A stretch of DNA of 34,240 bases, taken from positions 1 through 34,240 of IMG/VR virus record IMGVR_UViG_3300005534_000114. The stretch is one strand, 5' to 3'. Position 1 is the stretch's first letter. Each line of letters begins with the position of its first letter. Below the pieces are notes generated by a model. It was not told the origin of the DNA. It made no database searches and saw nothing but the letters and a program-made list of their open reading frames with translations. A program made the translations under genes and the position numbers. Of this stretch, positions 1 through 34,240 are shown piece by piece. Source of the stretch: a virus.

Positions 1-989
1 TTCTTGGTTTCAGCTTGAGTTGTAGATTCAATCTGATCACGCAGAGTGTCTTGACGTTTCTGTTCGACTTCTTTTGCACCCACCGCAGTAACCAATTGTT
101 TCTGTTCTTCGGCGGTCAGACGACCTTGGCGAGCAATGGACAGGTCCGCTTGGGACTTCTGTACAGCGATCATACGGTCTTTGAACTGCTGGTTTGGATC
201 TACGCTCAGGATGTTTGCATCAACAACCGTTACACCCAGCTTGGCAAATTGACGTTCCATACGAATTGGAAGGCCGTCTTTACCCAAAACCTTGTTGACT
301 TTCACAATGGTTTTGGTATTGCCACCGTATTGGCCTTGATCAGTACCATCTTGCAGGATCGCAGTTTTGGCCGCTTCTTTGATTTCAACTTGGGTTTCGG
401 TACGTTCTACCAGATAGCTACCATCAGCCATTTGATCATAAAACGCTTGGGCAAACGCAGAAACCGAACCGCTGTAGTAGTCATCGGCGGTCATCAGTTG
501 TGCAGTCGATTTGATAACCGATTTCATAACTGGCATGATTGCCTGTACTACAAAGTTTTCCGGGGTGCGATAGATCCGAGCCAATTGGATGAATTGTTCA
601 CCCGATGGGATTGCAACACGAACGTTCGAATCAACCGTAGCAGTTACACCACCGAGGAATGTAGTAGGAAATGATGGAATCAAAGCAGAGCCCTGACCGT
701 CGATATCCGTACTTGCGCCTTTTGGCAATGCTGCCATGTTCGAAACGGACTGAATCGTCATTTCACGCGGCCATGGAGTTGCAGTACCAAATCCGAGGTA
801 GGTATACCCCAGATCGGAAACAACCTTTTCTTCGGTCGGCCATTTGGTCTGGATGTGGGTGATGTAGCCAGCTTCGTTGTAATAGAACAACTGACTGAAA
901 AGCAGCATCACCATAACAATCCCGGCGATGACAAGCCCACCGATCCATGCAAGTTTCTTGTTCACATTAAAACCGAAAATATCGCTCAC
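1..989 (-). CDS. SPFH/band-7 family membrane protein, C-terminus beyond window
   Basis: Reading the minus strand from a GTG at 989 gives an open frame that runs off the left edge. The start follows an AAGGAT ribosome site. Residues about 9-31 form one hydrophobic segment, giving an N-terminal anchored topology. The rest resembles the SPFH/prohibitin fold: a beta-rich domain with conserved VDANILSVDP-type spacing, then a charged Gln/Glu/Lys-rich helix that probably continues as a coiled coil outside the window. SPFH proteins form ring or cage assemblies in membranes; in phages their role is unknown. A promoter candidate lies 50-80 bases upstream, so it may head its own transcript. Family call is from pattern recognition only; the missing C-terminus limits certainty. 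Confidence 0.72.
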   Translation of the reverse strand, partial: MSDIFGFNVNKKLAWIGGLVIAGIVMVMLLFSQLFYYNEAGYITHIQTKWPTEEKVVSDLGYTYLGFGTATPWPREMTIQSVSNMAALPKGASTDIDGQGSALIPSFPTTFLGGVTATVDSNVRVAIPSGEQFIQLARIYRTPENFVVQAIMPVMKSVIKSTAQLMTADDYYSGSVSAFAQAFYDQMADGSYLVERTETQVEIKEAAKTAILQDGTDQGQYGGNTKTIVKVNKVLGKDGLPIRMERQFAKLGVTVVDANILSVDPNQQFKDRMIAVQKSQADLSIARQGRLTAEEQKQLVTAVGAKEVEQKRQDTLRDQIESTTQAETK

Positions 990-1039
990 TAATCTATCCT
1001 TTGTGTTATTGTTTGGTCATTTGACCGGATTACATGTAC

Positions 1040-1069
1040 ATCATACTACGTTTTCATTTGAATCTAAAC
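1040..1069 (-). promoter_or_regulatory. Sigma70-like promoter for the SPFH gene
   Basis: On the minus strand a GTTTAGA -35 box (1069-1063) is followed by exactly 17 bases and a TATGAT -10 box (1045-1040). It sits in the 143-base gap between the metallophosphoesterase stop and the SPFH start and has the same design as seven other sites in the window. Confidence 0.75.
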
Positions 1070-1132
1070 AGATTTTCTATTCGATTAATAATCCGTTTCG
1101 ATGTCGCCATTTTACAGACTCAAAACAGATTG

Positions 1133-1936
1133 TCAATGGATTCTGTAGAAACTTTTTTCGAGGAACCCGGTGTCATCTTGATCTGGGTAGCCGTAAGGGT
1201 TGCAAATGACATTGGTATTACCAATCATATAATCATGAACGACATGAACATGACCATGGCACCAGAATTTGATGCTAGGCCGATCCATAATGAATTCACT
1301 CAAATCGCTGTGATATCCGAAGTTGATGTAATAATCGTTTGCATATTTCGGATCAAGACTTAGATGACTTGGTGGGTGATGGGTAACGACCACGCAGGGT
1401 TCCATCGAATTTCCGACTTCTTCCGCGATGTAATCCAAATCCCTCATATGCTCATACTGCCAATGACGTGGCTTGAACTTCCCATAATGATCAAATTTTT
1501 CATCATGATAATCGATTACCCGGAAATCATTCATTCCGGTGTTCAGGGCATATTCCACGATTGGGTTGCCCCGGTCCATGTTGGTCCAGAGTGTAGCCCC
1601 TACAAACCGAATTCCATCAATTACCACGGAATCCCGAATCAGGAAGTGGATGTTATCCCGACCTTCGGGATTCATCTTCTGGAAATTGAACAAATTGGTA
1701 ATTGGCTTGATCACCGATCCGTAATATTCATGGTTTCCCGGAACGTACACAACCGCTTTGAAACGATTGGCGTATTCAGTCAGGAGTGGTGCAACATTCG
1801 CTGCATTTTTGAGGGTGTGGAAGTCCCCTGCGATTACCAGCACTCGCTCTTTGTCACCGTTGATATGCGGTAACGACGGCATTGCAAAGGAAGCGTACCA
1901 TTCAAGGTGCGTATCCGATATAAGTCGAAATTCCAT
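1133..1936 (-). CDS. Calcineurin-like metallophosphoesterase
   Basis: The 267-residue protein has the motifs of this fold in order: SDTH at residues 7-10, GDFH near 37-40, GNHE at 67-70, a THHPPS motif near 190 and a CHGHVH motif near 230. These residues bind the two metal ions of a phosphodiesterase or phosphatase centre. The substrate cannot be read from sequence. I start it at the ATG at 1936 because this ATG overlaps the TGA of the upstream gene (TGATG), which implies translational coupling; a TTG one codon earlier also exists. It is unrelated in position to gp47, the other member of this fold in the window. It is cytoplasmic, with no signal peptide. Confidence 0.88.
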   Translation of the reverse strand: MEFRLISDTHLEWYASFAMPSLPHINGDKERVLVIAGDFHTLKNAANVAPLLTEYANRFKAVVYVPGNHEYYGSVIKPITNLFNFQKMNPEGRDNIHFLIRDSVVIDGIRFVGATLWTNMDRGNPIVEYALNTGMNDFRVIDYHDEKFDHYGKFKPRHWQYEHMRDLDYIAEEVGNSMEPCVVVTHHPPSHLSLDPKYANDYYINFGYHSDLSEFIMDRPSIKFWCHGHVHVVHDYMIGNTNVICNPYGYPDQDDTGFLEKSFYRIH

Positions 1937-2127
1937 CAATTACTCCATTTCACCCTGATCACAGCGGTGCTAATTTTATTCTTTTTGTCCTTATACTCAA
2001 TATGAGTTAGGACAGCTTTGTTACCAAGTCTATCTTCAAAGTCTTCTTGCCATTCACGAATTACCACAGACCCATTCTGTTTGTAGAACGGGATATGTGG
2101 AATGACTTTGATTTCTTTACCCGCCAT
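1936..2127 (-). CDS. Hypothetical 63-aa protein
   Basis: Small, charged, probably beta-rich protein (a KDKKNK stretch near the C-terminus) that I do not recognise. The frame stays open upstream to 2190, which would overlap the preceding gene by about 50 bases; I choose the ATG at 2127 because it lies just after that gene's stop at 2141. The ribosome site before it is weak, so a coupled start or a TTG one codon upstream remains possible. Its stop overlaps the metallophosphoesterase start. Position suggests an accessory partner of the short operon 2338-1133, without evidence of function. Confidence 0.6.
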   Translation of the reverse strand: MAGKEIKVIPHIPFYKQNGSVVIREWQEDFEDRLGNKAVLTHIEYKDKKNKISTAVIRVKWSN

Positions 2128-2140
2128 CAAACCGTTTGGT

Positions 2141-2338
2141 TCACTGACATTTTTCAAGGGCCAGATCATACAGTTCGCTCGCGGCGTCAACTAACTTGTT
2201 TCGGTTATGAACATAGTGCATGTCATCACCGCAACCACTATTTCGTTCAGCAACGCTGTAATCCAAAATGAATTGGAATTTACGTTCGTTGAATTCCGAA
2301 CTAGCTTGCGGGAGACTGTTACCAATTTCGTCGAACAT
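2141..2338 (-). CDS. Hypothetical 65-aa protein
   Basis: First gene of the operon that follows the nadV terminator. The ATG is preceded by GAGGAA at good spacing and by a promoter candidate at 2363-2392. The protein is acidic and mostly helical in composition, with a HNRNKLVDAASELYDLAL segment typical of a short amphipathic helix. No family recognised. The start is well supported, the function is not. Confidence 0.7.
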   Translation of the reverse strand: MFDEIGNSLPQASSEFNERKFQFILDYSVAERNSGCGDDMHYVHNRNKLVDAASELYDLALEKCQ

Positions 2339-2362
2339 TCTTAATTCCTCATTAGAAACAGA

Positions 2363-2392
2363 ATGATACCACAGTTTCTATTCATATTAAAC
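2363..2392 (-). promoter_or_regulatory. Promoter abutting the nadV terminator
   Basis: Minus strand: GTTTAAT -35 box (2392-2386), 17-base spacer, TATCAT -10 box (2368-2363). The -35 begins right at the end of the T-run of the terminator at 2393-2420, so the end of one transcript and the start signal of the next are back to back. Confidence 0.72.
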
Positions 2393-2420
2393 AAAAAGGG
2401 AGCCTTTCGGCTCCCTTTTA
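2393..2420 (-). terminator. Rho-independent terminator after nadV
   Basis: Perfect 7-bp stem (GGGAGCC with GGCTCCC, 2398-2404 and 2409-2415) with a four-base loop, followed on the minus strand by five T. It lies 11 bases beyond the nadV stop. The flanking A/T runs on both sides would let it act in both directions. Confidence 0.9.
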
Positions 2421-2430
2421 TTTGCATCAA

Positions 2431-3909
2431 TTAAGCGATGCGGATTTCACTAAACGCCCATTCGATCAGATGTTCACCATCTTCCCAGACAGTATGCAGT
2501 TGATCCACAATGGTGTGGTTAGTCTCTTGCAGTTCGATCCGATCCGAGAAGTATTTCCCACTCGAATCCTTGAACGTGGTCACACGACCTTTCTTCGACC
2601 GTTTTACGGAATCGGTATCCGGGTCTTTGTACAGGTCTTTCCAGACACCATCAACGCAAAGTGCGGATGCCTTCATGGCGAATTTGAGCCAATCACGGTC
2701 GCAGTGTTGCAGCAGGGCACCACCCATACCGAAAACGATGTTATCAGCAGAGTACATTTTCGACTGTTTGAACATATTGTCGTAAATGTGACGAATACTG
2801 GATTCGTTGATCCCGTCGCCTTGCAGAACGCGGATGCAGTCTGGAAGAGTCTTGTAGCCGTTGCTGTTCACGGTATAACCGAAACCTTTCATCAGAATGC
2901 CGATGATTTCCACAGGGATTTCAGTCGGGCAACCCGAGTCAGGGCGCAGTACAAACGTACCACCGGAATTGATGATTCGAGTTTTGATCGGATCGGTTGC
3001 ACACCATTCAGCGAAGCGACGGATGCTATAGGTATCACCTACGCAGGCCACAATGCCTTTGTGTTTTTCCAGCAGTTGGATAGCCATTTCCAGAGCGTTC
3101 GAATCATCACGGGTTTCGGCGTCGGAGTTTGCACAAACAACGCTGTGTTCCGTAGCACGTACCGAGAAGGCTGGCATATCACCCTTCTTAACGCCGTAGA
3201 ACGCTTTCAGTTCGATAATCGCTTGGATGGTATCAGTACCCATCCAACCGGCCATCAAGTGGGCTGCACCGCCGATACGAGCCGATTCCACACTGGACAC
3301 ACCACGGAACCCGAAGTCATGCAGTTTGAATTGGCTACCTACGCCGTCTTCAACCGACTGACGGAAAGCGTTTTCAACCACTTGGCGGATACTGTACGAA
3401 ACAGAAGCCACTGTAATTGGATACCATGCTTGCAGGAACAGCGGTTCGAAATACGATACCAGCCATGCAAAGTCTGGGTGGGTGTTCTCGACAGTCCACA
3501 GCACGTTGCCTGTAGGAACAATCGTGCCTTCTTTCAGGCATCGGATGCGCAGTGGCAGTTTACCTTTGAACTCGGTGACAATCTGTTCCCAACCTTTACG
3601 GTTGAAGACACCCGGCCCCATGTGCAGTTCTACCAGTTCTTCTGCTTCGTCCACGTCCTGCATGGTGATGCGGGCTGAGAAGTGACGTTTCAGAATGGCT
3701 TGCAGGCCGACAAAAACGGTGTGGGTGTAACCTTCGTTGACACCACGTACAGCGTATTGATCAGATCCACGGGATTCGCCGTAGGAATACAGGTACTGAG
3801 CGCCTTGTGGGAGCATTTCCCAGTGATCGATTTTGTAGCTATCCGATTTCAGAATCAGGTTGTGTTCGTTGAAATCAAGTTTGGTGATATTGGTATTGAA
3901 AGCTGTCAT
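2431..3909 (-). CDS. nadV: Nicotinamide phosphoribosyltransferase (NadV/NAMPT)
   Basis: The enzyme joins nicotinamide to PRPP to give NMN, the first step of NAD+ salvage. The 492-residue length fits the family. Recognisable blocks are the HDFGFRGVSS segment followed by a conserved GGAAHL and GTDT, the RPDSG block and the VLQGDGI block, all typical of NAMPT phosphoribosyl-binding sites. I start at the ATG at 3909, which has GAGGAG upstream; an earlier in-frame start would overlap the nadM gene. It sits 25 bases after nadM, whose product converts NMN to NAD+, so the two form a complete salvage pathway. Such phage pairs (for example in KVP40-like phages) can restore NAD+ drained by host defences such as Thoeris. 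Confidence 0.95.
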   Translation of the reverse strand: MTAFNTNITKLDFNEHNLILKSDSYKIDHWEMLPQGAQYLYSYGESRGSDQYAVRGVNEGYTHTVFVGLQAILKRHFSARITMQDVDEAEELVELHMGPGVFNRKGWEQIVTEFKGKLPLRIRCLKEGTIVPTGNVLWTVENTHPDFAWLVSYFEPLFLQAWYPITVASVSYSIRQVVENAFRQSVEDGVGSQFKLHDFGFRGVSSVESARIGGAAHLMAGWMGTDTIQAIIELKAFYGVKKGDMPAFSVRATEHSVVCANSDAETRDDSNALEMAIQLLEKHKGIVACVGDTYSIRRFAEWCATDPIKTRIINSGGTFVLRPDSGCPTEIPVEIIGILMKGFGYTVNSNGYKTLPDCIRVLQGDGINESSIRHIYDNMFKQSKMYSADNIVFGMGGALLQHCDRDWLKFAMKASALCVDGVWKDLYKDPDTDSVKRSKKGRVTTFKDSSGKYFSDRIELQETNHTIVDQLHTVWEDGEHLIEWAFSEIRIA

Positions 3910-3934
3910 TCTTTCGAACTCCTCGAAAATTGAA

Positions 3935-5005
3935 TTAGTTTTGTTGTTTCGCAGCACGACCGATCATGGTCATGATGATGTTGTGGTGGTCTTCAAAAAA
4001 CTCAGCCGCATGTTCTGGGGCCGAAATTTCAGAGATTGGAACCCAGAACGCTTTGTCCGCGTCATCAGAACCGTAAACCCGTGGCAAGCTACCGTCATGA
4101 TTTGTATCAATCTTGAGGGTATGTGCAAAGGTCAGAATTCGACCACGCAAAGAGCGATTTGGTTTGTCGAACACTTTTACATCAATGATCGACTTCCGCA
4201 GTACCTTTGGTGGTACATGCAATTTTGTTTCTTCGTCCAATTCCCGAAGCATACCGTCTTCAACGGTTTCATTTGTGTTCAGGAACCCACCGGGCAGAGC
4301 AAGTTTGCCTTTACCGGGGATGTTCTTTCGACGAATCAACAGGATGTGGCTTTTGCACAGAACAACCGCGTCTGCGGTTACATCGTTGATCGGGTATTTG
4401 GCCCGACGATGTGCGGGATATGCTTTGTGAAAATTGTATTCATCACAAATTGCATAATATGCAGTCGAACCAAGGAATTCATCGAAAATATAATTCCATA
4501 CGGATCTTGGCATCATCGACTTGGCATCATCGAAATCATCCTCAAACAACAGTTTGCGGATTGTAGTCGCTGCCATTTCTTCGTCACCGTGCATTTTTGC
4601 ACCAGTTTCTACGAAATCCCACGTTGGGAACAGATCGAGATAGAATGAACTATCGTCCTTCTTGTGTCCAACAATTGCCACTTTCGGATTTTTAATCCCG
4701 GAAATGTAACGATTCGATAACCGCATGATTTCAGCGGCCCACAAGTCATCAGATGGGTTGTCATTGATAAGGGCTAGGCCCACACCTTTGATTCCAGCTT
4801 CGATGGTTGCAGCTTCGACCATATACGAACGGTCATCATTACTGAATGGGTTGCGTTCATCACGAGGCGCGTTAGCACCACCGAGAATTACTACAACTCG
4901 ATCAGCAATCGAATCTGCCAATTGGATGTTTTCCAGATGGGCGTTATGCAATGGAGCCATCCGCCCGATAAAAACCGCTAGGTCGTACTTTTTAACTTTG
5001 GTCAC
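3935..5005 (-). CDS. nadM: Bifunctional NMN adenylyltransferase / Nudix hydrolase (NadM-Nudix)
   Basis: Residues 1-180 are a nucleotidyltransferase domain with the GRMAPLHNAH motif at 14-23, which contains the paired histidines used for adenylyl transfer. Residues about 205-350 are a Nudix domain with the box beginning at GG 239-240: the spaced glycine, glutamate and RELDEE are present, but the glycine normally after EE-x is replaced by lysine. The first domain makes NAD+ from NMN and ATP; the second usually hydrolyses ADP-ribose. The start is the GTG at 5005, with GAGGGG upstream; the frame is open to 5062 but that extension covers an inverted repeat and lacks a ribosome site. nadV follows directly, completing the pathway. 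Confidence 0.94.
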   Translation of the reverse strand: MTKVKKYDLAVFIGRMAPLHNAHLENIQLADSIADRVVVILGGANAPRDERNPFSNDDRSYMVEAATIEAGIKGVGLALINDNPSDDLWAAEIMRLSNRYISGIKNPKVAIVGHKKDDSSFYLDLFPTWDFVETGAKMHGDEEMAATTIRKLLFEDDFDDAKSMMPRSVWNYIFDEFLGSTAYYAICDEYNFHKAYPAHRRAKYPINDVTADAVVLCKSHILLIRRKNIPGKGKLALPGGFLNTNETVEDGMLRELDEETKLHVPPKVLRKSIIDVKVFDKPNRSLRGRILTFAHTLKIDTNHDGSLPRVYGSDDADKAFWVPISEISAPEHAAEFFEDHHNIIMTMIGRAAKQQN

Positions 5006-5036
5006 GCTTGATCCCCTCAATGTGTGCCTATTGAAA

Positions 5037-5066
5037 CAGAATGGAAAACTGCTGTCAACCATTCTG
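5037..5066. repeat. 8-bp inverted repeat between lysozyme gene and nadM
   Basis: CAGAATGG and CCATTCTG are perfect complements 14 bases apart, in the gap between the lysozyme stop (5078) and the nadM start (5005). On the minus strand the second arm is followed by TTTC, so it could be a weak terminator, but it could equally be an operator. No promoter of the common 17-base type is present here. Confidence 0.55.
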
Positions 5067-5077
5067 TTCTGATTATT

Positions 5078-5563
5078 TTAAGATTGTGCTCGGATCAACC
5101 AACCACGCAGGTAAATAGACAGAGAAGGCTTCGCAGCCACCAACCCTTTGTAGTAATCCGACAGAATCGATCTGAAGGCTGCTAGAAACGCGGCAGGGTC
5201 TGCGGCGTTCAGGTCAGTGATCGTTTCCACCCCGAAAGTGCTCCCAACGACGATATTGTTACCCAAGGTGTTCAATGCTTGCTGGGTAAATTTGAACGAC
5301 CGGCTATTTCCGATGTTAACAGCGGTATCGAAAATTTTGGTAGCACAATCGTCATTGATAATTGAATCATATCCATATGGCTGCCAGAAATCTCTCAGGT
5401 AGATAGCCGTGGCTTGGTCTACGGTCAGATTTGCGATGTCCACATTCGGATACGAACGTTTTGAAATTCCGAAATTGGTTTCACCACCCGGATCAGCAGG
5501 GTTATTGACGTAGCCACCTTCGTGTGCTAGGACTACTGAAATTGCTGTTTGAAAATTTGACAT
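5078..5563 (-). CDS. GH108-type lysozyme (endolysin-like muramidase)
   Basis: A 161-residue protein with the signature of glycoside hydrolase 108 muramidases near the N-terminus: LAHEGGY with the likely catalytic glutamate, then NPADPGG and TNFGIS. It would cleave peptidoglycan between N-acetylmuramic acid and N-acetylglucosamine. No signal peptide or membrane segment is visible, so release would need a holin, as in typical endolysins. I start at the ATG at 5563 behind GGAG; a TTG four codons upstream is less likely. A near-match to the T4 late promoter (CATAAATA) lies 25-32 bases upstream, fitting late expression of a lysis gene. Confidence 0.9.
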   Translation of the reverse strand: MSNFQTAISVVLAHEGGYVNNPADPGGETNFGISKRSYPNVDIANLTVDQATAIYLRDFWQPYGYDSIINDDCATKIFDTAVNIGNSRSFKFTQQALNTLGNNIVVGSTFGVETITDLNAADPAAFLAAFRSILSDYYKGLVAAKPSLSIYLRGWLIRAQS

Positions 5564-5586
5564 AAATTTCTCCAATGTTATGTGGA

Positions 5587-5595
5587 GTATTTATG
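5587..5595 (-). promoter_or_regulatory. Possible late promoter (CATAAATA) for the lysozyme gene
   Basis: The minus strand carries CATAAATA, one base off the T4 late consensus TATAAATA that is read by gp55. It lies between the rnlB stop and the lysozyme start. Variants at the first base are plausible for this element; expression data are needed to be sure. Confidence 0.45.
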
Positions 5596-5608
5596 TCAAA
5601 TCAATACA

Positions 5609-6649
5609 TCAAAATTCGAGTTTGATCCAAACCGGTTTGATTACCGACGCAGCATAGGCGCCGATTCGTTTACCAAGAACATTCCATTCCTCGGTATCTT
5701 GTGCCCGGAAACCATTATCCTTCTCAAAATCTTCCAGCGCGTCACGGGTGACATCACCTTGCAGCCGACCGAACGACTTTTGATCGTAGGTTGATTTTGA
5801 TAGAACTGCGTTAACTCGATTCTCGTTCAGATAGGAACAAACCTTATCCAACAGAGCTTGTTGATCTTCTGTCAAGGTCACTGCGGATTTGATTTTGACT
5901 TCTTTGACCTTTTCACCATACAAAGCGTTCTTCTGTTTCAGAATAACACGTTCGTTACCGATATAGAAGTCTTCATCATAACCACGGATTACAAACCCTT
6001 CAGCGTAATCAATCTGGGTCTTTTCACGGTGTTCTGTTTCAAGTTTGTATGCTTTAGGTACTTTGGTATAGAACAATGGATCGATTTTGATCAATTCTTC
6101 CAAAGTTCCGATTTTTAGGACAGGGGCAGTTCGCATACGATCATCAAATGACAACTTAGTGATAATGTTTGCATCAAACAACATGTCGTCCAAATCTGAA
6201 AATGGCACATATCGACTTACACCAGTATCAAAGGTCAGTTTCAGGTCGAATGCCATGAATTCGTTATCTGGATGGTAGTTCACACCATCTTGAACTTTCT
6301 TGGCGGACTGAGCGCCTACACCGTTATACCGACCACCGAAAATTTCACCGAACAGATTGATTTGAGTAATTCCGGGAAATTCGTTTTTAACCAACCCGAA
6401 TAGCGCCTGAACTACTGGTTTGTATCGGTTGTAAAACCGAGTATGTCCGTAGAATGTTTCCAGTTCATCAATTACATCGGTACGCTTTGCAACCCGAACC
6501 CCGGATGCATCAGCAATCCATGAAAAGTTAGCACCATGAATCTTTTCCAAGGCGACCATCTGGGCATCACCAACACGCATAGCGCATTTGTCGAGAAATC
6601 CTTGACGATACGAGTTTTCAATTGAACTATATTTTACAAATTCGCTCAC
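5609..6649 (-). CDS. rnlB: RNA ligase 2 (T4 RnlB family)
   Basis: This 346-residue protein resembles T4 Rnl2 from the N-terminus on (KYSSIENSY, then EKIHGANFS). The nucleotidyltransferase motifs are visible in order: motif I with the adenylated lysine at residue 36, VAKRT as motif Ia, FMAFDLKL as motif III, AEGFVIRG as motif IV and ILKQKN as motif V. Rnl2 enzymes seal nicks in double-stranded RNA using ATP; the T4 enzyme needs no accessory protein. Start is GTG at 6649 with AAGGAT upstream. It shares the region with pseT and rnlA, so the phage carries all three T4 RNA-end repair proteins. Confidence 0.95.
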   Translation of the reverse strand: MSEFVKYSSIENSYRQGFLDKCAMRVGDAQMVALEKIHGANFSWIADASGVRVAKRTDVIDELETFYGHTRFYNRYKPVVQALFGLVKNEFPGITQINLFGEIFGGRYNGVGAQSAKKVQDGVNYHPDNEFMAFDLKLTFDTGVSRYVPFSDLDDMLFDANIITKLSFDDRMRTAPVLKIGTLEELIKIDPLFYTKVPKAYKLETEHREKTQIDYAEGFVIRGYDEDFYIGNERVILKQKNALYGEKVKEVKIKSAVTLTEDQQALLDKVCSYLNENRVNAVLSKSTYDQKSFGRLQGDVTRDALEDFEKDNGFRAQDTEEWNVLGKRIGAYAASVIKPVWIKLEF

Positions 6650-6659
6650 AATATATCCT

Positions 6660-6989
6660 TTATTTCTTTGGTCGATATGAATACAACTGATCGAACATTA
6701 GTGACTGTTGTAACTGGGTTAATGGTATGTTTCCATCCGCATCCCCGATAATTTTCATAATAATGTACCTGAGCTGTTCCATGGTCTTTTTTGGATAACT
6801 TCCACGGTCTGTTTTAATGGCGATGTCAACATAGCCAATATTCCCAGAATTTTTAATATACAACTTCAGGTAATCATGAATGATGTCGAATATGGTTTCT
6901 GGCGCATCTGGATAATACCTAGTAATTCTTTCCGAGGTGAACGGCGTTGCCGCCGACACCACGTCAAAAATAACAGTTAAGCTTCTCAC
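6660..6989 (-). CDS. Hypothetical 109-aa protein
   Basis: GTG start at 6989 overlapping the stop of the gene upstream (GAGTGAG), which implies coupled translation. The protein is alpha/beta in composition with a helical ITRYYPDAPETIFDIIHDYL segment. I do not recognise a family. It ends 10 bases before rnlB in an operon with pseT. Confidence 0.7.
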   Translation of the reverse strand: MRSLTVIFDVVSAATPFTSERITRYYPDAPETIFDIIHDYLKLYIKNSGNIGYVDIAIKTDRGSYPKKTMEQLRYIIMKIIGDADGNIPLTQLQQSLMFDQLYSYRPKK

Positions 6990-7225
6990 TCATCATCGCC
7001 AAGTAAAATGTTGAACTTGACTTGATCGAGTAACAAATTGCACCCAGCGGTATCAAGATTGGTGACAAACCCACACCCATCTTTATCACCGGTGATCATC
7101 ACAAAATCAAGTTTACCGGTAAGAATCTCTTGATACATTTCATCAACAGCCGCTTTCATTTCAGGGCTGATAGCTTCTTGGGGTTTGGTCTTTGAAACCA
7201 ATTGGAACAATTTCTTATCAGTCAT
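6986..7225 (-). CDS. Hypothetical 79-aa protein
   Basis: Small acidic protein between pseT and the 109-aa gene, with 16 bases after the pseT stop. A TGDKDGCGFVTNLD segment looks like a compact beta-hairpin. Ribosome site is poor (TGGTGCG before the ATG). No family recognised. Confidence 0.68.
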   Translation of the reverse strand: MTDKKLFQLVSKTKPQEAISPEMKAAVDEMYQEILTGKLDFVMITGDKDGCGFVTNLDTAGCNLLLDQVKFNILLGDDE

Positions 7226-7241
7226 ACACGCACCAGTTAAA

Positions 7242-8108
7242 TCAAAAATTCCCCGGTGCCACTTGGTAGCACCGAAGTCCCATGCTACGCCACGTTTTTA
7301 CAACTTGGTCGCGATCATCAAACACACCTTTTACGTTATAGAAAGGTGCGATATAACGATGGTACAAATCATGCTTTACAGCAGAATCTTTGATCTGAGA
7401 ACCTTCTGAACGCATACACAATCCATATTCCGGTAGGTTGTTTTCACGCAACCACATCATGGTTTCTTTCCGACAAACTTCATCCCGGCCAGAAACTCCG
7501 ATCAATTTATTTCCAGCAGATTCCAAACACTTCAAAATTTCGATCACATCCGAATGTGCAGCATCCAGTCCAACCTTTTTCCAGTCGAACGGACCACGAA
7601 TACCTGTCATATCAGCTACTGTTCCGTCGATGTCGTACAGGAAGGCGTTTGGTTTGGTTGCATCAAATGCAGGGGCCATAATAGGAAACTGCTCCCGGTA
7701 ACTGGTGTACATCTGCTGTACAACGCCTACCGGGACAACCTTAGATTGGTCTTCACGCTTTTCATTACGTTCGATCAACTCATCCAACAGCATGTAAGGT
7801 GCTACATGAACCAATTGAATTTCAGCCCCAAAACTCGACCCAAATTTGATCAAATGATCGCGGGTGGTTGGGTTGATGTTGGTATCAGATACGATTACGT
7901 TCTGGCCGTTCAGCAGAGCTTCACGGATCAGATTTTCATGGACGTGGGTAATGCGTTTTTCATCAATACCTTTAGAATACCAAGCCCCATAGAGCTTCAT
8001 ACGCAACAGATCACGTTCAACCTGTACAAACCCTTGCGATACAAATTTACTCGCAAGGGTGGACTTGCCGCATCCGGGGACGCCGACAGTCAAAACCATT
8101 TTAGTCAC
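7242..8108 (-). CDS. pseT: Polynucleotide 5'-kinase / 3'-phosphatase (T4 Pnk)
   Basis: The 288-residue protein has the two T4 Pnk domains. The N-terminal kinase has the P-loop GVPGCGKS at 9-16 and the SDTNINP segment; the C-terminal phosphatase has YDIDGTVAD near 160, with the acylphosphatase aspartates, and ends like T4 Pnk (CYQVAPGNF). It removes 3' phosphates, including cyclic ones, and phosphorylates 5' ends, preparing cleaved tRNA for RnlA. Start is GTG at 8108 with AAGGA upstream. Its neighbour upstream is an AP2/HNH endonuclease and then rnlA, so the repair genes are nearly adjacent, split by a likely mobile gene. Confidence 0.96.
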   Translation of the reverse strand: MTKMVLTVGVPGCGKSTLASKFVSQGFVQVERDLLRMKLYGAWYSKGIDEKRITHVHENLIREALLNGQNVIVSDTNINPTTRDHLIKFGSSFGAEIQLVHVAPYMLLDELIERNEKREDQSKVVPVGVVQQMYTSYREQFPIMAPAFDATKPNAFLYDIDGTVADMTGIRGPFDWKKVGLDAAHSDVIEILKCLESAGNKLIGVSGRDEVCRKETMMWLRENNLPEYGLCMRSEGSQIKDSAVKHDLYHRYIAPFYNVKGVFDDRDQVVKTWRSMGLRCYQVAPGNF

Positions 8109-8117
8109 AAATATTCC

Positions 8118-8696
8118 TTAAACTACATAATTCATCAATGCGTTATACGCCCGTGGGTCAATTTGATCTTTTATAAGCTCGGCCCGCCTGCGAATTTCTT
8201 TGGTTTTAGCCAATTTATAAGCGTCTTCGGCCAACTCTGGCGTTTCAAATCGACCGAGATATTTAACCTTCCCTTCCGCATTAACCTGAGACTGATAATT
8301 GTTATTTCGGGGGTCATAATAAACCCCAGTTGGACAATCACCCTGATTTGCCTTTTTGTAAGTTAGCAATGAATTCAACTGAGGTGGTACGAATACGCAC
8401 GTATCAGGGCCATAGACTTTATTATCGGGGGATAAAATATCTTTATCCAGAGCCCACCTATCGTTATTAAACCCGATTTGGGTCTGACACCATTCAGCGA
8501 AGTCTTGGAATTTGATAAAATCACGATGAACAGAACATCCGATATATGTTGGGCGACGTTTTTGTTGAGCGCCACCCGACTGACATCGTTTATGAATGTC
8601 AGTCCATATTTGATATTCTTTCGTGTTTTTATTATCAACCCATGCTGGGTATCGACCCTTTTCATAGATGCCGACACCCGCTATCAATTTACTCAC
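8118..8696 (-). CDS. AP2/HNH-type homing endonuclease
   Basis: A protein of about 192 residues with a Cys/His-containing N-terminal half typical of phage HNH endonucleases (WTDIHKRC, then WALDKDILSP and PDTCVFVPPQLN) and a C-terminal AP2-like DNA-binding segment (GVYYDPRNNNYQSQV, then YLGRFETPELAEDAY). Such genes move by cutting alleles that lack them. I start at a GTG at 8696 that overlaps the rnlA stop (GGTGAGTAA), though the frame is open slightly further. It lies exactly between rnlA and pseT, which are related in function, supporting insertion. Whether it is active is unknown; no key motif is obviously broken. Confidence 0.85.
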   Translation of the reverse strand: MSKLIAGVGIYEKGRYPAWVDNKNTKEYQIWTDIHKRCQSGGAQQKRRPTYIGCSVHRDFIKFQDFAEWCQTQIGFNNDRWALDKDILSPDNKVYGPDTCVFVPPQLNSLLTYKKANQGDCPTGVYYDPRNNNYQSQVNAEGKVKYLGRFETPELAEDAYKLAKTKEIRRRAELIKDQIDPRAYNALMNYVV

Positions 8697-9825
8697 CAAA
8701 CGAACTCTCAAATTGTTTCAAGATATAATTGGAATAGTTCTTTTGAATGTACTCTTTGATTTGAGATTCCCAATCGCTGCCAATGTAAGCACTCATAGCG
8801 ACATTAAATTTCCAATCAGAATATGCGGCCTTCGCAGCCAATGCATATGATTTTCGATCCAAATCTTTGTTGACATCATGGAATGATTGTACCACGGAAC
8901 AGGTGGTGTTATAAACAGAACCGATGGAAATTTCGTAAGCGTTGATTTTGTCCAACACTACTTGGTCACCAACGAACAGAACCTTGAGGTCGTCAATCTG
9001 TTCCGTAAGGATCAGTTCAATCAGCGCTCTGGTATTTGATACATTGTCCTTGTTACGATGAAGTGCCAAATACCATGGACATTTCATCTTGAACATCACA
9101 CCAGCGCGGGTCATAGCGACCACACCCTCAGAACCGGTCAGATTCTCGATTGCATCAACCAGTGAGCCGGTATATTCAAATTCATCAACCCAAACATCCC
9201 CCAATCCCGCCAGACCCATTTCATCAATCAATCCTTCGGCGTCATAGATAGTGCCGGTCTGGTTATCGATGATGCTCAAGCCAATCAGTGTTGGTTCTTG
9301 GTAGCCGACCACGATACGGTTCCATGGAGCACACCATTCCAGATTGACAGTAAAATCGCGGGAGGCAAGAAATCTCAGATCCGCCAACAGTGCTGGTTGG
9401 GTCTTGAGGAATTTCATTGCATCATTTGCCTGAGTCGACCCGGTAGAACCTTTAGACTTCAGTCGCAATTCGCCATTGGTATGGATATAGGTAGACATCA
9501 ACGAGCCGTCTTCCTTGACCATACACATAACCAGATCATCCAAGGAAAGATCCAGAGTGAATGGATTTTCACCCAAATTGAAGAATTTCCTAGGAGGGCG
9601 GCACACCAAATCATCAAAGTTTCCTTGACGATCTACCAAAAACATGGTCCCACGGGTATCCAGCGCACCGGGATGCAGCCAATCGGAATAGCTCGCCAAT
9701 CGGTAGTTGAAAATTCGATACATCTTTTCTGGATGGTCGGCTGGGAAGTCTTTGAAATAGAATGCATCACCGATAGTAACCAAATGCATCAATTGATCGT
9801 AAAGCTGATATGGGTCAGTAGACAT
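8689..9825 (-). CDS. rnlA: RNA ligase 1 (T4 RnlA)
   Basis: The 378-residue protein matches T4 Rnl1 (374 residues) along its length: YRIFNYRLASYSDWL, KFFNLGENPF and the VKEDGSLMSTY motif I with the adenylated lysine at residue 104; the EGVVAM and MFKMKCPWY motifs IV and V follow. In T4 it seals tRNA cut in the anticodon loop by host nucleases such as PrrC, after Pnk repairs the ends. ATG at 9825 with GGAG upstream. The downstream HNH gene overlaps its final codons by 8 bases. Confidence 0.96.
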   Translation of the reverse strand: MSTDPYQLYDQLMHLVTIGDAFYFKDFPADHPEKMYRIFNYRLASYSDWLHPGALDTRGTMFLVDRQGNFDDLVCRPPRKFFNLGENPFTLDLSLDDLVMCMVKEDGSLMSTYIHTNGELRLKSKGSTGSTQANDAMKFLKTQPALLADLRFLASRDFTVNLEWCAPWNRIVVGYQEPTLIGLSIIDNQTGTIYDAEGLIDEMGLAGLGDVWVDEFEYTGSLVDAIENLTGSEGVVAMTRAGVMFKMKCPWYLALHRNKDNVSNTRALIELILTEQIDDLKVLFVGDQVVLDKINAYEISIGSVYNTTCSVVQSFHDVNKDLDRKSYALAAKAAYSDWKFNVAMSAYIGSDWESQIKEYIQKNYSNYILKQFESSFGE

Positions 9826-9840
9826 AATGTCTCCAAATAA

Positions 9841-10176
9841 TTAAATTTCTTGCAACCAGAAATATTGGGTATTGCCATTACCGGGTGATTTCAGCGCACT
9901 TTCAACAACAGTTTGATCCAAGGTAAACAACCTATCATCAAATTGTCGGGCAAATAAATGCACAGGATTGTTGTCTGAATCTTCGGTGAGGAAATAGTCA
10001 ATAACTTCTTGATCGGGAATTGTCACCGTATCAAATACCGGAACATAATAGGATTCTCGCGAACACCACTTCACAACCCTCTGAAACGTCAATCTGTCCA
10101 GTTTTGGGGAAATGGTGACCCGATATTTCTTTCTCGGCTCATTGACAATCGGACCAAGCCGATATTGTGTATTCAT
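9841..10176 (-). CDS. Hypothetical 111-aa protein
   Basis: ATG at 10176 overlaps the stop of the upstream gene (ATGA) and has GGAG before it. The sequence is alpha/beta, with KKYRVTISPKLDRLTF near the N-terminus, and lacks a membrane segment or known motif. It precedes rnlA by 15 bases. Function not recognised. Confidence 0.72.
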   Translation of the reverse strand: MNTQYRLGPIVNEPRKKYRVTISPKLDRLTFQRVVKWCSRESYYVPVFDTVTIPDQEVIDYFLTEDSDNNPVHLFARQFDDRLFTLDQTVVESALKSPGNGNTQYFWLQEI

Positions 10177-10556
10177 GCGGCTCCTGCGAGATAGCGACCA
10201 ATGTAATTGATTGAATTGATTGTTTCTTGAACAATCAAATTGATGTCCGAAATGATTTTATTCATCTTCGGAGCTTGCAGGAGTTCAGACTTTTTCAGAA
10301 AGATCACCTGTTCTTTACCATTTCGCAGATAATCTTCGATGGTAAAGAATGGTTTCTTCGACTCATAGAATTCAAATCGAAAAATCACACCATGTTTCTG
10401 GTCGGCCTTCTCATAGACCCGAATCTTATGTTTCGGAAACTCAATCCACGATACATAACCTTCTTCATCTTCACGGAATTTGGCGACCCCACTACATTCC
10501 AGAAGGTTTCGATTCTGGAGAACTCGGGTAACCAACAAAACTGCCGAATGAGTCAT
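10173..10556 (-). CDS. Hypothetical 127-aa protein
   Basis: Start ATG at 10556 has GGAG upstream; those bases also include the TAG stop of the SleB-like gene, so the two are tightly packed. The protein has a beta-rich N-terminal half and a C-terminal helical half. No family recognised. Confidence 0.72.
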   Translation of the reverse strand: MTHSAVLLVTRVLQNRNLLECSGVAKFREDEEGYVSWIEFPKHKIRVYEKADQKHGVIFRFEFYESKKPFFTIEDYLRNGKEQVIFLKKSELLQAPKMNKIISDINLIVQETINSINYIGRYLAGAA

Positions 10557-10564
10557 ACATACTC

Positions 10565-11254
10565 CTAAAGATTCTTACTGACATAAAATGTATGGGCACC
10601 AATCTTCGCGGTCTTATTGAACGCATAGACCCACTTAGGTTTTGATGCAACCTTTGATTCATTCAGGTAGTGGGTAGCCCCATTGGTGGTGTCTTTCAAC
10701 AATCCATCATAAGCAATCCACGCCACATACCCGGCCATGTATTTTGAATCGATATCAATCATGCGCCTATCTTTCAATTGACACATATAGCTGAATTGAC
10801 ACACCCACCCAGTTTTCTTGACATATTTCTTTTGATTCACGACCGCCGCAATGGAACTAGGGAATCCATCGGTATTGGTCCGATTCACAACAACATTGGC
10901 GACTGCTTTCATGCCATCCAAACCACCGCCGCGATCTTCAAAATAGGTCGCTTCGGCTAATTTGTAACATTCCCAGTGTTTGAAACACTTTTGGGCATAG
11001 CCTTTCATCCGGTCATCGGATGGGACTCGCACAATTGGTGTCTTACGATCATGCACAGAAGGTTTTGATACAACCTGTTGCATAGGGTCGTTTTTAACAA
11101 CTGGTTCACTGACAGCATTTTGCTGTTCGGTCAATTCAATTTCGTTGAGTTGCCGCGCCTGATCCGGTACATCTGAATTGTGTAGCTGCGCGACCAACAA
11201 AACTGATAGGCAGGCTGATACTACGAACAGCCCCTGTTCAATCCGTTTGGTCAT
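10565..11254 (-). CDS. SleB-like cell-wall hydrolase with N-terminal membrane anchor or signal
   Basis: Residues about 8-24 are hydrophobic (LFVVSACLSVLLVA), suggesting a signal-anchor, followed by a low-complexity linker. From about residue 90 the sequence resembles the SleB/Hydrolase_2 domain: LAEATYFEDRGG with the likely catalytic glutamate, AVANVVVNR, a GWVCQFSY block, GATHYLNE and the terminal IGAHTFYV. The family hydrolyses peptidoglycan. With the GH108 lysozyme it gives the phage two wall-degrading enzymes; the anchored one may act from the periplasmic side. It ends in TAG, one of only two TAG stops in my gene list. Confidence 0.88.
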   Translation of the reverse strand: MTKRIEQGLFVVSACLSVLLVAQLHNSDVPDQARQLNEIELTEQQNAVSEPVVKNDPMQQVVSKPSVHDRKTPIVRVPSDDRMKGYAQKCFKHWECYKLAEATYFEDRGGGLDGMKAVANVVVNRTNTDGFPSSIAAVVNQKKYVKKTGWVCQFSYMCQLKDRRMIDIDSKYMAGYVAWIAYDGLLKDTTNGATHYLNESKVASKPKWVYAFNKTAKIGAHTFYVSKNL

Positions 11255-11265
11255 TATTTGTACTC

Positions 11266-11556
11266 TTATTCAAGCAAAATCGCATACGGTTCGGATGTGA
11301 TTTTGTCATACAAATGCATCATCCGTTCTTCTTGGAATCGCGCCATCATTTGACGGTATCCCATGTACGTGATTGGTGCTCCGGTTAATGAAACCGGGGG
11401 ATTTTCTAACTCATTGACGAATGCGACGAAAGCCATTTCGTTATTGGCGGTATCATCCAGACCAAATTTGAACATAATGCTGCGAATCACCATCAGTTCC
11501 AAAACCAACTCTTCTACTTTGTTTCGCTGGATATCACGTTTTGACAAATTCGACAC
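11266..11556 (-). CDS. Hypothetical 96-aa protein
   Basis: I start at GTG 11556 because a run of five G lies nine bases before it. The frame is open to a TTG at 11586, but that would begin inside the terminator hairpin of the gp52 gene. The protein is mainly helical, rich in methionine toward the C-terminus (MMARFQEERMMHLYDKI). No family recognised. It is the first gene after the topoisomerase transcript ends. Confidence 0.66.
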   Translation of the reverse strand: MSNLSKRDIQRNKVEELVLELMVIRSIMFKFGLDDTANNEMAFVAFVNELENPPVSLTGAPITYMGYRQMMARFQEERMMHLYDKITSEPYAILLE

Positions 11557-11573
11557 GTACAACAACCCCCGGT

Positions 11574-11599
11574 AAAAACGGCCCAATCATTCAGGCCGT
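11574..11599 (-). terminator. Terminator after gp52 gene
   Basis: ACGGCC (11594-11599 on the minus strand) pairs with GGCCGT (11578-11583) across a 10-base loop and is followed by a T-run on the minus strand. It lies 19 bases past the gp52 stop. Confidence 0.8.
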
Positions 11600-11617
11600 G
11601 CGATTAATACTGGAACC

Positions 11618-12916
11618 TTAAATCTGTTCCAAATCTTCAATGAACAACCCAGCAGGGGTCGCATTCTTCCAGTAGATCCGCTTAGCGTCAAGCGCTTTCG
11701 CCTTACCCATCTGGACCACAATCTCATCCTTGGTTAGAGAGTAGAATTCCATTCCTAATAGACTCGGAACAATATCCTTATCGAAGGTAGCAGTCAACTC
11801 CTTTGTGAGTGCCGCTTTGGTTTTCCCTTTAAAATCAAGCTCTTGGTTGAGGATCATACCGATAAATTTGATCTTTGCAACCGCTACCTTGAAATTATGT
11901 TCCGATTCGGCCAATTGTTTTGCAATCCTATCGGAATAGAATGGCAAACGGAAGTCACAAAATTCCTTGACAACCTCATGTGGACCGCCAAATTTCCGTA
12001 GCTTACGATCCTGATCCAGTACCGTAAGGTTTTCCGTGAACGACGAACGAAGCTTAAACATTTTGATCAATTCTTCATTCGATTTTGTATCAAATCCACG
12101 CTTCAAATCCACACTGAATCTAAAGCCATGGTCGCCGCAGTCCTCGTCATAGCGCAGGATCATCCCGTTCTCTTGTAACTCGTCGAGAACTCTGATATAG
12201 CCAACCCGGTCGTATTTGAACGGTACTTCACTGATGATGGCGGTGGTCTTACCTTTCAGGTCGATAATTCCTACCTGATCGAACCCACCCTTTGGATTGC
12301 GTTCGATCTTACCCTTGAATCCGTAAAAGGTTGGAATTACATCAATTGTGGTGATGTCCTTACCCTGTACATATTTCAGGCATAGATTCTTTACATCATT
12401 TAGCGCATACGGTGGGATATCGGTGGCATAGCCAGTCGCAACCCCGGATACACCGTTGACCAAAACCATAGGAATGATCGGTAGGTAATATTTCGGTGGA
12501 ATGTGTTCAGGGTCATCATGGGCTGGGCAAAGATCGTTATCTTTGAACAGCTTTTGAACCATTGGATGCACCTGTGCAAACACATACCGAGGGGCCGAAG
12601 GTTCCTGAACAAGCCGGTCCCCAAAGTTACCATCCCCAAGTAGACATGGTTGGTTGTTAGACCAATCCGCAGCCATCTTTTGTGCGGTTTCCTGTGCCGC
12701 TGCATCCCCGTGGTGATAGCCATATTCAGCAATCGCCGCCAGTGATGAAACCTTTAGCCAGCGATTTGATGCATTCTTAAACGCAGAGTACATAATGAAT
12801 CGCTGTGATGGTTTGAACCCATCGATCAGTGAAGGGATAGCCCGTTCACTGATCGTATAGATTGAGAAATCACGCCAAGGCCCAGCAGCAAATTGACTTA
12901 ATGTAGTTTCGGTCAT
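11618..12916 (-). CDS. 52: DNA topoisomerase II medium subunit (T4 gp52)
   Basis: Breakage-reunion subunit of the T4-type II topoisomerase. AIPSLIDGFKPSQR near the N-terminus, the GYHHG block, GDGNFGDR and the catalytic tyrosine at residue 111 in PRYVFA are clear, followed by the LPIIPMVLVNGVSG block shared with T4. The 432-residue length is close to T4 gp52. It begins at an ATG overlapping the stop of the large subunit (GTATGA), so both are made from one message. The enzyme relaxes DNA and supports origin initiation. Confidence 0.97.
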   Translation of the reverse strand: MTETTLSQFAAGPWRDFSIYTISERAIPSLIDGFKPSQRFIMYSAFKNASNRWLKVSSLAAIAEYGYHHGDAAAQETAQKMAADWSNNQPCLLGDGNFGDRLVQEPSAPRYVFAQVHPMVQKLFKDNDLCPAHDDPEHIPPKYYLPIIPMVLVNGVSGVATGYATDIPPYALNDVKNLCLKYVQGKDITTIDVIPTFYGFKGKIERNPKGGFDQVGIIDLKGKTTAIISEVPFKYDRVGYIRVLDELQENGMILRYDEDCGDHGFRFSVDLKRGFDTKSNEELIKMFKLRSSFTENLTVLDQDRKLRKFGGPHEVVKEFCDFRLPFYSDRIAKQLAESEHNFKVAVAKIKFIGMILNQELDFKGKTKAALTKELTATFDKDIVPSLLGMEFYSLTKDEIVVQMGKAKALDAKRIYWKNATPAGLFIEDLEQI

Positions 12917-14739
12917 ACGTCACCAATTAATTTCTTACGGGCGTCACCAAATTTATTGTATGCGCCATACATTGCATCAAATAGAACGGGGTCATCAATC
13001 TGTACGGTAATCATTACCGGGCTTGCCAGAATGTCTTTGTACTCAGCTTTACGCAGCGACCCAAGACCTTTGATGTATCTAATTTCATAACCCTTCAAGC
13101 CGCTAGCTGATGCATCATAATCAGACTTATCATAGAAATATTTCCGTTCATCTTTCTTGGTTGCAACATAAAGCGGGGTCCGAACTATTTTGATTCTATG
13201 TTTTTGATACAGTTCAGGCCATAGCCAGAAGAAATTCAATAACAACCCTTGAATAGAGAATCCATCAATATCTTGGTCTGTCATAATCGCAATCGTACCA
13301 TAATCAGGTTCGATCACTTTTTGACCAATTTTCAACCCAAGGATATTGATTAAATCACCAAGTTCTTTGGTTTTCAGAATTTCGGCAGTAGTCATACCGG
13401 TAATATTTGGAATCTTACCTCGCAGGGGATAACCCCCGTAAATCTTCGCCAGATCCTGTGTACGGGCTGAAATGAACGGGCCAATAGCAGAGTCGCCTTC
13501 TGTGATGAATAAGGTCTTACCGCTTGCTATACGGCCTGTAGCGGGGATGTGCTTTTCAACCTTTTTAGATTGAAGCGCTTTTTCTGCTAAAGTTGCAGCC
13601 CGAGCATCCGCAGCCATCTGTTTGGCTAGCTGTGATTGGATTATTGGCATAATCAAAGCTTCATTTTTCATGATGCCTTGAGCCAATTTGTCGAACTTTA
13701 TATTGGCAAACAAACCGGAGACTTCACCACGCGGGTTGGTGATTCGTTCCTTGGTTTGGCTATCGAACTTCATGTTCTTCATCCCACGGATCACAGATAC
13801 CACTTGTAGATGGCTCTTAATCTGTCCGGGTGTCACTTCTAGTTTGTGTTTCTTTTTGATCAAATCTCGAAGAACTTCGATAATCTGACCGACCGCATAA
13901 TCAATATGGGTTCCACCCTGACTGATGTTCAAACCGTTGACCAGAGACAGGCATCGGAACTCTTCATCCGTGGAATTCATGATTCCGAGAATGATGGAAT
14001 CGTCATGATGAATCACGTTTTCTACCGAGAATTTATCCACCCAAGCTTTAGCTGAACCAGTTTTGATGGTATCGCCATTGAGCTTAAACGTAATGGCTGG
14101 GTAGCAGATCGATAAATTGACCAGACGGCTTTTAATCAAACCCATCATGGTTGCATCAATCATCTGAACCCCGAACCGTGGGAAATCTGGTTCGATGTAG
14201 ACCTCTGTGAATTTCTTGGTCGATTTCTTGACCGAAACGTCCCGGATAGTCGCGTTGTCTTCACAGGTCACTACCAGATGATGTTTACCATCTGAAGTTG
14301 TCCCAATGAATTTGGAACTAAAGATGTTAGCCAAAGCTGACCCAACACCGTTCATACCGATAGTATCCCGGTCGGTATCCGCCCCAAAATTTGATCCAGC
14401 CTTGGTTTTACACCATGCTGCTACTGGGGTATAGATTTTCTCACCATCGAGGTCATCGACTAGGACAACAGGGATACCCCGGCCATTGTCTTTGATCCAA
14501 AAGCTTTTGGCATCGACCTTGATGTCAATAGCATTGGCGAATTCACCATTGGTTCGGATGTGTTCATCGATTGAGTTGTCAATCAGTTCGTTGATGATCT
14601 TGAATAGACCGGGAACGAATTTCGCACTCGCCCACTGATAATTCAGGAACAGGGATTGGGTTTCCTCAACCACCGATCCACAGTACATCCCCGGTCGTAG
14701 CAGGATGTGGGCCTTATCATCTAGAATCTTGAAGCTCAT
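12913..14739 (-). CDS. 39: DNA topoisomerase II large subunit, uninterrupted (T4 gp39+gp60)
   Basis: A 608-residue protein holding the GHKL ATPase (ELIDNSID, DNGRGIP, MNGVGSA) and the TOPRIM part (FITEGDSA near residue 410 and DQDIDG near 490). In T4 the C-terminal part is a separate gene, 60, with the 50-base translational bypass; here one continuous frame covers both, the ancestral arrangement seen in many relatives. ATG at 14739 follows AAGGAA. It is the first gene after a hairpin that overlaps a promoter at 14767-14796. Confidence 0.97.
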   Translation of the reverse strand: MSFKILDDKAHILLRPGMYCGSVVEETQSLFLNYQWASAKFVPGLFKIINELIDNSIDEHIRTNGEFANAIDIKVDAKSFWIKDNGRGIPVVLVDDLDGEKIYTPVAAWCKTKAGSNFGADTDRDTIGMNGVGSALANIFSSKFIGTTSDGKHHLVVTCEDNATIRDVSVKKSTKKFTEVYIEPDFPRFGVQMIDATMMGLIKSRLVNLSICYPAITFKLNGDTIKTGSAKAWVDKFSVENVIHHDDSIILGIMNSTDEEFRCLSLVNGLNISQGGTHIDYAVGQIIEVLRDLIKKKHKLEVTPGQIKSHLQVVSVIRGMKNMKFDSQTKERITNPRGEVSGLFANIKFDKLAQGIMKNEALIMPIIQSQLAKQMAADARAATLAEKALQSKKVEKHIPATGRIASGKTLFITEGDSAIGPFISARTQDLAKIYGGYPLRGKIPNITGMTTAEILKTKELGDLINILGLKIGQKVIEPDYGTIAIMTDQDIDGFSIQGLLLNFFWLWPELYQKHRIKIVRTPLYVATKKDERKYFYDKSDYDASASGLKGYEIRYIKGLGSLRKAEYKDILASPVMITVQIDDPVLFDAMYGAYNKFGDARKKLIGDV

Positions 14740-14762
14740 TAGGGATTCCTTTGAAATAGAAA

Positions 14763-14785
14763 GGGGATTCTATCACAGAATCCCC
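14763..14785 (-). terminator. Terminator after dexA that contains the topoisomerase promoter -10 box
   Basis: GGGGATTC pairs perfectly with GAATCCCC across a seven-base loop. On the minus strand it lies 15 bases past the dexA stop and is followed by TTTCTATTT. The -10 box TAGAAT of the next promoter lies inside the loop and second arm. Confidence 0.75.
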
Positions 14786-14796
14786 CTCTTCTAAAC
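14767..14796 (-). promoter_or_regulatory. Promoter for topoisomerase genes, overlapping a hairpin
   Basis: Minus strand GTTTAGA (14796-14790), 17-base spacer, TAGAAT (14772-14767). The -35 begins four bases after the dexA stop codon, and the -10 is inside the terminator hairpin. Confidence 0.65.
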
Positions 14797-14799
14797 ACA

Positions 14800-15444
14800 T
14801 TACAGGTCAGAAATATCCATCTGACCCATTGCAAGCTTGACGCAGTTCTGCATTTCGATGACAGCCTTAGCGATGTCATGGCGGGCATCATGCATACGGA
14901 ACCCCGGAATGGTCTTGTATTCGCGATCATCCTTGTACAAGGTGGTCGCGGTCAAATCCATCAAAGCCCCAGAGATAAACGAACGAATATCGCGAGAGTT
15001 CCAGAAGGCACCCGGCAATTTCAGATCGACCGTACCCATTGCATCATCCATAATCGGGATATCGAAATCCTGACCACGACAGAAACGATAGGTGCGCTTT
15101 TCACTGCCTTTGTTGATACCACGCTCTGCCAGATAGTCCATAATCTGTTTCGAACCTTCGCGAAGCGTCACGTCTTTGGCGGATGGCATCAGCTCTTTAC
15201 GAACAACATCATCCTGTTTCTTCCACCACGCCAGAGTATCAGGGTCGATTTTACGACCGTCAGCCTTTTGGCTTGCTACACTGAATTTGATGTAAAGAGC
15301 ATCGTTGACATATTCGTCAAACGTTTTCGTTTCGTTAAAGTCGAACACCAGAAACGCTGCCGAGACGATTACACATCCCGGCTTGGTGCCCAGAGTTTCG
15401 ATATCGAAACCGTACAGTTTACTATCTTTACCAACTGTCAGCAT
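14800..15444 (-). CDS. dexA: DexA-like 3'-5' exonuclease
   Basis: DEDD-type exonuclease of 214 residues. The first acidic motif FDIETLG carries D14 and E16; WWKKQ, then FCRGQDFDIPIM with the second motif, FWNSRDIR and HDARHDIAKAV with the third all align with T4 DexA. It degrades single-stranded DNA 3' to 5'. The start ATG shares a base with the TAA of the MazG-like gene (TAATG). The gene ends just before the topoisomerase promoter. Confidence 0.95.
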   Translation of the reverse strand: MLTVGKDSKLYGFDIETLGTKPGCVIVSAAFLVFDFNETKTFDEYVNDALYIKFSVASQKADGRKIDPDTLAWWKKQDDVVRKELMPSAKDVTLREGSKQIMDYLAERGINKGSEKRTYRFCRGQDFDIPIMDDAMGTVDLKLPGAFWNSRDIRSFISGALMDLTATTLYKDDREYKTIPGFRMHDARHDIAKAVIEMQNCVKLAMGQMDISDL

Positions 15445-16007
15445 TAGACCGCACCAACCATATGCAGGTCAGCTTCTTTCACGAAGATACCGTCGATCAT
15501 TTTACCCTTACGGTCTTTGATCACGTTGTACGATGCCAGCAATGCGTCATCAAACGATTCGTTATCCAACAGAACATCAGCCAACGCCGCTACCAGACCA
15601 AGACCATGGCCGATACCTTCTTTTGCCAGTGGCATGTTTTTCTTGGCGATACCGGTAGCCAGCTTACTGAAACTGGTTACCATCGCACGAATATAGGTTG
15701 CATAGTCTGGTTCATCGTCGAAGAACTTCAGTTCCTGACCAAGACCCGACGCATATTCGAAACATTCTTCAACAGTAAGCCCCATCTGTGCGGCCAAAAT
15801 TGTCAGAACAACCGCAGTATCACCGATACCGTCTTTTTGTTCGGCATAGTTCTGTTCTTCCATGCCAAGAGTGATTTCACCGAATTCCTCAATCAGTTTT
15901 ACAAACTGAGCTTGAGGTGTCGCACCCAAAATCAAATTACGATCATGACCCCATTGGCGGATCATTTCAAATACAGGTACGGTTGCGAGGGTAATAGGAT
16001 TGCTCAT
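15444..16007 (-). CDS. MazG-like nucleotide pyrophosphohydrolase
   Basis: A 187-residue all-helical protein. Residues about 38-75 carry the metal-binding pattern of the MazG superfamily: LIEEFGEI with paired glutamates, then DGIGDTAVVLTIL with an aspartate in the next helix. Such enzymes hydrolyse nucleoside triphosphates, possibly alarmones or non-canonical dNTPs. The C-terminal half is a second helical region I do not recognise. I start at ATG 16007, which overlaps the primase TGA; a GTG six codons earlier is also possible. It sits between primase and DexA, fitting nucleotide or replication housekeeping. Confidence 0.8.
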   Translation of the reverse strand: MSNPITLATVPVFEMIRQWGHDRNLILGATPQAQFVKLIEEFGEITLGMEEQNYAEQKDGIGDTAVVLTILAAQMGLTVEECFEYASGLGQELKFFDDEPDYATYIRAMVTSFSKLATGIAKKNMPLAKEGIGHGLGLVAALADVLLDNESFDDALLASYNVIKDRKGKMIDGIFVKEADLHMVGAV

Positions 16008-17026
16008 AATGATACTTTCTTCCACAAATTAAATTCAAGTTGAGCGGTTAATCCACCCACAATGTTTGATTCAAAATAACGCTGAATTTCGCGAGCTGTT
16101 ACACCGTTCTGGATGCACAAGTTCACATCCTTCCACGGATATTTCCAATGTCGCCAGTTCACAAACCTAGCCCCACGGTCGATCAATTGTTGATATCGAC
16201 GCAGAACTGATACATTTCGAGGTTCGTTATCCAATGCAAAAACCCAATCATACCCATTAGGTAGATCATTAGGGCTTGCACTACCACCTAATATGGCGGC
16301 GGTGTTGCTTAAACACATTCCATCAAATGCGCCTTCCAATAGGAATAGCGGCTGATCCTTCTTAGCCTTATCCATACCCCAGAGTTTGAGGCAATCTTTA
16401 ACCTTGACGGTCAGATATTTCTTTTCATCCACATCAGGATCGAGACTTCGACCTTGAAAGCAGATCAGTTCCCGGTTTTCGTTATACGCTGGGATTACAA
16501 TCCGCGCTTCTTCGGATTTGATGGTTTTATAGGTATCAGGTTCAAATTGGTTGGTTAGTTCTTTCCAGCTTTCACAGAAATACAACTTCTCCAGCCAATG
16601 TGTAGGCAATTTTCGATTTTCGATATACACCCGAGCGAAATGATCATGCGGTAAACTTGCAATCGTCGGTAAATCGTGAACCAATTCTGGGTCACCAGCA
16701 TGTCTTTCAGGTTTGGCTTCTACAACAGACTTTTGACGGCTGCCGTTACCATATTCTCGAAATTTTTCCAATGCCCATTCCGAGTACAATGCAGGGTCTT
16801 GTCGTTTCAGGAAGAACCCAAAGTCAGACCCGCAGGTATCATCATTGAAACAATGAAATCTAGTCTTGTTATCGGTCCCGATAAACCATGCACGCGCTTT
16901 GTATTTGTTCTTCGACGAATCCCCGCAAATCGGACACCGAAAGTTGTATCGACCCGGAGATTTTTGTTTGAACATATCCAATCGAAGTGAAATTCGACCG
17001 ATATACGCTTGGTCTATGTGATCCAT
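16004..17026 (-). CDS. 61: DNA primase (T4 gp61)
   Basis: A 340-residue primase. The zinc-binding N-terminus has CPICG at 31-35 and the second pair in HCFNDDTCG; the TOPRIM catalytic region has FLLEGAFDGM and FALDNEP. It makes RNA primers for Okazaki fragments with helicase gp41, encoded in the same gene cluster. ATG at 17026 with an AGGT ribosome site. The stop overlaps the MazG-like start. Confidence 0.95.
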   Translation of the reverse strand: MDHIDQAYIGRISLRLDMFKQKSPGRYNFRCPICGDSSKNKYKARAWFIGTDNKTRFHCFNDDTCGSDFGFFLKRQDPALYSEWALEKFREYGNGSRQKSVVEAKPERHAGDPELVHDLPTIASLPHDHFARVYIENRKLPTHWLEKLYFCESWKELTNQFEPDTYKTIKSEEARIVIPAYNENRELICFQGRSLDPDVDEKKYLTVKVKDCLKLWGMDKAKKDQPLFLLEGAFDGMCLSNTAAILGGSASPNDLPNGYDWVFALDNEPRNVSVLRRYQQLIDRGARFVNWRHWKYPWKDVNLCIQNGVTAREIQRYFESNIVGGLTAQLEFNLWKKVSL

Positions 17027-17031
17027 CTTAC

Positions 17032-17310
17032 CTACTCAAAGAATTGATCCAATCTTGGGTTAGCCAATTCAATTAACGTATCTCCATGGCATTTCTTCGG
17101 TTTACACCAGCAAATCAAATCCTTGCCACAGAGTTCATGAATGTCATTGATCAACCCAGATGAATACAGGTATGCACGGAACTTTTGAATTACTTCGGTG
17201 CGATTTCCATCAATTCCAATTTCATATGGATTCTGCCACTTAGAAGGCCGTCCAATATAGACAGCCCCACGCGGTAGATTAGACTGGTTCTGGTTCCAAA
17301 CTTGGATTGA
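17032..17310 (-). CDS. DUF4326-like protein
   Basis: From the ATG at 17310, 92 residues. The sequence PRGAVYIGRPSKWQNPYEIG, then a helix, then CGKDLICWCKPKKCHGDTL is the pattern of the DUF4326 family, small phage proteins with conserved Cys/His of unknown role. The frame continues upstream, but an internal ATG avoids a longer overlap with the upstream gene; even so 32 bases overlap. Ends in TAG, one of two such stops in the window. Confidence 0.82.
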   Translation of the reverse strand, partial: SIQVWNQNQSNLPRGAVYIGRPSKWQNPYEIGIDGNRTEVIQKFRAYLYSSGLINDIHELCGKDLICWCKPKKCHGDTLIELANPRLDQFFE

Positions 17311-17689
17311 CATATTTTTCAACGAATTTGAGATAATCACGTTCGTAGCGACCGGATCGAATACCATCAAATCCGGCAAAATCAACATGAACTTGTACAG
17401 ATACCGGAGAAATCTCCTTGATTCGAACAAGTTCCAAACGTGGTTGATCTGGAACCTTCACCCACCACTGTTCACCAGCATGTGGGGTTGGTTTCACTGG
17501 AATTGACGCACCACTGGTAGAACCGGCAGTTGCGGGCTTTTGTGCAATTGCTTGACGCAGCAGCGATTCCAACCGCTCAGCTTCTTCGGATCTGGTTGGT
17601 GGAACCAAATCCGTAATTCGACCGATCTGGTAATAGTTTTCCCAATATTTTGCTAAATCAATGCCCAAAGGGCCGCCGTTATGACTCAC
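17279..17689 (-). CDS. Hypothetical 136-aa protein
   Basis: GTG start overlapping the stop of the coiled-coil gene (AAGTGAG). N-terminus has a conserved-looking helical part; residues about 70-136 look like a small beta domain (GEQWWVKVPDQPRLELVRIKEI, too short to identify). Lies between helicase and primase genes, where T4 has several small 61.x genes. No family recognised. Confidence 0.72.
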   Translation of the reverse strand: MSHNGGPLGIDLAKYWENYYQIGRITDLVPPTRSEEAERLESLLRQAIAQKPATAGSTSGASIPVKPTPHAGEQWWVKVPDQPRLELVRIKEISPVSVQVHVDFAGFDGIRSGRYERDYLKFVEKYVNPSLEPEPV

Positions 17690-17943
17690 TTGTTTGCACC
17701 GATCAGGGCAGACAGATTGAAGTGTGCAGCGGTAGCCGAGTCGATTTCTTGTTGACTGGCTTCGATGGCCTTTTTCAATGCATCAATTTCAGCATTGCTG
17801 TCGGCGATCAGGGTGGTATGGGAGCTGATGGCACCTTTCAATTCGGTGATCAGGGATTCGATACCGGAAAGGATCTTTGAAACCGGCTTGGTAGTGGTTT
17901 CATTGCTGAAAATCGAGGAAAATGAAAATGGTTTGTTGCTCAT
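17686..17943 (-). CDS. Hypothetical 85-aa coiled-coil protein
   Basis: After a Ser/Thr-rich first 20 residues, the protein is a long amphipathic helix (KILSGIESLITELKGAI and the DALKKAIEASQQEID stretch), predicted coiled coil. First gene behind the promoter at 17980-18009; ribosome site GGAAT. Function not recognised. Confidence 0.72.
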   Translation of the reverse strand: MSNKPFSFSSIFSNETTTKPVSKILSGIESLITELKGAISSHTTLIADSNAEIDALKKAIEASQQEIDSATAAHFNLSALIGANK

Positions 17944-17979
17944 AATGTAGATTCCGATTGGTTGTCACAAGAGAATTGA

Positions 17980-18009
17980 ACTATAACACCGTTTGGCGGG
18001 ATTCTAAAC
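17980..18009 (-). promoter_or_regulatory. Promoter before the 85-aa gene and primase operon
   Basis: Minus strand GTTTAGA (18009-18003) preceded by ATTCT, 17-base spacer, TATAGT (17985-17980). Transcript would cover the small genes, primase, MazG-like and dexA. Confidence 0.78.
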
Positions 18010-18030
18010 AGAATCCACCAGAATTTGTTT

Positions 18031-18088
18031 TGAGAGGCGTTTAACCAACCCCTATACCATCGCATGGGAATTTGATTAAAACCTCTCA
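18031..18088 (-). other. Long imperfect hairpin after gp41 gene
   Basis: TGAGAGG at one end pairs with CCTCTCA at the other; further inward TTTAA and CAA blocks and a CCC/GGG pair continue the stem with a few mismatches, giving about 20 base pairs around a 13-base loop. It starts 18 bases past the helicase stop and is followed on the minus strand by AAAACAAATT, not a T-run. It may be a transcript-end stabiliser, processing site or atypical terminator just before the promoter at 18,003. Confidence 0.6.
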
Positions 18089-18105
18089 GACACCGTTTGC
18101 TGGGC

Positions 18106-19548
18106 TTACCAGACCACTTTCGCAGCTTCTGGGTTGTCCCCTTTCTTACGTCTACCCGGAACCTTCGAATCAGTAGCTATAGAAGCTGCCTGATGTCCTT
18201 GGGGCTTGCCGGTAGGTTGCTCGACTACCTCGGCGAATCCGTTATTAGGAAGCTCCGACCAGCGTTGCAAACCCTTGTCCACAGCTATGAAGAACCGGGA
18301 CCACTTCGATTTGTCGCCATATCTAGATTTTACCTGCTTGAACATCTGTTGACCCTGCTGGGCCAATTCATCGGTTTCCACGATACCCAGAATAAAGTCG
18401 GCAGTGTGTACCAGACCAGCCGATTCGGCGGTATCACCCATGTCGATGTCACTTTTTTCCCACGATCCACGGGTCGTCTGGGCGGCGGACCAGATACAGG
18501 TATTAGTTTCGATTGCCATCCCACGTAATTCTTCGGCAATTGCCTTAACGTAGCCATAGGAGTTTTCACCACCATAGCCGATCCGGGCGCTTGCACAAAT
18601 CCCTAGGTAGTCAATGATGATAACATTCGGAACAAAATTCTTCTTGGTTCTCAGTTCTTGCAGAAGGGTACGGAAATGCCCTACGTGCGCAGCCCCGGTT
18701 GGGAACTGTTTAAAGAACAGCTTACCTAGAGTCTTTTCCTTCAGTTTGGATATTTTTTGACCAAAATACTCTTTTGGAATTGCATCCAAATCATCCATAC
18801 TGACGTTCAGTAGGTTTGCATCAATCCGTTTACCAATGGATTCTTCAGACATTTCCATCGAAATGTATAGGACGTTCAACCCTTGGTTCAAATACCCAGC
18901 CGCTAAATGACATAGACCAAGAGACTTACCGGCGTTGGACCCGGCTAGAATCAGGTTGAGGGTTTTGTATTCAGCACCACCTTTAGTGACCTTGTTCAAA
19001 ATCTCAATGTCAAATGGAATTTTAGCTTCTTTGTTATGATACGACTCGTAACGAGATTCCCAGTCTTCCATGTAGTTATGGCCGACTGATGTATCAAAAC
19101 ATACACCAAGGGCATCACGTAGCATATCAGGAATACACCCAATATCGGCAAGCTTTTTATTTCGTTTATCAGGTGATAATTCAGCGTTGGATTTGATTTC
19201 CAATGCGCTTTTCAAGGCATTGTACAAAGCTTGCTGTTTACAGAAATTCTCAGTTTCTTCAACCATGAAATCTGTTAGAGACAAGTCCGGTCCAGCAGAC
19301 TTGAGGTTATCAATTTGAGCTGATAATGTTTCATAAACACCCTCATTCAAGGATGTATCTTTCTCTAACAACAGCTTCAATACAGTAGGGTCTGGACGTT
19401 TATTATACTTGTCGCCAAACCCCCTGATATACGAAAACATACGCTGATCGGCGAAGTCGGAGAAATACTCTTTCTTCAAATGCGGGATGACTGTACGAAA
19501 ATAATCTTCGTTGTAAATCAAATTTTGGAAGATACTTTCTTCGATCAT
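18106..19548 (-). CDS. 41: Replicative DNA helicase (T4 gp41)
   Basis: DnaB-type 5'-3' helicase, 480 residues. Helical N-terminal domain, then the RecA-like motor with Walker A AGSNAGKS at 202-209, VIIIDYLGI as Walker B and the KSRYGDKSKW stretch shared with T4. It unwinds the lagging-strand template and partners with primase gp61. The last 40 residues are a polar, basic tail. ATG at 19548 follows AAAGG. Encoded after UvsX and the gp40-position gene, as in T4. Confidence 0.97.
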   Translation of the reverse strand: MIEESIFQNLIYNEDYFRTVIPHLKKEYFSDFADQRMFSYIRGFGDKYNKRPDPTVLKLLLEKDTSLNEGVYETLSAQIDNLKSAGPDLSLTDFMVEETENFCKQQALYNALKSALEIKSNAELSPDKRNKKLADIGCIPDMLRDALGVCFDTSVGHNYMEDWESRYESYHNKEAKIPFDIEILNKVTKGGAEYKTLNLILAGSNAGKSLGLCHLAAGYLNQGLNVLYISMEMSEESIGKRIDANLLNVSMDDLDAIPKEYFGQKISKLKEKTLGKLFFKQFPTGAAHVGHFRTLLQELRTKKNFVPNVIIIDYLGICASARIGYGGENSYGYVKAIAEELRGMAIETNTCIWSAAQTTRGSWEKSDIDMGDTAESAGLVHTADFILGIVETDELAQQGQQMFKQVKSRYGDKSKWSRFFIAVDKGLQRWSELPNNGFAEVVEQPTGKPQGHQAASIATDSKVPGRRKKGDNPEAAKVVW

Positions 19549-19557
19549 ACTACACCT

Positions 19558-19797
19558 TTATTCGCCGGTTAAATCAATTGGTTTGTTTAGTTCATCGCGT
19601 TCAACTTCCCGACGAAGAATGTCTTGGAACGCTCTATTGAGCATCAATTCGATTTCTTCAGTCGTGAACTTGCGTTCTTTGTCGATACACACCCAAGTGC
19701 ATCGAAGATTTCCGGTATCATCGATACCGGCCTCTGTAACTCCGATATTCTGTCCGTTTAGATCGAACAGAATATATGGTTGTTGGACTTCAGTCAT
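19558..19797 (-). CDS. gp40-like small protein (head vertex assembly position)
   Basis: 79 residues from an ATG at 19797 that overlaps the uvsX stop (ATGACTGA). The sequence begins with a beta-rich YILFDLNGQNIGV segment and ends with a helix (LNRAFQDILRREVE). The place between uvsX and gene 41 is that of T4 gene 40, a small protein assisting prohead vertex formation, and the general pattern is compatible. I rely mostly on synteny; another small replication accessory is possible. Confidence 0.6.
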   Translation of the reverse strand: MTEVQQPYILFDLNGQNIGVTEAGIDDTGNLRCTWVCIDKERKFTTEEIELMLNRAFQDILRREVERDELNKPIDLTGE

Positions 19798-20884
19798 TCT
19801 TTGAATCCGACAAGAAGCTTTCAAATTCTTCCTGATGGTTGCCATCCAGCTCGGTTGCTTTCAACATATAAGTGTCTTCAACCCAATCACGGAACGACTT
19901 ACGTCTCATGATTTCCATCATATAGTCGTTGGTTGCTTCCAGTTCAGCACGGCGGAATTTCTTGCCTTCGTAAAGGACTTCACCCGTATCCCTATTCAGC
20001 AATTGATAGAATCCTTTGGTTGGGCTTACAATCGACCCTTCCTCTAGACCCAGCTCAAAGATACCGGACATCGGTTGCACACCACCTGCAAACGAAACGT
20101 GGATTGGGAACTTGGATTTTTCAACCACAAATCTTGATTTCTCGATAATCAAGGTGAATTTAAACCCGGTAAGCTCTGTACCATCCTTGTCCTGAGACTT
20201 GGAAATAAACAACACTGTGTTTGAGGACAACATACCGCCTTGACCACCACCCATGATTTGTTTCGGATACATACCCTGCTCATTGTATGTGTGGTTGATC
20301 ACAATACATGGAATGTTCTTTGACTGGAAATGCGGGGTGATAATACGGAACATAGATTTCAGTTGTTTTGCACGGGTCATATCAGCGGCGCTGTTTTCAC
20401 TCAATGCATCATCAACTTCTTTTTTCGAAGCCAAGTTACCGATAGAATCTACCAAGAACACAACCTTTTCACCACGCTTGATATTCTCAAGCAATTGGGC
20501 GAATTCAAATTTCAATTGTTCAATGTTGTAAATCGGTACGTGCATAACTCGGCTCGAATCAATACCAAACGATTTCAGATATTCGTCTGTAATACCAAAC
20601 TCAGAGTCTAATAGGACGCACATAGCGTCTTTGTGCTTACGCAAGTAAGCAGCAACCAACAGCAATGCAAAGTTGGTTTTAAAGTGTTTCGATTCTGCCG
20701 CAATGGACAGAATACCAGATGGCAGACCACCGGTAATTTTACCACTCAACGCTACGTTCAAAATTGGAACCGTGGTTGGTGCAAAATCTTTCTCGTTAAA
20801 CAATGTCGATTCTGACAGAACCGCAACATCGTCGCGGGTTGTGGCTTTCAACAGTCTCTGCATCAAACTAGATTTTTCGCTCAT
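19790..20884 (-). CDS. uvsX: UvsX recombinase (RecA family)
   Basis: 364 residues. The ATP site ESKHFKT around 64-70 is the phage variant of Walker A (T4 has a similar SFKT form); VVFLVDSIGN is Walker B and the PCIVINHTYN region follows. It forms filaments on single-stranded DNA for strand exchange and recombination-dependent replication. ATG 20884 sits 7 bases after the polymerase stop. The end overlaps the gp40-position gene. Confidence 0.97.
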   Translation of the reverse strand: MSEKSSLMQRLLKATTRDDVAVLSESTLFNEKDFAPTTVPILNVALSGKITGGLPSGILSIAAESKHFKTNFALLLVAAYLRKHKDAMCVLLDSEFGITDEYLKSFGIDSSRVMHVPIYNIEQLKFEFAQLLENIKRGEKVVFLVDSIGNLASKKEVDDALSENSAADMTRAKQLKSMFRIITPHFQSKNIPCIVINHTYNEQGMYPKQIMGGGQGGMLSSNTVLFISKSQDKDGTELTGFKFTLIIEKSRFVVEKSKFPIHVSFAGGVQPMSGIFELGLEEGSIVSPTKGFYQLLNRDTGEVLYEGKKFRRAELEATNDYMMEIMRRKSFRDWVEDTYMLKATELDGNHQEEFESFLSDSKND

Positions 20885-20890
20885 ACTTAC

Positions 20891-23413
20891 TCACATAAAG
20901 AAATCTTCAAGGCAGATGGAATCTTTGTATTTCCATCCAATTGCGTCACAAATTGTTGCTAATGGTTTGACGAAAGATTTCTCAAACATCAAATTCCGAT
21001 CCAAATATCGAAGTACCATATTTGGGTCCATGGCTTCCGGGATTCGCGAACCAGCAAGGTATGCAAATGTCTCTGAACCGTATTTATTCGGAGTTCTCAG
21101 ACGAACCATGGCGATCTTCTCGCCTTCTTTGATCGGGTCTACGCCATCGAGCTTGTGAGCCAATCGGTTGTGAGCCAGAACACCTTTAATATGCCCCGGA
21201 CATCTAAACCCCGGCAACATTCCCGGAATGGTATATTTCTGTAGGTTGTTTGCAGAGGAAACCCCGGCAATCTCCCTATAGTCAACTGTCTGATAGTGCT
21301 TCTCGACATTTGTAACCAGTTTGATCAAATCTTCCTGCTTTTCCCCAAGGATCATATCGATTGCATCTTTCAATGCGGTACGAACGTAAGCAGGGGTACT
21401 GCCACGCTGGGTTTCAATACCCATGATCTTGGTTTCAGGTTCTTTGTAACGGTAGCCTTCGTTATCCCATACCCAAAGTGCGTATCGTTTCTTTGCAATG
21501 AAGAATCCAGTGGATGCAATGACCTCACGTTTCATATACATCACAGATGAATAATGATTCATGTAGACCGCCAAATCGGCATACCACTTGTTCAACAATG
21601 GTTGTACTTTTTGTTCAGCAAACTTATCCAACATATTCACAGTATCGTGGGTGGATTTGTTCGCATAGAACTTTTGAACCAAATCATCAAAACACACATA
21701 GCAGGAGTCAGTATCAATTGCTACTACCCGGTCTTTCTTCGGACCACCAATTGCAGTGTTCAACATTTCGTTGAAATGGTTCGCAGACCATTTGATAATA
21801 ACCTGACCTGTTAAGGTTACGGCCTCGGCGTTGCGAAGGTCATAGTATCTAAAGAATGCGTTACCCAATGCACCATATGCAGAGTTGATGGCGATCTTAG
21901 CCGCTTTCTGCAATAGGTCATATTTTCGAACATCATCCCAGTTACCAGCCTGCTTGGCCTCTTTCATCAAATTCTTAAATACCTTCCGTTGGTTAAACAC
22001 ATGCTCAACTACGGTTGGAATCACACCGCGAATATCTCGGCGATAGCGAGTACCATTTGCACAAACCGAATACTGTTCACCGTCAAGATTTACTCGTCGG
22101 TTCACATAATCATTAACATTGGCGTTGTAATATTGATCGACAATGGTTTCGGGGCTGATATTACCCTGACGAATAATCCCCGGATATAGGGATTCCAAGT
22201 CAAATGCCACAATCCATTTCCAAAACCCAACCAATGGATCTTTTACAAATGCACCTTCAAACGCGGACGGTGTACTACGGCGTTTCATCGGTACAACTTT
22301 TTTCAACTTCCGAAGATGGTTGAAAATGATCGAATCCCATTGTTTGAGCGGGGAGTAACCATCTTCAAAGGTCATCCCGGCGTCATACGTCATGTACATC
22401 ATTAAATCGATCAGCAACAGTTTGTCGTTAATCCGTTTAACCAGATCCACGTCAACGATGTTGTAGTCAAGATACCCTTGAGAATTATTGAGTGCTAATT
22501 CAATAAGAGAACCTTCAAATTCCAGCTTGGTTTCACCCAATTCGATGGTTGAAATAGCACCCAACCGAAAGCTTGACCGGGGTTCAAGTACAAACTTCTT
22601 GTACAACTCAATATAATCGAGCTGTGCGATACCCAGCAATTTGATGATTTGACGCTGACCATTCTGGTTATCCTGCATGGTCTTGATTTCAGTACGACCA
22701 TACGGGCTCAGGGAATCTGCTACAGACTCACCTAGAACCATAGAAATACGGCGATGCAAATACGGAATGTCAAAGCTGTTGGAATACCAACCAGTTACGA
22801 TATCCGGGAAATTCTCTCTCCAGTCTTGTACAAACGCTTGGAGAAGTTCCTTTTCATTTGCAAGCTTGTGGAACCTGACCTTTTCCAACAACTCTGGTTT
22901 CAGAGTAGATTTGGTCTTAGACCAACTACGATATGAGTACACATCATATCGATCATCAATGTTATCGTACATTGTGATCGCATCAACAGGCCATTTACAA
23001 ATTTCAGGATCTGGGAATCCATCAGCTTTAGCGGTTGATGGGTCATTTGGATCAGTCTGCGTCGCAGCAAAAACTTCGATGTCGATGGTTTTGATACGAA
23101 CTAGTTTGGTGTCAGGCTTTTGATCGCCAAACACATCTGAAATAAATGCGAGGGTGAAGTTATCCATCCCATTCACAACACCGTTTGACACATTCTGAGT
23201 ATCACGGATGTAAGCCGAGGCTTCATACATGTTATCGAAATGCATCGGCAACTGGTTCACACCGTAGATATCGGTATAGCCAGTTTGTTTGTTTGTAGGT
23301 ACAAACAGGGTTGGGGAATAGTTGTACTTCTCACGAAATGGTTTGCCGTCTTCATATCCACGGACAAAAATGTGCTGACCGATACGGTCAACAGCGGTAA
23401 AAAATCTCGACAC
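20891..23413 (-). CDS. 43: DNA polymerase, family B (T4 gp43)
   Basis: An 840-residue replicative polymerase. Proofreading motifs: DIE at 111-113, NSFD at 212-215 and the YNIVDVDL motif near 317-324. Polymerase motifs: DLESLYPGI at 405-413, the KIAINSAYG motif near 506 and IDTDS at 566-570. The C-terminus DSICLEDFFM is a clamp-binding tail matching gp45 partners. GTG start with AAGGAT upstream. One continuous frame, without intein or intron. Transcribed from its own promoter at 23451-23480; in T4, translation is repressed by RegA-family neighbours or by gp43 itself. Confidence 0.98.
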   Translation of the reverse strand: MSRFFTAVDRIGQHIFVRGYEDGKPFREKYNYSPTLFVPTNKQTGYTDIYGVNQLPMHFDNMYEASAYIRDTQNVSNGVVNGMDNFTLAFISDVFGDQKPDTKLVRIKTIDIEVFAATQTDPNDPSTAKADGFPDPEICKWPVDAITMYDNIDDRYDVYSYRSWSKTKSTLKPELLEKVRFHKLANEKELLQAFVQDWRENFPDIVTGWYSNSFDIPYLHRRISMVLGESVADSLSPYGRTEIKTMQDNQNGQRQIIKLLGIAQLDYIELYKKFVLEPRSSFRLGAISTIELGETKLEFEGSLIELALNNSQGYLDYNIVDVDLVKRINDKLLLIDLMMYMTYDAGMTFEDGYSPLKQWDSIIFNHLRKLKKVVPMKRRSTPSAFEGAFVKDPLVGFWKWIVAFDLESLYPGIIRQGNISPETIVDQYYNANVNDYVNRRVNLDGEQYSVCANGTRYRRDIRGVIPTVVEHVFNQRKVFKNLMKEAKQAGNWDDVRKYDLLQKAAKIAINSAYGALGNAFFRYYDLRNAEAVTLTGQVIIKWSANHFNEMLNTAIGGPKKDRVVAIDTDSCYVCFDDLVQKFYANKSTHDTVNMLDKFAEQKVQPLLNKWYADLAVYMNHYSSVMYMKREVIASTGFFIAKKRYALWVWDNEGYRYKEPETKIMGIETQRGSTPAYVRTALKDAIDMILGEKQEDLIKLVTNVEKHYQTVDYREIAGVSSANNLQKYTIPGMLPGFRCPGHIKGVLAHNRLAHKLDGVDPIKEGEKIAMVRLRTPNKYGSETFAYLAGSRIPEAMDPNMVLRYLDRNLMFEKSFVKPLATICDAIGWKYKDSICLEDFFM

Positions 23414-23450
23414 TTAAAATCCTTGCAAGCGTAAGGGCGATGCATACCCA

Positions 23451-23480
23451 ATTATACAATAAAAAAGCCGTGTATTAAAC
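23451..23480 (-). promoter_or_regulatory. Promoter of DNA polymerase with -35 in a terminator loop
   Basis: Minus strand GTTTAAT (23480-23474), 17-base spacer, perfect TATAAT (23456-23451). The -35 includes the regA stop codon and the loop of the regA terminator hairpin. Confidence 0.82.
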
Positions 23481-23485
23481 ACGGC
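23461..23485 (-). terminator. Terminator of the regA transcript
   Basis: GCCGTGT pairs with ACACGGC around a five-base loop, followed on the minus strand by six T. The stem encodes the last RegA codons and the loop contains its TAA. Confidence 0.9.
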
Positions 23486-23867
23486 CTTCAGTTTTATTTG
23501 CGCCGATGTTGTACTTGTAAACCTTCTTCCAACCACCTTCATTTGCTTCTGTGTAAGAGATAATCCTAAACAAGTTGCGTCTTTCGGATGTTGCGTCTTT
23601 CGGGTTGACAATTCGGCATAGTTTCCACTCTTGTAAGAGTTTGGCAATGTCGTTTCGGCGTTCTGTATCTTCGTCGCTCATCTGGGCTACTCGACCATCG
23701 AGTTCCAGCAGCTCTTTAAAGTGGACAATATAAACCTTGCCACGTTTGTTCAAAATATGACAAGACTGGTAAATTACCTTAGACTTGTTATTTGCAATAC
23801 CAATTCGAGTCAGCGTTTCCCGGATTTTAGGAAAGCTATCCTCTTGGCTCAGTTCAATTTCAATCAT
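23475..23867 (-). CDS. regA: RegA translational repressor
   Basis: 130 residues closely patterned on T4 RegA: KIRETLTRIGIANNKSKV, then IYQSCHIL, VHFKELLELDGR and the C-terminal YKYNIG. RegA binds ribosome sites of many early messages and blocks translation. ATG at 23867 behind GGAG. Sits between clamp-loader and polymerase genes as in T4. Its stop is inside the terminator hairpin and overlaps the next promoter. Confidence 0.97.
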   Translation of the reverse strand: MIEIELSQEDSFPKIRETLTRIGIANNKSKVIYQSCHILNKRGKVYIVHFKELLELDGRVAQMSDEDTERRNDIAKLLQEWKLCRIVNPKDATSERRNLFRIISYTEANEGGWKKVYKYNIGANKTEGRV

Positions 23868-23883
23868 AGTGAAATACTCCTAA

Positions 23884-24285
23884 TCACCGAGTATTTACAG
23901 CGTTCCGCCCACCAAAGTTTGTCATCTTGGCCCGAAGGATTTGCAATTGTTCCGTACTTAGTCGCTCACACAACTCCGAGGCTTTCTGTAAAGAAACCTT
24001 GTAATAACCAGACACATCATCCAGATATTCGTGCTTTTCGTTCTTTACCCATTTTCCAAACCGCTTTGTTTTTCGCAGCCCGTGATACAGGTAGTCGTAT
24101 TGCAACTTGTTGGGGAGTTTCGGGTATCGATTCAAAAATTCAACAAACGGCATTGAGTCCAGAGTTGCCGACAGGGTACGGTTCACAACAAACGGCACGT
24201 ACTGTTTTTCAATCTCTGGACTTACCATGATGTATTTTTTATCATTGATCGACCCAACAAACTCAAATGGGCTGATCTTACTCAC
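23884..24285 (-). CDS. 62: Clamp loader small subunit (T4 gp62), short form
   Basis: 133 residues, shorter than T4 gp62 (187). The recognisable block is the GLRKTKRFGKWVK segment, like the T4 GKRYGKWAK region. With gp44 it loads clamp gp45 on DNA. GTG start overlaps the stop of a 62-aa gene (GTGAGTAA) and has GAGGAT upstream. Identification rests on this block plus position between gp44 and RegA. Confidence 0.83.
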   Translation of the reverse strand: MSKISPFEFVGSINDKKYIMVSPEIEKQYVPFVVNRTLSATLDSMPFVEFLNRYPKLPNKLQYDYLYHGLRKTKRFGKWVKNEKHEYLDDVSGYYKVSLQKASELCERLSTEQLQILRAKMTNFGGRNAVNTR

Positions 24286-24466
24286 GAATGATCCTCAGTG
24301 CTTTGATCTTGCTGAAATCCGGGATATGATCCCCATTGTAAATCAACCGCCATGTACCATCCGGCAATTCATCCAAGTGAATCATCCTCTGACGGGTTTT
24401 TACAGCAGTTGCCTTAGTCAACTCCAATACAATATTGGTGCCAACTAATTCAATCGCCCGTCTCAC
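24278..24466 (-). CDS. Hypothetical 62-aa protein inserted between gp44 and gp62 genes
   Basis: GTG start overlaps the gp44 stop and has GGAG just upstream; the end overlaps the gp62 start. Basic, beta-prone protein (PDGTWRLIYNGDHIPDF). In T4, genes 44 and 62 overlap directly, so this is an extra gene in the clamp-loader cistron. No family recognised. Confidence 0.72.
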   Translation of the reverse strand: MRRAIELVGTNIVLELTKATAVKTRQRMIHLDELPDGTWRLIYNGDHIPDFSKIKALRIIRE

Positions 24467-25413
24467 ACAAACTCCATCTGCATCATGAGCTGAACCATCA
24501 GCCAGTTCATATGAATTTCAATATCAGGAACCCGATTGTATGCTTCCTGATTGATGCCAATGATTTCAATCATCGTCGGCACACTAGTGGGTTTAACCAC
24601 CGAATACAGGGTGTCGTAGATGGATCGGATAAATGTTGGATAATCACTCGCAAACTTCGGGATAATAGCTCGAATTTCGTTGAACTTCTTAGCCTTCAGA
24701 TGCCCGATAAGGACTTCAACATCAGACCCAGAAGTAACCCGACCTAAAATGCCTTCGTCGATCACCCCTTTCATCGAATAAGTCTGCAATGTGACCAACA
24801 TCGCCCGATTATCAGGAAACTTCCGTTTCACCAATTCAGCAACAGCCATCTTGCTATCAACTTGAATTCCTTCTTTTGCCAGAATGTCAAGGCAGCGCAT
24901 AATCTGACCTTTCATCATGTTGGCCTTTTCAGACTGCGCAATGTTGAATTCGTATTGCATCATTCGACTACGGATTGGCTCAATGATCTGATTTGCATAA
25001 TTGCAAGTCAGGATGAACCGGCACGATACCGAAAACTCTTCGATGATCCCACGGAACGCCTTTTGGGCCGCATCCGACAGGTTATCGGCTTCATCCAGAA
25101 TGATTACCTTACAATTCGACATCATGGAAACTGTCGATGCAAATTTGGTTACATCATTTCGGAATACATCAATCCCAGATTCTTTGGATGCGTTGATGAA
25201 CAATACATCCGCATCAAGTTCGTTACAAATTGCGAGGGCAACAGTCGTCTTTCCTGTTCCGGGGTTGCAGCTAGAGAGAATCATGTTTTTGATTTCTCCA
25301 CCAGCTACCATCGCTTTAAAATCCGATTTCATCTGTTCGGGCAGAATGCATTCTTCCAGCGTTTGGGGACGATATTTCGTCTCCCAAAGCCAGTCTCTCG
25401 GATTAACGCTCAT
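24463..25413 (-). CDS. 44: Clamp loader large subunit (T4 gp44)
   Basis: AAA+ ATPase of 316 residues. WETKYRPQTLEE opens the domain, Walker A CNPGTGKT lies at 49-56, Walker B is VIILDEADN and the arginine-finger region is in IEPIRSRM. Four copies with one gp62 load the sliding clamp. The ATG shares a base with the gp45 stop (TAATG), so the complex is made stoichiometrically from one message. Confidence 0.97.
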   Translation of the reverse strand: MSVNPRDWLWETKYRPQTLEECILPEQMKSDFKAMVAGGEIKNMILSSCNPGTGKTTVALAICNELDADVLFINASKESGIDVFRNDVTKFASTVSMMSNCKVIILDEADNLSDAAQKAFRGIIEEFSVSCRFILTCNYANQIIEPIRSRMMQYEFNIAQSEKANMMKGQIMRCLDILAKEGIQVDSKMAVAELVKRKFPDNRAMLVTLQTYSMKGVIDEGILGRVTSGSDVEVLIGHLKAKKFNEIRAIIPKFASDYPTFIRSIYDTLYSVVKPTSVPTMIEIIGINQEAYNRVPDIEIHMNWLMVQLMMQMEFV

Positions 25414-26084
25414 TATTCTGCCTTGATGAAGGTACTGGTCTTGTCAAGAGCAACGTAATATTCGATATCAGTTGCTTCAAATTTGGTGATCAGCTTGTAC
25501 GACACACTGACTTTGTAATCACCACGAACCATTTTCAAGAGGTCTACAGGGACCGACAGGTCATATGTGTGGCCGCTAAGATCCGTACCCACAACCACGC
25601 TATAGGCGTTGGAGTTTGGGTTCTTAGGATCAATCGCAGTCAAGACAATTTCATCTTTTTCATTGCGAGTGATTGTCAGGGTGCTCAGACTCAGGGTCGA
25701 TGCGGCCTTCATGATCTTCTCAAAGGTGTCTTTGGTAAGATCAAATCCAATATCAGCACCGGGGAATGTCACTTTCTTCGACGGGCTCACGATTACATCT
25801 TTTTCTGAGTAGCCGTAGGTACACTTCGATGTACCACCAGTGATCTTGGCGCATTCGGTGCCAAATTCGATGTTGACATTATCGAAGAGGTTGATAGTCG
25901 AAATGAAGTTGTTCAGATCGTAAATGCCGCATTCCACCGGAAAGGTTTCTGGGACGATGGCATATGCGATTACAGATTTGTGGTTGTTCATGGTGCTGAT
26001 TTCATTACCGGCACGCAGGACAATCGACGGGTTGATCCCACTGAAATTCTTCAGTGTATCAAGGGTGGCTTTACAGATTTGCAT
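25413..26084 (-). CDS. 45: Sliding clamp (T4 gp45)
   Basis: 223-residue trimeric clamp. Start and length match T4 gp45 (TLDTLKNFSGINPSIVL near the N-terminus, a KVTFPGADIGFDLT middle and a DLLKMVRGDYKV block). Tethers the polymerase and, with gp55, activates late transcription in T4. ATG overlaps the preceding stop (TAATG). Confidence 0.95.
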   Translation of the reverse strand: MQICKATLDTLKNFSGINPSIVLRAGNEISTMNNHKSVIAYAIVPETFPVECGIYDLNNFISTINLFDNVNIEFGTECAKITGGTSKCTYGYSEKDVIVSPSKKVTFPGADIGFDLTKDTFEKIMKAASTLSLSTLTITRNEKDEIVLTAIDPKNPNSNAYSVVVGTDLSGHTYDLSVPVDLLKMVRGDYKVSVSYKLITKFEATDIEYYVALDKTSTFIKAE

Positions 26085-26464
26085 TATTCGGAAACACTCT
26101 CAGCGGGTGGTGCAACTGGTTTTGGTTTGGTCAGGGCTTTGAAGTCCAATTCGGAAATTACATCAAATGCACAACTCGACATACGCATTTCGGTTGGCAG
26201 TTGGGATTTCGACTGGCGGATTGGGCCATAGCCTTTAACATGGATGGTGAATTGGTCTTTGTTCGCTTGGATCAGGGTTTCCAGATAGCGAGTTTTCACC
26301 AGTTCATCGATAGCACTGTAGATTTCGAAACGCTGCGCTTTCACCATCCCACCGACATTGGTTTTCTTATCACCGCGAAGCATGAACAACTGGTCTTCTG
26401 TCAGATGTTCTACCCAAGCTGCACGAACGGCGATATCGTGTTCGAAACATTCACTTTTGCTCAT
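26084..26464 (-). CDS. RpbA-position protein (RNA polymerase-binding protein candidate)
   Basis: 126 residues from the ATG at 26464 with GAGG upstream. Basic and helical in the middle, with an acidic/proline-rich tail (KPKPVAPPAESVSE). In T4 the gene between 46 and 45 is rpbA, which binds host RNA polymerase and has similar length. Sequence identity cannot be judged by eye, so the call rests on synteny and size. First gene behind the promoter at 26513-26542. Confidence 0.6.
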   Translation of the reverse strand: MSKSECFEHDIAVRAAWVEHLTEDQLFMLRGDKKTNVGGMVKAQRFEIYSAIDELVKTRYLETLIQANKDQFTIHVKGYGPIRQSKSQLPTEMRMSSCAFDVISELDFKALTKPKPVAPPAESVSE

Positions 26465-26512
26465 TACTAAAATCCTCACAAGAACAGTTGGTTACGGCTA
26501 GTTATGTCAGCA

Positions 26513-26542
26513 ATCATACACCGTAACCGCCTGTTTCTAAAC
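26513..26542 (-). promoter_or_regulatory. Promoter for rpbA-position gene, clamp, clamp loader and regA
   Basis: Minus strand GTTTAGA (26542-26536) preceded by ATTCT, 17-base spacer, TATGAT (26518-26513). The -35 is also part of a small CTGTTT/AAACAG palindrome. Lies in the 91-base gap after gp46. Confidence 0.82.
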
Positions 26543-26555
26543 AGAATCGAAACCT

Positions 26556-28265
26556 TTATTTCGATTCTTCAATTTCCGAGAAGCGACCTACCAGTCGCAC
26601 GTCTATCCTACGGTCGAAATCCATCGCATCCAGCTTTTCGTTATGGCTGATGATGAACACAGATTCCTTGATTCGATCCAGAATCTCAACCAGAGCTTCG
26701 ATACCATCGGTATCCGCCGCCGAATCCATGACCTCATCCATGACCATCAGGTTCAACATCGAGCCGGTACGCTGGTGGATCAGGTCACGCCATGCGAACA
26801 GAATCGCTAGGTCGATGCGGTATTTTTGACCTTGGCTGAAGCTGTTGTAGCTAAAGCTTTCCATCCCACGGGTCTGAATGGTTTCATTAAATTCCGAATC
26901 CAATTCGAAGCTATAAGGAGCCCCAAATTCGGATAGATATTTATTGATAAAATCGTTGACAACCGGAATGAATTGGTTTATGACAACCGACTTGACACCT
27001 GTATCCTTTAGCATCGCTGTAATAACAGAATGACAATACTTATCATTAACAAGATCGTCTCGCTGCTCCCGTAGCTGATCACGCTTGGATTGCAGAGCAA
27101 TCAGTGCCGTCGAATTGTCCTTGAACTCCTTACCCCGGATCTTGTCGATTTCCAATTTGATGGATTCGATTTGAGATTCGTATTGACGGATGTTAGCAGA
27201 CTCTACAGCCAAGGTTTGCTTCAATTCAGCAACCTTTGATTGAATCATTTCATCACGGGTTTGTATCTTTTTATGCGATTCGTATTCGTCCCTAGTGGTT
27301 GAGATTTCGAACCCTAATTGATCCAATTCCATATCCAATGAGAAAATTTTCTTGTTTCGGAAATCTTCCTCAATGGCTTGAGTACACACCGGGCAATTTG
27401 TATTGTCGGACAGGAACGAACGCATCTTTTCAGCCGCGCCCATATGAGCGTTCTGGTTACCGATTTTCACCGATAACTGACCGATCTTAGTTCGGTGGCT
27501 ACCATCACTGATCGCAGCTTCCAATTTATCAATCGAAGCTTTTGATGTAACTACCTTGATCTTAGCAGAACCAAGAGATTGATCAATTTCAGATTGACGA
27601 ATCATCAATTCATCAATTCGAGCATCAGCAGTGTCTTTAGATTCGGCAGCTTGCTTTTGAAGCAATTGATTCTTCTGTTCCAACAAATCAATGTTGTGAT
27701 CAGCTTGGGTGATGCTGTTCTGGATGGCTGCGATCAGTTCCTTGTTATCGGCGGTCATCTTACTGAACAGATGTAGCTCTAGAAGGTCTTCAACCACTGT
27801 ACGGCGGTCGGCAGTCTTCATCTGCATGAAAGGTGTGAACCCAGCCGTACCAAGCACCACAAGCTGTTTGAAGGTCTTGTAGGACATCCCCAAAATTGAT
27901 TTTTCAAGGTAGGTCTGATAATCACCAATCGCGGCATCTTCTGGGATCAGTTCATCATCCCGATAAATCTGGAATAGGTTTGGGCCGATACCACGACGAA
28001 TCTCAAAATTGGTTTTGCCGATACTGAACCACAAGTTGACAACCAACCCTTTTTTATTAAAGGTGTTGACAAGCTGCGGTTTGTTGATGTCTCGATATGG
28101 TTTGCCATACAGCGCAAACGCCAGAGATTCAACCAGAATCGTCGATTTACCTGTACCGTTTTTACCGGTGATCAGGGTTTTCTTGTGCGAATTCAATTCA
28201 ATCATAATCGGCTTGTTACCAACCGACATGATATTCTTGGCTTCAATCTTAGTGAATTTGATCAT
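26556..28265 (-). CDS. 46: Recombination nuclease ATPase subunit (T4 gp46, Rad50/SbcC-like)
   Basis: 569 residues. Walker A GKNGTGKS at 34-41; long coiled coils flank the zinc-hook TNCPVC near residue 290; the C-terminal signature SFSQGQKYRIDLAI and Walker B LMVMDEV close the motor. It resects DNA ends with gp47 to feed UvsX recombination. ATG overlaps the gp47 stop. Confidence 0.97.
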   Translation of the reverse strand: MIKFTKIEAKNIMSVGNKPIMIELNSHKKTLITGKNGTGKSTILVESLAFALYGKPYRDINKPQLVNTFNKKGLVVNLWFSIGKTNFEIRRGIGPNLFQIYRDDELIPEDAAIGDYQTYLEKSILGMSYKTFKQLVVLGTAGFTPFMQMKTADRRTVVEDLLELHLFSKMTADNKELIAAIQNSITQADHNIDLLEQKNQLLQKQAAESKDTADARIDELMIRQSEIDQSLGSAKIKVVTSKASIDKLEAAISDGSHRTKIGQLSVKIGNQNAHMGAAEKMRSFLSDNTNCPVCTQAIEEDFRNKKIFSLDMELDQLGFEISTTRDEYESHKKIQTRDEMIQSKVAELKQTLAVESANIRQYESQIESIKLEIDKIRGKEFKDNSTALIALQSKRDQLREQRDDLVNDKYCHSVITAMLKDTGVKSVVINQFIPVVNDFINKYLSEFGAPYSFELDSEFNETIQTRGMESFSYNSFSQGQKYRIDLAILFAWRDLIHQRTGSMLNLMVMDEVMDSAADTDGIEALVEILDRIKESVFIISHNEKLDAMDFDRRIDVRLVGRFSEIEESK

Positions 28266-29299
28266 TTCTGTGCGTCTGCCAATAGTCCAGCCATAATGCG
28301 TTTGATTTTGTTCCGGTCTGGCTCGGTTTCTTCCAATGCATCAATATATTCGTCAACAATTTCTTCGACGGTTCGGATCGCAGATACCGTGATTTTACCT
28401 GATGCGGTAGCCTGACTAACATCAACCCGGTCAATTACAGAGATTTCATGTGCAACCGCTGCGATGGCTTCCACAATCTTTTCAAACTTTTTCACATCAC
28501 CACGATTTTTGACGGTGATCTTGATGTTCATCCCGGCGTAACGTTCAAGTTTTTTTGCATCAAACGTATCAACGTCAAAATAGATCCGACTGAATTTCGG
28601 CATGTTATTTGATACAAATTCAAACGAACTATCATTTGTATCAAAAATCCAAACACCACGGTCATCATCAGCATCACCATAGGTCAATTGATATGGGGTG
28701 CCGATGTACTGGATATGCTTGTTCTTCGAAATGGTATGGAAGTGACCAGACCAGACCTGAGAGTAGTTATTCAAAAATCCAGATGATTCCCCGGACGATT
28801 GAATACCTTTGTAATACTCAAAGCCTGATAGCTCAAAGTGTCCCAAACATAGGTTGCTGGCACTTCCATTGATGAATTCCATAATTTCTTGGCGGTTATC
28901 CCGGCATATCCATGGAATCATGTCAATCGCAATACCATCAATTGTCACAGACTTCGGTTGGTTATATACCGTGAAGTTTGGATATTGTGACAGAAGTTCT
29001 TGCACCGAATTTGGGAATATGTTTTCCCGCAGGTGCATATCATGGTTGCCAACGATTACATGCCAATCCTGACCTTTGGTTTTCGGAATAAAATGTTCCC
29101 GGACCAATTCCATCGTGTCGTGTCGGATTGCTTTGCGGGAATCGAAAAAGTCCCCAGACTGGAATATATGTTTGATCTTGTGCTTCTTGATCAGCGGGAA
29201 TATGAACTCATCAAATACCTTCATCTGGTATTCAGCGGTTTCTTTATCGCCGTTTCGGTGACCGAAATGCAGATCCCCTATAAAAAGTATGCGTGCCAA
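28262..29299 (-). CDS. 47: Recombination nuclease subunit (T4 gp47, Mre11-like)
   Basis: Metallophosphoesterase nuclease with FIGDLHFGH at the N-terminus, GDFFDSR, VGNHDMH and a GHFHT motif. By alignment with the T4 start (MKILNLGDWHLG), the best start is a TTG at 29299, giving 345 residues; no ATG or GTG is available between there and the HNH gene stop. That rare start, just after a mobile gene, is odd and could lower gp47 output. Works with gp46. Confidence 0.94.
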   Translation of the reverse strand: MARILFIGDLHFGHRNGDKETAEYQMKVFDEFIFPLIKKHKIKHIFQSGDFFDSRKAIRHDTMELVREHFIPKTKGQDWHVIVGNHDMHLRENIFPNSVQELLSQYPNFTVYNQPKSVTIDGIAIDMIPWICRDNRQEIMEFINGSASNLCLGHFELSGFEYYKGIQSSGESSGFLNNYSQVWSGHFHTISKNKHIQYIGTPYQLTYGDADDDRGVWIFDTNDSSFEFVSNNMPKFSRIYFDVDTFDAKKLERYAGMNIKITVKNRGDVKKFEKIVEAIAAVAHEISVIDRVDVSQATASGKITVSAIRTVEEIVDEYIDALEETEPDRNKIKRIMAGLLADAQK

Positions 29300-29300
29300 A

Positions 29301-30116
29301 TTAAGTTCTACTCTTACAATTATCAAAGTGGTATCGAATCATATTCCCACCACGCCCAACAAATTTACAATGGGGGCAAATTTGCTCTTTTTTCTGAATA
29401 CCTTTCATCGATGCCGACCGCTTCGCTTTGAAGTCTGGATCATCCCAACTATTAAGCATCCGATTAGATGTATTTTCCGAGTCATGATTGAGAGACATCT
29501 TCAGTTTGGCTTCTTCGGAATGGTTCCTACCGTACATCCCATTCCCCTCACCAGACTTAATCAGACTCATCGTCTCCCGGTATTCATCACTCGCCATAGT
29601 TTCACGTCTGGCATCAAGCATTTTCGATTTGTACTCTGGGTCTGCCCATCTATCAGTACAAATTTCAGACATTTTAGCTTTAAATTCTGGACAGGCCCAC
29701 ATATCTTTGACACGGATTGCGTGAAGCCCTTTCCGATCATCTGTCCATGTTTCTTTGTGTTTCTTGGACATTTTCGCTTTAAATTCTGGACAAGCCCACA
29801 AAGTTTTAAACGCCGCCGATGAAATCCGTTTTCTAGCTTCATAATTGCGACCGGAGTAATTTGCATACTTACCAGACCCGATCATGACAGCCATCGCGAA
29901 CCACAGCTTAAAAACATCTGGGTAAATTTTGACCAGAAGCTTATGTGCCAGAAAATGCTCTTTCGCGGTAAGCATCACCAAATTACTTTGATTATCACTA
30001 CCACCCATACATCTTGGGGTGATGTGATGTTGTTCACAGTAATTCGATTGACCCCTTACACGACCAAGAAGCTTTCTCGATTGGATCAATGCATCATAAT
30101 GTGTTTTGTAATTCAT
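29301..30116 (-). CDS. HNH homing endonuclease with repeated DNA-binding segments
   Basis: 271 residues. N-terminal HNH nuclease (QHHITPRCMGG, then NLVMLTAKEHFLAHK). Residues 95-235 carry four related units of the form W-x-(C/D)-P-(E/D)-(F/Y)-K-x-K, like NUMOD-type DNA-reading modules. The C-terminus has a Cys/His pattern (CPHC then H and C) suggesting a zinc finger. It sits between genes 55 and 47, separating neighbours in the T4 order, and a perfect late promoter lies upstream, as in several T4-like homing genes. ATG follows GGAG. Likely mobile; activity unproven. Confidence 0.92.
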   Translation of the reverse strand: MNYKTHYDALIQSRKLLGRVRGQSNYCEQHHITPRCMGGSDNQSNLVMLTAKEHFLAHKLLVKIYPDVFKLWFAMAVMIGSGKYANYSGRNYEARKRISSAAFKTLWACPEFKAKMSKKHKETWTDDRKGLHAIRVKDMWACPEFKAKMSEICTDRWADPEYKSKMLDARRETMASDEYRETMSLIKSGEGNGMYGRNHSEEAKLKMSLNHDSENTSNRMLNSWDDPDFKAKRSASMKGIQKKEQICPHCKFVGRGGNMIRYHFDNCKSRT

Positions 30117-30138
30117 GACTTTCTCCTAAAGGTTTCTC

Positions 30139-30146
30139 TATTTATA
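30139..30146 (-). promoter_or_regulatory. T4-type late promoter for the HNH gene
   Basis: Perfect TATAAATA on the minus strand, 23 bases before the HNH start. This is the -10 element used with gp55; gp55 itself is the gene just upstream. Makes the HNH gene late, apart from the early genes around it. Confidence 0.8.
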
Positions 30147-30174
30147 GCAGAAACCAAAGTGAAAGTCACCCTTG

Positions 30175-30681
30175 TTAAACTAAAAACTCACTAAGTCCTA
30201 TTGGTTCGTCGGATTCTTCTTCGTCTTTGCCCTTCTGATATGAGAAAGGTTCGCCTTTGAGCTTTTCACCCATATCGCGGTAGAACGAATAATCGAATTG
30301 CATCGGGTTGCCATCTTCATCAAATTCCTCAAGGTCTGGGATAGCCTCAAGGTAGAATCTGTACTTGACCCTCAATTGTTTGTTTTCTTTCTTCAAACGA
30401 TTGATGAAAGCCCGTTCACATGTCTTGGTAATATAGGCATGGACGTTTTTGTATTGGGTATCATACTTGTGCAGGTAGCGGCAGCAAATTTCAATCGCAT
30501 CCCCACGCATTTCATCTTTCCATGTATAGTTTTGAAACTTCCACATCTTGGTCAAACCATCAGCAATTAACAGAATTGCATTTGCGATGAAAGGACTCAT
30601 TTCAGCGGCTGGATCTATCGCACGTCTTTCCTGCCATGCAACCATTTCAGCGTAAAGGGTTTTATTACATACATATGCCAT
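30175..30681 (-). CDS. 55: Late sigma factor (T4 gp55)
   Basis: 168 residues from ATG 30681. Patterned on T4 gp55: a helix with ADGLTKMWKFQNYTWKDEM, then YKNVHAYITKTCERAF and INRLKKENK, the sigma-2-like core, and the acidic C-terminus ending GLSEFLV, a hydrophobic tail that in T4 contacts the gp45 clamp. Directs host RNA polymerase to TATAAATA promoters. Two such sites and near-matches are visible in the window. The gene stands behind its own promoter at 30713-30742. Confidence 0.95.
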   Translation of the reverse strand: MAYVCNKTLYAEMVAWQERRAIDPAAEMSPFIANAILLIADGLTKMWKFQNYTWKDEMRGDAIEICCRYLHKYDTQYKNVHAYITKTCERAFINRLKKENKQLRVKYRFYLEAIPDLEEFDEDGNPMQFDYSFYRDMGEKLKGEPFSYQKGKDEEESDEPIGLSEFLV

Positions 30682-30712
30682 CAATGTTCTCAATTTCGGA
30701 TGTCTATCACAT

Positions 30713-30742
30713 ATAGTACCACAGATTCAAGTCAATCTAAAC
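30713..30742 (-). promoter_or_regulatory. Promoter for gp55 operon
   Basis: Minus strand GTTTAGA (30742-30736) preceded by ATTCT, 17-base spacer, TACTAT (30718-30713). Starts eight bases beyond the T-run of the terminator of the tRNA operon. Confidence 0.78.
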
Positions 30743-30749
30743 AGAATGC

Positions 30750-30789
30750 AAAAAGGCCCAATTCAATCAAAATCGAATTGGGCCTTTTT
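30750..30789 (-). terminator. Terminator of the tRNA / small RNA operon
   Basis: A 10-bp perfect stem (GGCCCAATTC with GAATTGGGCC) around a 10-base loop, flanked by five A and five T, so it works in both directions. It ends the leftward tRNA transcript right before the gp55 promoter. Confidence 0.92.
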
Positions 30790-30791
30790 AT

Positions 30792-30900
30792 CCATAGAAA
30801 GCTATGGGCTACGCTATAATCACATTTTCGTAGTGGAACGTCTAGTAATTAACTAGAACCATTGAAGCCGTTCCCCAGCGGAATACTGGTTCTCAACCTC
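30792..30900 (-). ncRNA. Structured RNA candidate between tRNA-Leu and terminator
   Basis: No gene fits here, yet the minus-strand RNA has several clean helices: CCAG/CTGG (30875-30889), GGAACG with CGTTCC around TCTAGT/ACTAGA (30835-30874), CTACG/CGTAG (30809-30833) and CCATAG/CTATGG with a four-base loop (30792-30807). AGAACCA can alternatively pair with TGGTTCT (30855-30893), a possible pseudoknot. It lies in the tRNA transcript just after tRNA-Leu and right before the terminator. T4 tRNA clusters also carry small stable RNAs of unknown role. Family not recognised. Confidence 0.55.
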
Positions 30901-30905
30901 GAAGA

Positions 30906-30992
30906 TGGTACGGGTGGTCGGATTCGAACCGACACGGTATTTCTACCACAACATTTTGAGTGATGCATGACTGCCAATTTCATCACACCCGC
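30906..30992 (-). tRNA. tRNA-Leu(CAA)
   Basis: Minus strand 30992 to 30906. Acceptor GCGGGTG/CACCCGT (with one G-U), D-stem ATG/CAT with a Leu-type D-loop, anticodon loop CTCAAAA giving CAA, a GGTA/TACC variable arm and T-arm GTCGG/CCGAC. The anticodon stem has one T-T mismatch. CCA is encoded. Confidence 0.9.
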
Positions 30993-30993
30993 A

Positions 30994-31278
30994 TTAATTC
31001 TGTTGAGATTTCTTAAAAATCTCGAAATTTTTATAAAACTCTTCGATGTTCATATCAAAGGTTCCAAAGGGTTCTTGGGTTTCAACCTCAAAGGTCCGAA
31101 CCCGCATGTTCCCTGTTTCAATTGATAGGGTCAGCACCTGAGCCCGCAATCGATTAGAACCCACAGGGACATGTACCCATGTGCCGTCTTCTCGCTGCTG
31201 CCACTCTAAAACAGTTCGATCAAATTCAAACCAATAAGGTGATTCGACTCTACCGCTTCGATTCATCGCACCGTTCAT
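30994..31278 (-). CDS. Hypothetical 94-aa protein
   Basis: ATG overlaps the stop of the cupin-like gene (CTATGA). Beta-rich middle (WVHVPVGSNRLRAQVLTLSIE) and an acidic helical C-terminus. The stop lies one base before the tRNA-Leu(CAA) gene, so protein and tRNA share one transcript. No family recognised. Confidence 0.7.
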   Translation of the reverse strand: MNGAMNRSGRVESPYWFEFDRTVLEWQQREDGTWVHVPVGSNRLRAQVLTLSIETGNMRVRTFEVETQEPFGTFDMNIEEFYKNFEIFKKSQQN

Positions 31279-31703
31279 AGCGTTACAATCTTTCCTGCTC
31301 TGATTGGTACTCGACCTTCACCAAGAACAACCATTTGATAACGGCCATCCCCGACTTCTATCAATTCTTTCCAATATGATTTCCACGGCCCTGTGATAAG
31401 CAGGGTGCGGCAGCCATCGCTTTTTGTGATTCGATGATATTCATCCCGTGGGATATAGATCAATCGACTTCTATTTCGATTGAGCTTTACAATCTTTTGA
31501 TCAATTATGATTTCTTCAACATAGTTCCCTTTCAGAAGCAAACTAAAAGCTCCGAAAGAATGTGTATGAAATCTATCCTGACCACCGGATGTTTGATGGA
31601 AATGGAACAGTTTGATGCTAAAAAGCTTCTTCCATTCCAATATCGTTAGCTCGGTGACGTTTTGATCACCTAAATTAATCGATTTCCGTTTCCAAAATAC
31701 CAT
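31275..31703 (-). CDS. Cupin-like protein
   Basis: 142 residues, ATG at 31703 behind AGGA. The FHFHQTSGGQDRFHTHSFGAF stretch, broken here as FHFH then HTH plus Phe-Gly, followed by LLLKGNYVEEI and YIPRDEYHRI, is the pattern of a single cupin barrel with metal-binding histidines. Such proteins include small enzymes and sugar-binding regulators; the ligand cannot be read. Lies in the tRNA operon after tRNA-Leu(TAA). Confidence 0.68.
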   Translation of the reverse strand: MVFWKRKSINLGDQNVTELTILEWKKLFSIKLFHFHQTSGGQDRFHTHSFGAFSLLLKGNYVEEIIIDQKIVKLNRNRSRLIYIPRDEYHRITKSDGCRTLLITGPWKSYWKELIEVGDGRYQMVVLGEGRVPIRAGKIVTL

Positions 31704-31719
31704 CAATCATCCTATTATT

Positions 31720-31805
31720 TGGTGCCCGAAGCGGGAGTCGAACCCGCACGCCCGAAGGCGGGAGATTTTAAGTCTCCTGTGTCCTACCAATTTCACCATT
31801 CGGGC
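31720..31805 (-). tRNA. tRNA-Leu(TAA)
   Basis: Minus strand 31805 to 31720. Acceptor GCCCGAA/TTCGGGC perfect, D-stem GTG/CAC, anticodon stem GGAGA/TCTCC with loop CTTAAAA (TAA), variable arm CGCC/GGCG with a TTCG loop, T-arm GCGGG/CCCGC and encoded CCA. Canonical and clearly functional in form. Confidence 0.95.
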
Positions 31806-31811
31806 AGTATT

Positions 31812-31885
31812 TGGAGTCCAGTAGCAGAATCGAACTGCTTTAGGCGGATTTGCAATCCGCAACCTAACCAATCGGCCAACCGGAC
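31812..31885 (-). tRNA. tRNA-Cys(GCA)
   Basis: Minus strand 31885 to 31812. Acceptor GTCCGGT/ACTGGAC, anticodon stem GCGGA/TCCGC with loop TTGCAAA (GCA), T-loop TTCGATT, discriminator T as usual for Cys, and encoded CCA. Confidence 0.94.
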
Positions 31886-31888
31886 ATA

Positions 31889-32311
31889 TTACATCAAAAT
31901 ATCAAGCACACCTTTGGCCTGCCGGATATAGTTACCGCGAATCAAGGAGATTGCGGTTTGCTTCAACATCGCATCGGCACTCTTCGAAGGCTTGTTGATC
32001 TTCGCGCCAATTTTGGTCAAAATTTGATCAACTTCCTGATCTTCGCGCATGAAGCTACCACGATTGACCATTCGAACCAATGTACATTGGCCGGATACAA
32101 TTCTACGGCATTTCTCAATATACGAGAACTGGGGGTAACGGTGAGTGTCGAGAAGTGCAGGATTGTATGCATTTAGATTCGCAATTGCGAAATCAACAAT
32201 GTCTTTGGATTCTCGCAATCCAAGACCAGTTTGTTCTCGGCATTCCTTGATCCATTGAACTTTATTTCGTACAGTAGGATCGGATGGAAGCGAACGAATT
32301 TCAAATAACAT
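31889..32311 (-). CDS. Protein with an L7/L12 C-terminal-like helix segment
   Basis: 140 residues. Near the N-terminus, VQWIKECREQTGLGLRESKD then IVD resembles the conserved surface of ribosomal protein L7/L12 (VIK-V-R-TGLGLKEAKDLVD) that contacts translation factors. The rest, about 100 residues with Lys/Arg-rich helices, is not recognised. The gene ends three bases before tRNA-Cys, in the tRNA operon. ATG at 32311 has a weak ribosome site. It is not a full L7/L12; the resemblance may reflect a shared small fold. Confidence 0.65.
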   Translation of the reverse strand: MLFEIRSLPSDPTVRNKVQWIKECREQTGLGLRESKDIVDFAIANLNAYNPALLDTHRYPQFSYIEKCRRIVSGQCTLVRMVNRGSFMREDQEVDQILTKIGAKINKPSKSADAMLKQTAISLIRGNYIRQAKGVLDILM

Positions 32312-32324
32312 AATCAAATACTCA

Positions 32325-32609
32325 TTAGATTCGGTCCAAAAAGATTTCTTCTTGGTGACGATATTGGTTGTCGGTGTAGATATCAGCGAGTTCTTTTCTC
32401 AATGCAACCCGGAGAACCACATCTTTAGAGGTTCCGACAATCGCATAAGCTCCACTGGAGTTCCCACCATTCAGACGCTTACCTCGGGTAAACTGCATTT
32501 TGATACATTCCATTTCTGGATGATATCTCTCGACGATCCATTCCATCAATCCACGACTGAATGAAACCCGGTGCAATTTGTTGGTAGCTGGATTAAAGAT
32601 CCCGTACAC
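32325..32609 (-). CDS. Hypothetical 94-aa protein
   Basis: GTG start with GGAT upstream. A conserved-looking helix (LMEWIVERYHPEMECIKMQF) and a GGNSSGAYAIVG turn. A near-late promoter (AATAAATA, 32656-32663) lies about 50 bases upstream. No family recognised. Confidence 0.66.
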   Translation of the reverse strand: MYGIFNPATNKLHRVSFSRGLMEWIVERYHPEMECIKMQFTRGKRLNGGNSSGAYAIVGTSKDVVLRVALRKELADIYTDNQYRHQEEIFLDRI

Positions 32610-32662
32610 AACATCCGATGATTTGCAGTTACAACTAACTTTCTATTCTTTCATGCTATTTA

Positions 32663-32929
32663 TTACCAATAAAATTTAGGGACTTTGATTGTATCATCTC
32701 TACATAGCATTGTCGTAGGATGCTTAATCAACGCGGCGATTCCTTGTCGGGATATCCCAATACATTGAAACCCAGCCCCAATTCGCGACGGATTTACAAA
32801 ATATAAATCCACTTTATCACTATATGGAGTGAAAAACGATATTGACCGGAGTTCATCGTTAACAAGAAATCTATTACCGGATCTGGATAACAGAACTTCC
32901 ACCAGATCCACAATTAGATCATCATTCAT
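32663..32929 (-). CDS. Hypothetical 88-aa protein
   Basis: From ATG 32929, just after the CUA tRNA. Hydrophobic-rich alpha/beta protein (VDLYFVNPSRIGAGFQCIGIS). No signal peptide or motif recognised. Confidence 0.64.
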   Translation of the reverse strand: MNDDLIVDLVEVLLSRSGNRFLVNDELRSISFFTPYSDKVDLYFVNPSRIGAGFQCIGISRQGIAALIKHPTTMLCRDDTIKVPKFYW

Positions 32930-32954
32930 ATTCAATATCTCAAAATCTCAAAAT

Positions 32955-33032
32955 TGGTGCATCCAACGGGACTCGAACCCGTGACGAACAGCGTTTTAGA
33001 GACGCCCGCTCTGCCAACTGAGCTATGGATAC
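32955..33032 (-). tRNA. tRNA with CUA anticodon (amber suppressor candidate)
   Basis: Minus strand 33032 to 32955, 78 nt. Acceptor GTATCCA/TGGATGC, D-stem GCTC/GAGC, anticodon stem GGCGT/ACGCT, loop CTCTAAA with U33 and CTA at 34-36, T-arm ACGGG/CCCGT and encoded CCA. CUA would read UAG. The variable loop is 7 bases, longer than usual, so an indel in an Arg(TCT) tRNA is an alternative; but in that reading the base before the anticodon would be C, not T. Confidence 0.7.
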
Positions 33033-33039
33033 ATAAACA

Positions 33040-33161
33040 GGATGGAATTTTATCTACGCGCGTCTACCAATTCCGCCAACCCGACTCATTGTGCCGGGTG
33101 AGGGACTTGAACCCCCAATGTACGTCCTCTAAATGGAATGATTAAATTGCTGTTACCATCC
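33040..33161 (-). tRNA. Permuted tRNA-Leu-like element (unit C)
   Basis: On the minus strand the T-arm half comes first: ATTTA, a 13-base variable region, T-stem GGGGG/CCCTC, acceptor strand ACCCGGC (33099-33093); then a 7-base linker; then acceptor strand GTCGGGT (33085-33079), a Leu-type D-arm GCG/CGC and TAGAT. The two acceptor strands pair at all seven positions (one G-U). TAGAT pairs with ATTTA, AAATT with AATTT, and outermost CCATCC (33040-33045) with GGATGG (33156-33161). So the tRNA is circularly permuted with its ends in the anticodon region. No CCA is encoded after the acceptor strand. A simple joined loop lacks U33, so function as a decoding tRNA is uncertain. Confidence 0.68.
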
Positions 33162-33167
33162 TAAAAC

Positions 33168-33175
33168 TATTTATA
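33168..33175 (-). promoter_or_regulatory. Late promoter inside the tRNA cluster
   Basis: Perfect TATAAATA on the minus strand, just upstream of permuted unit C and of the CUA tRNA. Would give late expression of these RNAs. Confidence 0.62.
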
Positions 33176-33183
33176 TCAAAATT

Positions 33184-33304
33184 TGGTGCCATTGTGGGGA
33201 ATCGAACCCGTATCCACCCTCTTAACGTACTCGCTAGCAGTACAGAAATTCGAGCGGAGCAACTATCTCCTTCAGGGGAGTCGTGCGCCTTACACTACAA
33301 CGAC
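33184..33304 (-). tRNA. 121-nt tRNA-Ser-like element with expanded interior
   Basis: The ends pair fully as an acceptor stem (GTCGTTG with CAATGGC) and ACCA follows, but the length is 121 nt. Inside are a GTG/CAC hairpin, a CTCC/GGAG hairpin, then CTCG and CGAG flanking a CTGCTAG heptamer (GCT, Ser) with about 10 extra bases, and a T-loop TTCGATT whose stem is broken by an apparent insertion of ATAC. Many features match a tRNA-Ser(GCT), but several arms are interrupted. It is either a decaying gene or an RNA needing unusual processing. Confidence 0.5.
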
Positions 33305-33344
33305 ATAAACTGGATACCGTATCGGTTCAGGCCGATAGGGATTG

Positions 33345-33435
33345 ACCGCTGTCCTACCACTAGACGAACTGCCCTGTTCTCCATCCCATAAAGGTTAGGC
33401 AGGCGCAGTACCGGGATCGAACCGGTGTATGCGGT
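33345..33435 (-). tRNA. Permuted tRNA-like element (unit B)
   Basis: Minus strand order: ACCGC (33435-33431), a 4-base variable loop, T-stem ACCGG/CCGGT with loop TTCGATC, acceptor strand ACTGCGC (33409-33403), a 28-base linker, acceptor strand GGGCAGT (33374-33368), TC, D-stem GTCT/GGAC with loop AGTGGTA, A, and GCGGT (33349-33345). GCGGT pairs perfectly with ACCGC as an anticodon stem; the acceptor strands pair at six of seven positions. Outside, TGGATAC (33466-33460) pairs with GTATCCA (33317-33311), and a TATCGG/CCGATA hairpin (33320-33337) sits between. No CCA encoded. Confidence 0.66.
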
Positions 33436-33472
33436 TTGGGCTGAGTAATGATGCTGTCAGTATCCAAAAATT

Positions 33473-33532
33473 GCCGGTGTCCTAGTCCATAGTAGACGAC
33501 CTTTCGGGTAGGAATCGAACCTACATCCCGGC
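33473..33532 (-). tRNA. Permuted tRNA-like core with tetraloop in place of the acceptor stem (unit A)
   Basis: Minus strand order: GCCGG (33532-33528), T-stem GTAGG/CCTAC with loop TTCGATT, then CC-GAAA-GG, TC, D-stem GTCT/GGAC with an 11-base loop, A, CCGGC (33477-33473). CCGGC and GCCGG pair perfectly where the anticodon stem would be. The acceptor stem is reduced to two pairs capped by GAAA, so this RNA could not be aminoacylated. It keeps a tRNA elbow only. Directly repeated GCATCATT flanks it on both sides. Confidence 0.55.
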
Positions 33533-33542
33533 GAAACTAAAT

Positions 33543-33633
33543 GATGCAACGACAATGCCATGTTCGAGGGGTGGTTTCACTTTCCCGATCCCATTCATGG
33601 CTTTACAGACCTCTAGGTCAGCGTGTGTGCATC
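33543..33633 (-). ncRNA. Three-helix RNA element, possible tRNA-Tyr remnant
   Basis: GATGCA (33633-33628) pairs with TGCATC (33548-33543) as a closing helix; inside are a GACC/GGTC hairpin and a GCCATG/CATGGC hairpin that continues through GGG/CCC and GTG/CAC. A CTGTAAA heptamer lies where a Tyr(GTA) anticodon loop would be if the element is a decayed tRNA. No CCA, and no standard T-arm. Could be a new structured RNA or a pseudogene. Confidence 0.4.
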
Positions 33634-33641
33634 AAAAACTT

Positions 33642-33875
33642 TTAATCCCAGCGAACCTTACATGGCTCGGATGGATTTTCTTTATCAACTTCAACAACGA
33701 AATAATATGGTTGGGCACGTAGCCGTTCAACCAGATCATCACCGATGCCTTCGATAAGGTAGAACTCACCACCTTCTGCACGGTATTTAATCCGTTTCAA
33801 AAGATCATTGAACTGAATGTTACGCAACGAATTAGCGACTGCGATTTGAGTCATGTTTACACGACTAATGAGCAT
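33642..33875 (-). CDS. Hypothetical 77-aa protein
   Basis: ATG 33875 with GAGG upstream; the open frame extends to 33947 but that part overlaps tRNA-His. Basic helix (RNIQFNDLLKRIKYRAEGG) then a beta/charged end (YYFVVEVDKENPSEPCKV). Lies between tRNA-His and the RNA array. No family recognised. Confidence 0.68.
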   Translation of the reverse strand: MLISRVNMTQIAVANSLRNIQFNDLLKRIKYRAEGGEFYLIEGIGDDLVERLRAQPYYFVVEVDKENPSEPCKVRWD

Positions 33876-33894
33876 ATCTACCTCAAAATAAATT

Positions 33895-33970
33895 TGGTGT
33901 GGCTGGAGGGAATCGAACCCATCATCGCCGGTGTCACAAACCAGCATTCTAACCGTTAAACTACAACCAC
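33895..33970 (-). tRNA. tRNA-His(GTG)
   Basis: Minus strand 33970 to 33895. Acceptor GTGGTTG/CAGCCAC, anticodon stem CTGGT/ACCGG with loop TTGTGAC (GTG), T-arm ATGGG/CCCTC-like with TTCGATT, encoded ACCA. A G precedes position 1, available as the His-specific G-1. First RNA of the operon. Confidence 0.92.
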
Positions 33971-33987
33971 CATCAAGCGTTGTTGCT

Positions 33988-34023
33988 TTGTTTCAAGTCT
34001 CAGTTGCCGTTGACTTGAAACAA
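33988..34023. repeat. 12-bp perfect inverted repeat at the tRNA operon start point
   Basis: TTGTTTCAAGTC and GACTTGAAACAA are perfect complements around a 12-base centre. One arm abuts the -10 box at 34023-34028, so the expected transcription start lies inside the repeat. Better explained as a DNA operator than as an RNA hairpin, since the transcript would contain only part of one arm. Confidence 0.7.
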
Positions 34024-34052
34024 GATTACCACGTTTCCAGACCAATCTAAAC
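34023..34052 (-). promoter_or_regulatory. Promoter of the tRNA operon
   Basis: Minus strand GTTTAGA (34052-34046) preceded by ATTCT, 17-base spacer, TAATCT (34028-34023). Directly follows the TGA of the 56-aa gene and precedes tRNA-His. Confidence 0.75.
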
Positions 34053-34056
34053 AGAA

Positions 34057-34227
34057 TCAGTCAAAAATATCTAAAATATCTCCAAGAGCCTCTAAACCGA
34101 TGCCAACGTACTCCAATACATCCCAGCTACTGCTGGTGGCTTGGTAAGATTCAGGTGGCTGCATCACAGGCTTTGGCATCACAACCTCTGGAATCGGTTG
34201 GATCAAATTATCCTTTGGATCGATCAT
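34057..34227 (-). CDS. Small proline-rich protein, 56 aa
   Basis: ATG at 34227 behind GGGG, in-frame TAA two codons earlier, stop at 34057. First half is proline-rich (MIDPKDNLIQPIPEVV, then MPKPVMQPP); second half is an acidic hydrophobic helix (VLEYVGIGLEALGDILDIFD). It may be a small structural or membrane-interacting protein, but nothing identifies it. The stop codon overlaps the region just before the tRNA promoter. Confidence 0.62.
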   Translation of the reverse strand: MIDPKDNLIQPIPEVVMPKPVMQPPESYQATSSSWDVLEYVGIGLEALGDILDIFD

Positions 34228-34240
34228 TGCTTACCCCACG

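Follow-up and report, generated by a model that had tools for sequence, protein, structure and literature searches.

Within the tRNA array of a T4-like phage, several tRNA pieces stand in swapped order, and the question is whether these are permuted tRNA genes, RNAs of another kind, or pseudogenes. The window is the whole 34,240-nucleotide fragment that was analyzed. ARAGORN and Rfam identify five ordinary tRNAs in it, and the swapped-order pieces are flanked by the tRNA for His and the amber-suppressor tRNA (CUA). All window features described here are on the minus strand. The first-pass annotation had described three units, A, B and C, in which the T-arm half precedes the D-arm half, and this order is seen in all three. 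A scanner for permuted tRNAs, which looks for a T-arm, a pairing acceptor, a D-arm, and pairing outer ends, recovers units B and C, also detects the corresponding units of two relatives, and gives few other matches.

Unit C (33039..33162), the best preserved, was delimited by the scanner and by parsing the anticodon arm. It probably represents a circularly permuted tRNA gene in which a small intron-like element interrupts the anticodon stem, and on the sequence features set out below we give this reading a probability of roughly 0.7. The unit begins with the 3' part of the putative intron, comprising the outer-helix strand AGGATGG (33156..33162) and the conserved motif ACAGCAA (33147..33153). 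The second exon starts with positions 29-43, TCC-ATTTAGA-GGACG (33123..33137), which include the anticodon TTA (33130..33132), and continues with the T-arm GGGGGTTCAAGTCCCTC and the acceptor 3' strand ACCCGGC (33093..33116). The acceptor-closing loop ACAATGA (33086..33092) is followed by the acceptor 5' strand GTCGGGT and the D-arm (33060..33085). The putative intron 5' part, TAGATAAAATT (33046..33056), comes after the exon end CG|TA, and the outer-helix strand CCATCCT (33039..33045), which pairs with the first strand, completes the unit. Pairing of the acceptor strands had been reported for both B and C, and it is borne out (GTCGGGT/ACCCGGC at 7/7 positions in C, GGGCAGT/ACTGCGC at 6/7 in B).

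The split in unit C falls within the anticodon stem (27-28|29-31). In the best parse, CG (27-28) from the D half joins TCC (29-31) from the T half, followed by the loop ATTTAGA and by GGACG (39-43), which gives a stem with 5/5 pairs and a 7-nucleotide loop with U33 in all three genomes; the joint can be assigned only to within one T. Removal of the flanking element, which consists of the outer helix GGATGG/CCATCC and TAACAGCAA, thus leaves a perfect anticodon stem and U33. Simple joining had been thought to yield U33 in no unit. This is true of A and B in the window genome, but not of C, because the best parse puts the joint within the anticodon stem. Similarly, 5-base-pair outer helices had been interpreted as anticodon stems; the outer pairing of A and B exists, whereas the TAGAT/ATTTA pairing of C, although present, is probably not the anticodon stem. 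What that interpretation lacked is that the outer helix and TAACAGCAA belong to a conserved intron-like element.

The unit C loop is ATTTAGA (anticodon UUA) in the window, and ATTTGGC and TTTTGGC (UUG) in the relatives. An anticodon UUA would read UAA, which is the commonest stop codon of the phage (25 of 40 genes), and this counts against a spliced tRNA. No sign of stop-codon recoding was found within the window. Because both relatives additionally carry an ordinary tRNA-Gln (UUG), the UUA copy of the window may be drifting. The amber-suppressor tRNA (CUA; 32955-33032) is found in every relative looked at; just 2 of the 40 genes of the phage end in TAG.

The relatives were obtained with an SbcD protein search, which returned two large ones (L006 and L007, from separate metagenomes) with ~84% DNA identity to the window in neighboring genes, and one further contig. 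The latter is 99.98% identical to the window, and the permuted units are therefore no assembly slip. Queries with the 101-amino-acid neighbor protein or with the exact unit sequence found close relatives only. Unit C is ~98% identical in L006 and L007, compared with ~84% for neighboring genes. Alignment with both genomes confirms that the permuted tRNA-like genes are retained, and that paired positions in their acceptor, anticodon, and T stems have changed in a compensatory manner. The anticodon stem of unit B is ACCGC/GCGGT, GTCGC/GCGAC, and GCCGC/GCGGC across the three genomes, its acceptor pair 3-70 changes from G-C to A-T, and its T stem is altered on both sides. In unit A, which is found in L007 and is cleanly missing from L006, the T stem changes from GTAGG/CCTAC to GCAGG/CCTGC. 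This retention with compensatory changes indicates selection rather than decay.

Unit B (33311..33466) is Glu-like, is called by the scanner and by its compensatory changes, and has outer ends GCGGT/ACCGC that pair at 5/5 positions. It also has an outer helix, TGGATAC/GTATCCA, and the motif ACAGCAT (33451-33457), so that in both C (GGATGG/CCATCC) and B (GGATAC/GTATCC) a closing helix is followed by T(A/G)ACAGCA. Unit A (33473..33532) is a permuted tRNA-like core, T-arm then D-arm, with outer ends GCCGG/CCGGC. It lacks a 7-base-pair acceptor, its T-arm and D-arm being joined by the 2-base-pair CC-GAAA-GG, and neither the outer helix nor the motif is present. In the window genome, no decodable loop is restored in A or B. 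The three units are therefore less alike than they had seemed. A T-arm half that comes first together with a pairing acceptor is found in B and C, and in A without the full acceptor. Joined halves that form a complete anticodon arm are found for C, which has the full element, in three genomes, and for B, with U33, in L007 only. Unit B may be a diverged member, and unit A may be a reduced relic or a tRNA mimic.

A fourth tRNA-like RNA had been missed beside these three. This D-unit (33185..33304) has normal order, is ~120 nucleotides long, and has a hairpin where the anticodon arm would be. Pseudomonas phages Astolliot and Milchi show covariation in its acceptor, and the unit is cleanly missing from L006. 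At 33542-33634 is a structured element closed by TGATGCA/TGCATCA, with no recognizable tRNA and with a compensatory change in L006 (GACC/GGTC to GGCC/GGCC).

As judged from sequence, the same element is present in many other phage tRNA genes, in permuted or normal order. Searches based on the units found permuted RNAs in phages phiM12, which has three such units, and phiN3, Klebsiella phage KP13-16, and Xanthomonas phage XaC1, and normal-order tRNAs with a hairpin and similar motif in the anticodon loop in phages Aeh1, VH7D, and 4_4572. Several of these named isolates fall into the minority without a decodable loop after joining. Matches in Synechococcus phages ACG-2014i/h/j, BcepSaruman, and Efs 1-1-1 proved to be ordinary tandem tRNAs, and that in S-TIP37 a lone tRNA-Leu half adjoining an integrase. 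T4 rnaC and rnaD were also rejected; the 3' end of rnaC is tRNA-like, and the element is clear in neither. Ordinary tRNAs are absent from the deposited annotation of several Synechococcus ACG-2014 phages and BcepSaruman (L011, L014, L015, L012).

A pattern search of IMG/VR for ACAGCAA upstream of a T-arm found at least 120 stretches, versus 2 for a scrambled motif. The matches listed include 107 distinct ones, and 89 of these have a tRNA body (acceptor and D-arm), located downstream in 54 (permuted) and upstream in 35 (normal order). Excision produces a 5/5 Watson-Crick stem, a 7-nucleotide loop, U33, and R37 in 66 of these 89, whereas swapping exons among loci produced a mean of 19 and a maximum of 27 of 89 in 300 shuffles. 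The fully restored arms belong to 36 of the 54 permuted and to 30 normal-order genes, and all 66 restored anticodons are sense. The frequency of the motif among matches arises by selection, because the search was queried with a motif first noticed in the window; unlike that frequency, the restored anticodon arms do not arise by selection. The remaining 23 of the 89 listed give no decodable loop on excision, which counts against splicing. A search with a normal-order pattern yields 21 occurrences among viral contigs and 6 among bacterial assemblies, each of the latter on a Clostridia MAG contig, so the arrangement looks like a phage feature.

Among the matches listed, the outer helix has 4-10 base pairs in 64 of the 66 (55 distinct sequences) and ends 0-3 nucleotides before the motif. 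Junctions mostly follow position 27, 28, or 29, with CG|TA the commonest 5' junction, and the normal-order insert is 37-51 nucleotides long. Four nucleotides is the commonest acceptor-closing loop among these matches; some loops have just 2-4 nucleotides, UUCG and GAAA included, and this, like the variability of base 73, counts against a spliced tRNA. ARAGORN recognizes 63/63 excised forms and 1/63 genomic forms among the matches listed, a comparison biased to the excised forms because they were picked for good stems. The Rfam tRNA model alone spans several normal-order members as tRNAs of 114-118 nucleotides. In one contig (L104, 2572-3136), three such tRNA matches are clustered, and probably all carry the insert; in another (L142, 1555-1770), a permuted tRNA gene and a group I intron are separated by a few hundred bases.

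The best reading is that permuted and ordinary phage tRNA genes alike are split by a tiny intron-like element that appears to be neither of the bulge-helix-bulge (BHB) type nor represented in Rfam. Because its excision restores a normal anticodon arm, the element points to an undescribed phage route of tRNA building, by way of a spliced circular precursor. The precursor would start with the intron 3' part (an outer-helix strand, NACAGCAA, and 6-13 nucleotides) and the second exon (29-73), and would continue with the short acceptor loop, the first exon (1-28), and the intron 5' part (A/T-rich, then the other outer-helix strand). The outer helix may bring the precursor ends together, after which the element would be cut out and the exons joined. 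Permuted members probably pass through a circular form during maturation, as algal ones do. Their acceptor loop would then be opened by RNase P of the host and by 3' processing, and CCA addition and charging could follow. Excision might be self-catalyzed or performed by a phage or host nuclease and an RNA ligase. No EndA (PF01974) scores above cut-off in 18 carrier records. RNA ligase families are frequent, yet none is common to all carriers, and a phage RNA ligase was rejected as an obligatory partner on that ground. We see even odds that these elements form a previously unrecognized class of phage tRNA introns of very small size (~45 nucleotides, helix plus ACAGCAA), which are self-excising or depend on a recruited enzyme and which, in permuted form, yield circular tRNA precursors.

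Alternatively, the units might never be spliced, and instead function as tRNA mimics in two pieces held by the outer helix or as a three-way junction that retains the insert. Permuted tmRNA is a known two-piece RNA and thus a precedent, the outer helix and an anticodon mini-hairpin can both form in unspliced RNA, and capped acceptors with stable tetraloops occur. However, a mimic would not need a preserved U33, a purine at 37, and sense-only anticodons, and we regard this explanation as rather unlikely. It is scarcely probable, and already disfavored, that the units are pseudogenes arising from deletions within tandemly repeated tRNA genes, as the clustering of several tRNA genes in the window and the lack of a decodable loop in A and B could suggest. 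The permuted order and pairings are kept with compensatory changes in relatives, and the same architecture recurs in many other contigs. Intact tandem tRNAs in related phages, with pairings lost here, had been named as the mark of pseudogenes; the two relatives keep permuted units instead.

The units might also be Y RNAs that bind Ro60 and mimic tRNA. YrlA combines a 5'/3' closing stem with a tRNA-like domain of D, T, and acceptor arms (PMC8394870), a structure that the phage units share. The Rfam YrlA model matches a phiN3 unit (35.9 bits, E 9.9e-7), but this score is under the cut-off, and in the window the best RF02553 score is 11.4 bits versus a cut-off of 69. Both permuted units and Ro60 genes are found in Phosso and Trina, but Ro60/Rsr (PF05731) is absent from the window fragment and from the two large relatives, of 168 and 183 kb. 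The GGUUAUC/ACUUG site of Phosso is also missing from the window units, and a Y RNA would not explain why an anticodon arm is restored. Membership of the window units among Y RNAs was rejected on the score and the missing PF05731, and we regard this reading as very unlikely. In Sinorhizobium phage Phosso (L016, 1309-1953), two permuted units have a Ro-type stem (GGTTATC, ACACTTGCC), and Ro60 is encoded at another place in the genome; these units are likely phage Y RNAs. In Rhodococcus phage Trina (L029, 445-700), a permuted tRNA-like unit, annotated in part as a pseudo-tRNA, adjoins the Ro60 gene.

Genes split by the intron-like element and having a restored arm number at least 36 permuted and at least 30 normal-order, and nearly all are missed by ARAGORN in their genomic form. 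If they are spliced, then phages possess a route of tRNA splicing distinct from BHB, group I, and group II introns, and the tRNA genes of phages have been undercounted. No report of permuted or mini-intron phage tRNAs was found in the literature searched, mostly outside subscription journals. A 2014 review counted 34 permuted tRNA genes, which came solely from six algae and a single archaeon (PMC3978253). Like the phage units, the genes of algae and Thermofilum pendens place the 3' half first and have an acceptor-closing loop (Soma 2014, PMC3978253), which in one T. pendens gene is a single nucleotide; their transcripts are ligated to a circle and then probably processed by RNase P and tRNase Z (PMC3978253). 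In contrast, their junctions are BHB motifs, attributed to tRNA splicing endonuclease, whereas the phage helix lies 5-12 nucleotides from the 5' junction and ~13-23 from the 3' junction among the matches listed, a spacing that does not resemble a BHB. Group I introns in bacterial tRNA genes similarly interrupt the anticodon arm, but their Rfam model has 253 positions versus 37-51 nucleotides for the phage insert among matches listed, and the insert matches no Rfam intron model, RF00028 included. YrlA (RF02553) carries a T-arm, a capped acceptor, and a D-arm in the same order on a closing stem, but has a Ro60-binding stem where the phage element has ACAGCAA. Permuted group II introns likewise are a natural permutation of an intron and form RNA circles in vitro, but they are large ribozymes and not tRNA genes (PMC8637638).
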